64,000 nucleotides of DNA from Armatimonadota bacterium (GTDB lineage Bacteria > Armatimonadota > Zipacnadia > Zipacnadales > JABUFB01): NCBI GenBank assembly GCA_013314775.1, contig JABUFB010000006.1, forward strand, positions 62,001 to 126,000, in the 5' to 3' direction. Shown one piece after another: positions 1 through 64,000 of the stretch (position 1 is the first letter of the stretch; every line of letters begins with the position of its first letter). The position numbers and the translations under genes are program-made. The notes below the pieces were generated by a model. It saw only the letters and a list, made by a program, of their open reading frames with translations. It made no database searches and was not told the origin of the DNA.

Positions 1-89
1 AAGCGGACGATGAGCGCGGCGACCACGGCGAGGGCGGCGGTTATCTGGCAGGTGCGCTTCAGGATGTGCCGCGTCCGGGCTTCGTCCAA
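1..89 (-). CDS. atpI: ATP synthase subunit I-like protein (5' part only)
   Basis: A frame starting at TTG (89-87) reads MDEARTRHILKRTCQITAAL and runs into a hydrophobic stretch before leaving the window on the left. Its position directly downstream of the AtpZ-like gene, with a 6-bp gap, matches the usual order atpZ-atpI-atpB of F-type ATP synthase operons. AtpI is a small membrane protein that helps assemble the c-ring. Only 29 residues are visible, so the family call rests mostly on context. A GTG at 99 opens another frame, but that one is hydrophilic and Arg-rich and is less convincing. Confidence 0.5.
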   Translation of the reverse strand, partial: MDEARTRHILKRTCQITAALAVVAALIVR

Positions 90-95
90 AGCCCG

Positions 96-317
96 TCACC
101 CCTTCTGGATGGCCCGGAGCAGTTCGCGGAATCCGGCGATTGCACCCAGCAAAAAACCGACCACAGTGAAGGCCGGCTCTGCATCGAATCGTCTGTCCAG
201 CCACATCCCCGCGCCGGTTCCGATGGCGATGCAAAAGGCGAGCGTCAAACCGACAACGCTCATCTTCAGCGCGTCTGCCCAAGCCCGCCGATCGCCCGTC
301 ACGAAGACCACCGCCAC
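96..317 (-). CDS. atpZ: AtpZ/AtpI-family membrane protein of the ATP synthase operon
   Basis: A 73-residue protein with two hydrophobic segments (about residues 19-38 and 49-65) and the small-residue-rich TGAGMWLDRRFDAEPAF loop typical of the AtpZ/AtpI family. Members sit at the head of F-type ATP synthase operons and are linked to c-ring assembly or Mg2+/Ca2+ handling in the membrane. The annotated start is GTG at 317, but the promoter -10 box lies at 326-331. That start would therefore be nearly leaderless. The in-frame GTG at 302-300 (VTGDRRAW), preceded by GGCGGTGG, is a good alternative. Confidence 0.8.
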   Translation of the reverse strand: MAVVFVTGDRRAWADALKMSVVGLTLAFCIAIGTGAGMWLDRRFDAEPAFTVVGFLLGAIAGFRELLRAIQKG

Positions 318-325
318 AGAGCCGG

Positions 326-354
326 AGTGTAAATGTGGCCAAATCGGTTGTCAA
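326..354 (-). promoter_or_regulatory. sigma70-like promoter for the atp operon
   Basis: Read on the minus strand, TTGACA (354-349) is followed by a 17-bp spacer and TACACT (331-326). This is a near-consensus promoter pointing at atpZ. Confidence 0.75.
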
Positions 355-364
355 GGCCGGCGCC

Positions 365-484
365 GCGCGGTCAATATACTGATTATAACCAATTGGCTCC
401 TGTGAACGCGGCGAGTGTACTCCTCGGGATGCCGATTGTCAAGGTTGAAAAGAGTGCATCATTGTAATAACATAATGACCGCGC
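365..484. promoter_or_regulatory. inverted-repeat operator candidate between atp operon and GntR gene
   Basis: GCGCGGTCAATAT at 365-377 is repeated in inverted form at 472-484 (GCGCGGTCATTAT on the minus strand), 12 of 13 bases matching. The left arm sits just upstream of the atp -35 box; the right arm overlaps the -10 and expected start site of the GntR promoter. The intervening stretch is unusually AT-rich for this genome. Binding by the adjacent GntR regulator is inference. Confidence 0.45.
445..473 (+). promoter_or_regulatory. sigma70-like promoter for the GntR regulator
   Basis: TTGAAA (445-450), a 17-bp spacer and TAACAT (468-473), about 65 bp upstream of the GntR-family start codon. 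Confidence 0.6.
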
Positions 485-538
485 TCGGACTGATTTCCCG
501 GGTGCCCGGGGAACTTCCCGAATTATGGCGGATCTTAC

Positions 539-1348
539 GTGAACTCTGAAGGGGCTGCGCACCCGCGCCGCACCAATGCTATGGCCGAGATAAGCCTCCA
601 CAAGCTGCCTCCGGGCGAAAATACCCCGCTTTATGCCCAGATCATGGGCATACTCGAGCAGGAGATCCGCTCGGGCCGTCTCAAGCCGGGCGACCAACTC
701 CCGACCCAGGAGGCCCTTGCACAGCATTTCGAGGTCAGCCTGGCGCCGGTAAAGCAGGCTCTGCGAGAGCTTGAGGAGCGCGGGGTCATTGCCACACGCC
801 AGGGACGGGGGACGTACATCCTTGATGCGACTCCTCTCAGCGAGGAGATCATCGACGCCAACCGAATCCCCAACTTCACGCGGGACATGACCGAGATGGG
901 CCGCGAACCCTCATCGCGGGTCCTATCCATCGAGGAGGCGGCAGCCCGCGACGAGCCCCAGGCAGCCTCCGAGCTCAAGCTCCATGCCCGCGAGAAGCTG
1001 GTCCGGATCGAGCGCGTCAGACTCGCGGACGGCAAGCCGCTTTGTCTCCAGACCTGCTTCTTCCCGCACAGCCGTGTCACGGGAATTGTTGAGCGCGGGC
1101 TAAGAGACGGGGAGTCGTTGACGTCAGTGCTTCAGGGGGAGTACGGTATCACCATCGCGGTTGCACGTCAGACCATCTCGGCGACCGCGGCGACAGATCG
1201 CGATGCCCGGGAGCTCCAAATCACCCCCGGCGCGCCAATGCTCCTGGTGGAAAGAACGTCCTTCCTGAGCACCAGCGAACCCGTGGAGTTCCTGGTGGAC
1301 CGGCGCGTACCTGACTTCAGCTTTATGGTTTGGCTCAGGCGCAAGTAG
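539..1348 (+). CDS. GntR-family (HutC-type) transcriptional regulator
   Basis: A 269-residue DNA-binding regulator. An N-terminal GntR winged helix (about residues 25-95: PLYAQIMGILEQEIRSGRLK, then LPTQEALAQHF and the wing GVIATRQGRGTYIL) is followed by a UTRA ligand-sensing domain (about 110-265). The HutC subfamily responds to small effectors, often sugars, amino acids or their breakdown products. The start chosen is GTG 539, which has GGCGGA seven bases upstream; ATG 581 is an alternative lacking an obvious ribosome site. The gene diverges from the atp operon and an inverted repeat lies between them, so autoregulation is plausible. The effector cannot be told from sequence. Confidence 0.9.
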   Translation: MNSEGAAHPRRTNAMAEISLHKLPPGENTPLYAQIMGILEQEIRSGRLKPGDQLPTQEALAQHFEVSLAPVKQALRELEERGVIATRQGRGTYILDATPLSEEIIDANRIPNFTRDMTEMGREPSSRVLSIEEAAARDEPQAASELKLHAREKLVRIERVRLADGKPLCLQTCFFPHSRVTGIVERGLRDGESLTSVLQGEYGITIAVARQTISATAATDRDARELQITPGAPMLLVERTSFLSTSEPVEFLVDRRVPDFSFMVWLRRK

Positions 1349-1372
1349 GATAACAATAAACTGGTACCCTTG

Positions 1373-1421
1373 GCGGAGTGAGGAATCGCTGGAGCTGTGG
1401 CCGGGGCCTGACTCACTCCGC
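1373..1421. terminator. 10-bp inverted repeat downstream of the GntR gene
   Basis: GCGGAGTGAG (1373-1382) pairs perfectly with CTCACTCCGC (1412-1421) across a 29-base loop. There is no U-tract, so it may be a terminator, an operator for the following stress-protein gene, or neither. Confidence 0.35.
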
Positions 1422-1453
1422 GTCTTCGCCATTGCTCAAGGCCCCCGAACGAG

Positions 1454-2284
1454 ATGCGCAACATACTGGTGGGTTACGACGGCTCCCGGGGTTCTGCAAC
1501 CGCGCTACGGCAGACTGTCCCTCTCGCCGAGGCCTTGCGGGCGCGTGTGCGCATTCTGCAGGCAGTGGAACCCGCGACTCCCCAGGACATGGTGCGCGTG
1601 GACGAAGGACCCGACCCGGTAACCGTGGTGGATCGGATCGAGGCCATGCGGTCACGTGAGGAAGTCGACGAGAGCCCCCTGCCCTCCGACGCCGACATGG
1701 ACGCAGCCGTGCGCATCGTGGAGAACGCCGGCGTGGCCTGCTCCTGGCAGACACGCCACGGAATGGCCACGCGCGTGCTTCCCGAACAATCCATCGCTAT
1801 GGACATGCTGGTCCTCGGCAGGCGCGGCACATTGCGGCGCAGCGCGGTTGGGCGCACCGCGGCAAGCATCATCTACCACCCGACCGTCCCCACGCTCCTT
1901 TGTCAGGATGATCCGCTGCCCGTTCACCGACTTCTGCTGATTTACGAGCCCACGCCTTCCGGAGGCCGCGCCCTGCGAGTGGCCGGCGAGCTCGCCTCGG
2001 AGCTGAACGTCACCCTGGATGTTGCCGTCCCGGACACCGACCGCAGGCGCGGTGAAGAGAACCTCGCCTACGTGAGCAGCGCCCTGCGGGCCTACCACGT
2101 GGAAGGCGAGCGCGTGCGTTTCAACGGCGCCCTGCCTGAAGCGGTCTCCGAGATGGCTCTCGAGATGGGTAGTTCCATGGTGGTCCTGGGTGACGGTCAC
2201 AGTTGCCTGTGGCCCTGGAGCAAACCCGCCAACATCCGCGCAGCCGTGCAGGTCCCCGGTGCGCTGTCCCTCGTGGTGCCCTGA
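1454..2284 (+). CDS. universal stress protein, two tandem UspA domains
   Basis: A 276-residue cytosolic protein. The first UspA domain (about 1-150) begins with MRNILVGYDGSRGSATALRQ and carries the late nucleotide-loop motif LGRRGTLRRSAVGRTAASII (G-2x-G-9x-G-S/T type), suggesting ATP binding. The second half (about 155-276) starts LLLIYEPTPSGGRALRVAGE and is more degenerate: its late segment MVVLGDGHSCLWPW lacks the complete glycine loop. Tandem Usp proteins of about 280 residues are common and often one half loses nucleotide binding. The gene is monocistronic, followed by a 310-bp intergenic region containing a dispersed repeat. Confidence 0.85.
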   Translation: MRNILVGYDGSRGSATALRQTVPLAEALRARVRILQAVEPATPQDMVRVDEGPDPVTVVDRIEAMRSREEVDESPLPSDADMDAAVRIVENAGVACSWQTRHGMATRVLPEQSIAMDMLVLGRRGTLRRSAVGRTAASIIYHPTVPTLLCQDDPLPVHRLLLIYEPTPSGGRALRVAGELASELNVTLDVAVPDTDRRRGEENLAYVSSALRAYHVEGERVRFNGALPEAVSEMALEMGSSMVVLGDGHSCLWPWSKPANIRAAVQVPGALSLVVP

Positions 2285-2312
2285 TCCGGTCAGTCTAGTC
2301 TGCGCCCTCTTT

Positions 2313-2520
2313 CCAGGAGCATTGGTCTCCTGGAATGCGTGTCGCCTGAGGCCGACTTCGCGTTCAGCGTGCCCTTCGCCCTGAGCCGTTGCGGACGGAT
2401 CCATCCGGAGCCTGACGACACAGGGCAAGGCCCCATTACCACCGTCCCCGCACGCCTGCCACACACTAGGCAGGCACCCATCCCACAAGATCGATGGTCC
2501 TACCCCTCTTTCTCCCAAGC
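2313..2520 (+). repeat. dispersed intergenic repeat, copy A
   Basis: This stretch shares blocks with the region 12351-12663 (opposite strand) and with 31895-32090. It opens with CCAGGAGCA, the edge of a 9-bp hairpin (311-319 with 327-335 of the 2 kb line, i.e. 2311-2335). It then carries GGCCGACTTCGCGTTCAGCG followed by TGCCCTTCGCCCTGAGCC, nearly identical to copy B. Its right-hand block CATCCCACAAGATCGATGG recurs in copy C as CATCCTGCAAGACCGATGG. It abuts the -35 box at 2521. No coding potential was recognised. Confidence 0.75.
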
Positions 2521-2549
2521 TTGACAGCCGTGCCCACTTTCTGTATGTT
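2521..2549 (+). promoter_or_regulatory. sigma70-like promoter for the prepilin/ECF operon
   Basis: TTGACA (2521-2526), a 17-bp spacer and TATGTT (2544-2549), directly at the right edge of repeat copy A and about 45 bp upstream of the prepilin-like start codon. Confidence 0.75.
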
Positions 2550-2593
2550 CTAGGTAGCACGATTCTCACAGATGTGCTACTGGAGGATTCCCC

Positions 2594-3259
2594 TTGAGGT
2601 CAGCCGGCTTCACCCTTATTGAGCTCCTGGTCGTGATCGCGATCATCGCCATCCTCGCGGCTATCCTGTTTCCGGTCTTCGCACGGGCTCGGGAGAAGGC
2701 AAGGCAGATCAGTTGTCTGAGCAATATGAAACAGATGGGCGTATCATTCTTCATGTACAACGCGGACTATGATGAGACGTACGTCATCAACCCCGAGTGG
2801 AAGAGCCGCCTGCAGCCCTACATCAAGAACACTCAGATCAACATCTGTCCCAGTCGCAAGGACCTGCCCTGGTACTACGGCCAGGGCTTCAACATCGGCG
2901 TTCCCGCATTCATAGGCGCCTATGTCCCCGGTTTTTTGGGAATGCCGGAGTCGGCAATACAGTCGCCGAGCAACAAGATACTGGTGGTTGAGTGGGACCG
3001 CTGCAATGCGGGGCCTCCGTCTGGCCCAACGGGCCTGTTTGCCGGCGGCGCCACCTGTTTCTGGGCGTGCACGATCATCCACAACGGCGGCTCTAATGTG
3101 CTCTTTGGCGACGGACACGCCAAGTGGATGCAGCCCCAGCAATATCATTCCAACATGGTCAAGGAGGACGGCGCAGGCAACCCCACTCCGGCGGGTGTGA
3201 CGGCGGTGCCTGAATCCGTCTGGCGAAGCTACTGGGATACGAGCTATGCAGTCAACTGA
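2594..3259 (+). CDS. prepilin-type N-terminal cleavage/methylation protein with H-X9-DG tail (DUF1559-like)
   Basis: A 221-residue type II secretion pseudopilin-like protein. The N-terminus has the class III signal [20 protein letters not shown], with Glu at +5 after the predicted cleavage site and an arginine-rich ARAREKARQ stretch after the hydrophobic helix. The C-terminal region contains [12 protein letters not shown], the H-X9-DG signature of the large prepilin-like families expanded in Armatimonadota and Planctomycetota. It starts at TTG 2594, with GGAGG about 8 bases upstream. It overlaps the following ECF S-component gene by 14 bp, an unusual operon partner. The exact function of these abundant proteins is unknown. 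Confidence 0.9.
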
Positions 3260-3842
3260 ACCCCCTGACCGGAAGGACGCGGATGCACTCTCCGTCGGCG
3301 AGCGGCTCCTGGACGCGCGGGACCTGGCGTTGGGGGGTCTGTTCGGGGCGCTGGGCATCGTTGTGCCCATAGCCTTCCACGCGCTTGGGCCGGGCATGGG
3401 ACCCATCTGGCTTCCCATGTATCTGCCCTTGCTGGCGCTGGGGCTGCTGGCATCTTGGCGCACAGCCCTCATCGTCGGCCTCATAACCCCCATCCTGTCG
3501 TCTGTCCTGACCGGGATGCCGCCTATCGCGCCGGTAGCCCCGCTTATGGCCTTTGAACTCGGCGCCCTGGCCACCTCGGCGAGTCTGTGCCGTCAGGCCG
3601 GAATGAGCATACCTGTTGCGACCGTAGTCGCAATCATCGCCACGCGAGTGGTCGGCACCCTGGCGCTGGTCACCATCGGCCGCGCAATGGGCATGGAGCA
3701 GTCCGTGCCGGCCTATGCGATCCTGGGCCTCGCCGTGGCATGGCCCGGCATCCTGCTGCAGTTGACAGTGGTTCCCGCGGCCGCCTATGCTATTGAACGG
3801 ACAAGCATCATAGGTCCGCGGTGGAAGAGGAACCCAAAGTGA
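3246..3842 (+). CDS. ECF transporter S (substrate-binding) component
   Basis: A 198-residue integral membrane protein with about six hydrophobic segments starting near residue 28 ([20 protein letters not shown]). The layout fits S components of energy-coupling-factor vitamin/metal importers, and the identification is secured by EcfT and EcfA genes in the same operon. Which substrate it binds cannot be read from the sequence; it is not an obvious BioY, ThiT or CbiM. Its start overlaps the end of the prepilin-like gene and its stop overlaps the start of the FmdE-type gene (GTGA), so translation is probably coupled. Confidence 0.75.
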
Positions 3843-4288
3843 GCGAGCACACTCACGAACATTCTTTGCACAGCAGTGTCGATGAAATCGCCATCTTGCG
3901 AGCTTTCCACGGCCACCTCGGCCCCTATGTGTTTGCCGGGATGCGAATGGGCAAATACGCGGTCGCCCGTTTGAAGGCGGACCCGCACTTCGGGGTCGAG
4001 GCCGATGTCTTCTGCCCCGATGCCCCCCCTCCCTCGTGCGCAATCGACGGCATTCAGTTCTCTACAGGCTGCACAATGGGCAAGCGGAACATCCGGCATC
4101 ATGTTGCCGAAGGCGTTGCCGCTCGGTTCGTCAATCGCAAGTCCGGCGAAACCATCTGTGTCCGGTTGCGCCCTGCCGCTCTGGCGCTTGCGGTGGAGGA
4201 AATGCGCCTGCACAATGATGAGGCGGGCGCTCGGGTCATTGAACGCATGTCCGATGAGGAACTCCTGGAGGAGCTCGCCGACCTGTGA
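3839..4288 (+). CDS. FmdE-family protein encoded inside the ECF operon
   Basis: A 149-residue soluble protein related to the FmdE (formylmethanofuran dehydrogenase subunit E) domain. Visible signature residues are the FHGHLGPYVFAGMRMG block near residue 23 and cysteines at about 59, 67 and 78 in FCPDAPPPSC and GCTMGKRN. These are the usual putative metal ligands of the family. FmdE domains also occur as stand-alone proteins tied to molybdenum, tungsten or other metal metabolism. Start GTG 3839 is chosen because it overlaps the upstream stop (GTGA) and has GAGGAA upstream; GTG 3821 is also possible. Its place between S and T components suggests a role in handling the imported ligand, probably a metal or metal-binding cofactor (inference). 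Confidence 0.8.
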   Translation: MSEHTHEHSLHSSVDEIAILRAFHGHLGPYVFAGMRMGKYAVARLKADPHFGVEADVFCPDAPPPSCAIDGIQFSTGCTMGKRNIRHHVAEGVAARFVNRKSGETICVRLRPAALALAVEEMRLHNDEAGARVIERMSDEELLEELADL

Positions 4289-5010
4289 TGGCCGTTTGGA
4301 AACTATCGCCATCCCTCCTCGTCGGCCTGCTGTGCGTTGCCCTTCTCGGAGCGTGTCTGGCCAGTCCCAGTCATCCCCAGGGTCTGTGCACCATGGGTCT
4401 TCTGGCGGCGTGCGCCTTGGTGTGGTCGCGCGCCAGGCTGCGGGAAGTTCTCGTCAGTGCGCTACCGCTCATCAGCTTCGGCTTGTTCGCGCTGCTCCTG
4501 CTGTTTCTCGCTCCAGTCGGCGACGGTGTCCGGACCGTTCCGGTTCCCCTCCTTCAGCGCTCAGTGTCCGCTCAGGCGCTGCAGTTCCTCGGCGCGATCT
4601 GGACCAAGTCAGTCCTGGTGGTGGCGTTCACACTTTCCTTCGCCCGAAAACTGTCCGAACGCGACCTCCTGGAGGGCTTGCTGGGACTCCGGGTCCCGCA
4701 CCGGATCACAGCCTTGTGCACCTTGATGTTGCGCAGTGTCAAGTCGGTGCGGGGTGAGATCCTGCGGATCATTCGCGCCCAGAAGTCCCGGGGAATGCCG
4801 CGCGGGCTGCGAGCTGTGCGAGTCGCCGCCGCCATCGTGCAAGTGCTACTCATACGTCTCGGGCGCCGAGCCGAGTTGCAGGCTCTTGCATTGGTTTCCC
4901 GCGGCTACCGGGGGCAGTTAGGTCTGCTGGATGTCCGCGCGGTCTCCCCGTTGCAGGCCGTGGCCCTTGTCGCCGGGGCGGTGATAGTCACGTGGGTGAC
5001 GACCTGGTAG
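4288..5010 (+). CDS. ecfT: ECF transporter transmembrane (T) component, CbiQ/EcfT family
   Basis: A 240-residue membrane protein with an N-terminal hydrophobic bundle and the cytoplasmic coupling region characteristic of EcfT. It contains LMLRSVKSVRGEILRIIRAQ and the Ala/Ser-Arg-Gly type coupling motif KSRGMPRG (about residue 170), which contacts the ATPase. It starts at ATG 4288, overlapping the upstream TGA, and its end overlaps the ATPase gene by 19 bp, so the four genes are translationally coupled. It scaffolds the S component and the ATPase. Confidence 0.88.
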   Translation: MAVWKLSPSLLVGLLCVALLGACLASPSHPQGLCTMGLLAACALVWSRARLREVLVSALPLISFGLFALLLLFLAPVGDGVRTVPVPLLQRSVSAQALQFLGAIWTKSVLVVAFTLSFARKLSERDLLEGLLGLRVPHRITALCTLMLRSVKSVRGEILRIIRAQKSRGMPRGLRAVRVAAAIVQVLLIRLGRRAELQALALVSRGYRGQLGLLDVRAVSPLQAVALVAGAVIVTWVTTW

Positions 5011-5690
5011 CCATCGAACTCCGCGACGTCTCCTTCGCTTACCCCGACGGTTCGCCGGCACTCGAACAAGTCTCCCTGCGGGTGCCGATCGGAGGCCGTC
5101 TTGCGCTCATCGGCCCCAATGGAGCCGGCAAGTCCACTCTCCTTCTCCACCTCAACGGGCTCCTGCGAGGCACAGGGAATGTCACGGTGCTGGGCATGCC
5201 CGCCCGCGAGCCCTATCTGAGCGCCATCCGTCGCCGCGTGGGTCTGCTTTTCCAGAACCCCGACGATCAACTCTTTATGCCCACAGTGTTTGACGAAGTT
5301 GCCTACGCTGCAATCAACGCCCAATACCCGCCGGACGAGGTCCGCCGGAGAGTGGCAAAGGCCCTGGCCACTGTGGGGATGACCGATTTCGAAGGGAAGC
5401 ACCCCGCAAACCTGAGTGTTGGCCAGAAGAAACGAGTCGCGCTGGCGTCGGTCCTGGTCACGGACGCAGAGATACTCGCCCTGGACGAGCCGTCGGCCGG
5501 CCTCGACCCCGGAGGCCGCGAGGACCTGATGGCGCTCCTAAGCTGCCTTGACTGCACCCTCGTTGTGGCCACTCATGACCTCGGTCTCGCGGAAAAGGTC
5601 TGCGACAGCGCGGCGGCTATCAAAGCCGGGCGGGTCTTGTGCACGGGCAGCGTCTCGGAGATTGCTCGATATCCGGGCCTGTTTCGATAA
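4992..5690 (+). CDS. ecfA: ECF transporter ATP-binding protein (CbiO/EcfA)
   Basis: A 232-residue ABC ATPase with every expected motif: Walker A GPNGAGKST (about 38-46), Q-loop LLFQNPDDQLF as in CbiO/EcfA proteins, signature LSVGQKKRVALAS, Walker B ILALDEPSAGLD and the switch histidine in VATHD. Many ECF systems carry two different ATPases (A and A'). Only one is present here, so it probably works as a homodimer, as in CbiMNQO-type and other single-ATPase systems. It starts at GTG 4992, inside the end of ecfT. Confidence 0.93.
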   Translation: MGDDLVAIELRDVSFAYPDGSPALEQVSLRVPIGGRLALIGPNGAGKSTLLLHLNGLLRGTGNVTVLGMPAREPYLSAIRRRVGLLFQNPDDQLFMPTVFDEVAYAAINAQYPPDEVRRRVAKALATVGMTDFEGKHPANLSVGQKKRVALASVLVTDAEILALDEPSAGLDPGGREDLMALLSCLDCTLVVATHDLGLAEKVCDSAAAIKAGRVLCTGSVSEIARYPGLFR

Positions 5691-5735
5691 TGCCCGAAGG
5701 AGGCATCCCCGGCACCGAGGGCGAATTGCTCCTTC

Positions 5736-6638
5736 ATGACCGCCAGCGAACGGCGTGACCTGCGAAATGGTCTCCTGTTCATCTCCCCATGGATCGTGGG
5801 CTTCCTCGTATTCATGCTGGGCCCCATCCTGTTCTCTCTGTACGCCAGCTTCTGCGAATACTCTGTCCTGCGCCCGCCGGAATGGATCGGTGCTGCCAAT
5901 TACTCCGAGCTTCTCACTGACGAAGTCTTCCGCCAGGCAATCGGCAACACGCTGATCTTCGCCGCCTTCAGCATCCCACTGGGGCTCGTCGTTTCCCTGG
6001 CGTTAGCTATCCTCCTCAACAGCGGCGTCAGGGGGCTCACGGTATTCCGCACCATCTTCTTTCTGCCCTCGCTGGTACCCATGGTGGCTCTGGCCATCAT
6101 CTGGCTGTGGCTGTTCAATGGTGAGCACGGAGTTCTCAACTATGTGCTCAAAGCGGTTTTCGGTGCGTTGGGCCTCAAGCTCACGCCGCCCGGGTGGCTG
6201 TCGGACCCGGCGTGGTCCAAGCCCGCGCTGGTGATGATGAGCACCTGGACCGTGGGCCACGCAGTGGTCATTTACCTCGCGAACCTGCAGGACGTGCCGG
6301 AGCAACTTTACGAGGCGGCGGAGATCGACGGCGCGACCTACCTGCAGAAGCTGCGCCACGTGACCCTGCCCATGATCTCCCCTGTGATCCTGTTCAACCT
6401 GATCATGGGGATTATCGGCACACTCCAGACCTTCGCGGTGCCGTATGTGATCTCCCCACGCGGCGCCCCCGCGAGGTCCATCTATTTCGTGGCCATGTAT
6501 CTTTATGACAACGCCTTCCCCTACCTGCGCATGGGCTATGCCTGCGCGATCGCCTGGATCCTCTTCGTCATTATCCTGGTTCTGACGCTGCTGGCGTTGC
6601 GGCTCTCCGCGCGGCGCGTGTATTACGGCGGCAGCTGA
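5736..6638 (+). CDS. carbohydrate ABC transporter permease (MalF type)
   Basis: A 300-residue six-helix permease of the sugar CUT1 class. It has the N-terminal segment LLFISPWIVGFLVFMLGPIL and the cytoplasmic EAA loop EQLYEAAEIDGATYLQKLRH (about 188-207), which docks with the ATPase. CUT1 systems normally have two permeases and a solute-binding protein in one operon. Here neither follows: the next 250 bp show no permease frame and the next gene is a GTPase. The partners must be elsewhere, or the locus is a remnant. Co-transcription with the ECF genes is possible (45-bp gap), but a functional link is unlikely. Confidence 0.88.
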   Translation: MTASERRDLRNGLLFISPWIVGFLVFMLGPILFSLYASFCEYSVLRPPEWIGAANYSELLTDEVFRQAIGNTLIFAAFSIPLGLVVSLALAILLNSGVRGLTVFRTIFFLPSLVPMVALAIIWLWLFNGEHGVLNYVLKAVFGALGLKLTPPGWLSDPAWSKPALVMMSTWTVGHAVVIYLANLQDVPEQLYEAAEIDGATYLQKLRHVTLPMISPVILFNLIMGIIGTLQTFAVPYVISPRGAPARSIYFVAMYLYDNAFPYLRMGYACAIAWILFVIILVLTLLALRLSARRVYYGGS

Positions 6639-6749
6639 CGATTAGGAGACGACCGGCGGGCGAGACCCACGCACCACCCGTTCTTGCCGAGACGACCCTG
6701 CCGGGGTGATGCTGCCGCTGGTCCTACGCCTTCTGCGCCATCGCCACCA

Positions 6750-6778
6750 TTGACTTCAGACTTCCCAGCGTCTATCAT
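6750..6778 (+). promoter_or_regulatory. sigma70-like promoter for the YchF-like gene
   Basis: TTGACT (6750-6755), a 17-bp spacer and TATCAT (6773-6778), about 110 bp upstream of the GTG start at 6888. Confidence 0.65.
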
Positions 6779-6887
6779 CTGCGCGCTGTTTCCAGTGGAT
6801 GTGCGCGCGCAAGGTGACCATCACCGAAACCCGCAACGTCGCGGCCAAAGGTCGCGGCGTTTGATTTGTGCCTGGAGTTGGGATGCT

Positions 6888-7895
6888 GTGAAGATCGGAA
6901 TCATTGGCCCACAAGGGTCCGGCAAGAGTGCAGTACTCAGCTGTCTGACCGGAACCGACGGAAGCGTGAATATCGGCGTGGTCGGTGTCCCCGACCCGCG
7001 CCTCGAGGTGTTGTCGGGGATGTACAAGCCCCGCAAGACCACACAAGCAGACATCACTTTTGCCGAGATCGGCTGCGCGTCCGCGAGTAAGCTGTCGGCT
7101 ATCACCGGCGCCCTGTCCCAGACCGACGCGCTCGCGGTGGTCACCGGGGGGTTCGCCCATGGGACTCGCGCAGCAGACCTGGACAGCTTCCTGCTTGACC
7201 TGCTCCTCGCAGACATGAGCGTGGTGGAGAACCGGTTGGCAAGAATCGAAGAGGACAGGCAGCGGGGTAAGAAGGAATCGCAGGCCGAGAAGCCCCTGAT
7301 GGAGCGGCTGCAGAAGGCTCTCGCTGATGGTGTGCGTCTTGAGAACGTGGAGGTCAATGCCGACGAGGAGAAAGCACTGCGCGCTTATCAGTTCGTGACC
7401 CGCAAACCCACCCTGGTGGTGGCGAATGTTGCCGAGGGGGACCTGGGCAACGGAGTGGCTTCCGGCATCGCGGAGACCGCCCGCCAGCATGGCCTGCGGA
7501 GTCTGGAACTGTGCGCGCCGCTTGAGGGCGAGATCGCCCGGCTCACCGAGGAGGACCGCGCCGCGTTTCTCGCGGACTATGGGCTGGACGCTCCCGCGCG
7601 CGACCGGTTCATCCGGGCCGCGTACGAACTGACCGACCTGATTAGCTTCTTCACCGTGGGGCCGGATGAGTGCAAGGCGTGGAGCATCCGCCGGGGCACA
7701 CTGGCTCCCCGGGCTGCCGGCGCGATCCACAGCGACATCGAACGCGGGTTCATCCGGGCCGAAGTGGTGGCGTATGAGGACCTGGTCGCCAGTGGATCGC
7801 TGCAAGAGTGCCGTGCGCGGGGTCAGGTGCGGCTCGAGGGCAAGACTTACGAGGTGCGCGACGGTGATGTGATCGACTTCCGTTTCGCGGTGTAA
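6888..7895 (+). CDS. YchF/Obg-like GTPase with degenerate G motifs
   Basis: A 335-residue protein. The P-loop GPQGSGKS (7-14) opens a P-loop NTPase domain. NVAE at 180-183 matches the NxxE variant of YchF, which prefers ATP. The C-terminal 80 residues (SFFTVGPDECKAWSIRRGTL, then RAAGAIHSDIERGFIRAEVV and the end VRDGDVIDFRF) are a clear YchF TGS/DUF933 domain. Unlike canonical YchF there is no DxxG switch II motif; the equivalent segment is FAEIGCASAS. The N-terminal domain is also shortened. The start is GTG 6888, because the frame upstream has no family similarity and GGAG precedes it. It may be a ribosome-associated paralogue rather than the housekeeping YchF. Confidence 0.85.
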   Translation: MKIGIIGPQGSGKSAVLSCLTGTDGSVNIGVVGVPDPRLEVLSGMYKPRKTTQADITFAEIGCASASKLSAITGALSQTDALAVVTGGFAHGTRAADLDSFLLDLLLADMSVVENRLARIEEDRQRGKKESQAEKPLMERLQKALADGVRLENVEVNADEEKALRAYQFVTRKPTLVVANVAEGDLGNGVASGIAETARQHGLRSLELCAPLEGEIARLTEEDRAAFLADYGLDAPARDRFIRAAYELTDLISFFTVGPDECKAWSIRRGTLAPRAAGAIHSDIERGFIRAEVVAYEDLVASGSLQECRARGQVRLEGKTYEVRDGDVIDFRFAV

Positions 7896-7914
7896 TGCGG
7901 AAGTTGCGACGCAT

Positions 7915-7944
7915 CAGGGCCGGAGTCCATCGCCTCCGGCCCTG
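7915..7944. terminator. bidirectional hairpin terminator
   Basis: A perfect 11-bp stem (CAGGGCCGGAG 7915-7925 with 7934-7944) and an 8-base loop lie between the convergent YchF-like gene and the C39-like gene; only a short TTGAT follows. Confidence 0.7.
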
Positions 7945-7968
7945 TTGATCCTCGCGAGCGGATGCCGG

Positions 7969-9660
7969 CTACTTGCCGATCAGGAGCAGGTCCAGGAAAC
8001 GCATGGCGTCGTTGGGGTCGATGGTCCCGTTACCGTCCAGGTCGCAGTTCGCGTTGGTAGCCCCGCCTTGCTGGCAGGTCTTCCACGAGCCCACGAAAAG
8101 CGCCTGGTCCTTCTGGTCAATCTTCCCGTCATGGTTCACGTCGGCGCTGGCAAGCAACGTGACTGCCTTGACGGCGTCAATGCGGGTGAGCAGCTGGGAC
8201 GGCCAGACCTTCACCAGCGTCTCGATCTTACTGTTGGCCGTGGCGCTGGAAAGCGGCGTGACCTCAACGCGAAGATCCTTGTACTCCTCCGGCTTGATCA
8301 GGCCGAGACTTGCCCCACCTTGGGCAGTCGCGTCCGCCGTGATGTCGTTGCCGCCCGTCAGCGCATCGTAGTACCGGACGCGCCATCTCGAGTTACCGGC
8401 GGAACCGAATGCGAAGAAGGTATCCTGCGTCGCGCCGCGGTTGAGCACCCGCACGATGTAGACGCTGGTCGCGCCGGGCATCGCCGGGCCGTAAGCGGTC
8501 TGCCCAGAGCCGTCCTCACCATACTCCTTGGTGCCCACGAAGCCTCCGCCCGCCGGGCCCTGGATCAACGCGTCAGGCTTGGCATCGGGCGGCGGGGCCT
8601 TGAGCTTCACCACAACCGCCTGCCACATCTGCAGGCCGGCGAAGCGCCCCATCCAGTTCATCGTCCACGTGTGGCCTTTGTCATTGTCCCAGGTTGTGCG
8701 GATGTAACAGGTCTGCTGTCCCCCGGAGGTGTTGTATCCGTAGCCCACGAACACATGCTCGCCACACATGAGCATGACCGGGCGACCCGCGTTGATTTCG
8801 CCGCAAAAGTCGGAGAAGCGGAAACCCTGGATCTGCGGGCGGCCGAAGGCGTCCACAAACTGGTCGGATGTGGTCAGTTGGACGTAGAGCTCCTGGGCCT
8901 CGTAACCTTTGTCCTCAACGAAATCCAGCATGCCCGATGCGCCGTCGTGCTGGTAGTTGTTCGGGAACACGTTGCGCATGGCTCTCACGTACGAGGCCGT
9001 CATGGGTGTTGCGTCCGAAAACTGATAGAAGACGGTGACACCGTCGCGATTCCCCTCGGTGATCCCGGCACCGGTAGCGACGTTGTCGAAGCGGCTGGTC
9101 CACATGAAGTCGCCGGTGCAGTCGAAGGGTGAATGGGGCGTCCAGGGAGGGATGTTATCAAGGCACGGGTCTCGCGAGGAGTTCGCGCCGGACCACCAGT
9201 CATCCACGTGGCCTTTGCTGGTGCGCCCGCCGACACCTTTGTGCGAGGCGGCAAGAGGAGATTCGCCGTAGGTGGGGTCGGCCATAGTGTCGGGCCAGAC
9301 TTCCTCATTGTACAGAGGGCATTTGCCGTCGTTCTCCTTGCCGGTGAACATCTTCGAGTAGCCCTTGTAATCGTAGTACCCGAAGAGGATGGCTGCCGCG
9401 GTATTGGCGCATCCGTAACACCAGGTCCAGGAGGGCACGTTCTGCAGCAGCACCGGAGTGCCCGCTGCGCTGGTTACGGGCACCGGCGGCATGACCGACG
9501 GCGGCCTGCCACCCATTACAGCTATGCTCAGGTTCGTGCCAGGAACCTCGGTGATTGTTGGCAGCGCCGGCCCGGCATCCTGACAGAGCGCAGAACCAAA
9601 TGAAGCCAGTAACGTCACGGCAAGGGAGAACGCATACGCTGCGCGAACCTGGAGGGCCAT
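7969..9660 (-). CDS. secreted C39-like cysteine peptidase domain protein with C-terminal dockerin repeat
   Basis: A 563-residue exported protein. A signal peptide (MALQVRAAYAFSLAVTLLAS) leads into a papain-fold, C39-like region. It carries WTWCYGCANTAAAILFGYYD (Cys81/Cys84, candidate nucleophile), CGEHVFVGYGYN with a His, and YIRTTWDNDKGHTW with a candidate Asp/Asn. A beta-rich region follows. The C-terminus has two EF-hand-like dockerin units, DVNHDGKIDQKDQALF and DLDGNGTIDPNDAMRF, which bind Ca2+ and may anchor the protein to cohesins or the cell surface. Start 9660 is preferred over the longer frame because it opens the signal peptide and has AGAGGCGG upstream. Peptidase activity is inferred. 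Confidence 0.8.
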   Translation of the reverse strand: MALQVRAAYAFSLAVTLLASFGSALCQDAGPALPTITEVPGTNLSIAVMGGRPPSVMPPVPVTSAAGTPVLLQNVPSWTWCYGCANTAAAILFGYYDYKGYSKMFTGKENDGKCPLYNEEVWPDTMADPTYGESPLAASHKGVGGRTSKGHVDDWWSGANSSRDPCLDNIPPWTPHSPFDCTGDFMWTSRFDNVATGAGITEGNRDGVTVFYQFSDATPMTASYVRAMRNVFPNNYQHDGASGMLDFVEDKGYEAQELYVQLTTSDQFVDAFGRPQIQGFRFSDFCGEINAGRPVMLMCGEHVFVGYGYNTSGGQQTCYIRTTWDNDKGHTWTMNWMGRFAGLQMWQAVVVKLKAPPPDAKPDALIQGPAGGGFVGTKEYGEDGSGQTAYGPAMPGATSVYIVRVLNRGATQDTFFAFGSAGNSRWRVRYYDALTGGNDITADATAQGGASLGLIKPEEYKDLRVEVTPLSSATANSKIETLVKVWPSQLLTRIDAVKAVTLLASADVNHDGKIDQKDQALFVGSWKTCQQGGATNANCDLDGNGTIDPNDAMRFLDLLLIGK

Positions 9661-9753
9661 AGCCAGACCGCCTCTCTGAAGAGTGCGCGGGTGCGGGGCT
9701 GCGAGCACAGCGGTTGGGGGGATCTACCGGGCGCCCCCCGGGGGATCAGCAAT

Positions 9754-9782
9754 AGTGTAACAGAACCCGAGTTTATCAACAA
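9754..9782 (-). promoter_or_regulatory. sigma70-like promoter for the secreted C39-like gene
   Basis: On the minus strand, TTGTTG (9782-9777), a 17-bp spacer and TACACT (9759-9754), about 95 bp upstream of the start codon. Confidence 0.6.
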
Positions 9783-9814
9783 TAGCGGCAAATCTTGAAC
9801 GGAAGAGCACATCC

Positions 9815-10264
9815 ATGATCGAGTTGACAATCATTGGGAGAGATGGGAGCGCCTGCGCGGGCGATGGCCCCGTCACAGATGCGCCGGCAGAAGTGCTGGA
9901 GGCATTCCGCAACATGTATGAGCAAGTGGGTTATACTCCGCCCTGGGTGGGCTATGTCGCGCGAGAGGCCGGCAACAGTGTGGGCACCTGCGCCTTCAAG
10001 GGCCCACCGGCAGATGGGAGGGTGGAGATCGCGTACTTCACCTTCCCTCAATACGAGGGTCGCGGCGTCGCGACGCGAATGGCATCCACCCTCGTCAATA
10101 TCGCGCGGGAGGCAGACCCGACGCTGACCATCACTGCGAGGACGCTCCCCGAGCAGAACGCCTCCACGAGGGTGCTGTCGAAGCTCGGATTCATGCTGGC
10201 CGGGACGGTGGAGGACCCGGAGGATGGCAGCGTCTGGGAATGGGTGCTGCAGAACGGCGGCTAG
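9815..10264 (+). CDS. GNAT-family N-acetyltransferase (RimJ/RimL-like)
   Basis: A 149-residue single-domain GNAT. The acetyl-CoA binding motif A is visible as YFTFPQYEGRGVATRMAS (Q-x-x-G-x-G/A, about residues 73-90), followed by motif B around TLPEQNASTRVLSKLGFMLA. These N-x-A-S-x-x-V-L-x-K-x-G-F features are typical of RimJ/RimL and small-molecule acetyltransferases. The substrate is unknown. It is transcribed away from the C39-like gene, and a Cys-rich small protein follows after 36 bp. Confidence 0.88.
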   Translation: MIELTIIGRDGSACAGDGPVTDAPAEVLEAFRNMYEQVGYTPPWVGYVAREAGNSVGTCAFKGPPADGRVEIAYFTFPQYEGRGVATRMASTLVNIAREADPTLTITARTLPEQNASTRVLSKLGFMLAGTVEDPEDGSVWEWVLQNGG

Positions 10265-10300
10265 TCGCTGCCTCAGCATGGATTCGCGGAGGAGAGAGGC

Positions 10301-10690
10301 ATGGAAATCAAGTCCGCAAAGCCCGCCGGGACCTGCACCATGTGCAACACGAGCTGGCCCGATCTCGCGAGCCTCGTGACCGATCCCGACCTCGAGGTTG
10401 TCGGCTATCAGGCCCGCTTCGACCGCCCGCACGAGGGCCTCGTGCTTGTAACACATATGCTCGAGCACTGCAGGACTACCCTTGCCATCAGCGTGGCAGA
10501 TCTGCGGCCTTTGTACTTTGGGCCGGTCTATAGCGAGCGCATGACCGGTTCCAGCGACTGCCCCGGGTTGTGCCTGCTGCAGAATCGGCTGGAGGAGTGC
10601 GAAGCTCAGTGTGACATGGCCTGGGTGCGCCGGGTGATTCAGTTCATGCGCAGGCATGAGCTTCCCCCGGAATGGCCCGGACATGACTGA
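10301..10690 (+). CDS. cysteine-rich protein of unknown function
   Basis: A 129-residue protein that I do not recognise. It has a CTMC pair (Cys12, Cys15) near the N-terminus and further cysteines at 57, 87, 91, 100 and 104 (CPGLC and CEAQC-like spacing), suggesting one or two metal sites. The middle (EGLVLVTHMLEHCRTTLAIS) looks like a small alpha/beta sensor or ligand domain. ATG 10301 has GGAGGAGAGAGG immediately upstream, a strong ribosome site, which supports real expression. It probably shares a transcript with the GNAT gene. Confidence 0.65.
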   Translation: MEIKSAKPAGTCTMCNTSWPDLASLVTDPDLEVVGYQARFDRPHEGLVLVTHMLEHCRTTLAISVADLRPLYFGPVYSERMTGSSDCPGLCLLQNRLEECEAQCDMAWVRRVIQFMRRHELPPEWPGHD

Positions 10691-10709
10691 AACTGGGATG
10701 CGGCCTCGA

Positions 10710-11666
10710 CTACTTCGGCCGCTGGAAGACGAGAATGTACTGGTGGTGGATGTTGGAAACGAACTGGTTGGGTACACCGAAGGGATAGAGGTTCTTATTG
10801 TCCTGGGCCAGGATAGTCACGCCGCGCAACGGGATTCCCACCGCCTCAATGCGCTCTGCTAGATGCGCGTGGTACAGGTAGAAGCGGGAACCGTGGCGAA
10901 AATCCGAGACCACGACGGCCATGTAGCGACCGGCTCGCAGCACCCGACCACATTCGGCGAACACGGCCGTGAGCAGCGCCAGGAACTCTTCATAGTCCTC
11001 CACATTCCCCAGGTCCCTCTTGTCCTGGCTGTACTGTGTCGGCAGGCCCTTTGCCTCACGCTCGGCCTGCACCTTCAACCCCGCCTTCTTGGTCAGGATG
11101 CTCCAGTACGGTGGACTGGTGACCACGAAATCCACGCTCTCACCGGGCATCTGCTTCAGCATCTCCAGCGCATCACCGACCAGGACTTCCTGGCGCGCAG
11201 ATGTCAGGAGCCCGCCTGACGTCTCCTGCTCAATGCGCCTGCGGGCAATGTCCGCCCATTGCTCGGACAACTCGATACCCACGCCGGAGCGTTCACAGTT
11301 CGCACAGGCAATCAGCGTCGATCCGCTTCCGACGAAGGGGTCCAGCACGCGCTCTTCCGTCTTCGTGAAGAACCGGATCAGGCGCTCCACATCGAGCTCG
11401 CTGAAAGTAGCCGGGTGCAGAGCCTTGAGCTTGCTGCGCGGAGGGGTCCTGCTGAACACGAAGCTGTCGTCGAGTTGCGAAAGTATCTCCTCGGCATCCT
11501 GTGGGTCGCGCGAGTGCAGGAGCCAATCCACGAAGTCCGACAGAGCGCTTGCCGCGGGTTCGGGCATTCCGGAGGCCCGTGACATCCAGAAGCTCTTGGT
11601 CTCTCGCAGCCAGTCGCGGTTGGTCAGGTCATTGAGCTTGTTGCTGGGGCTGGCCTGGTCACTCAA
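10710..11666 (-). CDS. site-specific DNA methyltransferase (N6-adenine/N4-cytosine), orphan
   Basis: A 318-residue MTase. The S-adenosylmethionine motif DPFVGSGSTLIAC precedes the catalytic motif TSPPYW by about 70 residues, so motif order is I then IV, with any target-recognition region downstream (gamma-like arrangement). No restriction endonuclease lies next to it, so it is likely an orphan methylase or a regulatory one. Start TTG 11666 is chosen because it overlaps the upstream stop (TTGAGTGA), giving an 8-bp overlap with the lipoprotein gene; a longer frame extends to 11735 but lies inside that gene. Confidence 0.85.
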   Translation of the reverse strand: MSDQASPSNKLNDLTNRDWLRETKSFWMSRASGMPEPAASALSDFVDWLLHSRDPQDAEEILSQLDDSFVFSRTPPRSKLKALHPATFSELDVERLIRFFTKTEERVLDPFVGSGSTLIACANCERSGVGIELSEQWADIARRRIEQETSGGLLTSARQEVLVGDALEMLKQMPGESVDFVVTSPPYWSILTKKAGLKVQAEREAKGLPTQYSQDKRDLGNVEDYEEFLALLTAVFAECGRVLRAGRYMAVVVSDFRHGSRFYLYHAHLAERIEAVGIPLRGVTILAQDNKNLYPFGVPNQFVSNIHHQYILVFQRPK

Positions 11667-12270
11667 CGGGCGGGCCTCCTGTGCTTGCTGCCGTCGTCGC
11701 TGATTCCTGGGTCTGACGCATGAGATCGATGGCAATGTGGCTGCTTCCCGCCTGCATCGTGATGCGCACGGTGCGCAGGTCAGGGACCGGACTCACAGTG
11801 ATCAGCAGCGCCTTCCCGGTCGGCCCGGCGCTGATCTTCTGGGGAGACTCGGGATAGCGGCGGCGATAGAACGTGACCACGTCGTCGAAGGAATCATGGG
11901 AGATAAGCTTCGCCGCCACCAGTCGCCCGTTTGAGGTCTTGATGTTCGTGCTGCCGTCGTGTTTCGCGCCCGGGTAAACCGCAAGGTCCAAGGGCTTCAG
12001 GTCCACGTCACCTTTGAGATCCTTGCCGGTGCGCACCGGCCCGACCGGTGTGGAGGGCTTGTGCGCCTGTGTCTCGCTCCCCTCAGTACCCGACCTGACG
12101 TCCTCGCTGTCCCGGGCGGGCTCCGCGGACTTGCCGGGAACTCTTGCGGGTGCCGGCCCGGGAGCCGACACCGCAGGTGCCTGCGGAGCCGAAGCAGGCG
12201 GCGTCTTCCGCGCGCAACCTGCGAAGATGCAGATGCACGCACACAGGACAAGGGCAGATCGGACCGTCAT
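11659..12270 (-). CDS. predicted lipoprotein with C-terminal globular domain
   Basis: A 203-residue exported protein. MTVRSALVLCACICIFAGCA is a lipoprotein signal with lipobox FAGC. A Pro/Ala/Ser-rich low-complexity linker (about residues 20-75) follows. A globular C-terminal domain starts near DLKPLDLAVYPGAKHDGSTN and includes SFDDVVTFYRRRYPE, a pattern seen in small periplasmic or sporulation-type domains of unknown function. Start 12270 is chosen over 12297 because it places the charged n-region directly before the hydrophobic core. It overlaps the methyltransferase gene. Confidence 0.75.
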   Translation of the reverse strand: MTVRSALVLCACICIFAGCARKTPPASAPQAPAVSAPGPAPARVPGKSAEPARDSEDVRSGTEGSETQAHKPSTPVGPVRTGKDLKGDVDLKPLDLAVYPGAKHDGSTNIKTSNGRLVAAKLISHDSFDDVVTFYRRRYPESPQKISAGPTGKALLITVSPVPDLRTVRITMQAGSSHIAIDLMRQTQESATTAASTGGPPVE

Positions 12271-12321
12271 CTCGCGGCAGCGTCCTCGTTGAGACATCGT
12301 GTGGGATTGCTTGGCGTGCCG

Positions 12322-12350
12322 ATGTTACCACAGGTGCCGGGGTCGGGCAA
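12322..12350 (-). promoter_or_regulatory. sigma70-like promoter for the lipoprotein/methyltransferase pair
   Basis: On the minus strand, TTGCCC (12350-12345), a 17-bp spacer and TAACAT (12327-12322). It abuts the edge of repeat copy B. Confidence 0.65.
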
Positions 12351-12663
12351 CCGGCATGACCCGCGGTGCTGTGGGATGCGTGCCGGCCTCGCTTGTGTCC
12401 GGCGTCCGGTGCCCCCGGTGTCGGGGCCGTGCCGTGTGCTGTCAGGCGCCGGAAGGGCGGTCGGACCCGGTCCGCGGGGAAGGGCCTGTCGCCACCCTTC
12501 GGAGGCTCACGGCGTATCGGGGGCGGCAATCGGGATGCTTCCGCCCCCGGCCAAAGGCCATCGCCCGCTCCGCGTGCCGTGCGGCAACGGCTCAGGGCGA
12601 GGGGCACGCTGAACGCGAAGTCGGCCCCAGCCGGCAGGCGTGCCACAGAACCGTTGCTCCTGG
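12351..12663 (-). repeat. dispersed intergenic repeat, copy B (longest)
   Basis: Read on the minus strand it starts with CCAGGAGCA (12663) and carries GGCCGACTTCGCGTTCAGCG and the adjoining TGCCCCTCGCCCTGAGCCG shared with copy A. A GC-rich middle block (CCGGGGGCGGAAGC, GATTGCCGCCCC, GGGTGGCGACAGGC) is shared with copy C at 31935-32010. It ends with a GCATCCCACA block shared with A and C, next to the promoter at 12350. In the other direction the ddl promoter lies only 19 bp from its left edge. Confidence 0.75.
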
Positions 12664-12681
12664 GACAACCGTGAGCCAGTT

Positions 12682-12710
12682 TTGCCAAAGCCCGCGCAGC
12701 GTGCTATCAT
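12682..12710 (+). promoter_or_regulatory. sigma70-like promoter for ddl
   Basis: TTGCCA (12682-12687), a 17-bp spacer and TATCAT (12705-12710), 60 bp upstream of the ddl start. Confidence 0.7.
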
Positions 12711-12770
12711 GCGCCCAGTTCAAGCGCAGCTTCCCTATGGCTGCGTTCATGTCTGAAGGGAGCCTGTCGC

Positions 12771-13892
12771 ATGTCGTCACAGCGATCCAACGGCCGCCTG
12801 CATGTCGCCGTGTTGTTTGGTGGCCGGTCCGGAGAACACGAAGTGTCTGTTGCCTCCGCGAGGTCAGTTGTCAGCAATCTTGATCCCGAGAAATACGAGG
12901 TCACCCTCATCGGAATCACCAAGACAGGGCAGTGGGTCTTGCCCGAGGACAGTCAGCGGGCACTCACTGAAGGTCCGGGAAGCGTCGCGGCGCTTCCGGT
13001 CCACGCTCTCGCCGACTACGGCGCAGGCATTGTGCGCCCGGGTGAAAACGGCCTCACTCGACTGAACCAGGTGGACGTGGTCTTCCCCGTGCTGCACGGC
13101 ACGTACGGGGAGGACGGCACCGTTCAGGGGCTACTGGAGCTGGCCGGTCTGCCCTATGTCGGGGCGGGCGTCCTGGGCAGCGCAGCGGGAATGGATAAGG
13201 TCATCATGAAGACCCTGTTCCGCGCCGAAGGACTGCAGAGCGCCGACGCTGTTCATTTCAAGCGCCGCGACTGGCAGGCTGACCGGCAGGGCATCCTGGC
13301 AAAAATAGCGGACGAAATCGGATTCCCGTGTTTCGTGAAGCCTGCGAACCTTGGCTCCAGCGTGGGCATCAGCAAAGCAAAGACGCCGGAAGATCTGGAG
13401 CCGGCAATCGATCTTGCGGCCGAGTTCGATCTGAAGGTGCTGGTGGAACAGTCGGTAGAGAACGCCCGCGAAATCGAGTGCAGCGTCCTGGGCAATGACG
13501 AGCCGCGCGCTTCGGTGCTCGGGGAAATCATTCCTTCTCGCGAGTTCTATTCATACGAAGCGAAATACGTGGATGACGCGTCAGGGCAGATCATCCCGGC
13601 TGACCTGCCAAAGGACGTGACCGAGGAGATTCGCGACATGGCCGTGCGCGCCTTCAAGGCTGTGGACTGCGCGGGCCTGGCGCGCGTCGACTTCCTCGTG
13701 CGCCGCGACGACAATGAGGTCTACATCTCCGAGATCAACACTATCCCCGGCTTCACCCAGATCTCCATGTACCCGAAGCTCTGGGAGGCGTCCGGCCTGC
13801 CGTACCCGAAACTCCTGGACGAATTGATTCGTCTGGCGCTGGAGCGACACGCGGAGCGAGCCAGCCTTCGGACGAGTTACTCTACGGGGTAG
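12771..13892 (+). CDS. ddl: D-alanine--D-alanine ligase
   Basis: A 373-residue ATP-grasp enzyme that makes the D-Ala-D-Ala dipeptide for peptidoglycan. Evident motifs are VAVLFGGRSGEHEVSVAS at the N-terminus, VFPVLHGTYGEDGTVQGLLE, the ATP-binding lysine region FPCFVKPANLGSSVGISKA, and the C-terminal metal/ATP signature EINTIPGFTQ. The length and the Phe/Tyr context (REFYSYEAKYVD) fit the long DdlA/VanA-related form. The residue C-terminal to the omega loop is consistent with a D-Ala rather than D-Lac ligase, though this cannot be settled by eye. Transcribed alone, with a hairpin right after its stop. Confidence 0.95.
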   Translation: MSSQRSNGRLHVAVLFGGRSGEHEVSVASARSVVSNLDPEKYEVTLIGITKTGQWVLPEDSQRALTEGPGSVAALPVHALADYGAGIVRPGENGLTRLNQVDVVFPVLHGTYGEDGTVQGLLELAGLPYVGAGVLGSAAGMDKVIMKTLFRAEGLQSADAVHFKRRDWQADRQGILAKIADEIGFPCFVKPANLGSSVGISKAKTPEDLEPAIDLAAEFDLKVLVEQSVENAREIECSVLGNDEPRASVLGEIIPSREFYSYEAKYVDDASGQIIPADLPKDVTEEIRDMAVRAFKAVDCAGLARVDFLVRRDDNEVYISEINTIPGFTQISMYPKLWEASGLPYPKLLDELIRLALERHAERASLRTSYSTG

Positions 13893-13893
13893 A

Positions 13894-13910
13894 CCGACCC
13901 TCTCGGTCGG
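13894..13910 (+). terminator. short hairpin terminator after ddl
   Basis: CCGACC (13894-13899) pairs with GGTCGG (13905-13910) over a 5-base loop one base past the ddl stop codon; a weak T-run (TGTTTC) follows. Confidence 0.5.
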
Positions 13911-13943
13911 CACCTGTTTCGCAAGGTCGGCGGATCGGGTCCA

Positions 13944-13979
13944 GGCACCGAGTTCGGAAGAGGCTCGAACTCGGATGCC
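13944..13979. repeat. intergenic hairpin (terminator or REP-like)
   Basis: GGCACCGAGTTCG (13944-13956) pairs with CGAACTCGG-A-TGCC (13966-13979) as a 13-bp stem with a single bulged A and a 9-base loop. It lies between the convergent ddl and Gfo/Idh/MocA genes. Confidence 0.6.
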
Positions 13980-14078
13980 GGTCCCCCGCAGACGGCGCGC
14001 GGCGCCCTGCCTGCCCGCTCGTCCGGAGGACGTCCGGCCGAAGGCCCTTAGCCCCGTGCTTCAGCGCGGGACCAAACC

Positions 14079-15020
14079 TCAGGCCAGGACTTCCTCGATG
14101 AACACCTCGCGGCCCTCGGCCAGGGAACGCTCCCCGGCTTCCAGAACCGCGATGACCTCCACGATTTCGTCCAGCGGAACCACGAACTTGCGGCCTTCGC
14201 GGATCATGTTCAGGAACTGCTCCAGGAGATAGATGTACAGGTCGGACAGGTCGGGCATCACCGATCGCCAGCCCCCGGTGCCGTACAGGTTGATCTGGTA
14301 CCCCGCGCGCATGTACTCGCGTTCGGCTACCATGAGGATGAGATCGCGGCCGTTGGCGTACCGCACACGCACTACATTGCGCCCAGGCTGGCCCACGTTG
14401 TAGCTGCTCACCGCACCGGGCCCGAGCACTGCGTAGGCCGTCTCCAGCGCGTGAATGCCGTAGTAGACCAGGGCATTGCCGCAGATGGTCGTCGCGAGAT
14501 TGATGTCTCCGAGGCTCGGAACTTCCGCGGCCAGATTGAGGATGTCCGGCACGAATCGCAACGAACTCGCGGACATGAGCGGAGCGCCGGTGCGCTTGGC
14601 CACATCCACGATCTCCTTGGCTCTCCTCGCGGTGAGGGCAATGGGCTTGTCGATGAAAGTCGGGATGCCCTTCTCCATCGCGGGGATCGCATAGTCCGCC
14701 TGCTTCGCGGACCCGTCATCCACAATGCAGACCGCGTCCACGTCTACCGTGCATTCCTCGGGCGTGTCGGTGACTTCGGGGATGGAGCAGACGTCGGCGA
14801 GCCTCTCGGCCCACTCACGATGCGGGTCCCAGACCTTTGTGACCTGCACACCCTCCATCTTGCGGCTGGCCGCGGCGAAGGTCCACTGATACTGCTTGGA
14901 CTTCTCCGGGTCATAGCCGTTGAATGCACTGGCGAACGCCGTTCCGTGGAAGGACCCCGGGGTGCGGGGTGCGTCCATGTAACCGTAGGTTGCTGCGGAT
15001 ATGAGCCCAACCTTGATCAT
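14079..15020 (-). CDS. Gfo/Idh/MocA-family oxidoreductase
   Basis: A 313-residue NAD(P)-dependent dehydrogenase of the glucose-fructose oxidoreductase/inositol dehydrogenase type. The N-terminal Rossmann fold starts MIKVGLISAATYGYMDAPRT, where the usual GxGxxG is replaced by a Ser/Ala-rich loop. The conserved lysine of the EKP motif is present as TFIDKPIALTARRAKE. Start 15020 has GGAGGG upstream; the longer frame is rejected because it runs through the divergent promoter region. It is divergent from a URO-D-like gene, suggesting joint control of one catabolic pathway. Substrate unknown, likely a sugar or cyclitol derivative. Confidence 0.85.
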   Translation of the reverse strand: MIKVGLISAATYGYMDAPRTPGSFHGTAFASAFNGYDPEKSKQYQWTFAAASRKMEGVQVTKVWDPHREWAERLADVCSIPEVTDTPEECTVDVDAVCIVDDGSAKQADYAIPAMEKGIPTFIDKPIALTARRAKEIVDVAKRTGAPLMSASSLRFVPDILNLAAEVPSLGDINLATTICGNALVYYGIHALETAYAVLGPGAVSSYNVGQPGRNVVRVRYANGRDLILMVAEREYMRAGYQINLYGTGGWRSVMPDLSDLYIYLLEQFLNMIREGRKFVVPLDEIVEVIAVLEAGERSLAEGREVFIEEVLA

Positions 15021-15159
15021 CCGAAAACCCTCCTGATTGCGGCCCGAAGGACCGCGTTGACGGCCGGAGGACTCTTGCCCGCGCTGCCGCGAAACACCTC
15101 CCTGCTCGGCGAGGAGGAACCCTCCGCTCCTCGCGGAAACACTCTGCGGGAGGTGTTCG

Positions 15160-16233
15160 ATGAACTCGCATGAACGCGTGATGACTGCTCTGGACTTCGG
15201 CATTCCCGATCGGGTGCCCCGGTTCGACAGCTTCTGGCCCGAATGGATCCAGGCGTGGCGTCACCAACGGCCGGAACTCGGCGATGTCTCGCCGGAGGAC
15301 CACTTCGGTGTGGATATCTACATCGCGGTGGGTGATGAGACCCTCTGCCCAAGCCGGGCGGAAATCATCGCTCAGACCGAGACCAGCCTGACCCGCCGCG
15401 ACGGGTGGGGGCGCGTCATCCGCACCATCCCGGGCGGGTTCTTCTACGAGCAACTGGAGAGCGCCCTGAAAAGCCCCGGCGACCTGGATTCCCTGCCTAT
15501 CGATCCGCCCGATCTGGAGTCGCGTTACGCCGAACTCGATGCCCGCATGTCCGAACTGAAACAGCGCTTCTGCGTTTTCGCGAAAGTCGGCGGCCCTTTC
15601 ATCCGCTCCGGTTTTGTGCGGGGTGATGTTGCTTATCTGATGGACATGGCCGAGGACCCGGATTTCGCCGCAGAATTGACCATGCGCATCGCGGATCATC
15701 TCATCGCGATTGGCCTCGAGGAGCTGCGGCGCTGGGACCTGTACTCCTCGGGCGTCTGGATTTACGATGACATGGCCTCCAACTCCGGCCCCATGTTCTC
15801 GCCGCGCACTGCCGAGAAAGTGCTGGTTCCAGCGTGGGCGAAGATGGTCCGGGCGTTCAAGGACGCCGGTGCACGCAAGGTCATCCTGCACAGTGACGGC
15901 AATATCGGGCCTTTGCTGGACGTCTTCATCGACATCGGCTTCGACGGCATCAACCCGGTCGAACCCAAGGCCGGTCTGAACCCCCTGGAACTGCGCCGCA
16001 AGTACGGGAAGAAGCTTGCGCTACTGGGCGGCGTGTGCAATGCTTTCGTGCTGCCCCGGGGGTGCCCGGATGAACTGCGCGCCCACGTGCTCGAGGTGCT
16101 GTCCGCGGGAGTTGAGGGCGGTCTGGTTATCGGCACCCACAGCATCGGTCCGGACATCAGCATCGAGACCTATGAGCAATATGCTCATCTGCTGGATGAG
16201 CTCGCGACGTACCCCATGTCTCTACCCGTCTGA
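15160..16233 (+). CDS. uroporphyrinogen decarboxylase (URO-D)-fold protein, HSDG variant
   Basis: A 357-residue TIM-barrel protein of the URO-D/methyltransferase superfamily. The N-terminus MNSHERVMTALDFGIPDRVP is the usual start of this group. The strand carrying metal ligands in MtaA/CmuA-type corrinoid methyltransferases (HxCG) reads VILHSDGNIG here (His244, Asp246), so one Cys ligand is replaced by Asp. True heme-pathway HemE is unlikely: its N-terminal Arg signature is absent and other URO-D-like paralogues occur nearby. It is followed by ceramidase-like and LysE genes, suggesting a catabolic operon. It starts at ATG 15160 with GGGAGG upstream. Confidence 0.85.
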   Translation: MNSHERVMTALDFGIPDRVPRFDSFWPEWIQAWRHQRPELGDVSPEDHFGVDIYIAVGDETLCPSRAEIIAQTETSLTRRDGWGRVIRTIPGGFFYEQLESALKSPGDLDSLPIDPPDLESRYAELDARMSELKQRFCVFAKVGGPFIRSGFVRGDVAYLMDMAEDPDFAAELTMRIADHLIAIGLEELRRWDLYSSGVWIYDDMASNSGPMFSPRTAEKVLVPAWAKMVRAFKDAGARKVILHSDGNIGPLLDVFIDIGFDGINPVEPKAGLNPLELRRKYGKKLALLGGVCNAFVLPRGCPDELRAHVLEVLSAGVEGGLVIGTHSIGPDISIETYEQYAHLLDELATYPMSLPV

Positions 16234-16287
16234 GGGCGCTTGAGCGACCCGTGCACGGAGAGTTCGAGTGAAAAGGAGTCCGCAATC

Positions 16288-17721
16288 ATGAAAGTGGGTT
16301 TCGCCCGAGCCGACGTGACCCCGGCAATCGGTAAGGAAGTCCCCGGTAGTCTCTGCAAACGATTCAGCACAAGCTTCCACGATCCGCTTTACGCCTCCGC
16401 CATGGTCATCGAAGACGGCGCCAACCGAGTGGCGCTGGTGGGTCTGGACAACCTTTCTGTGCGGGCATCGGTGGTGAAGGCCGCGCGGGAGATCATCGAG
16501 GCGAAGACGGGAATCCCCGGCGGGAACGTGATGGTCGGCTGTTCGCATACTCACGCAGGCGGGCCCGGCATGGGGGCGCTTCCCGGTGAGTTCTCCCGGG
16601 CGTCCGACCCGGAACTTTGCGAACGCCTGGCCCAGGAGCACGCAACATCCGCAGACCCGTGCTACCTGGAGGAACTCAAGGGGCAGATCGCCAGCGCGGT
16701 CATCACGGCCGACCAGCGCAAGCAGGAGGCCGTATTGCACGTAGGCCGGGGTTGCGAGAAGACCGTGGCCTTCAACCGCCGGTTCGTCATGAAAGACGGG
16801 TCGCAGATGACCCACCCCGGCAAAGGCAATCCGGACATCGTGGGGCCCGCCGGACCCGTGGACCCGGAAGTCGGCGTTCTCAGCGCCTGGACCCCCGACC
16901 GCAGGTTCCTGGGCGCACTCGTCAATTTCACTCTCCACGGCACGGTGGGCACAGGAGGGATCAGTTCCGACTGGATTCACTACATGCGCGAGACGGTCAC
17001 CCGGGTCATGGACCCGGAGTCCGTGGTGGTCTTCCTCAACGGCGCCTGCGGCGATGTGACCCAGGTGGATAACCTGTCCATGCAGGAATCCGAGTTCGGC
17101 GAAAAGTGGGCCCGGCGGATCGGGACAAAAGTGGGTGCCGAGGCGCTGAAAGTCATCGCGGATGCTGAACCCGGCGAAATGACGCCCGTCGCGGCAAGAC
17201 AGAAGACGATCAAGATCAAGACCCGTGAAGTCGGACAGGAGCGTTACGAACAGGCCCTGCGAGACATTGACGACCCCGATATCTCCGAGACAGACAAGAT
17301 CTACATCCGCGACCTCATCCTCCTGCACGAGCAGAACAAGTGGGAGCCCGAAGTGGACTGCGAGATTCAGGCTATCCAGGTGGGCCCCGTGGTTTACCTG
17401 GCCAACCCTGCCGAGTACTTCTGCCAGTTCGGCTTGAACATCAAGGAGCGCTCGCCTTTCCCCTTCACCTACGTCGTCGAGCTTGCAAACGGGTGCATCG
17501 GCTATGTGCCTACGGCTGAAGCGCTGGGCCCGAGGGGTGGCGGATACGAGCCGCGCCTTGCCATGAGCAGCAAGCTTGTCCCCGATGCCGGGAAGATGAT
17601 CGAGGACGCATCGGTGGAACTGGCCCAGTCCCTCACTCCCGGCGACATCCCGCCGAGGCCCACGGTGCCTCACGTCGGGACACCCTGGGGCTGGGGAGCA
17701 TCCAAGTCCAGCACCACTTGA
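16288..17721 (+). CDS. neutral/alkaline ceramidase-like hydrolase
   Basis: A 477-residue protein similar to the N-terminal catalytic region of neutral/alkaline non-lysosomal ceramidases. It opens MKVGFARADVTPAIGKEVPG and has the metal-site motif GGNVMVGCSHTHAGGPGMGA (paired His) plus NGACGDVTQVDN. No signal peptide is visible, so it is probably cytosolic, as in many uncharacterised ceramidase-like proteins of Planctomycetota and Armatimonadota, where the substrate is unlikely to be ceramide. Start 16288 has AAAAGGAG upstream and marks the start of similarity; the longer frame to 16240 is not needed. Confidence 0.82.
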   Translation: MKVGFARADVTPAIGKEVPGSLCKRFSTSFHDPLYASAMVIEDGANRVALVGLDNLSVRASVVKAAREIIEAKTGIPGGNVMVGCSHTHAGGPGMGALPGEFSRASDPELCERLAQEHATSADPCYLEELKGQIASAVITADQRKQEAVLHVGRGCEKTVAFNRRFVMKDGSQMTHPGKGNPDIVGPAGPVDPEVGVLSAWTPDRRFLGALVNFTLHGTVGTGGISSDWIHYMRETVTRVMDPESVVVFLNGACGDVTQVDNLSMQESEFGEKWARRIGTKVGAEALKVIADAEPGEMTPVAARQKTIKIKTREVGQERYEQALRDIDDPDISETDKIYIRDLILLHEQNKWEPEVDCEIQAIQVGPVVYLANPAEYFCQFGLNIKERSPFPFTYVVELANGCIGYVPTAEALGPRGGGYEPRLAMSSKLVPDAGKMIEDASVELAQSLTPGDIPPRPTVPHVGTPWGWGASKSSTT

Positions 17722-17737
17722 TTCCGGAGGAAGCACC

Positions 17738-18439
17738 GTGTCCGACCCTGCACCCCGGCGCATCTTGGGGAAGCTGTTCCTGCTGGCCTTTATCACTGGA
17801 TTCAGTGGGGCCATCATGCCTGGTCCCCTGCTGGTGGCCACCATCGGCCAGACCACCGTGCAAGGGTTCCGCGCGGTGATCGGCCTCATCACAGGACACG
17901 CGATCCTGGAACTCGTGATCGTGGGGCTGCTGGTGAGTGGGTTGCAGGCAGTGATCAACCGGCCCAGAGTGCGGGGCGGGATTGGTCTCGTGGGCGGCGC
18001 GGCGTTGCTGTGGATGGGCTGGGATATGATCGCCCATGCCGCTGACACTTCAATCAAAATGCAGGCGGGTCAGGGCGCGTATTCGTGGGCGCAACTGCTG
18101 ATCTGGGGAGCGGGGCTGTGCGCGGCGAACCCGTATTTCACGGGCTGGTGGGCAACAATAGGCGCGGGGCAACTGGCGCACATGGCCCCGCGCAGCCTCA
18201 CGGAGTACCTCGCCTTCTACCTGGGACACGAGGCGTCAGATTACGTCTGGTATTCCGTCGTGGGCCTGCTGATCGTAAGCGGCAAGGACTTCCTGCTGCA
18301 GAACGTGGCGATCTACCACGGCGTGATCTACACCTGTGGGATCGTGATACTGCTGCTGGGGCTTTGGTTCGTGTACACGGGGATCCGGTTCGTGTCGGGG
18401 AGGGTCAACGTCGGCAGCGACGAGGCAGTGGAAGGGTGA
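17738..18439 (+). CDS. LysE-family translocator
   Basis: A 233-residue inner-membrane exporter. It shows the family hallmarks GFSGAIMPGPLLVATIGQTT (GxxPGP in helix 1), GLITGHAILELVIVGLLVSG and a C-terminal pair of helices; six hydrophobic segments in all. LysE/RhtB proteins export amino acids and related metabolites. It starts at GTG 17738 with GGAGGAAG upstream, 16 bp after the ceramidase-like gene, so the three genes from 15160 form an operon. Confidence 0.85.
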   Translation: MSDPAPRRILGKLFLLAFITGFSGAIMPGPLLVATIGQTTVQGFRAVIGLITGHAILELVIVGLLVSGLQAVINRPRVRGGIGLVGGAALLWMGWDMIAHAADTSIKMQAGQGAYSWAQLLIWGAGLCAANPYFTGWWATIGAGQLAHMAPRSLTEYLAFYLGHEASDYVWYSVVGLLIVSGKDFLLQNVAIYHGVIYTCGIVILLLGLWFVYTGIRFVSGRVNVGSDEAVEG

Positions 18440-18472
18440 TGGCGACAGAATCACCTGCAGCCGCAATACTTT

Positions 18473-18544
18473 GTGGGAGCGGGCTTGTTCGCGAACGTCT
18501 TCGACCGACACGGCTAACGACTTCGCGGGCAAGCCCGTACCCAC
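18473..18544. repeat. REP-like inverted repeat
   Basis: The left arm (18473-18495) begins GTGGGAGCGGGCTTG and ends TCGCGAA. The right arm (18522-18544) is its near-exact inverse (TTCGCGGGCAAGCCCGTACC, then CAC), with 19 of 23 bases identical between arms. The 26-base spacer is unpaired. Each arm closely resembles, from memory, the REP element common in Pseudomonas genomes. It lies between convergent LysE and TauE genes. Confidence 0.75.
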
Positions 18545-18578
18545 AAGCACACTGAACGTATCCGCCTTGCCGTCCCCC

Positions 18579-18998
18579 CTACCCCGCCTTGCCGCCGCCG
18601 AAGAGCTTCACCACAAGGTCCCACGCCCCCGACCACTGCAGCCCCGAGATCACCATCACCAGCCCGAAAATCCGCTTCAGCACCGGCCCCGGCAGGTGCT
18701 CGGCAAGGGGCACGCCGATGAAGACCGTCCCCAGCACCGCACCGATGGCCAGGCATGCGGCGAGGGACAGGTCCACATTGCCGTTGAGATGATGCCGCCA
18801 CGACCCTGCAAGGGCCGAAGGGATCATGACCGCGAGAGAGGTGCCGATGGCCACCTTGATGCCGTCCGGGCCCGTCTTCCACAGGAGCACGATGAGCGGG
18901 ACCATGATGATCCCGCCACCAATGCCGATAAGTCCGGAGAATGCCCCTACCGCCAACCCTACGGCCAGATACTGCGCCCACGCGATGATTGCAGCCAA
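18579..18998 (-). CDS. TauE/SafE-family permease, half-size
   Basis: A 139-residue membrane protein with the TauE/SafE glycine-rich motif GAFSGLIGIGGGIIMVPLIV in helix 1 and about four hydrophobic segments. Full TauE/SafE exporters (240-260 residues) contain two such repeats; this protein has one and must function as a dimer if active. Single-repeat members exist, and both ends look intact (ATG start, charged C-terminus), so it is probably not a truncation. Anion (sulfite, sulfoacetate or similar) export is the family role; the substrate is unknown. Confidence 0.8.
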   Translation of the reverse strand: MAAIIAWAQYLAVGLAVGAFSGLIGIGGGIIMVPLIVLLWKTGPDGIKVAIGTSLAVMIPSALAGSWRHHLNGNVDLSLAACLAIGAVLGTVFIGVPLAEHLPGPVLKRIFGLVMVISGLQWSGAWDLVVKLFGGGKAG

Positions 18999-19023
18999 GG
19001 TCAGATTCCTTCCTTCCGCCTAC

Positions 19024-20019
19024 TCAGCCTTGTAGGGCCGCCTGCGCTTGTGCCCAGGTGAGAATACCGTTCTTCGCCCCCAGCACCTGCACGACCGACG
19101 CCGCATTTGCGGTTCCGATGCGCATGGCCTGTCCCAGGTCCAGCCCTCGGTGCAGGCCAACAGCGCAGGCGGACGCGAAGGCGTCTCCCGCGCCCACCGT
19201 GCTGACCACCGGGCCCTCAATGATCGGGACCTTCCAGTGTCCGCCGGCGTTCATGCCCTCGCTGCCCTCGCTGCCGTAGGTGATCACCACATTGGCGCAC
19301 CCCGCGTCCAGCAGCATCTTCAGCATCCGCTCCTCGTCCCCCGGGCCGCGGTCAGGCGGAACCCCGGTGATCTCGTAAGCTTCGGAGCGATTACACACCA
19401 GCAGCGTGACGTGGCGGAGCATTGGCGCCAGTCCGTCCATGCCCAATGCCCGCTGTTCCTTGCCGGGGTTGAGCGCAACGCGAATACCCCGTTCGCCACA
19501 GAACTCCACGATCCGCGCAAAGACCGCTGCAGTCTCACCCGCCATGGAGTTCATATAGACCCAGGATGTCCGCGCCAGGTGATCCCAGTCGATCTCAGAC
19601 TCCCGCAGGAAGGCGCTGGCGCCCCGGTAGACCAGGATCGTGCGGTCTCCGGTGAAGCCGGTGATGATCACCGAATACCCGGTCCGGTGCTCGGAGTCGC
19701 GCACTACCCCGCCGGTCTCGATGCCGTCGCGCGCCATGCCCTCGAGGACCCGATCGCCCGGCCCGTCCATGCCGATCTTCGTGACAATTCCGGTCTTCAG
19801 TCCCATCCGCGCGAAGGTTACAGCGGTGTTGGTGGCGCCGCCGCCAGTGTCGATATGCACGTCGCCCACGCGTATCTTCGCGCCGTATTCCAGGGCCAGG
19901 TAGGCGATCTCCTGCTGTCGGTCCTCGACGCGAAACAGTTGCGCGTCAGGGACGCTGATAAAGACATCCTCGGTCGCACTGCCCACGCAGGTGAAATCCC
20001 GATGCATGTGCTGTGTCAT
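19024..20019 (-). CDS. PfkB-family carbohydrate/nucleoside kinase
   Basis: A 331-residue ribokinase-fold enzyme. Substrate-side motif 1 is GGGATNTAVTFARMGLKTGI, and the catalytic motif 2 is VVSTVGAGDAFASACAVGLH, with the catalytic Asp in GAGDAF. It phosphorylates a sugar, sugar acid or nucleoside using ATP. Start 20019 (MTQHMHRDF) is preferred because the promoter at 20073-20101 leaves only a few bases before the longer 20061 start. Neighbours (Gfo/Idh/MocA enzyme on the other strand, exporters) suggest sugar or cyclitol use. Confidence 0.88.
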   Translation of the reverse strand: MTQHMHRDFTCVGSATEDVFISVPDAQLFRVEDRQQEIAYLALEYGAKIRVGDVHIDTGGGATNTAVTFARMGLKTGIVTKIGMDGPGDRVLEGMARDGIETGGVVRDSEHRTGYSVIITGFTGDRTILVYRGASAFLRESEIDWDHLARTSWVYMNSMAGETAAVFARIVEFCGERGIRVALNPGKEQRALGMDGLAPMLRHVTLLVCNRSEAYEITGVPPDRGPGDEERMLKMLLDAGCANVVITYGSEGSEGMNAGGHWKVPIIEGPVVSTVGAGDAFASACAVGLHRGLDLGQAMRIGTANAASVVQVLGAKNGILTWAQAQAALQG

Positions 20020-20072
20020 GTTGGTCACGTCTTCCGGATAGTGGTCTGCCACTGGATTCACGCCTGCGGGTA

Positions 20073-20101
20073 ACTATGCAAGGACCGGCGAGGGCTGTCA
20101 A
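20073..20101 (-). promoter_or_regulatory. sigma70-like promoter for the PfkB kinase
   Basis: On the minus strand, TTGACA (20101-20096), a 17-bp spacer and CATAGT (20078-20073). Confidence 0.6.
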
Positions 20102-20207
20102 GCGCGGGCGCGGCTTCAGGCGGAGGTCCCCCCGCCGGCGCGGCGAACTGTCCCTCCTGCCGGGCTCACCCGGCACAATGCTTTCACACAGGAAGGGCAG
20201 ATGCGCG

Positions 20208-21206
20208 ATGGCTTCAGACATCATCCGCGTCGGCATGATCGGCTGCGGCGGCAACGCCCGCGGTCACATGAGGCGTCTGCTGGACATTGAGGGCGTCGAG
20301 ATCGTGGGGCTGTGCGACCCGTCCGAGGATGCGCGCAAGGCGTCGGTCGAGGCAAACCCGATCCTTGCCGATGTGCCGCAGTTCAGCGACTACCGCAAGC
20401 TCCTGGACACCGTCGAGATGGACGCGGTGGAAATCTCCACGCCGCACACCACCCACTTCGAGCAGATCATGGCCTGCCTTGATCGCGGCCTGCACGTGCT
20501 CACCGAAAAGCCCATGGTCTGCACCGTCCCCCACGCGAAGGAGGTCGTCGCGAAAGCCGAGGAGACCGGGCTCGTGGTTGGCGTCTCGTACCAGCGCCAC
20601 GTCATGGCCCCATATCGCTATTGCCGCGAGGTAATCGCCGGCGGCGAGATTGGCGCACCCCATTTCATCTCCTGCCTGCAGTCCCAGAACTGGTACCGTG
20701 GGCAGGTCGGCCGGGGCACGTGGCGCTCGAAGATGGCCCTGTCCGGCGGCGGCCAGCTCAATGATTCCGGCAGCCACCTGCTGGACATCGTCCTGTGGAT
20801 GACCGATCTGCAGCCATCGGAAGTCTTCGCGTACATCGATAATCTCGGTTCTGAAGTGGACATCCTCACCTCGATGAGCGTGAAGTTCGACGGCGGATGC
20901 CTGGCCAGTTTCTCCGTGGTGGGCCATGCGGTCAATTTCTTCGAAGAAATCACTATCTGGTGCGAAGACGGTACCCTCGCGATTCGCGGCAATGACGTCT
21001 GGCGCTGGGACGGCGGCGAAGAGCGCAAGATCGTCTCCGGGGAGGAGCTCGGCCGTACCTGGAACCCGGACCAGAACTTCATCGCCTCCATCCGCAATGA
21101 AGAGGAGATCCAGGCCCCCCCGTCGTGTGGCCTGCGAGTCATTCAGCTGACCGAGGCCGCGTGGCGATCGGGCGATACCGGCAAACCTGCGCCTGTAGTG
21201 CGTTGA
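20208..21206 (+). CDS. Gfo/Idh/MocA-family oxidoreductase
   Basis: A 332-residue dehydrogenase. The Rossmann motif VGMIGCGGNARGHMRRLL (GxGGxA) lies at residues 8-25 and the catalytic EKP lysine in VLTEKPMVCTV near 105. The C-terminal beta-sheet domain includes GGGQLNDSGSHLLDIVLWMT, where the SHxxD arrangement is usual for the family. The ATG at 20208 (MASDIIRVGM) is chosen; upstream codons in the same frame are low-complexity Arg-rich sequence. Substrate unknown; its pairing with the divergent PfkB kinase suggests a sugar or inositol route. Confidence 0.9.
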   Translation: MASDIIRVGMIGCGGNARGHMRRLLDIEGVEIVGLCDPSEDARKASVEANPILADVPQFSDYRKLLDTVEMDAVEISTPHTTHFEQIMACLDRGLHVLTEKPMVCTVPHAKEVVAKAEETGLVVGVSYQRHVMAPYRYCREVIAGGEIGAPHFISCLQSQNWYRGQVGRGTWRSKMALSGGGQLNDSGSHLLDIVLWMTDLQPSEVFAYIDNLGSEVDILTSMSVKFDGGCLASFSVVGHAVNFFEEITIWCEDGTLAIRGNDVWRWDGGEERKIVSGEELGRTWNPDQNFIASIRNEEEIQAPPSCGLRVIQLTEAAWRSGDTGKPAPVVR

Positions 21207-21244
21207 TCGCCGCTGACGGTGGACGGATGGGAGGTGGGTGAGCG

Positions 21245-21976
21245 ATGCGCAATGTCCTTGCAGTGTCCGCCTTGTTGATTGCCGGTGCGGTGGGCGCTCT
21301 GCCGGTGTCGAACCTGCGCGTGTTGCAGGGGTCCGTGGATTACCGGCCGGGGCGAGGCGGCCCCGGTTCCAGCGTGATCCGCCTGGAACTGCAGAACCTG
21401 TCGCAGGTGCCACTGGAGGGACTGCGGCTGCGCATGGTCTTCAGACGGACCCCTGTGCCTGCCGATGTCACTGAGGGCTGGCGCGCGCGCTACGTGGCCT
21501 TCGACCCCCCGCTGAAGCCGGGGGAAACGCGCACGGTGACCGTGAGCGAGACCGGGACAGCCCTGCATTCGCGCATCGAGATCACTCGGCTCTTCCCACT
21601 GCTTCAGGTGACGGTCCGCGGGCAGGCTTTGCAGAGCGAGATCGCTCCGTACCTCTGGCAGGGCAGCGTACACGGGGCTGTTGCGGAGATTGCCCGGGCC
21701 CTCGGCTGGCGAACGGAATGGAGCGACGCGTGGGCGATGGCCAGCATCATCGGCCCAGCCCACGCCCTGGTTCTTCAGGAGAACTCCCATTCCGCGGCAA
21801 TTGACGGCAAGCTCCTTCGTCTGCCCGGAAAGATGCGGGTGGCGCGCGGGAACCTGGTGGGTCCGCTTGCCGTTCCCTTGCGCGCCATGGGCCTGACCGT
21901 CGAGTACGATGAGGACCTCAACACCCTGAATATCGATCGCCCGGCGCAGGGGGAGGCCGCGTCCGGCCAGAGTTGA
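21245..21976 (+). CDS. exported protein with C-terminal copper-amine-oxidase-like stalk domain
   Basis: A 243-residue protein with a signal peptide (MRNVLAVSALLIAGAVGALP). A beta-sandwich-like domain (about 25-115, RLELQNLSQVPLEGLRLRMV) resembles the FxLYD/CARDB type. The C-terminal part SAAIDGKLLRLPGKMRVARG, then VPLRAMGLTVEYDEDLNTLN, is the typical stalk domain named after the N-terminus of copper amine oxidase, common in Firmicutes and Armatimonadota cell-surface proteins. Its stop overlaps the TTG start of the next gene (TTGA), so it belongs to the same operon as the nucleotidyltransferase-like, PqqD-like and radical SAM genes. Confidence 0.72.
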   Translation: MRNVLAVSALLIAGAVGALPVSNLRVLQGSVDYRPGRGGPGSSVIRLELQNLSQVPLEGLRLRMVFRRTPVPADVTEGWRARYVAFDPPLKPGETRTVTVSETGTALHSRIEITRLFPLLQVTVRGQALQSEIAPYLWQGSVHGAVAEIARALGWRTEWSDAWAMASIIGPAHALVLQENSHSAAIDGKLLRLPGKMRVARGNLVGPLAVPLRAMGLTVEYDEDLNTLNIDRPAQGEAASGQS

Positions 21977-23235
21977 CTCCCCCGAAGGCTGGTGCTACCT
22001 TACCCGCGCCGAGTTGCCTGACACTGATGCCGAGGGGAATGTGCGTGGACTTGCTGCTCTTGGGCCCGGGGCGCGAGAATCCGCGGCTGCGTCGCCTGGT
22101 AGAACTGCTGCACCCTTCGTGCGAGGCCGGTCAGGCAGCTTGCTGGTTGCGCGACGACCCGGACCTGTTCGACGCGGCCCGCAGGCAGAATGTGGCCGCG
22201 ATCATCGCCCACCGGTACTGGCCGGAACTGCAGCGCGAACTGCCGGAGGACCTGTTGGCGCGCTGGCGCAGCCTGCTGATGTCCGCCGCGATTGTGCCGA
22301 TGCACCGGCGTGCTGAAGCTCGGACCTGTCTCGCTGCGCTTGTGGATGCCGGGGCCACTCCCGTGGTCATGCGCGGTTTGTGGCTGGGGGAGGCGCTCTA
22401 CCCCGAGCCTGGACTGCGCCCGCACACGGACATGGACCTGCTGGTGCCGCTGGACCGGCTCAATGAGGCGCTTGACGCGCTGTCTGGTCTGGGGTACGCC
22501 CCTGTGGACCCGTTGCCCGTGGATCTGAGGCGGCTGAAGCGGCTGGTCGCGAGAGGCATCCGCAGCGATTTCAGCGGGGTCTGCCGTCCCGGGGCGAACG
22601 GGCTGCAGCTTTCCGTGGACCTGCACTACGCCCTGAGCGTAGTCGCTTACGGGTGGTGGCCCTGGGTCCCCAGCCCGCAAGAGGTCTACGAGCGCTCCAT
22701 ACCGTGGGATTTCCACGGCGTTTCGGTGCGCTGCCACGACCCGGCGATGGCCTTGCTGTCGCTGTGTGAGAATGTCCTGCGCCACGCCCTCGCGAGAGAG
22801 GGACGGGGCAACTGGCTAATTCGCTTCTACGACATCGCGCTTCTGTGTGGGACACTCTCTCCGGTGGACTGGGAGGTTTTCGCCGCGGATGCGCTTCAGT
22901 TTCGGCTTAACATCCCCTGCGGCCTGGCGCTGAGCACGGTTCAAGCCAACTGGGGCACGCCGCTGCCGGAGGGGCTTCTCGACCGCCTGCTGACGCCACG
23001 CGTCTCAGTGGCCGCGGCGAGATATGCGCTGAGTCGTCCAGTACTTGCGGGCCTGCACGGACGCAACGCAATGCTGTACTCGGCCTGTACCGGGTCCTTC
23101 CCCGGCGCACTGGCATACCTTGCCCGTAACGCCGGGCCCGGAATTGCCGACGTTCTCGGGCGTGTGGCCAGACGCATCACGCGTCGAAGCGCCGGTAGCG
23201 AGAGCGCCAGACAGCCGCCCAACAGACAGCACTAA
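21973..23235 (+). CDS. NTP_transf_5-like (uncharacterised nucleotidyltransferase) protein
   Basis: A 420-residue cytosolic protein matching the uncharacterised nucleotidyltransferase family often found beside PqqD-like and radical SAM genes in peptide-modification loci. The diagnostic middle motif is VMRGLWLGEALYPEPGLRPH followed by TDMDLLVP, with a D-x-D pair typical of nucleotidyltransferase metal binding. A later HY-x-L segment (LSVDLHYALSV) and helical C-terminus also fit. The start is uncertain: TTG 21973 is coupled to the upstream stop, with ATG 22027 and ATG 22039 as alternatives. It may transfer a nucleotide or phosphate to a peptide or carrier, which is inference. Confidence 0.75.
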   Translation: MTPPKAGATLPAPSCLTLMPRGMCVDLLLLGPGRENPRLRRLVELLHPSCEAGQAACWLRDDPDLFDAARRQNVAAIIAHRYWPELQRELPEDLLARWRSLLMSAAIVPMHRRAEARTCLAALVDAGATPVVMRGLWLGEALYPEPGLRPHTDMDLLVPLDRLNEALDALSGLGYAPVDPLPVDLRRLKRLVARGIRSDFSGVCRPGANGLQLSVDLHYALSVVAYGWWPWVPSPQEVYERSIPWDFHGVSVRCHDPAMALLSLCENVLRHALAREGRGNWLIRFYDIALLCGTLSPVDWEVFAADALQFRLNIPCGLALSTVQANWGTPLPEGLLDRLLTPRVSVAAARYALSRPVLAGLHGRNAMLYSACTGSFPGALAYLARNAGPGIADVLGRVARRITRRSAGSESARQPPNRQH

Positions 23236-23254
23236 TGCCCAGGGAGCACACCGA

Positions 23255-23524
23255 ATGCGTCAGAACCCAGACTTCATCGCCCGCCCGATTGCCGGCCAAC
23301 TGATGCTCGTCCCCATCGCTCGCGACGCCGTGTCGCTTGAGGGGATCCTCACACTCAACGAGGTAGGTGCACGTATCTGGGACCTGCTGGCCGAGTGCCG
23401 CGACGAGGCCGAGATCGCCTGCAGACTGGCTGAGGAGTACGAGGTGGACCAACCCCAGGCCTTGCAGGATGTTCGGGAACTGATCGGGCAACTGCGGCAG
23501 ATGAACGCCGTGCTGGATGACTGA
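23255..23524 (+). CDS. PqqD-family peptide chaperone / RiPP recognition element
   Basis: An 89-residue stand-alone PqqD-like protein. The family pattern is present: ISLNE-like core SLEGILTLNEVGARIWDLLA, then AEIACRLAEEYEVDQPQALQ, then the helix VRELIGQLRQMNAVLDD. Such domains bind the leader of a ribosomal peptide precursor and present it to a radical SAM enzyme. ATG 23255 follows AGGGAG. It lies 19 bp after the nucleotidyltransferase-like gene and 27 bp before the radical SAM gene, so the three are co-transcribed. Confidence 0.85.
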   Translation: MRQNPDFIARPIAGQLMLVPIARDAVSLEGILTLNEVGARIWDLLAECRDEAEIACRLAEEYEVDQPQALQDVRELIGQLRQMNAVLDD

Positions 23525-23551
23525 ATAGAGGGTAGGAGAGGACGCCCAAGC

Positions 23552-24676
23552 GTGGACTGCGCGGATATTCCCCTTGCCGAACTCAGCCAGATGCCCTGGG
23601 CGCCGGGCGGTCCCAGGAGGCCCTATGTGGCTTTCCTGGAGGTCACCCAGCACTGCAACAACAGGTGCACCCACTGCTATGTCGACCCGGCGAACCGGAC
23701 GTCCACCGACCTTCCGCTGGACTGGTGGCTGGACCTGATGGATGCCCTGGTGGCCGAAGAGACCTTGTTCCTCGTCCTCACGGGCGGTGAACCCCTGGTG
23801 CGTCCGGATTTCCAGGACATGTACCTCGCCGCGAAACGGCGCGGGTTCGTCGTCTCGGTTTTCACCAACGCGCGGCTGGTGGATGACGCTTTGCTCGACC
23901 TGTTCCATCACTATCCACCCCGGCGCGTGCTCGTGAGCATCTACGGCGCGACACGCGAGACATACGAGAAAGTTGCGCGCGTTCCGGGCTCCTTTGACCA
24001 GGCGATCCGAGGAACGCGACGACTCAAGGATGCCGGCATTCCGCTGTACCTGAGGACAATGCTCCTGCGCAGTAACCACCACGAGTTGCCGCAGCTCCAG
24101 AGTTTGGCCGCCGAGCTGGGCGCGCAGTTCAACTTCGACGGCGCCGTCTGCCCCACCGTGGACGGCGATCCATGCGTCCTGTGCGAGCGGATGGCCCCCG
24201 AGACCCTCGTGGCCATCGAAGCCCAGGACCCCCAGCGCGTCGAGGGATGGCGCACCAGTGTCGAGGCCTTCCACCCGGAGGTCAATCGGCGCCGGTTCAA
24301 CTGCGCGGCAGGCATCTACGGTCTGCACATCACGGCGGACGGTTTCGCAATGCCTTGCCCTGGAGCGGGAACGATGCGCCGTCCCCTGGAGCGCGACGAC
24401 TTGCGCGGCAGTCTGCATCGGTTTTTTTTCGAGGAGATGCTCCCTGCCCTCCACGAATTGGACCCCAACGACTCTCCGTGCTCCCGCTGTCGACTCAGTG
24501 CCCTGTGCGGAACCTGCTCCGCAGCGCGTGAGCTGGAGACAGGCTCAAGCAGGATCCCTTCCGAATTCGGATGTCGCGTGGCTTTTCTGCGGGCACAAGC
24601 GGCAGGGATCGACGCCTTGCCCGCAGCGTATGAAGGGGAAAATACTGAGCGTCCTGATTGTCGAGGGAACAAATGA
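23552..24676 (+). CDS. radical SAM/SPASM domain protein, peptide-modifying type
   Basis: A 374-residue enzyme. The radical SAM 4Fe-4S cluster motif is Cys35-x3-Cys39-x2-Cys42 (QHCNNRCTHCYVD), followed by TGGEPL (77-82). The C-terminal SPASM-like region has Cys251, Cys269, Cys310, Cys313, Cys319, Cys322 and Cys341 in the C-gap-C-x2-C-x5-C-x2-C-gap-C order for auxiliary clusters. An extra trio (Cys200, Cys208, Cys211) lies before it. Adjacent PqqD and nucleotidyltransferase-like genes point to peptide or protein maturation. It starts at GTG 23552 with TAGGAGAGG upstream. The substrate is not identified; a short precursor was not found nearby. Confidence 0.9.
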   Translation: MDCADIPLAELSQMPWAPGGPRRPYVAFLEVTQHCNNRCTHCYVDPANRTSTDLPLDWWLDLMDALVAEETLFLVLTGGEPLVRPDFQDMYLAAKRRGFVVSVFTNARLVDDALLDLFHHYPPRRVLVSIYGATRETYEKVARVPGSFDQAIRGTRRLKDAGIPLYLRTMLLRSNHHELPQLQSLAAELGAQFNFDGAVCPTVDGDPCVLCERMAPETLVAIEAQDPQRVEGWRTSVEAFHPEVNRRRFNCAAGIYGLHITADGFAMPCPGAGTMRRPLERDDLRGSLHRFFFEEMLPALHELDPNDSPCSRCRLSALCGTCSAARELETGSSRIPSEFGCRVAFLRAQAAGIDALPAAYEGENTERPDCRGNK

Positions 24677-24806
24677 TGGGGCTGTGAGCGTTGGTTGTGG
24701 TGTAAAGGTTGTGCGCAGTTTTCATGCCTGTCGACGGCCGCACACGCGCGTCCGGCTTGAGTTTGGTCGTGATCCAGAGCGCTTGGGGCGCCGACGGATT
24801 GGAGGC

Positions 24807-24835
24807 TTGACAGGAGCCGGGCAAGCGATTAATGT
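24807..24835 (+). promoter_or_regulatory. sigma70-like promoter for the acidic-repeat lipoprotein
   Basis: TTGACA (24807-24812), a 17-bp spacer and TAATGT (24830-24835). It gives the lipoprotein its own transcript besides possible read-through from the radical SAM operon. Confidence 0.55.
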
Positions 24836-24892
24836 ACACCCGTGTCACACGGCAATGTTGCCGGAAAAGCTCGAAGGGAGGACGAAGTACTC

Positions 24893-25255
24893 ATGACGAA
24901 GGGCTACGTGTATGCCTTGCTGGCTCTTGCCCTGATCGTGGCCATGGTGCTGGCTGGCTGCCCCAAGAAGCCGGAGCCCGCTCCGACGCCCGGTCCGCCG
25001 CCCGATGCCGAAATGATGATGATGCAGGAAGGTGCCCAGCCGCCGGCCGAAGGCGAAGAGGCTGCCAAGGGCGAAGAGGCTGCTGAGGGCGAAGAAGCTG
25101 CCGAAGGCGAAGAGGCCGAAGGCGAAGAAGCTGCCGAAGGCGAAGAGGCCGAAGGCGAAGAGGCCGAAGGCGAGAAAGCTGCCGAGGGCGAAGAGGCCCC
25201 CGCAGAGGGCGAGGATGCCAAAGTCCCCGCTCCGGACGACAAGAAGGCCGAGTAA
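24893..25255 (+). CDS. lipoprotein with acidic EGEEA repeats
   Basis: A 120-residue exported lipoprotein. MTKGYVYALLALALIVAMVL followed by AGCPKK gives lipobox LAGC with Cys23 lipidated. A proline-rich spacer and four methionines (MMMM, 41-44) precede about ten near-identical EGEEA/EGEEAA units (about residues 52-108). The mature protein is therefore a strongly acidic, disordered tail, with a few lysines in variant units. It has GGGAGG upstream, its own promoter and a strong terminator, so it is probably well expressed. Possible roles are surface charge, metal binding or substrate of the upstream radical SAM/PqqD system; all are inference. Confidence 0.85.
   Translation: MTKGYVYALLALALIVAMVLAGCPKKPEPAPTPGPPPDAEMMMMQEGAQPPAEGEEAAKGEEAAEGEEAAEGEEAEGEEAAEGEEAEGEEAEGEKAAEGEEAPAEGEDAKVPAPDDKKAE
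25048..25212 (+). repeat. in-frame 15-18 bp tandem repeats (GCCGAAGGCGAAGAG)
   Basis: Units based on GCCGAAGGCGAAGAG, with or without an extra GCC/GCT codon, encode the EGEEA array. Unit length changes only by whole codons, as expected for selection on the reading frame with slippage at the DNA level. Confidence 0.85.
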
Positions 25256-25289
25256 GCTTTTCGACAGCCTGCCGCACCGACGCGAACTG

Positions 25290-25317
25290 AAGGGCCGCCA
25301 TTCATTTGGCGGCCCTT
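25290..25317 (+). terminator. Rho-independent terminator after the acidic lipoprotein
   Basis: A perfect 10-bp stem AAGGGCCGCC (25290-25299) with GGCGGCCCTT (25308-25317), an 8-base loop and a short CTGATT tail. Confidence 0.75.
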
Positions 25318-25367
25318 CTGATTAGCTGCCCAGACCTCGCGCCACACTTGCCCTGGAGGTTCCGACC

Positions 25368-26384
25368 GTGACCTCGAAGGAGATCATCCAGCGAGTCCTG
25401 GCCTTCGACAAGCCTGAGCGCATCGGCCTGACATATTCCGCCTACGCGGATGCGCCGCGTATCTGTGACACCGCCGGCGTCGGACCCTCCCCTGACCCGG
25501 ATTTCGAAGCGCGGCGCTGGGACGACGATGCCGGCGGCGAGTGCTACAACGATGAGTGGGGATGCGTGTGGCGCCGCATCAAGGGCAAGACCACCGGCGG
25601 CGAAGTTATTGAGCCACCGATCAAGTCCTGGGATGACCTCGACTCCTACCGACTCCCCACTTACGACAACCCCGCACGCTATGAGAAGGCCGCTGAATAC
25701 TGCGCAAGAACCACCGACCGCTACATCCTGGGCACCATTGCCGGCGCATGCTTCAACGCCGCCCGTTACCTGCGCAAGCTCGAAGCCTACCTGCTCGACT
25801 GCGCCGCCGAGCCTGATAATGTCCGCCGCCTGAACACCATGGTCAGCGACCTGATCCTGCGCCAAGTGGATATCTACGCGGACATCGGTGCCGATGGCGT
25901 ATTCTTCTGCGAAGACTGGGGCACCCAGGAGCGCCTTCTGGTCAGCCCCCGCATGTGGGACGACCTCTTTCGCGAGACCTTCCAGCGCCTCATCGACCGC
26001 GCTCACGCTCGCGGCCTCACCGTCTGGATGCACTCCTGCGGCTACGTCCGCGATATCATCCCCCACCTCGTAGACATGGGCATGGACGTCCTGCAGTTTG
26101 ACCAGCCCGAGCTCCACGGCCTGGAATGGCTTGCGCAGTTCTCCGGGCGTGTCACCTACTGGTGCCCGGTGGACATCCAGCGCATCCTGCCCACTGGTGA
26201 TGAGGAGTTGATCAAGTCCCGCGCGCGCGACATGGTGCGCATCCTCGGCGGTTGCGGTGGAGGATTCATCGCCAAAGACTATCCGGACAACCACTCCATC
26301 GGCTGCGATCCGCTCTGGCAGCACTGGGGTTACGAGGAGTTCCTGCGCGTTGGGCGCTATGAGGACGGGCGACTTGTTGACTAG
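25368..26384 (+). CDS. URO-D-fold protein with MtaA-like HxC metal motif
   Basis: A 338-residue TIM-barrel protein of the URO-D superfamily. The strand GLTVWMHSCGYVRDIIPHLV carries His222-x-Cys224-Gly, the zinc-binding motif of MtaA/CmuA-type methyltransferases, and GGCGGGF near residue 304 could give the second Cys ligand. It is therefore a better candidate for a corrinoid- or thiol-dependent methyltransferase than the other two paralogues in this window. Start GTG 25368 has CTGGAGG upstream. It begins a three-gene operon with a second URO-D-like gene and a DUF6785-like membrane protein. The methyl donor is unknown, and no corrinoid protein gene lies in the window. Confidence 0.85.
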   Translation: MTSKEIIQRVLAFDKPERIGLTYSAYADAPRICDTAGVGPSPDPDFEARRWDDDAGGECYNDEWGCVWRRIKGKTTGGEVIEPPIKSWDDLDSYRLPTYDNPARYEKAAEYCARTTDRYILGTIAGACFNAARYLRKLEAYLLDCAAEPDNVRRLNTMVSDLILRQVDIYADIGADGVFFCEDWGTQERLLVSPRMWDDLFRETFQRLIDRAHARGLTVWMHSCGYVRDIIPHLVDMGMDVLQFDQPELHGLEWLAQFSGRVTYWCPVDIQRILPTGDEELIKSRARDMVRILGGCGGGFIAKDYPDNHSIGCDPLWQHWGYEEFLRVGRYEDGRLVD

Positions 26385-26414
26385 TCTGTCACAAGCAGAG
26401 AGGGAATTGCGACG

Positions 26415-27566
26415 ATGACTGCACGCCAGCGCGTGGCTTGCGCTTTTGACAATAAGCCGTACGACCGCGTCCCCATCTACCAGGCCGGCTTCTCAGCCAC
26501 GGTGGCCTCACAGATTCTCGGCCGCGAGGCATACGTGGGCGGTGGTAGAGCCCAGTACCTCGAAGCACGGGCCGTCTGGGAAGGCGAGGACGCCCACGCA
26601 GAGTACCTGGAACGCGCCTGGAGCGATGCCGTTGAGCTGTGCCGCATGCTGGAGCTTGATGTCGTGCGCACGGTCTACTGGCGCATGCCCGAGAAGCCCA
26701 CGCGCCGCATTGATGAACTGACTTTCTTCTACGGTTCCGAAGAGGGCAAGTGGCGGGTCATGCGCCACGACCCCGATTCCGAGCTGTATCAGGTCATCGA
26801 CCGAAGCCCCGAGCCGGAACCGACCCTCGAAGACCTCGAACGCAGCGTCGCTGCCTTCGAAGAATCCAGTGAAGCCTACCAGCCGAACCCGTCCATGTTC
26901 GCCGACACCTTGCGCACCATGGAAGAGTTCGGCGAAGATGGAGTCCCCTATGGTGGCGGCGGCGTGGGACTGGCAATCCCCCGGGACCGCATCTGGCTGG
27001 AAGCCGTAGCCTTACGCCCGAACCTTGTGCTCCGGTACCTCAACTCGATGGCCGAGCGCTCTGCCCGCAATGCAAAGATGGCCGGAGAGCTGGGCGTCCG
27101 TTACTGCTACGGAGGTGGCGATTTTGCCTCGGCCACGGGACCCTTCATCTCGCCGCGCTCCTTCCACGAACTGATGCTGCCTGGCCTGCAGAGAATCTCC
27201 CGGGCCTGCACGGAAGCCGGGGTGCTCCACGGGTTCGCCAGCGACGGCGACCTGTGGCCGGTCGCCGAGGACCTCTTCGGCAATTCCGGCGTCCGGTTCT
27301 TCTACGAAGTCGATGAGGCCGCCGGGATGGACCTACGGAGGCTCAGGGAAACCTTCGAGCATCTCACGCTGCTGGGAGGGGTGAACTCGGCCACGCTGCA
27401 CCGGGGGAGCGTGGAAGACGTGGTTAGCGAGACCCGACGCGCTCTGGATGCCGCAAAGCAGTTTGGCGGCTGCATCGTGGGCTGCTCCAATCAGATCGTC
27501 GCGGGGACGCCCATCGAGAACTTCTGGGCGATGATGGAAGTCCTGCACAACGAGCGCGATTGCTGA
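26415..27566 (+). CDS. URO-D-fold protein, divergent paralogue
   Basis: A 383-residue protein of the URO-D superfamily (MTARQRVACAFDNKPYDRVP start, FISPRSFHELMLPGLQRISR helix, LLGGVNSATLHRGSVEDVVS end). The metal-ligand strand reads GVLHGFASDGD, so the HxC motif is replaced by His-Gly-Phe plus Asp. It lies 30 bp after the HxC-containing paralogue, so the two may form a heteromer or act in sequence. The reaction is unknown; decarboxylation of uroporphyrinogen is unlikely. Confidence 0.82.
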   Translation: MTARQRVACAFDNKPYDRVPIYQAGFSATVASQILGREAYVGGGRAQYLEARAVWEGEDAHAEYLERAWSDAVELCRMLELDVVRTVYWRMPEKPTRRIDELTFFYGSEEGKWRVMRHDPDSELYQVIDRSPEPEPTLEDLERSVAAFEESSEAYQPNPSMFADTLRTMEEFGEDGVPYGGGGVGLAIPRDRIWLEAVALRPNLVLRYLNSMAERSARNAKMAGELGVRYCYGGGDFASATGPFISPRSFHELMLPGLQRISRACTEAGVLHGFASDGDLWPVAEDLFGNSGVRFFYEVDEAAGMDLRRLRETFEHLTLLGGVNSATLHRGSVEDVVSETRRALDAAKQFGGCIVGCSNQIVAGTPIENFWAMMEVLHNERDC

Positions 27567-27588
27567 CCTGGAGGATCGCTGCCGCCCA

Positions 27589-29559
27589 ATGCAGAAGGCG
27601 AACCAGGACCTGAAGTTTGGCGCGAACGCCGGCACGCCCCGCGCAGGAGCATTGGCCCGCACCTGGATCATCGCGATGGTCATGGTGCTGGCCGTGGCTG
27701 CAGGCGGCGCTTTCTCAGCGCTGGTACGCTACGACCTCGTGGGTTTCGGGCACCTGCCGCGCTCCGCGCTGTTCTTGTGTTTCCTGCTGCTGCTGGTGAA
27801 TGTGGTCTCGCGGAAAGCCTTCGGGAAACGCGTGCTGGACTCGCGCCAGCTTGTTTACGTCTTCATCGCCATCATGGTGATGTCCGGATTCCCCGGCCAG
27901 CAACTCGTGACTTATCTCTATATTGGCCTGGTAGGCCCGCAACACTACGCAAGCCCCGAGAACAAATACGTTGAGACGTTCTTCGAGTACTTCCCCGAAT
28001 GGATCGTGCCCTCCAAGGACCCCGACCACCCCGCGGTGCGCTGGGCTTTCTACGGGGTGCCGCCGGGCCGGTCAATCCCCTGGGAGAGCTGGATCATCCC
28101 TCTCGCCGTCTGGACGCCGTACGTGGTAGCCATTCTCATCCTGGGGGCAACCGCCGTGGCCCTCCTGCGCAGGCGCTGGGCGGACGAGGAACACATGCTC
28201 TTCCCGCTGGCGCAGATACCCGTGGAGATGCTCACGTACGAATCCGAACGCGCCGCTTTCCCCGCGGTCTTCCGCACCTGGCTATTTTGGGCCGCCTTCG
28301 CCATTCCGGTCGTTCTGTACTCGAAAAATGCACTGCATTACTATTTCCCGGGCATTCCCGAGACCGACCTCACGCCCGACATCGGCCTGGTCTTCCGGGA
28401 CCGCCCGTGGAACATGCTCAACTATTTCCCGTACCACTACTATTTCGAGATGATGGGGATCACCTATCTCGTCAGCGACGAGATGGCCTTCAGCCTCTGG
28501 TTTTTCTGGATCTTCCGGCGCATCGGCTCGGTTTTTCGGGAGATGATGGGCCTGACCAACCATCCCGATTTCTTTCTCCACCAGGGCTACGGTGCCTACA
28601 CCCTCCTTGCCATCATCTACCTGTGGTATGCCCGACATTCCCTGAAACAGATCGCACGCAAGGCGGTCTTCGGGACGGGGGATTTCGACGAAAGCCGCGA
28701 GCCCATGTCCGCCCGGGGTATGTTCTTCGGCTTTGTCGGGTCTCTGGGAACGATCATCATCTGGGGGCATCTCATCGGCGCGGACTGGTGGGGCTCCCTG
28801 GCACTGATGACGGTTTACATGATCTCCGTCGTGGTGCTGACGCGCATCGTCTCGGAAGCGGGGGTCTTCGCGGTCTGGACGCCCTTCGGCAACCAGGAGA
28901 AGTTCATTACCCAGATTCTCGGGACCCACACCCTCGGGCCACGGAACATCACCGCCTTGTCTTTCATGGGTTACAAGATCCGCGATACTGCGTCCCTCAC
29001 CGCAGCGAACGTCATCCAGGGATACAAAATGGCGGACCTCGCGTGGCTCAAGCCCCGCACGGTCTGGGCGGTGACCCTGACCTCCCTGCTCCTTGCGTTG
29101 TTCGCGTCACATCCAACGTCCCTCTACGCCATCTATAGCCACAGCATACCGGGGCTAGGCTGGTGGCCGCGAGGTTCGGGCGCCGCACTGGGCCGCGATA
29201 TCAGCTCGCTGATCCTGGCCAATCAGCCCTTCACGCCGGGCAATTATGGGAACATGGTCCTGGGGGCGGCGACAGTAGTTTTCCTGAACTTCATGCGCCA
29301 GAGGTTCCTTTGGTGGCCCTTCCACCCGCTTGCTTTCACGGCGCTCATGGGCCCGACATGGATGGGCGACCGCTACGGGTACTCAATCTTCCTGGGGTGG
29401 ATTGTGCGCCGCATCACCCAGCGTTTCGGGGGCTACAAAGCGTATCGTGCGGGGCGCGCAGCGGCAGTGGGGATGATTGTGGGCAACGCGGTGGTGTTGC
29501 TCACCTGGTCGATCGTGCACTACTTCCGGCCCATTGCGGGTGTGCTGATCATTGAGTGA
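27589..29559 (+). CDS. DUF6785-like multispanning membrane protein
   Basis: A 656-residue integral membrane protein with about fourteen hydrophobic segments, similar in layout to the DUF6784/DUF6785 family and distantly to oligopeptide (OPT) transporters. Recognisable stretches are AEEHMLFPLAQIPVEML-like (here ADEEHMLFPLAQIPVEMLTY), RIVSEAGVFAVWTPFGNQEK and the C-terminal GNYGNMVLGAATVVFLNFMR. Family members are frequent in Armatimonadota and Planctomycetota beside URO-D-like genes. It may import the compound used by the upstream URO-D-like proteins (inference). No ATPase is present, so transport would be secondary. Confidence 0.78.
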   Translation: MQKANQDLKFGANAGTPRAGALARTWIIAMVMVLAVAAGGAFSALVRYDLVGFGHLPRSALFLCFLLLLVNVVSRKAFGKRVLDSRQLVYVFIAIMVMSGFPGQQLVTYLYIGLVGPQHYASPENKYVETFFEYFPEWIVPSKDPDHPAVRWAFYGVPPGRSIPWESWIIPLAVWTPYVVAILILGATAVALLRRRWADEEHMLFPLAQIPVEMLTYESERAAFPAVFRTWLFWAAFAIPVVLYSKNALHYYFPGIPETDLTPDIGLVFRDRPWNMLNYFPYHYYFEMMGITYLVSDEMAFSLWFFWIFRRIGSVFREMMGLTNHPDFFLHQGYGAYTLLAIIYLWYARHSLKQIARKAVFGTGDFDESREPMSARGMFFGFVGSLGTIIIWGHLIGADWWGSLALMTVYMISVVVLTRIVSEAGVFAVWTPFGNQEKFITQILGTHTLGPRNITALSFMGYKIRDTASLTAANVIQGYKMADLAWLKPRTVWAVTLTSLLLALFASHPTSLYAIYSHSIPGLGWWPRGSGAALGRDISSLILANQPFTPGNYGNMVLGAATVVFLNFMRQRFLWWPFHPLAFTALMGPTWMGDRYGYSIFLGWIVRRITQRFGGYKAYRAGRAAAVGMIVGNAVVLLTWSIVHYFRPIAGVLIIE

Positions 29560-29563
29560 CGAA

Positions 29564-29613
29564 CAGGGACGACCGCCTGTCTCCCATGGTGACGGGAATG
29601 GAGGTCGTCCCTG
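29564..29613. terminator. hairpin between convergent transport and pdxS genes
   Basis: CAGGGACGACC (29564-29574) pairs perfectly with GGTCGTCCCTG (29603-29613); the intervening bases can form a small inner hairpin around TCCC/GGGA. Confidence 0.65.
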
Positions 29614-29652
29614 ATAGTACTTGCTCGATGCCGAAAGTCCGGCTGACCCGCG

Positions 29653-30549
29653 CTACCAGCCCCGCGTTGCCAGCCGGTCCTCATCCGGCAATGCGCGAAC
29701 GTCGATGCCCGGCATAGCCGCGCCCTCCAGGCCCCGCGTGGCCTTTGCAACCTCCACCGGGTCCTCGAAGTACGTGGTTGCGTGAACGATGGCTTTCGCG
29801 CGCGCCGCCGGGTCCTCGCTCTTGAAGATCCCGCTGCCCACGAACACGCTCTCCGCGCCAAGCTGCATCATGAGTGCGGCGTCGGCCGGGGTGGCGATGC
29901 CGCCTGCCGAGAAGTTCGGGACCGGAAGCTTGCCGGTCTTGCTGACTTCGCGCACCAGGTCGAAAGGTGCGCCCATGTTCTTTGCCTCCGTCATCAGTTC
30001 ATCATCGCGCAGGCCCTTGAGCCGCTCGATGCCCTGGATGACGGCTCGCATGTGGCGGGTAGCCTCGACGATGTTGCCGCTGCCGGCCTCGCCCTTGGTG
30101 CGGATCATGGCAGCGCCCTCGCCGATACGGCGCAAGGCCTCGGCGAGATTGGTGCAGCCACAGACGAAGGGGACCTTGAAGTCGTGCTTCCAGACGTGAT
30201 AGCTCTCGTCAGCCGGGGTGAGGACCTCGCTCTCATCAATGAAGTCCACCCCGATGGCCTCCAGCACCTGGGCCTCGGCGAAATGTCCAATGCGACACTT
30301 TGCCATGACCGGGATGGTCACGGCCTCCATGATATCCTCGATAACCTTCAGGTCGGCCATGCGCGCAACCCCGCCTTCGCGGCGGATGTCGGCCGGCACG
30401 CGCTCCAGAGCCATGACGGACACCGCGCCCGCGTCCTCGGCGATCTTGGCCTGCTCGGGGTTGGTCACGTCCATGATGACTCCGCCGCGAAGCATCTCGG
30501 CGAGCCCGACCTTGTTTCTCCAGGTTGACATCTCGGTGTTCTCAGACAT
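29653..30549 (-). CDS. pdxS: pyridoxal 5'-phosphate synthase subunit PdxS
   Basis: A 298-residue TIM barrel that builds PLP from ribose 5-phosphate, glyceraldehyde 3-phosphate and ammonia. Highly conserved segments are [32 protein letters not shown]-like ([20 protein letters not shown]), the [20 protein letters not shown] block and the C-terminal [20 protein letters not shown]. The glutaminase partner pdxT, often adjacent, is not in this window. Start 30549 is the family start and has GGAGGAG about 9 bases upstream. Confidence 0.97.
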
Positions 30550-30618
30550 CGTTTTCTCCTCCAAAAACCTTGCCGCTACTTCCGTCGCCCGCTGCTGGGA
30601 CGATCTTGGTGGAAGGGC

Positions 30619-30647
30619 ATTGTACTCCATGGGCAGGCGGCCTGCAA
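30619..30647 (-). promoter_or_regulatory. sigma70-like promoter for pdxS
   Basis: On the minus strand, TTGCAG (30647-30642), a 17-bp spacer and TACAAT (30624-30619), 70 bp upstream of the start codon. Confidence 0.7.
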
Positions 30648-30737
30648 CCGCGACAAACACCCCAGATCCCATCCCGCGAGATCCGGAATGGACGCCGGTT
30701 GATGGTATCAACGCCCTGGAGTAACCGACAGCCTCCG

Positions 30738-31646
30738 CTACGGCACTGATGGCGGCGTGGGCGAAGTCACGAAGGGGATCACCGCACTCTTCACCCAGCC
30801 GCTCTCGGTGCCGCAGGTAGGCTCTGCCTGACCGCTTTTCCGCGCGCATACCACCCAGTAATAGTTCGTGCTTCCCTTCAGAGCGCTGGTGGATGCGGGG
30901 CTGTAGGTCCATGCCCCGAAAGTCCCGACGGAGTAGACCACGGGCGACTGCACAATCGGCTGGCCCGTTGCGCTGGAGTTGCTGTAGACCCGCACCTGGT
31001 ACTCATCGGCCCCTGTGGAGTTGTTCCAGTTGAATGCCACAGCGCGCGGGTTCACGGTGGACATGGAAGTCGGTCTTGTTCCCGTGGGGGCCAGGAAGTA
31101 GGTCACCGGTCCCTGTGGCGCGCTGGCCTCACTCAGGGCAGTAGGTGGATCGACGTCAAGGTCGTCGGATGCTGCGGTGGAAATTGGGGGGGCTGACGAG
31201 TTCGGCGGCGCGATAACCCGGGCACGATAGTAGTAAGTCTGGCCCACAGCTACGCCGGGGTGGGTGTAGGTCGCGGAAATCGAACCGTCCTCCTCATTGC
31301 CTCGGTAGAGGTAAGTGAAGTCGCGTGAGAAGGCGACGAGGGGATGGTTCGTCTGAGTGTCCTCGTAGACCGGCAGATCCTCGCCGTCGATGATGTCGAT
31401 CAGTGCCTCCTGCGCGGCGTTGAAACCGTAGAACTGACCCCGGAACACGAGCCACGCGATGACCGTTGTCGTGCTGTTCTCGCGCCAGCCCATGCGGATC
31501 ACCGGCGGATCGCCAGGAGCGGCCTGATACAGATGGGCGGACTTGACCTGGCTCGAAGAAGCTTCCTCGTCGGAACTGCCACATCCCGTGAGCCACAGGA
31601 TGACTGCGCCCAGAAGCAGCAGGGGCACGGGTCGAAAGACTGCCAT
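30738..31646 (-). CDS. predicted lipoprotein with fibronectin-III-like region
   Basis: A 302-residue exported protein with a lipoprotein signal ([20 protein letters not shown], then GCGSS; lipobox LTGC). The mature part is Ser/Thr/Pro-rich with beta-strand character. Segments [20 protein letters not shown], then [12 protein letters not shown] and [13 protein letters not shown], have the Y-x-Y-R-V pattern of fibronectin type III repeats, perhaps two copies. No enzymatic motif is seen. Start 31646 is chosen for its AGGAGG upstream and because it opens the signal peptide. Probably a surface or adhesion protein. Confidence 0.75.
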
Positions 31647-31894
31647 CGGTCCGACCTCCTTTGTGTCCGGACTAGCTCGCTCCGGTAGTCCAGTGTCCCC
31701 CCGGATACGCATTAGAACATAATACCATGCATCGTAGTTTCATAGGATGATGCAGCGCGGTCAGGGGTGCGTTTCGGTCTTCCAGCCATCAGCGCGTGAT
31801 CTGATCGCTGACTCAAGCTCGTCTGGGCCCACTGTGATCATCCGCTCTCCGCTAGAAACGAGTTCCGCTTTCCAAGCGTGTCAGGATCGCGTCG

Positions 31895-32090
31895 GTGGGC
31901 TTTTTGCCTCCAAGCCCGCGGAGTCGGCGACAGCCTGTCGCCGGGGCGGAAGCCCCCGTATTGCCGCCCCGCGATGCATCTCGAGCCCCTAACGGGGGCG
32001 ACAGGCGACGGTTTCATCCGAAGGCCGACAGCACACGAGGCAGCCTCGCATCCTGCAAGACCGATGGTCTCGCCCTGCGGCTTGGTTATG
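31895..32090 (+). repeat. dispersed intergenic repeat, copy C, interrupted from its promoter by an IS
   Basis: The block GCCGGGGCGGAAGC, then GTATTGCCGCCCC and GGGGGCGACAGGC, matches the middle of copy B. The end block CATCCTGCAAGACCGATGG matches copy A. Before the IS inserted, this edge would have lain directly upstream of the promoter now at 33549. The left boundary is approximate; 31647-31894 holds nothing I can name apart from the leader of the upstream lipoprotein gene. Confidence 0.7.
32074..32090 (+). repeat. left target-site duplication of the IS (17 bp)
   Basis: CCTGCGGCTTGGTTATG, identical to 33531-33547. Confidence 0.9.
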
Positions 32091-33530
32091 TGTAAGCGCA
32101 ACGTGATAATGTCCGGTTGGTGCAAAGTAGAAATGTCCGGTGGTAGTGTCGTCGTCGTCGCGCGGCGAACTATCCGGGATGGAACTACTCATGAGCGTAA
32201 AAGAGCGTGACTGTCTAAGATCGTTTCGCAGTTGGCAGGACCCGGCGGTGGTGCCGGCAAGTTGACCCAGGCCCAGGCCGCGGACTTGCTGGGGTGCACT
32301 GAGCGCCATGTGCGGCGTCTGGTGCGGCGCTATGAGCACGAAGGCGACGCCGGCCTTGTTCACAAGTCTCGCGGCAGGCCGTCGAATCGCTGTCTGCCCC
32401 AGGAGTTCCGGGAACAGGTCATGGTCCAGGTGCGCAAGCATTACCGCGATTTCGGCCCGACCCTTGCTGCGGAGATGCTTGCCGAACGCCACGGCCTATC
32501 GGTCAGTCGCGAGACCCTGCGCCAGTGGATGATCGCCGAAGAGCTGTGGAAGCCCAAGCGCCGCAAGGCCGTTTATCGACAGCGGCGCCCGCGCAGGGAG
32601 TGCTTTGGCGAACTGGTGCAGATCGACACCTCCGAGCATGACTGGTTTGAAGGACGGGGCGAGAGCGCGGTGCTCATCACCCTCATCGACGACGCCACCA
32701 GTCGCGTCACTATGCGCTTCTTTGAAGCGGACGACACGCAGGCCAACATGACGATCCTGCGCGACTACATCGCCCTGCATGGCCGCCCTATGGCTTTCTA
32801 CGGCGACAAGGCAAGCCATTTCCGGGTCAACCGCCCGGCCAGCGTGGAAGAGCAACTGGAAGGCCTGGAGCCCGAGACCCAGATCGGGCGCGCCCTGCGC
32901 GAATTGGACATCACGTGGTTCACGGCCCATTCTCCCCAGGCCAAGGGACGGGTGGAACGCAGCTTCGACACCGCTCAGGACCGGCTGGTCAAACTGATGC
33001 GCTTGGACAACATCCGCACCATAGAAGAAGCCAATCGCTTCCTGCAGGAGCGCTACATGCCCCAATTCAATGAACGCTTCACGGTTCCGCCCGCCTGCGA
33101 TACGGACGCCCACCGTACTTGCGAGGGCCTGGACCTGGACGCCATCTTCAGCCACCAGGAAGAGCGCGTGGTCACGCGGGACTACACGATCCGGTTCAAG
33201 AACCAGCGCTACCAGATCAAAAAAGAAAGCGCCGCGCCGGGCCTAGTGCAAAGCAAGCTGATCGTGGAACAGCGCCTGGACGGTAGCATCTGGCTGCGAT
33301 GGCGGGATCAGTACTTGCAGTTCGTGACGATAACCCCCACCCCGACGGGCGCCGCCGCTGCCCTTCCGGTCGGGCTACGCCCTCCCTACAGGGCAGCGGC
33401 CAAAGGCACAGCCGTCACCCCGAAGGCAGACCACCCGTGGAAGAAACCCTACAAAGGAGACTCCCGACCCCAACGGCAGTAGGACATTTCTACTTTGCAC
33501 AAAACCGGACATTTCTACTTTGCGTTGACA
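32091..33530 (+). mobile_element. insertion sequence, ISNCY-like, 1440 bp, with 17-bp target duplication
   Basis: The element is bounded by a perfect 17-bp direct repeat and has related inverted ends (TGTAAGCGCAAC at the left; TGTCAACGCAAA read inward from the right). Each end carries two copies of a 19-bp motif based on GCAAAGTAGAAATGTCCGG: left at 32098-32116 and 32122-32140, right at 33482-33498 and 33505-33523 (inverted). The copies are spaced about 24 bp apart and are probable transposase-binding sites. One rve-type transposase frame fills the interior. The intact duplication implies a recent insertion. Confidence 0.9.
32191..33482 (+). pseudogene. ISNCY-like DDE transposase with N-terminal frameshift
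   Basis: The main frame (from about 32214 to 33482) encodes an N-terminal helix-turn-helix (KLTQAQAADLLGCTERHVRR), a second HTH (LSVSRETLRQWMIAEELWKP) and an rve integrase core. The core's catalytic triad is visible as LVQIDTSEHD, FYGDKASHF and KGRVERSFD. The expected start ATG 32191 (MSVKERDC) is in a different frame. Relatives, as I remember them, read MSVKERDxLKIVSQ continuously, so one base is missing near 32215-32217. A TTG at 32232 could still start a slightly shortened protein. It is otherwise full length (about 430 residues), and its stop codon overlaps the inner right-end motif. Confidence 0.75.
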
Positions 33531-33547
33531 CCTGCGGCTTGGTTATG
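33531..33547 (+). repeat. right target-site duplication of the IS (17 bp)
   Basis: Exact copy of 32074-32090, ending one base before the -35 box of the promoter at 33549. Confidence 0.9.
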
Positions 33548-33548
33548 C

Positions 33549-33577
33549 TTGTCATCAGCCTGTGACCGCGCTATACT
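33549..33577 (+). promoter_or_regulatory. sigma70-like promoter next to the IS right end
   Basis: TTGTCA (33549-33554), a 17-bp spacer and TATACT (33572-33577), 78 bp upstream of the next start codon. The IS ends just upstream and leaves the promoter core intact. Confidence 0.75.
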
Positions 33578-33654
33578 GGCACAAGCCTCTTGTGTCGCGG
33601 CGTGTTGTGATTTGCTGAACTTCTCTTCGCAGCCATTGGGGTCACCTGCCGCAG

Positions 33655-34227
33655 ATGAACCGCCACGATCGCGACGATAGCGACTGCAGCTTCATGGACC
33701 GGATCTGGGAGGTCTTGAGACCGGGGTCGCGGCGATATGTGATCGCCGGGGCCATACTCTTTTGGCTGCTGTTTCTTACCCGCGGTGCGATTACCCTCCC
33801 CCTTGTCGTAGGTTGGTCAGATGCCCGGCAGCTCCTCGAACGCGAGCGGCAACGCGACGCCCTCAAGCGCGAGCTCGACGAGTACCACCGGGCAATTCCC
33901 CATTTCCGCTCTCCCGAGGGACAGCAGCAGGCCCGCAGGATGTTCTACAAGTACCGGGAAGAGGGCGAAGTCTCCATCCGGCCCACTCCGCAGGCCCCTG
34001 GTGACGGACTGGCTGAGCGCCTCAATGGCTGGATGGACGCGACCAAGAATGAAGCGAGAGACTGGAGCCTCGACCGGTCCGAAGTGCTGAAGCGCTGGGC
34101 CATGGACCCGCCCGAGGAAGAGAATGCCGAAGAGGGCGTCTCCGGGGCCACGAGCGCGCCGGCGGTGGAAGACCTGGCCCGCGAAGCCTTTGAAGCCAAT
34201 GACGCAGCAAAGACCGGTGCAGACTGA
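33655..34227 (+). CDS. single-pass membrane protein with coiled coil
   Basis: A 190-residue protein of unknown function. A basic N-terminus (GSRRY) precedes one transmembrane segment (about 28-52, VIAGAILFWLLFLTRGAITL). It is followed by a charged heptad-like helix RQLLERERQRDALKRELDEY (about 58-78), then an acidic C-terminal tail. This layout (short cytosolic N-terminus, one membrane span, periplasmic coiled coil) recalls FtsB/DivIC septum proteins, but the C-terminal region is longer and no further similarity is seen. Its promoter lies at the right edge of the IS. Confidence 0.65.
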   Translation: MNRHDRDDSDCSFMDRIWEVLRPGSRRYVIAGAILFWLLFLTRGAITLPLVVGWSDARQLLERERQRDALKRELDEYHRAIPHFRSPEGQQQARRMFYKYREEGEVSIRPTPQAPGDGLAERLNGWMDATKNEARDWSLDRSEVLKRWAMDPPEEENAEEGVSGATSAPAVEDLAREAFEANDAAKTGAD

Positions 34228-34379
34228 CATCACCCCGGTCACCAGCGCCGGGGTGCCTCACGCTCACCCCCCCAACATGCCCCTCGGAAGGACTGCTGAC
34301 GCGCCGGAAGAAACATAATCGCCGAGCTCATGATCGCGACGCCGCAAGTTCCTCCGGCGATCCTGGGAGTGACCCGACA

Positions 34380-37300
34380 ATGCGTCTGTGCGCCCTTCTG
34401 CTGATCCCCCTGCTGTTCACCACACTAACCGCCGTGGCCCAGGACGAGCCCGCCTCCCTTCTGCTCAACGGCGGCTACGAGCGCGCGGGCGGCTGGTCGA
34501 AGCCCCCATCGGCGCAAATCGTCGAGACCGGCCGCACTGGACGCGGCCTCATGTTTGACGGCGAGGGTGGAAGCTCTCAGGAAGTCATTCCCGAGGGCGT
34601 GGGCAACACTTTCTCCTGCTCGGTGGAAGTGCGCACCGAGGACATCCAGGGGCAGGGATACGCCTACGCTGCCATCTACCAGCTCAACGCCGACGGCGAC
34701 TGGATTGAGTTCAAGGATTTCGCTCAGGTGAAGGGGACCCGGGACTGGACCCGCTATGACTATACTTTCAGCCTGGTTCCCGGAGCGGAGATGATCTCGG
34801 TGCGGTGCGGGATTTTCGGCGCCACGGGCAAGGCGTGGTTTGACAACTGGACCCTCGTCGCCGGGCCGCGTGCCTTCGGCTTCGACGAAGTGCGGTTGGG
34901 CGCCGCAGGTGGGCGCCGCGAGAATGCCATCGCGATCCTGCGCCAGCCCGACCTGCCGGTGAAAGGCGCGGCATCCTCCCCCGAGCGGCTCGGGCAGATT
35001 CTGTCCGACAGTGGGTTCACCGTGACCTTTCTCGACGCCGAACAACTGGCCTCACCCGCGCAGCTCAGCTCCGAGAAATTCGGGATCCTTGTGCTGCCGT
35101 ATGGCCAGTCCTTCCCGGCGAAGGCGCGGGCAAGCTTCATCCGCTTCCTGCGTTCTGGCGGGCATTTCATCTCCACTGGCGGGTATGCCTTCGAGAACCT
35201 GCTGGTCCGAGAGGGGGACACCTGGCTACCCGAGGCACAGGCTCTCGATAAAGCGCTCGCCGAGGCGCTGAACAAGTCCGTGCTGCCTGACGGCGGGTTC
35301 GAGAGCTCCCAGGATGCGCCGACCGGCGGCACAGAACTGGACGGCAGGTGGCGACGAGACGGGGATGCGTGCACCATCTCCGACGAGAATCCGCACGAGG
35401 GCAGGTTCTGCGCGAAGATAACAGTGACCCCGCAGGAGCCGCGCGAAGACCGCTGGTACCTGGACATCACTCCGAAGCGCGGGGCACGCTACCGCGTGAG
35501 CGGGTGGGTGCGGACCGAAAACGTGCAGCAACTGGGCAACGGGTTCGCGTACCTCGCCCTGTACGAGTATGGCGACGAAAACAAGCTGGGCAAGTGGAAG
35601 GACTTCGCGGTGGTGCGCGGGACCACGGACTGGCAGCGGTTCCAGTATGACTTCTCCCCCGCCCCCGGCACCACGCGCCTGCACCTGAAAGCCGGTCTTT
35701 ACCGGGCCACCGGAACCGCGTGGTTCGACGACATTCGGCTTGCCGACATCACCGGCACCGATCCGCGCCCGATGAACACGAGTACCGGAGACCCCCAGGA
35801 CGGGCTCCAGCTTGCGCCCTCCCAGATCGGCGTTTTCGACGCAAGTTACCCGCTGCGTCGTGCGAGAGAACTCCGCGCCGGGCAGAACCAATTCATCGTC
35901 GATCCGGAATGCAAATTGCGCGGGGACGTGAACGGCTGGGTTGCCGCCGGCGTGCAGGGCTACGACAATGCACGCTGGGTTGAGCTTCTTGACTCCCGCG
36001 ACCGGTTCGGACGCAAGCGTGGCGCCGCAGGGGCGTTGATGGTGAACTACAACGGCTTCTACGCCGGGTCAATGTGGGGCTACTTCGGCGTCGAGAATCG
36101 CGACATCTTCGACGGAACCAGCCCGGAGATCGACCGGGCGCTAGTGAACCTCGCGCGATTTATGTCCCAGGGCCTGTTCCTGCACAACCTGCGTACGGAC
36201 CTGGCATCCTACAAGGACGGCGAACCAGTGAAGCTGTCCGTCAAGGTTGAGAACTGGGGCGGCGATGCGAAAGACTGCCGCGTTGTGTTCCGCCTGGAGC
36301 CCCAGGGCAGCGGCCAGGCGCAGGAACTCGAGGTCGCACTCGCCGTGGGGCCCGGAGAGAGCGACGAGGCGGAAGCCACCTTCGCGCCCGGGACCTTCGC
36401 GGCGGACCTGTACCGCATCACCGCGACGCTGATCGCCGGAGATGCCCCCGTCGACCGCATGGTCAGCGGGTTCATCGTCCAGCGCGACCAAGTGGCCGCG
36501 AGCGGGCCTGAACTGCGATTCCACGACAACTACTTCCACCTCAATGGTGAGCCGATCTTCCTCTTCGGCAGCGACACCTACGCCTACACTTACAACTCCG
36601 CCCACGAGAATCCGTACGCGTGGATGCAGGAACATACCGCCGCCCGAGACTTCGGGTTCGAGGTCTACGAGAACCTGCAGTTCAGCCGTCCCGGCTGGGT
36701 GTTCCGGCCCGAAGACTGGCGGCAATTCGAGGGCATGGCACAGTCCTGTCAGCGCGAGGGCCTGGTGTTCATGCCTTGCCAGCTTGTGGGGCACAATGTG
36801 GCCATCAGCGAGGAGGACCTCGAGAAGCAGGCGCTCCAGTGCGAGGCATACGGGGAGTACATGGGCAAGTACCCGGGTCTCCTGTACTACCTGAACGGCG
36901 ACTTCTTCATGAAGTTCGACGACACCCATGCCCTCAAGAAGCTCTGGAACCAGTGGCTCGCGGACAAGTACGGCTCGGCGGAGGCGCTCGCCCGGAGCTG
37001 GGGCGATGAGGTCTACGGCGACTGGGGCGAGCTGACATTCCCGCCGCCCGCGCCGGGGGGTTGGAGCAGTGTTCGCGAGTGTGACCGCATGCGGTTCGAA
37101 GTGTGGCTCACGAAGCGTTGGGTTGAGCGCCACGTGAAGGCCGTGCGCAGCAAAGATTCTGAGCATCCCATCACATCCGAATACTATCAGCGCCCGCACG
37201 GCGGCCTGGACCTGATCCTTACCATCGACGGGCAGGATGCCTCGAATATCGGCTACTTCGACCGCCCCTATGAGGACGTGAACAAACTGCCTCTCACTCT

Positions 37301-38804
37301 GCGGCTCATCGACCTGCGTATGCGAGGCAAGTCCCTGGGGCTTGGTGAATATGGCGTGAAGACGCATCCTGCATGGTCTGCCGAGAAGCGCGCTGGGGGC
37401 TACCATCTGGTGCGCACCGAGGAGGAGCAGAAGCGGTTGTTCATGGCGGTGGCCCATTACGGGTTCGGCATGGGCGCCTGCAAGGTGCAAAACTGGTGCC
37501 TGCGCGACGCCAGCGAATCGGTCTTCCCCTGGGGCGTCCTGTACCCCAACGGCTACCTGCCCAAGGATGTGGCGTACTGGCACCGTAACCTGTCCCTGGT
37601 TCTTCGCCACCTGCGCCCGGTCTACCAGGCGCCCGAAGTCGCGGTGCTGCTCCCGGACAACATGCGCCTGGGTTCACATGGCCAGGTAGGAGTCGAGGTG
37701 GCCCATAACGCCTTCCGCGCGTTGCTGTCGCTGAAGACCGAGTTCAACGTGATCAACGAGCACCACATCGATGCCCTCAGCGCTGACACAAAGGTGCTCA
37801 TCTGGCCCTCTCCCTTCTGCCCCGATGATGCGGCATACGAGAAAGTGCTGAACTGGGTGCGCGCTGGCGGGCGGCTCCTGGTCACCGGCGACCTGTCCCT
37901 CAACTGGGACCGCAAGCGTACCCGGCAGAACAGGCTCCAGGAACTGTGCGGGGTGGAGTTCGTGCGCGAGATCTACCTGCCGCCTGCCCGTGACGCGCAA
38001 CCGGGACAGGCGATGCTCGGGCTACGGGAGGACTGGCAGGCGAAGCCGTGCGTCGCGGTGCGCAGCGCCGGGGCGACGGAACTGATCACCACGGAGAACG
38101 GCGACCCTGTGGTCTTCATGAACCAAGTGGGGGCAGGGCTGGTCTACTACTGCACCGACCCGCTGGAACTGGGCGCGCCGGACGCGGTCTTCGAGCAACT
38201 GCGGGCGCTCTACTGTGTGGCGGTCAGAGGTTCCGGGCCGCCCGAGCCCTGGGATGGGGTGCACATCGCGCGCCAACCACTGCGTTCAGGCGGCCAGTTC
38301 GTGATGGCCTTCAACACCGAGATGCCGCCGGGCGCAAAGCAGATCACTTTGCCCGCCGGAGACGCCGACGTCGAGGTCCGGCTGGCCAGCCGCTATCCGG
38401 CTTTCACCGCGACAAAGGGCGAGCAGATTCTGGTGGGTGTGGGTTGTTCGGGAGAGGCGACCTTCGACAGCGCGCCACTTATCTCGGGCGAGGCGCAGGT
38501 GGCCTGTCTCTCGCTGGACGGCAAGTCGCTGCCCGTATCCGAAGCCGTGCTGCTCTGCCCGTTCTCCCAGGGCGCGACGCGCTTCCACTCGCGCCTGCCG
38601 GCTGACGAGATGGTGACCCTCGTGGGGGACATCATCGACGGCAGATGGGTGACCTACGAGACTCATCCGGGGAAAACCGAGATCGAACTCACCGAGGACA
38701 CCATGACCTGCCTGATCGTGTTCTGCAAGGCCGGGCAGGTAGAGCGCTGGGCGGACGCCCTTGAGCAGGCCATGCGCGAGCCGTGGAGCACGCCGGGGTA
38801 TTGA
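34380..38804 (+). CDS. secreted multidomain GH-A clan glycosidase (beta-galactosidase/agarase-like)
   Basis: A 1474-residue exported protein. In order: signal peptide (1-20); a carbohydrate-binding-like jelly roll (about 25-162); a glutamine-amidotransferase/ThuA-like domain (about 190-285, ILVLPYGQSFPAKARASFIR); and a second binding domain (about 300-455) similar to the first (both have KDFAxVxGTxDW and KAWFDN/TAWFDD). A CARDB-like region (about 600-700) precedes a TIM barrel starting FHDNYFHLNGEPIFLFGSDT (about 713). Candidate catalytic sites are YYLNGDFFMKF (about 835), where Asp replaces the usual Glu after Asn, and LGEYGVKTHPAW (about 987). A beta-galactosidase trimerisation-type domain follows (about 1090-1200). 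It likely degrades a complex polysaccharide outside the cell. Confidence 0.82.
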   Translation: MRLCALLLIPLLFTTLTAVAQDEPASLLLNGGYERAGGWSKPPSAQIVETGRTGRGLMFDGEGGSSQEVIPEGVGNTFSCSVEVRTEDIQGQGYAYAAIYQLNADGDWIEFKDFAQVKGTRDWTRYDYTFSLVPGAEMISVRCGIFGATGKAWFDNWTLVAGPRAFGFDEVRLGAAGGRRENAIAILRQPDLPVKGAASSPERLGQILSDSGFTVTFLDAEQLASPAQLSSEKFGILVLPYGQSFPAKARASFIRFLRSGGHFISTGGYAFENLLVREGDTWLPEAQALDKALAEALNKSVLPDGGFESSQDAPTGGTELDGRWRRDGDACTISDENPHEGRFCAKITVTPQEPREDRWYLDITPKRGARYRVSGWVRTENVQQLGNGFAYLALYEYGDENKLGKWKDFAVVRGTTDWQRFQYDFSPAPGTTRLHLKAGLYRATGTAWFDDIRLADITGTDPRPMNTSTGDPQDGLQLAPSQIGVFDASYPLRRARELRAGQNQFIVDPECKLRGDVNGWVAAGVQGYDNARWVELLDSRDRFGRKRGAAGALMVNYNGFYAGSMWGYFGVENRDIFDGTSPEIDRALVNLARFMSQGLFLHNLRTDLASYKDGEPVKLSVKVENWGGDAKDCRVVFRLEPQGSGQAQELEVALAVGPGESDEAEATFAPGTFAADLYRITATLIAGDAPVDRMVSGFIVQRDQVAASGPELRFHDNYFHLNGEPIFLFGSDTYAYTYNSAHENPYAWMQEHTAARDFGFEVYENLQFSRPGWVFRPEDWRQFEGMAQSCQREGLVFMPCQLVGHNVAISEEDLEKQALQCEAYGEYMGKYPGLLYYLNGDFFMKFDDTHALKKLWNQWLADKYGSAEALARSWGDEVYGDWGELTFPPPAPGGWSSVRECDRMRFEVWLTKRWVERHVKAVRSKDSEHPITSEYYQRPHGGLDLILTIDGQDASNIGYFDRPYEDVNKLPLTLRLIDLRMRGKSLGLGEYGVKTHPAWSAEKRAGGYHLVRTEEEQKRLFMAVAHYGFGMGACKVQNWCLRDASESVFPWGVLYPNGYLPKDVAYWHRNLSLVLRHLRPVYQAPEVAVLLPDNMRLGSHGQVGVEVAHNAFRALLSLKTEFNVINEHHIDALSADTKVLIWPSPFCPDDAAYEKVLNWVRAGGRLLVTGDLSLNWDRKRTRQNRLQELCGVEFVREIYLPPARDAQPGQAMLGLREDWQAKPCVAVRSAGATELITTENGDPVVFMNQVGAGLVYYCTDPLELGAPDAVFEQLRALYCVAVRGSGPPEPWDGVHIARQPLRSGGQFVMAFNTEMPPGAKQITLPAGDADVEVRLASRYPAFTATKGEQILVGVGCSGEATFDSAPLISGEAQVACLSLDGKSLPVSEAVLLCPFSQGATRFHSRLPADEMVTLVGDIIDGRWVTYETHPGKTEIELTEDTMTCLIVFCKAGQVERWADALEQAMREPWSTPGY

Positions 38805-38989
38805 ACAGCAGGAGCGCGGTGGGGCTGCACCGGACAACCAGGGGCTTCGCGAGGAGAAAGGCTTTGCAAGACCGGGACAACCGTGGCCCACGGGGCGGTG
38901 AGGCAGAAGTCGGGGCCCTATGGACAATGGCTCTACCCCGCCGAAGAGGGCCACAGAAGGCGGTGGCTTTCGGTGACTGCAACGGCGCG

Positions 38990-40489
38990 TCAACGCATCA
39001 GCAGAACCGACGACAGCGGCAGAGCGACAATCCGCGGGTCGTCCACAACTACGCCGTCGGCCAGGGTCACCAGCAGGCCGAAAGGAGCGTTATAGACGGT
39101 CTTCTCGAGAAACGCCCTGAGGCCCACTGTGTCGCGGTGCTTGTCCACGTACTTGCGGTACTTCACCTCGAGCGGAATGCGATGCTCGCCGACGGTCAGG
39201 ACGAAGTCTACTTCCGGCTCTGACGGGCGCTCCGGGAACCAGGCGACATCGAGGCCGGGCAAATCACCCAGGTAGTAGCCGAGGATGCTCTCTGCAATGT
39301 GCCCCGCGAGATCAGTCAGGTGCGAAGCCTGCGCCAGGCTGTCTGGTGTCAGTGGTATCTGTTCTTGGAGCCAGCTGGCCCTGAGGCCGTGGTCGCACAG
39401 GCACAGCTTGCGGTTATGCTTCCTGCGCTTGAGCCGAAGTTCGAGAGGCTCGATCAGACGCACCAGCAGCGTGTCATTGAGGAAGCGGAGATAGGTGTTC
39501 ACCCGCTGAGCGCCCACGTTCGTGGACAGTGCCGACTGAAGCTCGGCGACGAAGGTGCCATGCCCCGGTGCCTGGCCGGCGTACCGGCAACAGAGACGGA
39601 ACAACTCCTCAAGAAGCCCCTGGTCCCTCGAAATCCCGCGATCCCCGAGCCGCAAGTCGTGCTGGATGACGCGGCGGATCACCGTCTCATTGAGTTGATC
39701 GGCCACCTCCTCCCAGGGCCGGTCCTGGCGCGCCTGTGCCATCGGATACCCGCCGCGCTGCGCGAAAGCTGCGAAGGCTGCGTCCCGTGTTTCGCGTTCC
39801 TTCAGCCCCTGATCGCGGACCGACTCCCAGAAGGCTTTCTCCAGCAGCGGCGCCAAGCCGTTGAGGCGTAGCAGTGGCTCGTGTCCACCGCCGCCGATCC
39901 CTTGCAGATCGGCGATCTCTCGCAGAAGCAGGGTGCCCAGCTCCAAGGTGGTGATGCGTCCCGCGAGGCTGTCGCGGCCCCGCTCGATTCGCAGTGCAGA
40001 GCTCCCCGTAAGCAGCACCCGGACGGCCTGGTGGTCGACAAGAGCCTTGATCTGGTCCGCCCAGTCCCGCAGGTTCTGCACTTCATCGAGAAAGACGAAG
40101 ACGGGCTCTCCTTTGCGAGCCATGCCGTTGAATGTGTCCTGCAGGACTGACTTCTCAAACCATCGGCAGAGGGTGAGTACCGGATCGGCGATGCCGCGCA
40201 GCGAGGCGATGTCATCGAACTGGACGCGGAAGATGCGGCGCGGCGCGTATCCTTTCTCCTGCAGCATATGCTCAATGATCTGCTGCTGCAGAGTGGTCTT
40301 GCCAACCTGTCGTGGACCGCGAAGCACGGTGACTGGAGCGAGGCCGTTCTCCAGTCGCTGCAGGGCGTGAGGGAACATCCAGCGCCGGAACTCAGGCAAG
40401 GGAGGCAGCGGGTCTCCGCGCCACCACGGATTGGTGCTGGCCAGGAAAGCCTCAAGTTCCGGCGGGACCTCGATCAGAGGCCTGTCCAT
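38990..40489 (-). CDS. AAA ATPase with DUF4143 (AAA_14 family)
   Basis: A 499-residue protein. The Walker A is RGPRQVGKTTLQQQ (about 58-71), Walker B VFVFLDEVQN and sensor LLTGSSA. The C-terminal DUF4143 domain ends with a PD-(D/E)xK nuclease-like core (EVDFVLTVGEHRIPLEVKYR). These ATPases are widespread, horizontally mobile and of unclear role; some are suspected of defence or DNA-transaction functions. It is transcribed alone. The 185 bp to its left, up to the glycosidase gene, shows no feature. Confidence 0.88.
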   Translation of the reverse strand: MDRPLIEVPPELEAFLASTNPWWRGDPLPPLPEFRRWMFPHALQRLENGLAPVTVLRGPRQVGKTTLQQQIIEHMLQEKGYAPRRIFRVQFDDIASLRGIADPVLTLCRWFEKSVLQDTFNGMARKGEPVFVFLDEVQNLRDWADQIKALVDHQAVRVLLTGSSALRIERGRDSLAGRITTLELGTLLLREIADLQGIGGGGHEPLLRLNGLAPLLEKAFWESVRDQGLKERETRDAAFAAFAQRGGYPMAQARQDRPWEEVADQLNETVIRRVIQHDLRLGDRGISRDQGLLEELFRLCCRYAGQAPGHGTFVAELQSALSTNVGAQRVNTYLRFLNDTLLVRLIEPLELRLKRRKHNRKLCLCDHGLRASWLQEQIPLTPDSLAQASHLTDLAGHIAESILGYYLGDLPGLDVAWFPERPSEPEVDFVLTVGEHRIPLEVKYRKYVDKHRDTVGLRAFLEKTVYNAPFGLLVTLADGVVVDDPRIVALPLSSVLLMR

Positions 40490-40526
40490 GGTTCACTCCC
40501 GCGACGATGCTGTCGGCCACGGCCCA

Positions 40527-40535
40527 ATCATACCA
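40527..40535 (-). promoter_or_regulatory. extended -10 promoter candidate for the AAA/DUF4143 gene
   Basis: On the minus strand TGGTATGAT is an extended -10 element (TGN-TATGAT); no good -35 box is seen at 17 bp. Confidence 0.4.
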
Positions 40536-40577
40536 CAGTGTTGCGAGACCAGTGCCACGGTGAGGGGCAAGCCCGCC

Positions 40578-42776
40578 TCACACCCTCCCCGACAGCCGCT
40601 CCGCAAGCCGGGTGAAGCGGTCGCGCTGGGAGACGTTGTTGATCGCCCGCCAGATGCCTCGCTGGTTGCCCACGATGCACGCCATGCGCTGCGCCCGGGT
40701 CAATGCGGTATACAGGAGATTGCGCTGGAGCATGATGTAGTGGCTCGCGTGGATCACCATCACCACGGCCGGGTACTCGCTGCCCTGCGACTTGTGGACC
40801 GTGAGTGCGTACGCCAGCGCCAGATCCTCAAGTTCGTCGGCCCCGTACTCCACCCGGCCCATCTCGTACTCCACCACCAGCACCCCGCGCTCGCGGTCGA
40901 TGGCGCTGATGAAGCCAATATCTCCGTTGTACACGCCTTTGTCGTAGTTGTTCGCGGTCTGCAGTACCCGGTCGCCCTCGCGGAACACCGTCTCGCCGCG
41001 TCGCACTTCGCGCCTTCCCGGGCCCGCCGGATTGAGGGCCTCCTGCAGCCGCTCATTGAGCACCTTCACCCCGATGGGCCCGCGGTGCAGCGGAGTAATG
41101 ACCTGGATCTCCCGCGGGTGGAACCCCATCTTCGGCAGGCTCTGGGTAGCAGTGCGGATCACCCGATCAGCGGCCGCCTCCGGGTCCTCCTCCTCCAGCC
41201 AGACGCAGTCGCCCCGTTCCTTGAGCCACTGCTCATGTTTCGGGAAGCGCGGGGACTCGCCGCGGTTCAGCAGGTGAGCGCTGCGGATGATATCGCTGCC
41301 CTCGGCCTGTCGGAAAACCTGGGTCAACCGGCAGACGGGGGCCACCCGCGAATCCACGATATCCCGCAGCACATTGCCCGGGCCCACGCTGGGGAGCTGA
41401 TCGGCGTCGCCCACGAGGATCAGGCGCGCGTGATCCGGCAATGCCCGCAGCAAGTCCCTGGCCAGCAGGATATCCAGCATGCTGGCCTCGTCCACCAGCA
41501 CCACGTCGGTATCCAGCGGCTCATCCGGGCCATGCTTGAACCCGCCTCGGAAGGGGTCATACACGAGCAGGCGGTGAATCGTTGTCGCCGCATGAGCGGC
41601 AAGTTGCTCCAGGCGCTTCGCGGCGCGGCCCGTCGGACTTGCGAGGGAGATGCGCTTGCCCAGGGTCTGGCAGGCATCCACAATGGCCCGGGTCACAGTT
41701 GTCTTCCCGGTGCCGGGGCCGCCGGTGATCACGCACAACCCGCTGCGCAGTGAAGTCACCACCGCCTGCGCCTGCTCGGAGGTCAGTTCGGTTGCGCCCA
41801 TGGTCTCGCGGCGTTTGAGCCAGGCGAGAATCTGGTCTTTCGTGGGCGCTCCGTCCATCTCGAGATCCGTCAGGCGCAACAGGATGCCCGCCACCTGGCA
41901 CTCCGCCTCATGCATGCGCTTCAGGAAGATCCCCGTCTCATCCCCCAGTGTTTCGCGCACCACATCCTCAGAGACAACCAGGCGGTCCAAACCCATCTCG
42001 ATGTGTTGTCGGAAGACGTCGAGGAGCGACTCAGCGCGCTCCAGGAGAGATTCGGCGGGCAGGAACAGGTGGCCCTCCCCGGTCGCGGAGTCCAGCACGT
42101 GCAACAGCCCGGCCTCAATGCGCGAGGGGTCTTCGGCGGCAATGCCCACCACCCGCGCGATCCGGTCGGCCGTGAGGAACCCGATGCCCCGGATGTCCTT
42201 GGCCAGCCGGTACGGTTCGCGTTCGAGTATCTCCACCGACTGGTCGCCGTACCGCGCATAGATGCGTCCGGCAATTGCCCCGCCGATGCCTTTCTCGTGC
42301 AGGAACACCATGATGCGGTGCACGGTCTTGTGGCGTTGCCAAGCCTCCAGCAGCGCGGCGGCGCGCTTCTCACCGATGCCGGGCACTTCGCAGACGCGCT
42401 CGGGCGCAGAGTCGAGAATGTCCAGGGTCTTATCGCCAAAGCGCTTCACCAGTCGCTCAGCAAGCGCCGGCCCGATGCCTTCCACGAGGCCGCCGGCCAG
42501 ATACGCGCGGATCGCGGAGGCGGAAGTAGGCCGCACAAGCTGGTAGCGTGTGAACCGGAATTGCCTGCCATACTGAGGGTGGTCGGCCCATTCGCCGAAC
42601 AGCCGGACGCTCTCTCCCACATCGGGGCTGAGCATGTTGCCCACAACATTGACGACCTGGTGCACGCTCACCTGGAGCCGGGCAACGGTCCAGCCGGTGT
42701 CTGGCGCATGGAAAGTGATGCGCTCCAGCACGCCGTCCAGACTCTGTTCATCCATGCCCTCAAGCTGCATCTTCAT
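40578..42776 (-). CDS. recD2: SF1B helicase RecD2 (RecD/TraA family)
   Basis: A 732-residue 5'-3' DNA helicase used in repair and replication outside RecBCD. The N-terminal region opens GVLERITFHAPDTGWTVARL and contains a helix-hairpin-helix (VCEVPGIGEKRAAALLEAW). The helicase motifs are Walker A VITGGPGTGKTTV, motif II VLVDEASMLD, motif III LVGDADQLPSVGPGNVLRD, and motif VI ALTVHKSQGSEYPAVVM followed by LLYTALTRAQ. Length and architecture match RecD2 rather than E. coli RecD. It is 15 bp downstream of the L,D-transpeptidase gene on the same strand. Confidence 0.95.
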   Translation of the reverse strand: MKMQLEGMDEQSLDGVLERITFHAPDTGWTVARLQVSVHQVVNVVGNMLSPDVGESVRLFGEWADHPQYGRQFRFTRYQLVRPTSASAIRAYLAGGLVEGIGPALAERLVKRFGDKTLDILDSAPERVCEVPGIGEKRAAALLEAWQRHKTVHRIMVFLHEKGIGGAIAGRIYARYGDQSVEILEREPYRLAKDIRGIGFLTADRIARVVGIAAEDPSRIEAGLLHVLDSATGEGHLFLPAESLLERAESLLDVFRQHIEMGLDRLVVSEDVVRETLGDETGIFLKRMHEAECQVAGILLRLTDLEMDGAPTKDQILAWLKRRETMGATELTSEQAQAVVTSLRSGLCVITGGPGTGKTTVTRAIVDACQTLGKRISLASPTGRAAKRLEQLAAHAATTIHRLLVYDPFRGGFKHGPDEPLDTDVVLVDEASMLDILLARDLLRALPDHARLILVGDADQLPSVGPGNVLRDIVDSRVAPVCRLTQVFRQAEGSDIIRSAHLLNRGESPRFPKHEQWLKERGDCVWLEEEDPEAAADRVIRTATQSLPKMGFHPREIQVITPLHRGPIGVKVLNERLQEALNPAGPGRREVRRGETVFREGDRVLQTANNYDKGVYNGDIGFISAIDRERGVLVVEYEMGRVEYGADELEDLALAYALTVHKSQGSEYPAVVMVIHASHYIMLQRNLLYTALTRAQRMACIVGNQRGIWRAINNVSQRDRFTRLAERLSGRV

Positions 42777-42791
42777 TGGTCGCCGATAGAC

Positions 42792-43784
42792 TCAATAGAT
42801 GTAAACCGGCGTGCCCACAGACACCATGGAATACAACACCTGGGCGTCCGATTTGTGCTGGCGCACGCAGCCGTGGGATGCCGGCCTGCCCAGGAGCCGG
42901 TAGTACCCCGGTGAGGTGGCGTGGATTCCGTGGCTGCCGCTGGAAGTGATCCCCAGCCAGTAGGGCATGTGTACCCGGTACAGGCTGCTGAAGGGGTTGA
43001 GCGCCTTGTTGAAGACCTTGCCCATCGCGCCTCGGCTGCCACGGGAACCCGGCTTCATCTTCGGCGTCTGGAAGGGCGGCACCGCCGTGGAGATCATGTG
43101 CATGCGCTTGATCTTGCCGCCCTCGAAGTAGTAGAGCCGCTGCAGGCGCTTGCTGATAGCGATGCAAGTGTCCGGCAAGTCCTCGAACTCCCGCGGCCAC
43201 AGAATCACCGGGATCTCGTGAGCGGCAATCAGATTGCCCGCGGCATCATACGCGCCAATACGCAGGCGCAATGCAGGGCCGTCAAGCCAGGGCACCTGCC
43301 AGCTGACCTGCCCGGTGTTCGGAAGCATATTGCCCTTGACGACGCCCGAGAATCTCCCGCGGTCCTTGCCCCCGAGCTGACAGAGCTCACCGTAGTAGTA
43401 GATGCGCACCTGGGTCGCGGACTTGGGCGCGATCCAGCGGATGGTCACTGTCTCCCGGTCTCGCCAGATCCCGTTAGGCTTCGGGCTGACGAAGCGCAGG
43501 ACGTCGGTGTCCGGGAGCGCGATGGTTGGCTCCGCCGGCACGGGCTCGATTTCCACAGGCGGCCCCGGCTCGGGTTCCGGTTCAGGCTCGGGTTCCGGTT
43601 CAGGCTCAGGTTCCAGCGCAGGCGGCGGGGGCTCACCCGGCACATGGTCGTGGATGTGCGGCGGCACCGGAGTCTCTCTCGCTGTTGACCGCGCGGCGTA
43701 GGAAGGGCAAAATCCCACGGCGAGAATGAGAAGCGCGACAGATAGGGGCGTCGCCTGGCTGAACAGCGTCAGTTTTCGATGCAT
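42792..43784 (-). CDS. L,D-transpeptidase (YkuD) with Pro-Glu linker
   Basis: A 330-residue exported cell-wall enzyme. A signal peptide (about 1-30) is followed by a PEPEPEPEPEP linker (about 55-75). An Ig-like/LysM-replacing beta domain (about 95-195) precedes the YkuD domain, whose catalytic pattern is HGIHAT (285-290) and SHGCVR with Cys306. Such enzymes form 3-3 cross-links in peptidoglycan or attach proteins to it. Start 43784 is chosen because it opens the signal peptide. The linker is encoded by 18-bp DNA repeats (about 43563-43620). It heads a transcript that includes recD2. Confidence 0.88.
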   Translation of the reverse strand: MHRKLTLFSQATPLSVALLILAVGFCPSYAARSTARETPVPPHIHDHVPGEPPPPALEPEPEPEPEPEPEPEPGPPVEIEPVPAEPTIALPDTDVLRFVSPKPNGIWRDRETVTIRWIAPKSATQVRIYYYGELCQLGGKDRGRFSGVVKGNMLPNTGQVSWQVPWLDGPALRLRIGAYDAAGNLIAAHEIPVILWPREFEDLPDTCIAISKRLQRLYYFEGGKIKRMHMISTAVPPFQTPKMKPGSRGSRGAMGKVFNKALNPFSSLYRVHMPYWLGITSSGSHGIHATSPGYYRLLGRPASHGCVRQHKSDAQVLYSMVSVGTPVYIY

Positions 43785-43840
43785 GGTCCGCTCAGTAGTT
43801 CGTCCTGGTGTGCTTTCCCATTTCCAACGGGCCGCAGGCA

Positions 43841-43869
43841 ATCATATCCTGCAAGGAGAATAGGCGCAA
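43841..43869 (-). promoter_or_regulatory. sigma70-like promoter for the L,D-transpeptidase/recD2 pair
   Basis: On the minus strand, TTGCGC (43869-43864), a 17-bp spacer and TATGAT (43846-43841). Confidence 0.6.
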
Positions 43870-44001
43870 GCCGGTGGGCAGACGGGTGCCACTCCTTCTC
43901 GAAGTGGTGCTCGCATCCAGAATCATCAGGCGCGGCATCCTGCGCCATCCATCGGGCATGATGACGGCCATACCCATAGCAACCACCCTGGGAGACAGAT
44001 C

Positions 44002-44787
44002 ATGACAAGACGCGAAGCCAAAGATCGCCTACGGTCGGATCGAGCACTGATCGGCACCATGTTCCTCGAAGTCGCCTCACCGGGCACTTGCCAGATGATC
44101 AAGCAGGCTGGCTACGACTTCGTGATTTTCGATACAGAACACTCCTGGTATGGCGTGGAGACCATCGCGCGCTTCATCCGTTCTGCCCGGGACATCGGCC
44201 TGCTCGTGATCGTCCGAGCTCCCGCGTTCCAGGGCCACTGGCTCGCGCGTTATCTCGATCTCGGCGCGGATGGTCTGGTCTGCCCCCACGTGGACAATGC
44301 CGAACAGGCCGCAGACATCATCCGCCAGACCAAGTACCCGCCCGTGGGGGAGCGCGGCATGGCCAACAACATCGCTCATGACGAGTATGTCGCCAGACCC
44401 ATGCTGGACTTCTGCCGCGAGGCCGACGAAGAGATCTTGATCATCGCGCAGATCGAGACCGCGGCCGGGCATGCCAACCGCGAGGGCATCCTGTCAACTC
44501 CCGGCATCGACGCAGTGTTCATCGGGCCCAATGACCTGTCCTTGAGCATGGGCTTCCCCGGCCAACACAACCACCCGCAGGTGGTGCAGGCCATGGAGGA
44601 CATCTTCGAGTCCGCCCGGCGCAACAATGTGGCGCCCGGCCTACACGGGTTCACGGTGGAGGCCACCCGGAGCTGGCTGGATAAGGGCGCGCGGTTCGTC
44701 TGTCACCGAGCCGACATCAGCCTGATCATCGACGGCAGCCGGCGCGATCTGGAGGTTCTCCGGCAGCATCCGGCGCTGGGCGGGTAG
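44002..44787 (+). CDS. HpcH/HpaI-family aldolase (2-dehydro-3-deoxyglucarate aldolase type)
   Basis: A 261-residue class II aldolase. Key segments are GYDFVIFDTEHSWYGVETIA, the arginine loop APAFQGHWLARYLDLGADGL, and the metal-binding IIAQIETAAGHAN with GIDAVFIGPNDLSLSMG (Glu and Asp ligands). It cleaves 2-keto-3-deoxy sugar acids or 4-hydroxy-2-oxo acids to pyruvate. GGGAGACAG precedes ATG 44002. The following 2-hydroxyacid dehydrogenase gene suggests a sugar-acid pathway. Confidence 0.9.
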   Translation: MTRREAKDRLRSDRALIGTMFLEVASPGTCQMIKQAGYDFVIFDTEHSWYGVETIARFIRSARDIGLLVIVRAPAFQGHWLARYLDLGADGLVCPHVDNAEQAADIIRQTKYPPVGERGMANNIAHDEYVARPMLDFCREADEEILIIAQIETAAGHANREGILSTPGIDAVFIGPNDLSLSMGFPGQHNHPQVVQAMEDIFESARRNNVAPGLHGFTVEATRSWLDKGARFVCHRADISLIIDGSRRDLEVLRQHPALGG

Positions 44788-44897
44788 ATCCGCTCTCGGT
44801 CCTGGGCACCGGGTGAGTCAGCACCGCACAGGCGGGCCCTGACGCATCCGATGCAGACATGTTACACCTTGCAGCCCCACAAACACGGAGAGACCCT

Positions 44898-45866
44898 ATG
44901 AGCTTGCGCATCCTCAACACCGCCGCTATCTACGACGACAAGGACGCCCGGGCGATGCTGGCCGACGCCGGCTTCGAGCTGTTTGACTCCCCCCCGCGGG
45001 CGCCTTTCGGCGAGGACGATATCATCGATCTCCTGGAAGACGTGGACGCCGTCATCGCCGACTCCGACGCCTACACGGAGCGTGTCTTCGCGGAACGCCC
45101 CCGGCTCAAGCTTGTGTCGCGCTGGGGCGTGGGCATTGATTCCATCGACCTCGAGGCGGCAACGCGCCACGGCGTGATGGTAACCAACACCCCGGGCATC
45201 ATCACCGATGCCGTGGCCGACCTCGCCTTCACCTTCATTCTCGCCCTGGCGCGCCGACTGGTGGAGTGCAACTCCCTCGTGCGTGGCGGCGGTTGGCAGA
45301 AGATGATCGGCGCGAACGTGGGCGGCGCAACCCTGGGTATTATCGGTGTCGGGGACATCGGCACCTGTTCGGCCCGACGCGGCAAGGGTTTCGGAATGCG
45401 CGTATTGGCCTTCGACCCCGTGCCCCGCCAGGAAGTGGCCGATCTACTCGGCGTGGAGTTCGTGGACCTGGAGACCCTTCTGCGGGAGAGCGATTTCGTC
45501 ACCCTCCACTGTAATGCCACTCCTGCGAACCGCAACATGATCGGCGCCGAACAACTCGCGATGATGAAGCCCACAGCGTTCCTGATCAATTGCGCGCGGG
45601 GGTCGCTGGTGGATGAAGCGGCGCTGGTGGACGCACTCAAGAACGGAACCATCGCAGGCGCCGGGCTCGACGTGTTCGCCCAGGAGCCACCCGATCCGGA
45701 TAACCCTTTGTTCGCGCTGGACAATTGCCTGGTCACCCCGCACACCGCAACCATGGATCGCAAGACCATCCAGCGGGTGAGCATGCAGGTGACTGCGAAC
45801 ACCCTGGACGCGCTGCAGGGGCGCAGGCCCAAGTACCTGTGCAACCCGGAAGTCTGGGCGGGCTGA
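44898..45866 (+). CDS. D-2-hydroxyacid dehydrogenase (phosphoglycerate dehydrogenase-like)
   Basis: A 322-residue NAD-dependent enzyme. The Rossmann motif is LGIIGVGDIG, with Arg in INCARGSLVDE, Glu in VFAQEPPD and His in VTPHTATM as the catalytic set. It lacks the C-terminal ACT/ASB domains of long SerA, so it may act on glycerate, 2-hydroxyacids of sugar-acid breakdown, or 3-phosphoglycerate. ATG 44898 is preferred over the longer frame for its GGAGAGA upstream and family start. Confidence 0.88.
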   Translation: MSLRILNTAAIYDDKDARAMLADAGFELFDSPPRAPFGEDDIIDLLEDVDAVIADSDAYTERVFAERPRLKLVSRWGVGIDSIDLEAATRHGVMVTNTPGIITDAVADLAFTFILALARRLVECNSLVRGGGWQKMIGANVGGATLGIIGVGDIGTCSARRGKGFGMRVLAFDPVPRQEVADLLGVEFVDLETLLRESDFVTLHCNATPANRNMIGAEQLAMMKPTAFLINCARGSLVDEAALVDALKNGTIAGAGLDVFAQEPPDPDNPLFALDNCLVTPHTATMDRKTIQRVSMQVTANTLDALQGRRPKYLCNPEVWAG

Positions 45867-45886
45867 CTACCGGCGGAAACCACACA

Positions 45887-45924
45887 GCGGCGGGCCCTGT
45901 CACGGTCTGCGTGACCCCCGCCGC
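45887..45924. terminator. bidirectional hairpin terminator
   Basis: GCGGCGGG (45887-45894) pairs with CCCGCCGC (45917-45924), and inside it GTCACG (45899-45904) pairs with CGTGAC (45910-45915). It lies between convergent dehydrogenase and Gfo/Idh/MocA genes. Confidence 0.65.
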
Positions 45925-45963
45925 CCAAGGTTTCCCGGCAGCTGACTGCCCGTGCTCCCCGCC

Positions 45964-47049
45964 TCAGAACTCCCGCGGGTCGGGCACTTCCACCGGGCTG
46001 CTTCCCTGGTCTGCCGACTGCACCGCGCACACTCCCGGCAAGCTCATGTCCAGGCCGAAGTACACGTCGATCGCAGGAGCCGTGCCATCCACCACCGCGC
46101 GCACGAAATCATCCACCATCAGGTATTCGCTGGTCCCGTGGCCGCCGGCTGAAGCCTCGGGCGGCATCTTCGGGTGAGACCACCCCAGGGGCAGGTCGAT
46201 CATTCCCGTGCAGTGCGGGATGTCGTTGAGGATCGCCTTGAACCCTGCGTAGCCCCCACGGGGCGACTCCAGCACGCCTTCGGTACCGTAGATCGAGAAA
46301 TAATGGAACGACGGCTCCCGGGCCACCACAAAGCCGCACGTGACCTTGATCACATTGCCTTTCGCGGTCTTGAACAGCGCCACTTCCATGTCCACGGTGC
46401 CGGTGGCTTTGCCGATGCGCTCCCCGGGATTCATGCCCACCGCGCTGACAATCCGGTCATCGAGAATCTGCAGCACCGGCCCGAGACTGTGGGTGCAGTA
46501 GCGGATCGGCCGCATACCCGCGCGCCACGTGGGTCCTGTTTCCGCGCCCGGAGTGATCCCGTCATCCCGCGCCGCCATGAGCGGCCGACAGTCATGGATG
46601 TACTCGGCCTCTGCGTAGTAGGGCTCCCCGATCTTCCCGTCCTTTACCAGTCGGTCGAAGGTCTGCAGGAAAGCCATATAGTTCATGTTCTCGGCGAACA
46701 TGTAGGTCTTGCCGGTCTCGCGCACGGCGCGGACAAGTTCCCGGGCCTCGTCGATAGAATACACTGCCGGGACTTCACTCAGCACGTGCTTGTCTGCCCG
46801 CAGTGCCGCCACACACTGCTCCGCGTGCAGGGGTGCCGGCGTCCCCACCACCACCGCGTCGATATCGCAGGCGAGGAGGTCCTCGAAGTTTGTGACCCAG
46901 CGTTCCACTCCATTGGCCTTGGCGAAGCTCTCTGCTCGTTCCTCGTTGACATCGCAAACTGCCGTGACCTTGCTGTCTTTGCGGGCGTTGAATACCGCGC
47001 AGAACGAGCCACCGCGCCGCAGACCCGCGATCCCGATGCGCAGAGACAT
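45964..47049 (-). CDS. Gfo/Idh/MocA-family oxidoreductase, EKP lysine missing
   Basis: A 361-residue Rossmann protein (MSLRIGIAGLRRGGSFCAVF). The family motif normally EKP reads VLSEVPAVYSIDEA here, so the conserved lysine is replaced by valine. The C-terminal part has the usual beta domain (HYFSIYGTEGVLESPRGGYA). It is the last gene of a thiD-cdsA-dehydrogenase transcript with a 12-bp gap to cdsA, though the functions look unrelated. It could be a non-oxidoreductase member of the family, as some are hydrolases or aldolases. Confidence 0.85.
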   Translation of the reverse strand: MSLRIGIAGLRRGGSFCAVFNARKDSKVTAVCDVNEERAESFAKANGVERWVTNFEDLLACDIDAVVVGTPAPLHAEQCVAALRADKHVLSEVPAVYSIDEARELVRAVRETGKTYMFAENMNYMAFLQTFDRLVKDGKIGEPYYAEAEYIHDCRPLMAARDDGITPGAETGPTWRAGMRPIRYCTHSLGPVLQILDDRIVSAVGMNPGERIGKATGTVDMEVALFKTAKGNVIKVTCGFVVAREPSFHYFSIYGTEGVLESPRGGYAGFKAILNDIPHCTGMIDLPLGWSHPKMPPEASAGGHGTSEYLMVDDFVRAVVDGTAPAIDVYFGLDMSLPGVCAVQSADQGSSPVEVPDPREF

Positions 47050-47061
47050 GAGCAGACCTCC

Positions 47062-48006
47062 CTAACGCATAAGCACGAACCAGCAGTACCAGTAGACCAA
47101 GGGCGAGCTGAATAGCACGGCATCGAACCTGTCGAGGACGCCCCCGTGTGGGCCAAGCAGTGACCCAAAGTCCTTGATGCCAATGTCTCGCTTGAGCACC
47201 GATTTCCCCAGGTCGCCTAACTGTCCGACGATGCTCATCAGCACGCCCAGCAGCACGCAGTGCCATACCGGCAGGTGCAGCCACATTCCCAGCAGCACCA
47301 TTCCGACGAGTGTCGCGAACAGATGGGCCACCGAGCCCTCGACGGTCTTGTTCGGACTGATCAGCGGAGCCAGCTTCGTGCGCCCTATGAGCGTTCCCAC
47401 GAAGAACGCACTGGTGTCACCCAGCCAGACCGGAATGACAGTGAATAGAATGCCCCCCGTGCGCCGTGCCAACGCCCCGGCGTCCACGAAGCCGGTGAGG
47501 GAGGGAAGATCCACGTAGCGCATGCGCAACATGAAGGAAAGCAGGAGGCCCACGTACACAACGCCGAAGACGGTTGTCGCCGAGTTGATCACCGCTGACT
47601 GCCCGGGCTTGGAGCGGAACTGGGCGATCAGAGTACCCGCCACGGAACACATGAGCACGAACAGGATAAGCTGGAGAACGTCCGCCTCAGCCTCTACGTT
47701 CGCGCCGGTGAGTCGGTCCGCCCCGCTCAGGCCGGCGAGATTGTAGACCTCGATGGTGTGTTGCGTCGCATACAGGATCGCGACGGCGCAGAGCCAGCCC
47801 AGCGCCACATTGGGGCGCATCCCCCTCGCCTGCAGCGCCGAATAGTACTCACCCAGCGCGATCACGGCCAGCACGGCGATAAAGGTGAAGAACGTCCAGC
47901 CGCCCAGGTAGACCAGGCCGCAAAAAGCCGCCAGGCCGAGCACGCCCACGATCGTCCGAACCAGCACGCGGATGGCGTAAGGGGTAGTTGGTTTCTCGGG
48001 GCCCAT
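47062..48006 (-). CDS. cdsA: phosphatidate cytidylyltransferase
   Basis: A 314-residue membrane enzyme that makes CDP-diacylglycerol from phosphatidic acid and CTP. It has about eight hydrophobic segments and the C-terminal CDP-diglyceride synthetase signature SVLKRDIGIKDFGSLL, ending HGGVLDRFDAVLF. The usual PGHGG is GPHGG here. It is typically paired with uppS and dxr, which are absent; instead it sits between thiD and a dehydrogenase with 12-18 bp gaps. Confidence 0.93.
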   Translation of the reverse strand: MGPEKPTTPYAIRVLVRTIVGVLGLAAFCGLVYLGGWTFFTFIAVLAVIALGEYYSALQARGMRPNVALGWLCAVAILYATQHTIEVYNLAGLSGADRLTGANVEAEADVLQLILFVLMCSVAGTLIAQFRSKPGQSAVINSATTVFGVVYVGLLLSFMLRMRYVDLPSLTGFVDAGALARRTGGILFTVIPVWLGDTSAFFVGTLIGRTKLAPLISPNKTVEGSVAHLFATLVGMVLLGMWLHLPVWHCVLLGVLMSIVGQLGDLGKSVLKRDIGIKDFGSLLGPHGGVLDRFDAVLFSSPLVYWYCWFVLMR

Positions 48007-48024
48007 GGACGGCCTATTCCTCCC

Positions 48025-48885
48025 TCAGTCAGCAGATGCCTTCCCCGTGCCCTGATTGCTTTGCGGTCCGGCCAGCATGCGACGGCCCGCCTCGCCGTGA
48101 TTCGTGGGCCCGTGCCCATGCCCGATATCCAGCGACGTGGCGATTGCCAGCGAGATGAACTCCTTCGCCTGCCGGATCGCATCCATCGGCGTCATCCCCA
48201 GCGCCAGCCCAGCCGCGATTGCCGCCGAAAACGTGCATCCGGTTCCGTGGGTGTTCGGAGTGTCAAAGCGCCTGGACTCCAGCACCTTCACCTGTCCTGT
48301 ATCCGCGGTGAATACTAGGTCGGCGGGCCGGTCCTCCAGGTGACCGCCCTTGACCACCACCACCCGCGGCCCCATCTGCGCTATCTCCCGTGCCGCTTCA
48401 TTCATGCCTGCCAGACTCGTGATCTCCCGCCCCACAAGCACACCTGTCTCATGCAGATTGGGCGTCACCACCAGCGCCAGCGGCAGCAGACGTGAGACCA
48501 GGGCTTCCCGCGCCTCTGCCGCCAGGAGGGCGTCGCCACTCTTGGCAACCATCACCGGGTCCACCACGAGATTGCGGATGTCATGGCGCCGCACCCCATC
48601 GGCCACCGTCTCCACCAGTTCCGGCGTAGCCAGCATCCCCGTCTTCGCGGCATCACAGCCGATATCGTCCATGACCGCGTCCAGTTGTGCAGTTACCAGG
48701 TCCAGGGGCAAAGCCTCCGCCCGGCGCACCTCAACTGTGTTCTGGGCAGTAATCGCCGTGATAACGCTCATCCCGTAGACGCCCAACGCGGCGAAGGTCT
48801 TCAGGTCCGCCTGAATACCCGCTCCGCCGCCGGAGTCCGAACCCGCGATGGTCAGTACAACGGGCACTGTTCGTCTTGCAGCCAT
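48025..48885 (-). CDS. thiD: hydroxymethylpyrimidine/phosphomethylpyrimidine kinase
   Basis: A 286-residue ribokinase-fold enzyme of thiamine biosynthesis. The substrate loop is TIAGSDSGGGAGIQADLKTF, the AAKTGML segment follows, and the catalytic GTGCTFSAAIAAGLALG motif is near residue 215. It phosphorylates HMP and HMP-P. No TPP riboswitch consensus (CUGAGA) was found in its leader. It heads a transcript that continues into cdsA after 18 bp. Confidence 0.95.
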   Translation of the reverse strand: MAARRTVPVVLTIAGSDSGGGAGIQADLKTFAALGVYGMSVITAITAQNTVEVRRAEALPLDLVTAQLDAVMDDIGCDAAKTGMLATPELVETVADGVRRHDIRNLVVDPVMVAKSGDALLAAEAREALVSRLLPLALVVTPNLHETGVLVGREITSLAGMNEAAREIAQMGPRVVVVKGGHLEDRPADLVFTADTGQVKVLESRRFDTPNTHGTGCTFSAAIAAGLALGMTPMDAIRQAKEFISLAIATSLDIGHGHGPTNHGEAGRRMLAGPQSNQGTGKASAD

Positions 48886-49196
48886 GATCGCGCACGCCCC
48901 AGAGCAATAATCCGGCCTCGCACCTATCCAGGCAATGGCTGGAGCCGGGCCGGGCTCTCCGCCTGATTATCCCCTCCCTCGATGCGTCTGGCAACTGGTT
49001 TCGTGGACCGATAGGTATACACCTGAGTAAGATTGCGCCGCTGATATTGAACACGATCCGAGTATTCGACCAAGGTGCGTTGCTAAAAAACATAAGTAAT
49101 ATGACGGTTTCCTGCGCGGCCAGTCCCCTTTCACTCTTCCCCGCAGGCCCTGTCTGTGGTACTCTCCAGGCTGTCTAGAGACGCTGCGGAGGGCCC
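48886..49196. other. divergent intergenic region, 311 bp, with AT-rich core
   Basis: Between thiD and the amidohydrolase gene. It holds the thiD promoter (48907-48935). About 49005-49115 is markedly AT-rich for this genome (for example TGATATTGAACACG and CTAAAAAACATAAGTAATAT). No open frame, tRNA or named element was recognised. Confidence 0.5.
48907..48935 (-). promoter_or_regulatory. sigma70-like promoter for thiD-cdsA
   Basis: On the minus strand, TTGCCT (48935-48930), a 17-bp spacer and GATTAT (48912-48907), about 20 bp from the start codon. Confidence 0.5.
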
Positions 49197-49985
49197 ATGA
49201 TGATTTTCGACTGTCACGCCCACGTTTTCCCCGAGAACGTGGTTGACCGGGCCATGGAGGCCCTGTCTGCGCGGTACGGCGCGCAGCCCGTGGGCAGGGC
49301 GACCCCCTCGGGTCTGCTCAAGCACATGGATGACTGCGGCGTGGACCGCTGCCTGGTGCTGGGAGTGGCCACGAAGCCTTCCCAGGTGCGCTCGATCAAT
49401 GACTGGATCACCAGTCTCGGAGAGGAGCGCCTGGTGCCCCTGGGCAGCCTGCACCCCCACATGGAGGGCCTGCAGGACGAGATCGCGCGCCTCGTGGATT
49501 GCGGCGTGAAGGGCGTGAAGCTCCAGCCCCACTTTCAGGATTACGAACTGGATGACCCGGCGGTTCACGCCATGTTTGAGGCAATCGGTGACCGCCTCTT
49601 CGTGCTTATGCACGGCGGGCAGGAGATCATCCCCATCGACAATCTGCAGCCCACCCCTCCGCGCCTGGCCTGCCTGCTGGAAACACATCCGCAGGTGCGT
49701 TTCATCTTTGCACATCTCGGGGCGTATCTGCAGTGGGATGAGGTCGAAGAGATACTCGTGGGGCGCGACGTACACCTGGACGCCTCGTATGTCTTTGATA
49801 TCTGCTCCGACGAGCAGATCAGCCGCATCATTCAGAGCCACGGCCCGGAGCGCATCGTGTGGGGGAGCGACTTCCCGTGGCAGACTCAGGCCCAGGGGCT
49901 TGCGGGCATCCATCGTCTGGGGCTCTGCGCGGACGCGGAGCAGGGAATACTCGGGGGCAATCTGCTTCGCCTGCTGGGGATGTGA
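49197..49985 (+). CDS. amidohydrolase-2 family metal-dependent hydrolase
   Basis: A 262-residue TIM-barrel enzyme. Metal-binding landmarks are DCHAHVFP at the N-terminus (HxH), VKGVKLQPHFQDY, RFIFAHLGAY and IVWGSDFPW with the terminal Asp. These match the amidohydrolase-2 group (decarboxylases and lactone hydrolases such as ACMSD and PDC hydrolase). The substrate is unknown. ATG 49197 and ATG 49200 are equivalent; GCGGAGGG lies upstream. Confidence 0.88.
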   Translation: MMIFDCHAHVFPENVVDRAMEALSARYGAQPVGRATPSGLLKHMDDCGVDRCLVLGVATKPSQVRSINDWITSLGEERLVPLGSLHPHMEGLQDEIARLVDCGVKGVKLQPHFQDYELDDPAVHAMFEAIGDRLFVLMHGGQEIIPIDNLQPTPPRLACLLETHPQVRFIFAHLGAYLQWDEVEEILVGRDVHLDASYVFDICSDEQISRIIQSHGPERIVWGSDFPWQTQAQGLAGIHRLGLCADAEQGILGGNLLRLLGM

Positions 49986-49997
49986 TACGCCCTCAAT

Positions 49998-50627
49998 TCA
50001 GCCGCGACGAACCACAGAAACCCGGTGCAACGGCCAGAAGATCAGCGCCACACGCCCTATCAGGCTGTCGACCGCCACAAAGGGCGCAGGCTCCGGCGGC
50101 TCGCCGGGCGCCTGAATGGTCCACGTGTGGCTGTCCTGGCTCTGGTTGCGGTTGTCGCCCAGGACCACCAAGTGCCCCGCAGGGCAAGGGGCGCAGGTCC
50201 AGTCAAAGCTCATGAGCTCACGCAGGTAGGGCTCATCCACGATGCGACCGTTGCGCCACAGATACCCCCTGCGGACAGCGATTTGGTCTCCGGGGAGGCC
50301 TACCACGCGCTTGGCGAGAATCTCTCCGCCGGCCTGCGACTGCGGGGGAGCGCTGAAAAGAACCACATCGCCATACCGGGGAAGTGTGCCGCCCCTGTAT
50401 GCGGTGATCGCCGCCAGCACCAGGTCGCCGGGGCGAAGGGTGGGCTCCATCGCCTCGCCCTGAACGCGATAGCAGCGCACCACCTGCCCTGCGCACAGGG
50501 CAATGGGTACGGCCATCCCGAGCACAAACAGCAGCGCATTGCGCAACCAGCGCCGCCGCGGTCTGCGCGGTCTGCGTTGACCCAGCATCTGCTTGAGTTG
50601 TTCCGTGTAGTCCTGGCCTGCGCTCAT
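49998..50627 (-). CDS. signal peptidase I homologue lacking the catalytic serine
   Basis: A 209-residue LepB-family protein. It has an Arg-rich N-terminus, one membrane helix (about 28-50) and the conserved boxes KRVVGLPGD (general-base Lys present), GDNRNQSQDSHTW and a C-terminal IGRVALIFWPL. The box normally reading G-x-S-M-x-P-T-L is VQGEAMEPTLRPGD here. The nucleophilic Ser is Ala (codon GCG, 50451-50453). If the read is right this is a pseudoenzyme or uses another mechanism. Start ATG 50627 is preferred to GTG 50636. It converges with the amidohydrolase gene. Confidence 0.88.
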   Translation of the reverse strand: MSAGQDYTEQLKQMLGQRRPRRPRRRWLRNALLFVLGMAVPIALCAGQVVRCYRVQGEAMEPTLRPGDLVLAAITAYRGGTLPRYGDVVLFSAPPQSQAGGEILAKRVVGLPGDQIAVRRGYLWRNGRIVDEPYLRELMSFDWTCAPCPAGHLVVLGDNRNQSQDSHTWTIQAPGEPPEPAPFVAVDSLIGRVALIFWPLHRVSVVRRG

Positions 50628-50712
50628 TGGCCCCACGCCCGGCAGTGGTGATCTCTCTTTCCACAGTCAGCCGCCCGTCGCCTGCACAATCTCTCGATCC
50701 TGGTGATCAACT

Positions 50713-51270
50713 GTGCCCCGTCCCCTCATCGTCGGCATCGCTGGAGGCAGCGCAAGCGGAAAATCCACCTTTGCACAGGCTCTCGCCGAGCGTCTGGAGG
50801 GTCTTGAAGTCCGCATCATCGGGATGGACGCTTACTTCGTCCAGGACAAGCCGCTTCACAAAGGGCCGCTTACGGATCGCGAGTGGCCGGACTACAATCA
50901 GCCCGCATCATTCCATCTGGACCGGCTCGCCGCCGATCTGGACGCAATGGACGGGCAGGTGGTCATCGTCGAGGGGCTTCTTGTGCTGCACGATGACAAG
51001 ATCCGCTCGCGCTGCGACTTCAAACTCTTTGTGGATGCGCCGGCGGATGAGCGCATCTGCCGCCGTCTCAAGCGGAATATGGCGAAGATGAACCTGTCCT
51101 TCGACGAGATCGCCGGCTACTACCTGGACTCCGTGCGCTTCCGTCACCAGCAGTTCGTGGAGCCCTCTCGCTGGCACGCGGACCTCGTCATCAACGGTTC
51201 GATCCTGAGCGAGAACGCAGTCAACGCTATCGCGGACCACATCCGCGCACGTCTCGGAGAGTCTGCATGA
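50713..51270 (+). CDS. uridine kinase-like P-loop kinase
   Basis: A 185-residue kinase of the Udk/phosphoribulokinase group. The P-loop is VGIAGGSASGKST (7-19), followed by IGMDAYFVQDKP, VVIVEGLLVLHDD and the lid RRLKRNMAKM. It is shorter than Udk (about 210 residues), so the substrate may be a nucleoside or another small metabolite. It starts at GTG 50713 and overlaps the next gene by 4 bp. Confidence 0.82.
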   Translation: MPRPLIVGIAGGSASGKSTFAQALAERLEGLEVRIIGMDAYFVQDKPLHKGPLTDREWPDYNQPASFHLDRLAADLDAMDGQVVIVEGLLVLHDDKIRSRCDFKLFVDAPADERICRRLKRNMAKMNLSFDEIAGYYLDSVRFRHQQFVEPSRWHADLVINGSILSENAVNAIADHIRARLGESA

Positions 51271-51842
51271 GCAATGCGAAGCCCGCCGTCTTGCTGGACC
51301 GTGACGGCGTGATCAACTACGACAGTCATAATTGGGTAATGCGGTTCGAAGACATCGTCTTCATCCCCGGTTCGCTGGAGGCCATCGCCCGGCTCACACA
51401 AGCGGGCCGCCGCATCTACGTGGTCACGAACCAGGCATGGGTGTCGAAGCGCCTCCTGCCCGATCCCGAAGCGGTGCTCCGGGACACCCTCACGCGCCTG
51501 CGCGACGCGGTGGCGGATGCCGGTGGGGAAATCCTGGACATCGCCGCCTGCCCTCACCAGGATTCCGACCGGTGCCACTGCCGAAAGCCCGCACCGGGGC
51601 TTCTGCTGAAGATCGCGCAGGAGCACAGCGTGGACCTGTCGCGTTCCGTGATGTGCGGGGACTCCTGGCGCGATGTGGAAGCGGCTGCGGCTGCGGGAGT
51701 CGGGAAAATGATCTTTCTTCGCACCAGGCCCACCGAAGCCGAGGTGCAGGCGGAGCTGAAACTCTGTCGGCCCCCGGATTTTCAGGCGGAAGACCTCGCC
51801 GCAGCCGTCGAGATTATCCTGGAGCATGGGCTGGGTGCTTAG
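51267..51842 (+). CDS. HAD-IIIA phosphatase, GmhB-like
   Basis: A 191-residue HAD hydrolase: DxD motif LLDRDGVINYDS, Thr motif VVTNQAWVSK, Lys in CRKPAPG and the terminal acid motif MCGDSWRDVEAA. The CPHQDSDRCHCRKP segment supplies Cys/His ligands of the structural zinc of GmhB-like enzymes (D-glycero-D-manno-heptose-1,7-bisphosphate 7-phosphatase). The rest of a heptose pathway is not in the window, so the substrate is uncertain. It is translationally coupled to the kinase gene upstream. Confidence 0.85.
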   Translation: MSNAKPAVLLDRDGVINYDSHNWVMRFEDIVFIPGSLEAIARLTQAGRRIYVVTNQAWVSKRLLPDPEAVLRDTLTRLRDAVADAGGEILDIAACPHQDSDRCHCRKPAPGLLLKIAQEHSVDLSRSVMCGDSWRDVEAAAAAGVGKMIFLRTRPTEAEVQAELKLCRPPDFQAEDLAAAVEIILEHGLGA

Positions 51843-51901
51843 CAGGCTCGGTTCGCCGCAGCTTTGCGCACAAGCTAACCGTCACCAAGGAGACTTCATC
51901 T

Positions 51902-52729
51902 ATGGACCTGACCTTCCTGGGGAGCGCCGCGGCTGAAGCCTGGCCAGCGCTGTTTTGCACCTGCGAGTCCTGCGAGGGCGCGCGAAAACTCGGCGGCCGC
52001 AACATCCGTCGCCGCACCAGCTATCGCCTGGGCGAACATACCCATATCGATTGGGGACCGGACACTTGCGCCGCGTGTCTCGCACTTGGCCTGGATATGG
52101 CCAGTGTCACGGACCTCATCGTCACGCACAATCACTCCGACCACTTCACCCCGCACGAACTGTACTTTCGCAGGCCAGGCTATTCGCTGGTGCCCGAGGA
52201 CCGCGTCCTTAGCGTCTACGGTCCCGCTGGAGTTGGCGAGGTGCTGGGCGAAAAGTTCGACGATCCCGCAGTCTTCCGCCTGGGTTTCTCGGAACTGGCA
52301 CCCTTCGTCGAGACCCCGGTGAACCCGGACTGCTCGGTCACCGCGCTCCCGGCCACTCACGGAGTCAACATCGGCGGCGCCTTCACCTACATCCTGCGGA
52401 CCCTGGATTCCGGGCGCACAGTCCTTATCGGCCATGATACGGGCTGGTATGACCAGGAGGTGTGGGACTTCCTCGCGGGCAAGAGTCTCGATGCGGTGAT
52501 CATGGACACCACCTACGGCTTCCGGGCCGAGAGGAGACATCACCTCGGATGCCCGGACGTGGTAGAAGTGAAGCAGGTTCTGCAGGAGTCGGGCGCGCTA
52601 GCACCGGACTGCAGGTTCATCGCCAATCACTTCTCGCACAATGGCCTGTGGCTGTACGACCAGTTGGTCGAGTATTTCGCGCCACATGGTATCGAGGTGG
52701 GCTATGACGGAATGATCGTGACACTTTGA
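51902..52729 (+). CDS. metallo-beta-lactamase-fold hydrolase, PhnP-like
   Basis: A 275-residue protein. It opens MDLTFLGSAAAEAWPALFCT; the CTCESCEGAR cysteine cluster (C-x-C-x2-C) recalls the structural zinc site of PhnP. The metal motif is VTHNHSDHF (HxHxDH), with later ligands LPATHG, GHDTGW and ANHFSHNG. PhnP cleaves phosphoribosyl cyclic phosphate, but many relatives have other substrates. ATG 51902 follows AAGGAG and marks the family start. Confidence 0.85.
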   Translation: MDLTFLGSAAAEAWPALFCTCESCEGARKLGGRNIRRRTSYRLGEHTHIDWGPDTCAACLALGLDMASVTDLIVTHNHSDHFTPHELYFRRPGYSLVPEDRVLSVYGPAGVGEVLGEKFDDPAVFRLGFSELAPFVETPVNPDCSVTALPATHGVNIGGAFTYILRTLDSGRTVLIGHDTGWYDQEVWDFLAGKSLDAVIMDTTYGFRAERRHHLGCPDVVEVKQVLQESGALAPDCRFIANHFSHNGLWLYDQLVEYFAPHGIEVGYDGMIVTL

Positions 52730-52743
52730 AGGAGGGATGAGCG

Positions 52744-53097
52744 ATGTACCGAGTGGATGCTTACCAGCGCGAGATGTCCAAGGTTGAAGCGGAGGGGGCC
52801 GCGGGAGTGCGAATCCAGTGGCTTCTAGACGAGTCGGTGGGGGCGGACAAGTTCGCGATGCGCCGCTTCGTCATCGAGCCCGGCGGCAACACCCCCTTCC
52901 ACGCCCACGACTGGGAGCATGAGGTCTACATTCTGCGGGGCAGGGGCCTGCTTGTAACTGACGAAGGCGAACGGGAGATCGGCCCGGACATGGCGATCCT
53001 GGTGGAGCCCAATGAGCGCCACCAGTTCTGCGCGCTTCCCGAAGGCTCCCTCGAGTTCCTCTGCCTGGTACCCAGCGGCCCGGCCACGGTGCACTGA
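52744..53097 (+). CDS. single-domain cupin protein
   Basis: A 117-residue cupin. Motif 1 is GGNTPFHAHDWEHEVYILRG, giving His/His/Glu metal ligands, and motif 2 (PNERHQFCA) gives the last His. It is probably a small metal-dependent sensor or enzyme of unknown substrate. ATG 52744 has GGAGGG upstream, 14 bp after the MBL-fold gene, so both are co-transcribed. Confidence 0.85.
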   Translation: MYRVDAYQREMSKVEAEGAAGVRIQWLLDESVGADKFAMRRFVIEPGGNTPFHAHDWEHEVYILRGRGLLVTDEGEREIGPDMAILVEPNERHQFCALPEGSLEFLCLVPSGPATVH

Positions 53098-53204
53098 GTC
53101 TCGGCGATCTGTTCCCCGCCAGGTGGGGCGATGCCGCCGTTGCCGCCAGGAGAGGCAGGCAGTCCTGGCTGGGGACCCTTGCCCCTTCCTCCCGCACCCA
53201 CGAA

Positions 53205-53235
53205 AACGGGGACCGGCCGCTTCCCGGTCCCCGTT
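53205..53235. terminator. bidirectional hairpin terminator
   Basis: AACGGGGACCGG (53205-53216) pairs with CCGGTCCCCGTT (53224-53235), a perfect 12-bp stem with a 7-base loop between convergent cupin and asd genes. Confidence 0.75.
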
Positions 53236-53263
53236 CCGACTACGCTTGTCCCCCAACGGCGCC

Positions 53264-54403
53264 CTACCCGATGAGCCCGCGCTCGGCCAGCTTCTTGCCG
53301 ATCTGCACCACGTTCGTTGCGGCGCCTTTGCGCAGGTTGTCGGACACACACCAGAAGTTGATGGTGTTCGGCTGCGAGTAGTCATCCCGCGTCCGGCCCA
53401 CCAGCACCAGATTCTTCCAGCCTTCCTTCAGCACGTCCGCCTGGGTCGGGTAGGCCCGCTCTTCGGCGTACCTGTGCCCCATGTAGGTATCATCCTTGGG
53501 GGCTGACGGGGTGGGCCACCCAAGGGTGTCCTTGGCCGGCTGGTCGATGACCACGATGCCGTATTCCTCTGCTTTCGCGCGCCACGTATCCAGCGCCACC
53601 GCCGCGCTCATCGGACCTTTGAACTCGGCGTTGATCGATTCCGCATGGCCGATCTCTACCGGCACCCGCACCGCCGTCGCCACAACGTCCAGGCTGTCGT
53701 CACCGAAGATCTTGCGGGTCTCGTACCGCATCTTCAGCTCTTCCTTGGTGTAACCGTTGTCCATGAAGGCGTCGATGTGCGGCAGGCAGTCCAGCGCGAT
53801 CTGCCGTCGGAACACCTTCGGGTCGAACTTCAGCAGCCCACCGATGTTGTCCGGATCCATCTGTTTGAGCTGTGCCACAAGCTCCGCTTGAGCTTCGCGA
53901 CCATAGCCGGAGACCGACTGGAAAGTGGACACGACCACGCGCTTCAGGGGGGAGATACTGTGCAGCGGCGCCAGCGCAACGCACATCTGGATGGTCGAGC
54001 AGTTCGGGCTGGCGATGAGTCGCGTATCACTCGTCACCGTATCCATGTTCACTTCCGGCACGACCAGCGGGATCTCCGGGTCCATGCGGAAATCTGCGCC
54101 GTTGTCGATGCAGTAGACACCAAACCTGTCAATGGCCGCCATCGCCCAGGTCTTCGCGGCGCCCTTGTCTCCCTCTCGCCCGGCGAAAAACGCCACATCC
54201 AGGCCTTCGAACAACTTGAGGCCTTCCTCGCTGAACTCCGTGCCCAGGCTGTGAACCGGCACTTCTTCGCCGTCGATGACCTCAACCCGGGCCGAAGTGG
54301 CCAGCATACGCACCTCTTCGCACTCCAGGCCCAGTTCCCGAATGCACCTGTAAATATTCTGGCCCACCGGTCCGACACCGACGACTCCAGCCTTGATGCC
54401 CAT
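53264..54403 (-). CDS. asd: aspartate-semialdehyde dehydrogenase
   Basis: A 379-residue NADP-dependent enzyme of the lysine/threonine/methionine pathway. It shows the Rossmann start MGIKAGVVGVGPVGQNIYRC, the catalytic Cys in LIASPNCSTIQM and the downstream FQSVSGYGREAQAEL block. It is longer than typical Asd (330-340 residues) owing to an insertion after FQSVSGYG (ELVAQLKQMDPDN) and a long C-terminal tail. Start 54403 is the family start; the longer frame runs into the dapB end. It follows dapB by 67 bp on the same strand. Confidence 0.93.
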   Translation of the reverse strand: MGIKAGVVGVGPVGQNIYRCIRELGLECEEVRMLATSARVEVIDGEEVPVHSLGTEFSEEGLKLFEGLDVAFFAGREGDKGAAKTWAMAAIDRFGVYCIDNGADFRMDPEIPLVVPEVNMDTVTSDTRLIASPNCSTIQMCVALAPLHSISPLKRVVVSTFQSVSGYGREAQAELVAQLKQMDPDNIGGLLKFDPKVFRRQIALDCLPHIDAFMDNGYTKEELKMRYETRKIFGDDSLDVVATAVRVPVEIGHAESINAEFKGPMSAAVALDTWRAKAEEYGIVVIDQPAKDTLGWPTPSAPKDDTYMGHRYAEERAYPTQADVLKEGWKNLVLVGRTRDDYSQPNTINFWCVSDNLRKGAATNVVQIGKKLAERGLIG

Positions 54404-54470
54404 GTTCTTCACCTTTTCTGCGCGGGCGCTGTGAGCAGTCGGCTCTGGCGTCCCCGCGGGATTGTCGTGC

Positions 54471-55265
54471 TTACAGAAGATGCTCGAGGCCCACGGTGAG
54501 GCCGCTGAGTTGCTGAACCCGCCGCACCGCCAGGAGGACGCCGGGCATGAAACACTCTCGGTTGATGGTGACGTGGCTGATGACCAGCCGCTCGCCGAGA
54601 CCGCCGAAAATGACCTCCTGGTCGGCAACGTAGCCTGGCATCCGCACCGCGTGCACCTGGATCCCGTGGACCTTGCCGCCCCGGGAACCGGGAGCCTTGT
54701 CCACTTCGGTGGGCACGGTCTCGAAATCCTCCCCGCGTGCCTGCGCCATCAACTCGGCCGTGCGCAATGCCGTTCCCGATGGCGAGTCCACTTTGTTCTC
54801 ATGGTGGCGCTCGATGATTTCCGCGTAGTCGAAACTCCGCGCGGCATCGGCGGCATAGCGCATCATGAGGTTCGCGCCGATGCTGAAGTTGGGGGCAATG
54901 AAGCAGGGGGTCTCATTGCGTTCGCACATGGCGCGGATGACATTGAGGTCTGTCTCGGACAGCCCTGTGGTGCCAACCACGCAGGCGACCTTGCGGGTGA
55001 TCGCGGCTTCGAGGTTGTCCATGACCACCGCGGGCACCGTGAAATCGATCATCACGTCGGGCTTGATCTCATCGAGGGTTCCCGCGAGATGCCCGCTGAT
55101 GGACAAGTCGGATGCCTCCCCGAGGATCTCGGACATGGGGTGCCCTACGCCTTTGGGGTCCACGCCGCCCACCAGCTCCATGTCGCGCGCTGCGTGAACT
55201 GCCTGGGCGACCTGACGTCCCATCCGGCCGAAAGCTCCGCTCACCAGTACGCGAATTGCGCTCAC
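54471..55265 (-). CDS. dapB: 4-hydroxy-tetrahydrodipicolinate reductase
   Basis: A 264-residue enzyme of lysine/meso-diaminopimelate synthesis. The NAD(P)H motif is VLVSGAFGRMGRQVAQAV and the catalytic block EIIERHHENKVDSPSGTA contains the conserved His-His and Lys. VVGTTGLSE and APNFSIGANLMM are also standard. It heads a dapB-asd transcript from the promoter at 55312-55340; dapA is not in the window. Confidence 0.97.
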   Translation of the reverse strand: MSAIRVLVSGAFGRMGRQVAQAVHAARDMELVGGVDPKGVGHPMSEILGEASDLSISGHLAGTLDEIKPDVMIDFTVPAVVMDNLEAAITRKVACVVGTTGLSETDLNVIRAMCERNETPCFIAPNFSIGANLMMRYAADAARSFDYAEIIERHHENKVDSPSGTALRTAELMAQARGEDFETVPTEVDKAPGSRGGKVHGIQVHAVRMPGYVADQEVIFGGLGERLVISHVTINRECFMPGVLLAVRRVQQLSGLTVGLEHLL

Positions 55266-55311
55266 AATGGTCCCTCCAGTGCTGTTGGCCAGCCTGCTGC
55301 GGCGGGTACGG

Positions 55312-55340
55312 AGTATAACAAAGCGATATGGTCAATGCAA
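55312..55340 (-). promoter_or_regulatory. sigma70-like promoter for dapB-asd
   Basis: On the minus strand, TTGCAT (55340-55335), a 17-bp spacer and TATACT (55317-55312). Confidence 0.75.
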
Positions 55341-55400
55341 TATGAGGAGCAGCGTCAGCCACCCCGCAGGCCGAGCGTCTCGCTCCACGCCTTCCAGCCC

Positions 55401-56768
55401 CTACCCCAGCACTTCCTCCAGCGACTCGCTGACCACGCCGATGCCCTCCAGCAGCGCTTCCTCATCAATGCACAGAGGCGGGTTCAGCTTGATCGCGCAG
55501 CCGTCTACACCCACGGGCGCGAAAAGCATGAGCCCCTTCTCGATGCACTTTTGTGTCACATCCATGGCCAGGTCAGGGTCTGCGTCGGTCGTCCCGGGGT
55601 GGGTGAACTGGATGGCGGCCACCAGACCGGCACCCTGGATCATCCCGATCTGCGGGTATTTGTCTTTCAGCGGCGCAAGGGCGTCCAACATCACCTTGCC
55701 CAGCCGCGCCGCGTTCTCGACCATACCCTCTTCAATGATCGCGTCGATGCTCGCGAGGGCAGCAGCGCAGCAGACCGGGTTGCCGGTGTGGGTGCTGGTC
55801 ATTGAGCCTGGCCCGTACTGGTCCATCACGTCTTTTCGCCCGATAACCGCGCCGATGGGCATTCCGTCGCCGAGGCCTTTGCCGCAGCAGACAATGTCCG
55901 GCACCATCCCAAAATGCATGAAGCCAAAGAGCTTTCCGGTGCGCCCGAACCCGGCCTGCACTTCGTCGAAGGTGATCAGAATGTTGTGCTTATCCGCCCA
56001 CGTACGCATCTCTTGCCAGTATTCCGGCGGCGCGAGGCACGCATTCACTCCCTGATAGGTCTCGCAGAGCACACCGGCGATCTGTTCGGGCTTGACGTTC
56101 TTCGCCTCCAGGGACTTCAGGAAGAACTCGAAGGATGTGTCAGGGCAACGGAACCCGTCGGGGTACGGAACCTGCACCATACCCTTGTCGAGGTTGATAA
56201 TCCAGGACTTTCCCGCGGGCATGCCGCCGGCCATCTGAGAACCCATGGTGCGCCCGTGGAAGGCATTATCGTAGCTGACGATAACGTGCTTCTCCCGGCC
56301 ACCTTGCGCCACGCCCCAGGTGCGCATGAGCTTGATCGCGCACTCCGTGGTTTCGGCTCCGGTGGTTACGAGAAAGGCTTTCTCCAGCGGCGCAGGGGAA
56401 ATCTCCACGATTTTCTGCACCAGCCTGGAGCGGATCTCCGAGGGGAAACAGTAGTTGTGCAGCAGGCCGTGGGCGACTTGATCGGAGATGGCCTGGACCA
56501 CTTTCGGATGGCTATGACCGGCGTTGGTCACCAGGACGCCGGAGCTGAAGTCCAGCCACATGTTGCCCCACTTGTCGAACACGTTCACGCCGTATGCGCG
56601 GTCCCAGATCACCGGCGGCTGCCCGGTCATGGAACGGGGTTCGAACTTCTGCAGGCGGTCGAGAATCTCCAGGGACTCGGGCACCGGTATCTGCGTCTGA
56701 ATGCGGCGGTATTTCGTGTCAACAGCGGGCACGTCTTGGGGTTCGCGAGGGAACGAACGGCTTGCCAC
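55401..56768 (-). CDS. class III PLP-dependent aminotransferase
   Basis: A 455-residue fold-type I aminotransferase (GABA/ornithine-like). Landmarks are VFDKWGNMWLDFSSGVLVTN, TTGAETTECAIKLMRTW and AFHGRTMGSQMAGG. The pyridoxal-binding region is ILITFDEVQAGFGRTGKLFG, with the Schiff-base Lys in VCCGKGLGDGMPIGAVIGRK. The start is GTG 56768, with GGAAGGAG 8 bases upstream. It lies between accDA and dapB on the same strand. A role in lysine synthesis or in GABA, beta-alanine or polyamine turnover is possible. Confidence 0.9.
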   Translation of the reverse strand: MASRSFPREPQDVPAVDTKYRRIQTQIPVPESLEILDRLQKFEPRSMTGQPPVIWDRAYGVNVFDKWGNMWLDFSSGVLVTNAGHSHPKVVQAISDQVAHGLLHNYCFPSEIRSRLVQKIVEISPAPLEKAFLVTTGAETTECAIKLMRTWGVAQGGREKHVIVSYDNAFHGRTMGSQMAGGMPAGKSWIINLDKGMVQVPYPDGFRCPDTSFEFFLKSLEAKNVKPEQIAGVLCETYQGVNACLAPPEYWQEMRTWADKHNILITFDEVQAGFGRTGKLFGFMHFGMVPDIVCCGKGLGDGMPIGAVIGRKDVMDQYGPGSMTSTHTGNPVCCAAALASIDAIIEEGMVENAARLGKVMLDALAPLKDKYPQIGMIQGAGLVAAIQFTHPGTTDADPDLAMDVTQKCIEKGLMLFAPVGVDGCAIKLNPPLCIDEEALLEGIGVVSESLEEVLG

Positions 56769-56894
56769 AGTGAGGGCTCCTTCCGGGGCGGGCGCCAGGC
56801 GCGGTCGCGTCGACGCCCGGTCGCAAGTCGGTTCCGGCATTGGGTCCATGCCGGGTCTTCGTCACAGTGAATTGTGCGGCGAGGGCGCCGTGAA

Positions 56895-58637
56895 TCAGAC
56901 CGCGGAGCCGCCGTCGCCGGCGGTGTCTCCCTGCTGCGACTGCTGGGGGTCACCGATGCGCCGGAACCGCTGGTAGCGTCGGTCCATCAGTTCCTCTGCC
57001 GGCAGTTCGCGCAGTTCAGCCAGCGCCCGGCTGATGCTGTTCTTGAGCAGCCTCGCGGCCTGCGCAGGGTCCAGATGCGCACCACCGGGAGGCTCGGGAA
57101 CAACAGCCGTCGCGACGCCCAGTTCGAGGGCATCCTGAGCGGTGAGTTTCAGCGCCGCCGCCGCCTCCTCCTTGCGCTCCGGGCTGCGCCAGAGGATGAC
57201 CGCGCACGATTCGGGCGCGATCACCGAGTAGTAAGCGTTCTCCTGCATTAGCACGGCATCGCCCACTCCGATGGCGATTGCTCCGCCGCTTCCACCTTCA
57301 CCGATGACCGAGCAGACCACCGGCACCGGGAGCGAGAACATATCGCGCTGGCTCACCGCGATGGCTTCAGACACCCCGCGGGCTTCCGCTTCTTCGAGGC
57401 AGTCTGCCCCCTTGGTGTCGATGAAAGTGAGAATCGGCCGTCCCAGCCGCGCCGAGAGTTTCATCACCCGAAGGGCTTTACGGTAGCCTTCGGCCTTGGC
57501 GCTGCCGAAATTGCGCGCCAGGCGCTCGGCGGACGTGCGTCCCTTCTGCTGGGCGATGACCGCCACCGCGCGACCCTCGAAGTGTCCCAATCCAGCGACG
57601 ATCGCCCCGTCATCCCCGTATCGGCGATCGCCGTGGAGTTCCACGAAACCGTCGATGAACGCATCAATGTAATCAAGCGCCAGCGGACGATCCTGGTGCC
57701 GGGCGAGTTGGACCCTATCCCACGCCGATAGGGCGACTTCGGAACCCGCCGGTCGCAGGGGAATCGCTGGCGGCGGCTCAAGGGTCTCCGGCTCTGTCTC
57801 CGCATCCGCCTCCGCAACTACTTCGGGCCCCGACGCCCACCGCAGAATCCGCCCCAGCGTTTCCTTCATCCGCGGCCGGGGAACCAGCATGTCCAGCATC
57901 CCGTGCTCATACTGGAACTCCGCGGTCTGGACTCCCGGCGGCATCTTGATATTGGTCACTTCGATGACACGCGGCCCCGCAAAACCCATGGCCGCCCCGG
58001 GTTCGGCGATGATCACATCTCCCAGGAAGGCGTAACTCGCGGTCACGCCGCCGTATGTGGGGTGGGTCAGTACACTCACGTACAGCAGTCCGGCATCAGA
58101 CAGACGCCCCGCGGCGCCCGAGGTCTTCGCCATCTGCATGAGCGATACCAGGGACTCCTGCATGCGCGCCCCACCGGTTGCGCAGAAAACAACCACGGGC
58201 AGGCGCTCTTCGACGGCGCGCTCCATCAGCCGCGTGATCTTCTCTCCCACACCCCATCCCATGCTGCCGCCCAGGAACTTGAGGTCCATGACACCGATGG
58301 CCACGGGAACCCCATGGATCTGGGCACGTCCGGTGACTACCGCCTCGGACATCCCGGTCTTCGCCCGGTCACGTTCCAGCTTCGACTGGTAGTCCGGGAA
58401 CTTCAGCGGGTCACTGATGGGCAACTCAATGTCCCATTCCTGGAAGGAGCCTTCATCGGCGGTCAATTCCAGCCGCTGCCAGACGCTCAGCGGGAAGTGG
58501 TGATTGCAGTGGGCGCAGACCCATGCATTCCGCGCCAGCTCCTTTGAGTAAATGAGCTGGTGACAACCGGGACATTCTTCCCACAGGTCCGCGGGCGTGA
58601 TGTGGCTGTCTGAACTGGAAGCCGGCTGTGCGGTCAT
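56895..58637 (-). CDS. accDA: acetyl-CoA carboxylase carboxyltransferase, beta-alpha (AccD-AccA) fusion
   Basis: A 580-residue fused carboxyltransferase of fatty-acid synthesis. The AccD half has the N-terminal zinc ribbon Cys22-x2-Cys25-x15-Cys41-x2-Cys44 and the crotonase-type core (GGSMGWGVGEKITRLMERAV, ATGGARMQESLVSLMQM). An acidic/proline linker (about 272-300) joins it to the AccA half (WDRVQLARHQDRPLALDYID, then SVIGEGGSGGAIAIGVGDAV and SPERKEEAAAALKLTA). In E. coli these are separate genes; the fusion enforces 1:1 stoichiometry. Biotin carboxylase and BCCP genes are not in the window. Confidence 0.93.
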   Translation of the reverse strand: MTAQPASSSDSHITPADLWEECPGCHQLIYSKELARNAWVCAHCNHHFPLSVWQRLELTADEGSFQEWDIELPISDPLKFPDYQSKLERDRAKTGMSEAVVTGRAQIHGVPVAIGVMDLKFLGGSMGWGVGEKITRLMERAVEERLPVVVFCATGGARMQESLVSLMQMAKTSGAAGRLSDAGLLYVSVLTHPTYGGVTASYAFLGDVIIAEPGAAMGFAGPRVIEVTNIKMPPGVQTAEFQYEHGMLDMLVPRPRMKETLGRILRWASGPEVVAEADAETEPETLEPPPAIPLRPAGSEVALSAWDRVQLARHQDRPLALDYIDAFIDGFVELHGDRRYGDDGAIVAGLGHFEGRAVAVIAQQKGRTSAERLARNFGSAKAEGYRKALRVMKLSARLGRPILTFIDTKGADCLEEAEARGVSEAIAVSQRDMFSLPVPVVCSVIGEGGSGGAIAIGVGDAVLMQENAYYSVIAPESCAVILWRSPERKEEAAAALKLTAQDALELGVATAVVPEPPGGAHLDPAQAARLLKNSISRALAELRELPAEELMDRRYQRFRRIGDPQQSQQGDTAGDGGSAV

Positions 58638-59111
58638 CTGTCTTCTCCGAAATGGGATAGCTTGCCGGGGCCGCTCGCCTGCCCTCGGGAACCGGGTAAG
58701 GACGGCGACGGCAGCGCTCTTGCTGACCGTTCCGGCGGCGGGAGTGTACGGGGCTGCGATAGGAGTTTGTTGGTTGGTTCATTGCCCGCATGCCGCCCAC
58801 TCAGACATTCATGGGCGGCAGCGACCGCGGCAGGGACGTCATGGTGAATGGGCAGAATCAGCACCGTGCGCGACTGGCCCGCCGCCTTGCCCACCCGCGG
58901 ACAGGCAACCGGCCTCACGTACATGACATTTCCCCGCCTGGCCGCCGATTCCTGCCTTGCGCCCGGGCATCGGGGGATTGGCATCCCGCTCCGAGCCTAA
59001 CCCGGAGATGGCGCCTGCAGCCAGTGCGCCGGGTTCAGCCACTTTCCCCTCGCCCCCAAGGTGTGGTACACTTCGCCCCCAAACTATGCTATAGGCGCCG
59101 GAGGGCCCCTT
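58638..59111. other. 474-bp divergent intergenic region
   Basis: Between accDA and pheA. Several short frames exist but none has a ribosome site or recognisable domain. On the minus strand a TACACT at about 58743-58748 could be an accDA -10 box, but its -35 is poor. Near pheA, GTGGTACACTTC (about 59062-59073) is a -10 candidate. Nothing else recognised. Confidence 0.45.
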
Positions 59112-60170
59112 ATGTCCCTTGATGAACTGCGCCAGGCCATCGACGAGACCGACGAACAGCTCGTCAAATTGCTGTGCCGAAGGGTTGATATAGCCCGAGA
59201 AGTGGGACGAGTCAAGTCCCAGTCCGATTCTCCGGTGTATGATCCGGCTCGCGAAGCCCGGCTGATTCGCCGTATCATCGAGCTGTCCGGCGGCGGCGTG
59301 CCCGTCGAATCGCTGCGCGCAATTTACCGCGAGATCATCTCCACCTGCCGCGCCGTGCAGACACTGCGCGTGGCCTATCTCGGCCCCCCCTACACCAATA
59401 CATACCTGGCCGCGGTGCGCCATTTCGGCAGTACGGCCGAGCTCCGGCCCTGCCGGACGGTGGAAGAGATCTTTGCAATGACCGAGCGTGGCGACACCCA
59501 GGTCGGCCTTGTGCCCATCGAGAATTCCCTCAACGGGGTCGTGGGAGAGACGTGCGACGAGTTGATACGCTCCAACCTGCGCATCTGCGCCGAAACACTC
59601 CTGCCCGTGCATCACGCGCTCCTGGCCCGTTGTTCCCAGGCCGAGATCAACGTGGTCTACTCCCACCCGCAGGTATTCGTTCAGTGCCGGGAGTGGCTGC
59701 GGGAGAATCTGGCCGAGGCCGAGCAGGTCGCCATGTCCAGCACTGCGACCGCCTCCGATCGCGCGGCGCGTGAGCCCAATGCCGCCGCCCTTGCCCCGGC
59801 AATCGCAGCCGACGCGTACGGCCTCAATGTGCTGGCCGAAAACATCGAGGACCGCCCGGACAACCGCACCCGATTCTTCGTGATCGGCCCGGACGATGCA
59901 GCGCCTACCGGGCAGGACAAAACCTCCATCGTCTTCTCTCTTGCGCACCGCGCGGGCTCGCTGCATCAAGCGCTGGCGCCCCTGCATGAGCACGGGATAA
60001 ATATGACCCTGATCCAGTCCCGGCCCTCCCGCGACCGCCTCTGGGAGTACGTCTTCTTCGTGGATTTCGAGGGCCACCGCACCGAGCCCAAGGTCCAGCA
60101 GGCGCTGTCGGCGCTGGAGGCCCAGGGCATCCGCATCAAGATCCTGGGCAGTTACCCCGCACTGGATTAG
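59112..60170 (+). CDS. pheA: chorismate mutase/prephenate dehydratase (P-protein)
   Basis: A 352-residue bifunctional enzyme of phenylalanine synthesis. An AroQ chorismate mutase (about 1-85, SLDELRQAIDETDEQLVKLL) is followed by prephenate dehydratase (about 92-272, VAYLGPPYTNTYLAAVRHFG, VPIENSLNGVV, and the TRF motif in DNRTRFFVIG). The C-terminus is an ACT domain (about 278-352). The ACT phenylalanine-binding motif ESRP reads QSRP here and GALV reads GSLH, so feedback control may differ. ATG 59112 marks the start of the AroQ domain. Confidence 0.95.
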   Translation: MSLDELRQAIDETDEQLVKLLCRRVDIAREVGRVKSQSDSPVYDPAREARLIRRIIELSGGGVPVESLRAIYREIISTCRAVQTLRVAYLGPPYTNTYLAAVRHFGSTAELRPCRTVEEIFAMTERGDTQVGLVPIENSLNGVVGETCDELIRSNLRICAETLLPVHHALLARCSQAEINVVYSHPQVFVQCREWLRENLAEAEQVAMSSTATASDRAAREPNAAALAPAIAADAYGLNVLAENIEDRPDNRTRFFVIGPDDAAPTGQDKTSIVFSLAHRAGSLHQALAPLHEHGINMTLIQSRPSRDRLWEYVFFVDFEGHRTEPKVQQALSALEAQGIRIKILGSYPALD

Positions 60171-60193
60171 GCCACTGCATCCCATTCAAACAT

Positions 60194-60225
60194 CGAGCCG
60201 GACCCTCAGCAAAGGGTCCGGCTCG
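60194..60225. terminator. bidirectional hairpin terminator
   Basis: CGAGCCGGACCCT (60194-60206) pairs with AGGGTCCGGCTCG (60213-60225), a perfect 13-bp stem with a 6-base loop between convergent pheA and the M48-like gene. Confidence 0.8.
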
Positions 60226-60263
60226 CCACTTCATGCCGTCATCCGGGACCGTCGGCTGTGTCG

Positions 60264-61226
60264 CTATGCCGGCCGCGGAGCCTCGCCGCGAAGCTGCGCA
60301 ACCTTCTCAAAGGCCCGCTTGCCCTGGTCCGACTGACGGTATTCACCGATCTGCTCGATGCGTTCCTTCAGCTGCCGCTGGCTCTCTATGAAGCTGCCCA
60401 CCTTGAACTGGCGCTCCAGCTGGGCCGAATCCGCGAAAAGCCCGTCCGTGCCCTGCAAGAATGCTTCCAGGTCAGCCTGGCTGATTTCGGCCTGAGGGTC
60501 TTGTGCGATAAGCTGCTTCACCAGCGCCAGATTGACCAGGGCTTCGCTGCCCGTGGCGAGAACGGCGCCGCGGTCCGCGGTGTAGTCGGTAATGTCACTC
60601 CACGCGCCGGTGAAGATCGACAGCAGGAACACGGGCAGGCAGAGAATCTTCAGGAGCGGGTGGGCGTTGCGCACCCACGTGATCGCCAACCCAAGCCGCA
60701 CGTTCTTCGCGCGCAAGCTCGCAAGCTCCCGGGCCAGGAGCGCCGAGAACTCCTCCTGTGTCAGCTCATTCACCAGCTTGCGGCTGGTCAAGACGGAACC
60801 CGGGTTCCCCGGCAGGCTGTAGATGAACACTGCGTCGTCTTCCAGCACGTAAAGCGCCGGTACCTTCTTGAACCCGAAGAAGTTGGCGTGCTGGCTAAGC
60901 ACGCTGAAAAGGCCCGGGTTATTATTGGTCATGACGCGCGCGGAACGGCCCGCCTTCTTGATCTGAGCCTGCCGCTTGCGGGCCGACAGGAAGTTGGCCA
61001 GCCAGATCGAACCCATGGGCCACAGGAACAGGTAGACCCATTGCCACTGGATTGTCTGAGCCGGAGTCTTCTTGAAGAAAAGGAACATCGCCACGATCCA
61101 GACGAATAGGACCGTGATGGCGATGAACCCGCCCACATACAGGTTCGTCTCCCCCGGGAACCGGTAGTCCGAGGGAGTGATCTCGACCTTCGTTCGCTTT
61201 GGTCCGCCTTTCGACTTGCGCGCCAT
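60264..61226 (-). CDS. M48-like membrane protein with degenerate metal site
   Basis: A 320-residue membrane protein resembling HtpX/M48 zinc peptidases in layout: two N-terminal membrane helices (about 31-51, 61-80), a soluble helical part and a hydrophobic segment (192-208). Where M48 enzymes have HExxH, it reads LLARELASLR (Arg166-Glu-Leu-Ala-Ser170), so both His ligands are lost; the DYTADRG segment parallels the ExxxD zinc site. It is likely an inactive homologue with a scaffolding role. Its start lies at the base next to the stop of the upstream HlyC/CorC gene, so it is tightly coupled to the CorC pair. Confidence 0.75.
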   Translation of the reverse strand: MARKSKGGPKRTKVEITPSDYRFPGETNLYVGGFIAITVLFVWIVAMFLFFKKTPAQTIQWQWVYLFLWPMGSIWLANFLSARKRQAQIKKAGRSARVMTNNNPGLFSVLSQHANFFGFKKVPALYVLEDDAVFIYSLPGNPGSVLTSRKLVNELTQEEFSALLARELASLRAKNVRLGLAITWVRNAHPLLKILCLPVFLLSIFTGAWSDITDYTADRGAVLATGSEALVNLALVKQLIAQDPQAEISQADLEAFLQGTDGLFADSAQLERQFKVGSFIESQRQLKERIEQIGEYRQSDQGKRAFEKVAQLRGEAPRPA

Positions 61227-62507
61227 TTACTTGTCTCCCCCATCCGCGTGTAGTTTGACGATTCGTACCCGCTCGATGGCCTGATCGGTGCCTTGTTCGA
61301 CCACAAGGCGCACCTGCCCCTGCTCGAGCACCGTGCCCGGGGCAGGGATGCAGCCCATCTCCCCCGTGATCAGCCCCCCGATGGTTTCGTACTGGCCCTC
61401 GGGAAGCTCCACGTCCAGCTTCTCGTTGATCTGCTCAATCTCACACCGGGCATCGGCGACCGCCTCATTCTCCGAGACCACCACCAGGTCCTCCACGGTG
61501 GAATCATGTTCATCGGCGATGTCGCCCACAAGCTCTTCGAGAATGTCCTCAATGGTCACCAGACCCTCGGTTCCGCCGAACTCATCGATCACTATCGCGA
61601 TATGTACACTCTGGTCCCGCAGTTCGCGGAACAGCTCACTGACTCGCTTGGTTTCGGGTACAAACAGCGGCTGGCGCACAAGCTCAAGCAGAGACGCATC
61701 CCGTCTGCCGTCCCGGAACGCCATGAGCAGGTCGTTGGCATACAGCAGCCCCACCACCTTGTCAATCGTCCGCTCGTATACCGGAATGCGCGAGTACCCG
61801 TGCTCAACGATGGTCTGGACCGCGTCTGCCAGGCTTGCTGTACTGTCGATGGCGATGACGTCCACCCGCGGAACCATGATCTCGCGGGCCGTCGTCTCAC
61901 CCAGTTCCAGCACGCTGTCCAACATTTCCCCTTCCTCGGGCTCCACCAACCCCTCCTCCTCCCCAATGTCCGCCGCCGCCTGAATCTCCTCCGCTGTGAT
62001 GAAATGCCTGCTGTGAACAGCCGGCGTTCCTGACAGACGCAGACACTGGTTGCAGAATCCGCTGAGCAGATACATGAGGGGCCGGGTGAGCACCGTGGTC
62101 ATCTGCACCGCCGGGGCCACCCTGGGCGCGACGCGCTCGGCCATGAGCGCACCCCAGGTCTTCGGGGTGATCTCGCAGAACACGAGGATGAAGGCGATCA
62201 TGCCCAACTGCCACATCTCCGTCGTCAAGTGGGTCTCATCGCCGAGTTGTCTGTGGAGGATCACCGTCATCAGCGTGGAGATGACGATGATAGTCAGGTT
62301 GATCCCTACGATGACTGCGCTCAGGTAATCATTGGTCGTCCTCATCTGCTGGATGAGGAGCGCCCGCCGATCTCCTTTCTCAGCCAGGCGGCGGAGGGCG
62401 ATGTCACTCACGGAGACGAGGGCGGCTTCCGACAACGACAGCAGGAAGTTGGCCCCAAGCGCGAGGACGATCACCGCGCCGCCGATGATACTCAGGGGGT
62501 CATCCAA
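61227..62507 (-). CDS. HlyC/CorC family protein (CNNM-CBS-CorC_HlyC)
   Basis: A 426-residue membrane protein. The DUF21/CNNM transmembrane part (about 1-185) is followed by paired CBS domains (about 205-330, TTAREIMVPRVDVIAIDSTA and VVGLLYANDLLMAF) and a C-terminal CorC_HlyC domain (HIAIVIDEFGGTEGLVTIED, PEGQYETIGGLITGEMG). The family is linked to Mg2+/Co2+ export and regulated by ATP-Mg binding to CBS pairs. It is co-transcribed with a second paralogue upstream and an M48-like gene downstream. Confidence 0.92.
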   Translation of the reverse strand: MDDPLSIIGGAVIVLALGANFLLSLSEAALVSVSDIALRRLAEKGDRRALLIQQMRTTNDYLSAVIVGINLTIIVISTLMTVILHRQLGDETHLTTEMWQLGMIAFILVFCEITPKTWGALMAERVAPRVAPAVQMTTVLTRPLMYLLSGFCNQCLRLSGTPAVHSRHFITAEEIQAAADIGEEEGLVEPEEGEMLDSVLELGETTAREIMVPRVDVIAIDSTASLADAVQTIVEHGYSRIPVYERTIDKVVGLLYANDLLMAFRDGRRDASLLELVRQPLFVPETKRVSELFRELRDQSVHIAIVIDEFGGTEGLVTIEDILEELVGDIADEHDSTVEDLVVVSENEAVADARCEIEQINEKLDVELPEGQYETIGGLITGEMGCIPAPGTVLEQGQVRLVVEQGTDQAIERVRIVKLHADGGDK

Positions 62508-62537
62508 AAATCATCCCACCCATTGAGGCGCCGGACA

Positions 62538-63839
62538 TCAGCAACATGCATCCCCGTTCTCAGACCGCGGGCGCTCAATGACCCGGATGCGCTTGATGCG
62601 CGTGCCCTCGGTCTCCTCGATGACCAGCGTCAAACCGTCATAATCAACGGACTCTTCCACCACCGGCAGGTGACCGGCGATATCCATCACAAGTCCGCCC
62701 AGGCTCTCATACTGTTCTGTCGGCAATTCAGCGCCTGTGAGGTTATTCTCAAGTTCATGAAGGCTGACCCGGGCGTCGCACAGGAACTCCCCCGGACCCA
62801 CCGGGATGATCTCCGGCTCTTCCTGATCGTCGTACTCGTCCCGGATGTCCCCGACGATTTCCTCCAGCAGATCCTCAACCGTCACAAGCCCGGCGGTCCC
62901 GCCGAACTCGTCCCGCGCAATCGCCATCGTGATCCGCTGGGCCTGTAGCCGCTTGAGGAGCTCGTCGGCCGCCAGGGTCTCCGGCACATGGTAAGCCGGC
63001 CGGCTTACGGTCCGCACCGGGTCTCCCAGGCGACCCTCCAGTGCGTAAGGGAGGAGGTCCTTGAGATTGAGAATCCCCACGATGTCATCCGGCGTGGAAC
63101 GGTAGATCGGCAGCCGCGAATGCCGATGTTCGAGACCCAGTTCCAGCGCCTCCTGCAGCGTCTGGTTTTCTTCCACGCAGATCATGTCCGGCCGGGGGAC
63201 CATGATCTGCGCCACCGTGTAGTCACCGAATTCCAGGACACCGCGGAGCATCCGGCGCTCGGTGGCCTCAATCGAGCCCTGTTCCTCGCCCTGCTCGATC
63301 ATCGCCTTCAAATGGTCTTCGGTCACGCTGGGCAAGACCGTCCTTGCATGCACCCCGACCACGCGCAACATCAGCCGTGACAGCAGAGACATCGACAGGA
63401 CCACGGGCATCAGCAGAACGGTGAAGAGAGCCACCGGTACCGAGCCGCGCAGTATCGTCTTCTCGGGGTTATGCGCGCCGTACTGGATAGGGATGACTTC
63501 GCAGAAGACGATTACCACCACCGCCATGACTATCGCTGCGACCACCGGGCCGTACGTGGGGTCGATCCGTATGGCGTACATGACCGCAAGGCGCTCAGCG
63601 GTGTAGTTTGCGGCGGTGATGACCACCAGAATGGTGGACAGGACGAGGGAGCGATTCTGTTGGAGAAGGCAAAGCAAGCGGGCGGTCCGAAGCCCCTGAT
63701 CCCGCAGGTGACGCGCGCGGGTAGGCCCAACCGCCATGAACCCGACCTCCGCGGCGCTGAAGATCGGAGACAGCATCAGACAAAGGAGAAGTACACCTAG
63801 CTCGCCCTCAGGCGACACAGCAGGTACCCACCGTTTCAA
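62538..63839 (-). CDS. HlyC/CorC family protein (CNNM-CBS-CorC_HlyC)
   Basis: A 433-residue paralogue of the next gene, with the same order of domains: four membrane segments (about 1-180, including EVIPIQYGAHNPEKTIL), CBS pair (VAQIMVPRPDMICVEENQTL, DIVGILNLKDLLPY) and CorC_HlyC domain (TMAIARDEFGGTAGLVTVED, LPTEQYESLGGLVMDIAG). The start is TTG 63839, about 20 bases after the -10 box; later starts are possible. Tandem CorC-type genes probably form a heteromer or serve different conditions. Confidence 0.9.
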   Translation of the reverse strand: MKRWVPAVSPEGELGVLLLCLMLSPIFSAAEVGFMAVGPTRARHLRDQGLRTARLLCLLQQNRSLVLSTILVVITAANYTAERLAVMYAIRIDPTYGPVVAAIVMAVVVIVFCEVIPIQYGAHNPEKTILRGSVPVALFTVLLMPVVLSMSLLSRLMLRVVGVHARTVLPSVTEDHLKAMIEQGEEQGSIEATERRMLRGVLEFGDYTVAQIMVPRPDMICVEENQTLQEALELGLEHRHSRLPIYRSTPDDIVGILNLKDLLPYALEGRLGDPVRTVSRPAYHVPETLAADELLKRLQAQRITMAIARDEFGGTAGLVTVEDLLEEIVGDIRDEYDDQEEPEIIPVGPGEFLCDARVSLHELENNLTGAELPTEQYESLGGLVMDIAGHLPVVEESVDYDGLTLVIEETEGTRIKRIRVIERPRSENGDACC

Positions 63840-63859
63840 CGTGCCATCCGTCGATTGGA

Positions 63860-63888
63860 GTATAACATAGGCGGCAGAGACGAAGCAA
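63860..63888 (-). promoter_or_regulatory. sigma70-like promoter for the CorC/CorC/M48-like operon
   Basis: On the minus strand, TTGCTT (63888-63883), a 17-bp spacer and TTATAC (63865-63860). The remaining bases to 64000 show no gene. Confidence 0.65.
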
Positions 63889-64000
63889 CAGACCGGGCGC
63901 CTGGTGCCAATGGTGCCCCGAGCGCGGCATGAAGCATCATCCTATCCACCCAACAAAGCCCGAACCGCGCGGCTTCAGGCAGGACCGGCGCTGCGCAATA

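Follow-up and report, generated by a model that had tools for sequence, protein, structure and literature searches.

Promoter-Directed Transposition in Bacteria

So far, only a few Mutator-like families are on record for promoter-directed transposition in bacteria. Prokaryotic Mutator-like transposases and their p-MULT elements, which have inverted repeats (IRs) of 18-39 bp and 8-9-bp target repeats, were described by Guerillot et al. (2014; PMC3942029); insertions of TnGBS/ISLre2 and the ISKra4 group were shown to lie 13-17 bp upstream of sigmaA -35 boxes, those of ISKra4 members with near-perfect IRs in both orientations, and contact between the transposase and the polymerase initiation complex was proposed. 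The TnGBS ICEs and ISLre2 (p-MULT3), which lie 15-17 bp upstream of -35 boxes between 8-9-bp repeats, are autonomous and found mainly in Firmicutes, and most of them insert with the right IR towards the promoter; the ISKra4 elements (p-MULT4) encode a transposase, end in GGGT... and keep a spacing of about 16 nt. The word MITE is absent from that paper. Correia elements and other bacterial MITEs form another precedent, being short, gene-less, bounded by terminal inverted repeats (TIRs), intergenic and often upstream of genes. For a fixed distance from a promoter there is also yeast Ty3, by analogy only (PMC3942029), although it is a retrotransposon that uses an unrelated enzyme and RNA polymerase III promoters.

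The elements analyzed here came to light in a 64,000-nucleotide stretch of DNA, hereafter the window (G000:C6:62001-126000), of the 6.12-Mb draft genome of an Armatimonadota bacterium (G000; 37 contigs). They share the short, gene-less, TIR-bounded form of the Correia elements, but those carry their own promoters (PMC10969869), whereas the promoter here is the host's, at a set distance beyond the element. With the ISKra4 group they share 9-bp repeats, an IR core that in one ISKra4 element is equally far from the tip, and a place just upstream of a sigma70/sigmaA -35 box in both orientations. Their TIRs (about 35 bp) and repeats (9 bp) fall within the ranges published for p-MULT4 (18-39 and 8-9 bp), and their spacing, which peaks at 17-18 nt, is slightly longer than the published 13-17 bp. 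Unlike ISKra4 elements, they measure 191-387 bp, have no gene and end in CCAGG....

A Genus-Restricted Family of Mobile Elements

The first-pass annotation had noticed that three intergenic regions of the window, A, B and C, share sequence blocks, and had taken them for a dispersed family that might be mobile. The family is real: local alignment scores for the three pairs (A/B 101, A/C 42, B/C 77) all exceeded every shuffle, whose maxima were 30-32, and A and B have in common an 80-bp block (2313-2392 and 12584-12663) that is 84% identical in inverted orientation. Used as queries against the whole genome, A and B produced 44 and 59 matches (E<=1), and a 313-nt consensus, built iteratively from the copies, produced 89 in G000 and 90 in the genome of a sister species (G001). 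Fifty-three copies in G000 are confident and 69 were catalogued when single-ended, degraded and weak ones are included; the sister species holds more. Two further genomes of the same family gave no convincing match, and a TIR model run over 291 genomes of the phylum matched in G000 and G001 only. The family is genus-restricted.

The CATCC..CA block that had been seen at the end of A, B and C proved to be one TIR of about 35 bp, CCAGGAGCATCGGTTTTGTGGGATGCGTGCCGGC, present at the two ends in inverted orientation; its outer 9 bp are CCAGGAGCA and its inner part, the core, is TCGGTTTTGTGGGATGC. A TIR profile search found paired TIRs of about 35 bp in 22 copies, whose lengths of 191-387 bp are too short for a transposase gene, and none is present. 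Insertion creates a 9-bp target-site duplication, for which the summed score was 113; with left and right flanks re-paired as a null, the score averaged -22.5 and never exceeded 21. Orthologous loci in the sister species have nucleotide identities of mostly 82-92% and provide precise empty sites, e.g., for the G000 copies at C5:264005, C10:778, C10:101900, C10:412335, C11:258212 and C16:114342; at the place of C5:264005 the sister species reads CTACATCAGGGCCTCG. TIRs, duplications and empty sites together bear out the suspicion of mobility, and A, B and C belong to a MITE family whose members moved after the two species had diverged. Weak element-like sequence survives in the sister species at a few of the compared loci (L168, L172, L173 and L174), and some insertions may, therefore, be older than others.

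The palindromic look of the MITE comes from its TIRs and internal hairpins. The earlier idea of a conserved structured RNA, or riboregulator, did not survive: the covariation term of the consensus fold was unfavourable (+1.21), only 2 of 22 pairs were compensatory, and no Rfam family matched in the window.

The interior of the MITE, CCTGTAGCCGGGGGCGGAAGCCCC, is shared at C13:72461-73380 (L119:1462-2381) by tandem GC-rich hairpin units of about 237-284 bp without TIRs, arrays that were left out of the 53 confident copies, and it may be that the MITE took up a hairpin repeat of separate origin. The interior is also amplified in tandem in the sister species, with a 268-bp period and 95% match (L110:2002-2660 and L111; G001:C848 and C561), and these regions also hold a 30-bp period near one TIR.

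The Copies in the Window

Table 1. Coordinates of MITE copies A, B and C and their neighbouring features within the window.
Feature	Position	Strand	Details
MITE copy A, 191 bp	2313..2503	+	TIRs 2313-2347 (23.0 bits) and 2469-2503 (30.1 bits), TIR profile
Left target-site duplication of A, CCCTCTTTC	2305..2313	.	9/9 identical to 2504-2512
Right target-site duplication of A, CCCTCTTTC	2504..2512	.	perfect match to left
Sigma70-like promoter TTGACA-N17-TATGTT	2521..2549	+	-35 starts 17 nt outside A tip; faces prepilin-like gene at 2594
MITE copy B, 310 bp	12354..12663	-	TIRs 12354-12388 and 12629-12663
Imperfect 9-bp duplication of B, GGGCAACCG / GGACAACCG	12345-12353 / 12663-12671
Promoter TTGCCA-N17-TATCAT	12682..12710	+	TTGCCA at 12682, TATCAT at 12705; 18 nt outside left-arm end of B
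MITE copy C, left-truncated	31903..32073	+	right TIR about 32039-32073
ISNCY-family insertion between C and its promoter	32074..33547	+	transposase 32262-33482, NF033594, 421 bits
Promoter TTGTCA-N17-TATACT of copy C	33549..33577	+	18 nt from TIR tip, IS ignored

Measured from the tip of the TIR to where the -35 box begins, the distances are 17, 18 and 18 nt for A, B and C (Table 1). The promoter that the first-pass annotation had placed at 2521 for A stands, as does its conjecture that the promoter of C was originally the one at 33549. The ISNCY element that now separates the two has on either side a 17-bp direct repeat, CCTGCGGCTTGGTTATG (32074-32090 and 33531-33547), which is unusually long, and the distance for C is counted across the repeat that this insertion left. 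For B the annotation had chosen the wrong side: its minus-strand promoter at 12350 stands just 4 nt off the opposite edge, and the one at 17-18 nt is on the plus strand at 12682, facing the D-Ala-D-Ala ligase gene (12771-13892). The near-equal distance from end block to -35 box that had been remarked upon in A and C was the key clue. Elsewhere in the window, at 25027-25223, a coding repeat with an 18-bp period (GAAGGCGAAGAGGCTGCC units) produces an acidic Ala/Glu/Gly-rich stretch of protein.

Position Relative to Genes and Promoters

Statistics were drawn from 709 kb around the copies and an 800-kb spread of other regions, in which gene starts, from a simple codon-usage gene caller, are approximate. 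Nearly all confident copies are intergenic, and they are not spread evenly over the types of intergenic region: 27 of the 53 are in tandem regions, 26 in divergent and none in convergent, against 58, 29 and 13% of the intergenic bases elsewhere in the 800 kb (P=6.6e-4 for the zero convergent copies; p=0.002 for the divergent excess). Promoters were predicted with an E. coli-like matrix for sigma70-like sequences. With a score above 9, a predicted -35 box was located 14-24 nt outside an edge in 35/53 copies, compared to 2.1% of random positions, which were likewise taken from intergenic DNA only; with the stricter score above 12, the figures were 28/53 and 0.6%. The offset peaks sharply, at 17 nt (16 edges) and 18 nt (10 edges). 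Predicted promoters that read outward cluster with their -35 boxes 6-23 nt from the TIR tip and occur almost nowhere else, and those that read inward are nearly absent. Copies in the sister species have the same pattern, with a -35 box at 9-22 nt for 11 of 18 edges. The claim that the family abuts promoters is upheld, and more sharply than the three copies had allowed to be seen.

Two further claims fared less well. The same edge had been thought always to face the promoter; across 38 confidently oriented edges the left arm did so in 21 cases and the right arm in 17 (p=0.63), and either end can face it. It had also been suggested that the module travels with promoters, but several of the sister species' empty sites already have the predicted promoter, without the element. 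The promoters are those of the host genes, situated outside the element, and a promoter carried by the element itself can be rejected on the same evidence. Among the targets checked by family models are ddl, ffh, ileS, uvrA and glyQ.

A Candidate Transposase

The gene-less MITE would need an enzyme from elsewhere, and two intact ISKra4-family transposases (NF033572) reside in G000, at C11:53896-55119 and C8:225470-226660. Automatic inverted-repeat searches around these genes produced no convincing ends; the ends were found by eye through comparison of the two copies and then checked. The element on C8 has ends GGGTCTGACC.../GGGTCGGACTCGATTTTGTTGG and a 9-bp duplication with one mismatch (AGCAGCCGG/AGAAGCCGG), and is situated 16 nt upstream of a predicted promoter, TTGACC-N18-TATAAT. 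The copy on C11 (left flank L249:3550-3760) is found where a long gene has its 3' end. At 17 nt beyond the left tip of this copy there is a TTGACA but no good -10, a hint that a -35 sequence alone may sometimes be enough for targeting.

The resident IRs match the MITE TIR weakly (p about 0.003). A scan of the ISKra4 loci with the TIR profile produced no significant match, and the core is visible only in a fixed-register comparison. In its outer 9 bp (CCAGGAGCA) the MITE departs from the ISKra4 ends examined, GGGTGCACG. A closer likeness came from a multi-copy ISKra4 element in a Vicinamibacterales genome, whose right IR is GGGTGCACGTCAGATTTGTGAGATGCC. Over its inner 17 nt (positions 10-26) this IR agrees with the MITE core, TCGGTTTTGTGGGATGC, in the same register, a score reached by 0/300,000 random positions, its significance being somewhat overstated as the match was sought after several ISKra4 IRs had been inspected. 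Several of the Vicinamibacterales copies have 9-bp repeats and a -35-like hexamer starting with TTG at 16 nt, few of which reach the promoter score; in these and in the resident element the spacing is 16 nt, 1-2 nt short of that of the MITE. At least 12 copies of one ISKra4 element are present in Vicinamibacterales OY282382.1 (L284-L299, L309), and this element could be used as a model autonomous partner.

An autonomous ISKra4 partner of the MITE would share the ends CCAGGAGCATCGGTTTTGTGGGATGCG. In the regions around the copies there was no pair of TIRs 0.5-5 kb apart, and hence no autonomous element with a complete MITE TIR; nor was one found in the 291 genomes of the phylum or, by exact pattern, in GTDB or IMG/VR.

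Proposed Mechanism and Alternatives

The IRs, repeats and spacing of the MITE fit the published behaviour of ISKra4, and together with the core match they led us to infer an ISKra4-type transposase acting in trans; being gene-less, the MITE would be a candidate substrate of that enzyme and not an ISKra4 insertion sequence. We consider it highly probable that an ISKra4-type transposase moves the MITE in trans and places it 17-18 nt upstream of existing sigma70-like promoters in either orientation. In such a scheme the transposase (p-MULT4, Mutator superfamily) would bind the inner TIR core and capture a promoter, probably through bound RNA polymerase holoenzyme, as in the published TnGBS model, or through the promoter DNA itself. 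The element would then be joined with a 9-bp stagger at about -53/-45, which would leave the promoter and the coding region intact, and the near symmetry of the two TIRs would account for unoriented insertion. Any effect on the promoter, be it lost upstream activation or read-through, would be a by-product.

A different promoter-targeting transposase, of the TnGBS/ISLre2 type (p-MULT3) or an undescribed one, could be imagined in its place, since p-MULT3 elements also have 9-bp repeats and a 15-17-bp spacing (PMC3942029) and no autonomous partner of the MITE was found. We think this unlikely, as most p-MULT3 insertions are oriented and the family is mainly one of Firmicutes (PMC3942029), whereas the TIR core matches ISKra4 IRs and ISKra4 transposases are resident. 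Bolder, and a shade more doubtful still, is the proposal that a transposase lineage with its own 17-18-nt spacing recognises promoter-bound RNA polymerase, and that the host let the elements accumulate on housekeeping promoters as insulators or tuners; if true, this would amount to a genome-wide, transposon-built layer of promoter architecture.

Could the spacing instead reflect usefulness? A regulatory module, retained as an upstream activator site, insulator or terminator, its spacing fixed by benefit to the downstream promoter, would agree with the constant distance, the strong promoters, the housekeeping targets, the internal hairpins and the fact that A, as RNA, folds better than its shuffles (z -3.9). 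It is, however, hard to reconcile with random orientation, with variation in length and interior and decayed copies, with lineage-specific presence at orthologous promoters, or with the lack of covariation and a copy B whose fold, as DNA, is not beyond what chance would give (z -1.27), and we hold it to be very unlikely. Least credible, and strongly disfavoured, is random insertion followed by purifying selection, with harmless intergenic copies left near promoters by chance. Selection alone would indeed confine nearly all confident copies to intergenic DNA, yet it should tolerate convergent regions, where none of the 53 is found, and it offers no route to a peak at 17-18 nt, where an intergenic null predicts 2% of copies near a promoter and 66% were found.

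Significance

The first-pass annotation knew of no named element like this one. That is still true of the MITE itself, and a search of the open-access full-text literature found no earlier report of a genus-restricted, promoter-targeting MITE at such copy number in Armatimonadota; its insertion behaviour, on the other hand, has been published for TnGBS, ISLre2 and ISKra4 (PMC3942029). The insertion rule is already known, and what seems new is a MITE that obeys it. A gene-less element of less than 400 bp with equal precision reduces the problem to two ends of about 35 bp and a transposase supplied in trans, and with such a small element the question of whether polymerase or DNA is recognised becomes directly testable. 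Certain bacterial transposons seem to seek out the machinery of transcription start, a rule that has rarely been noticed. In an uncultured lineage such insertions are a natural promoter-mapping tag, and elements of this kind may be an overlooked source of variation in upstream regions.
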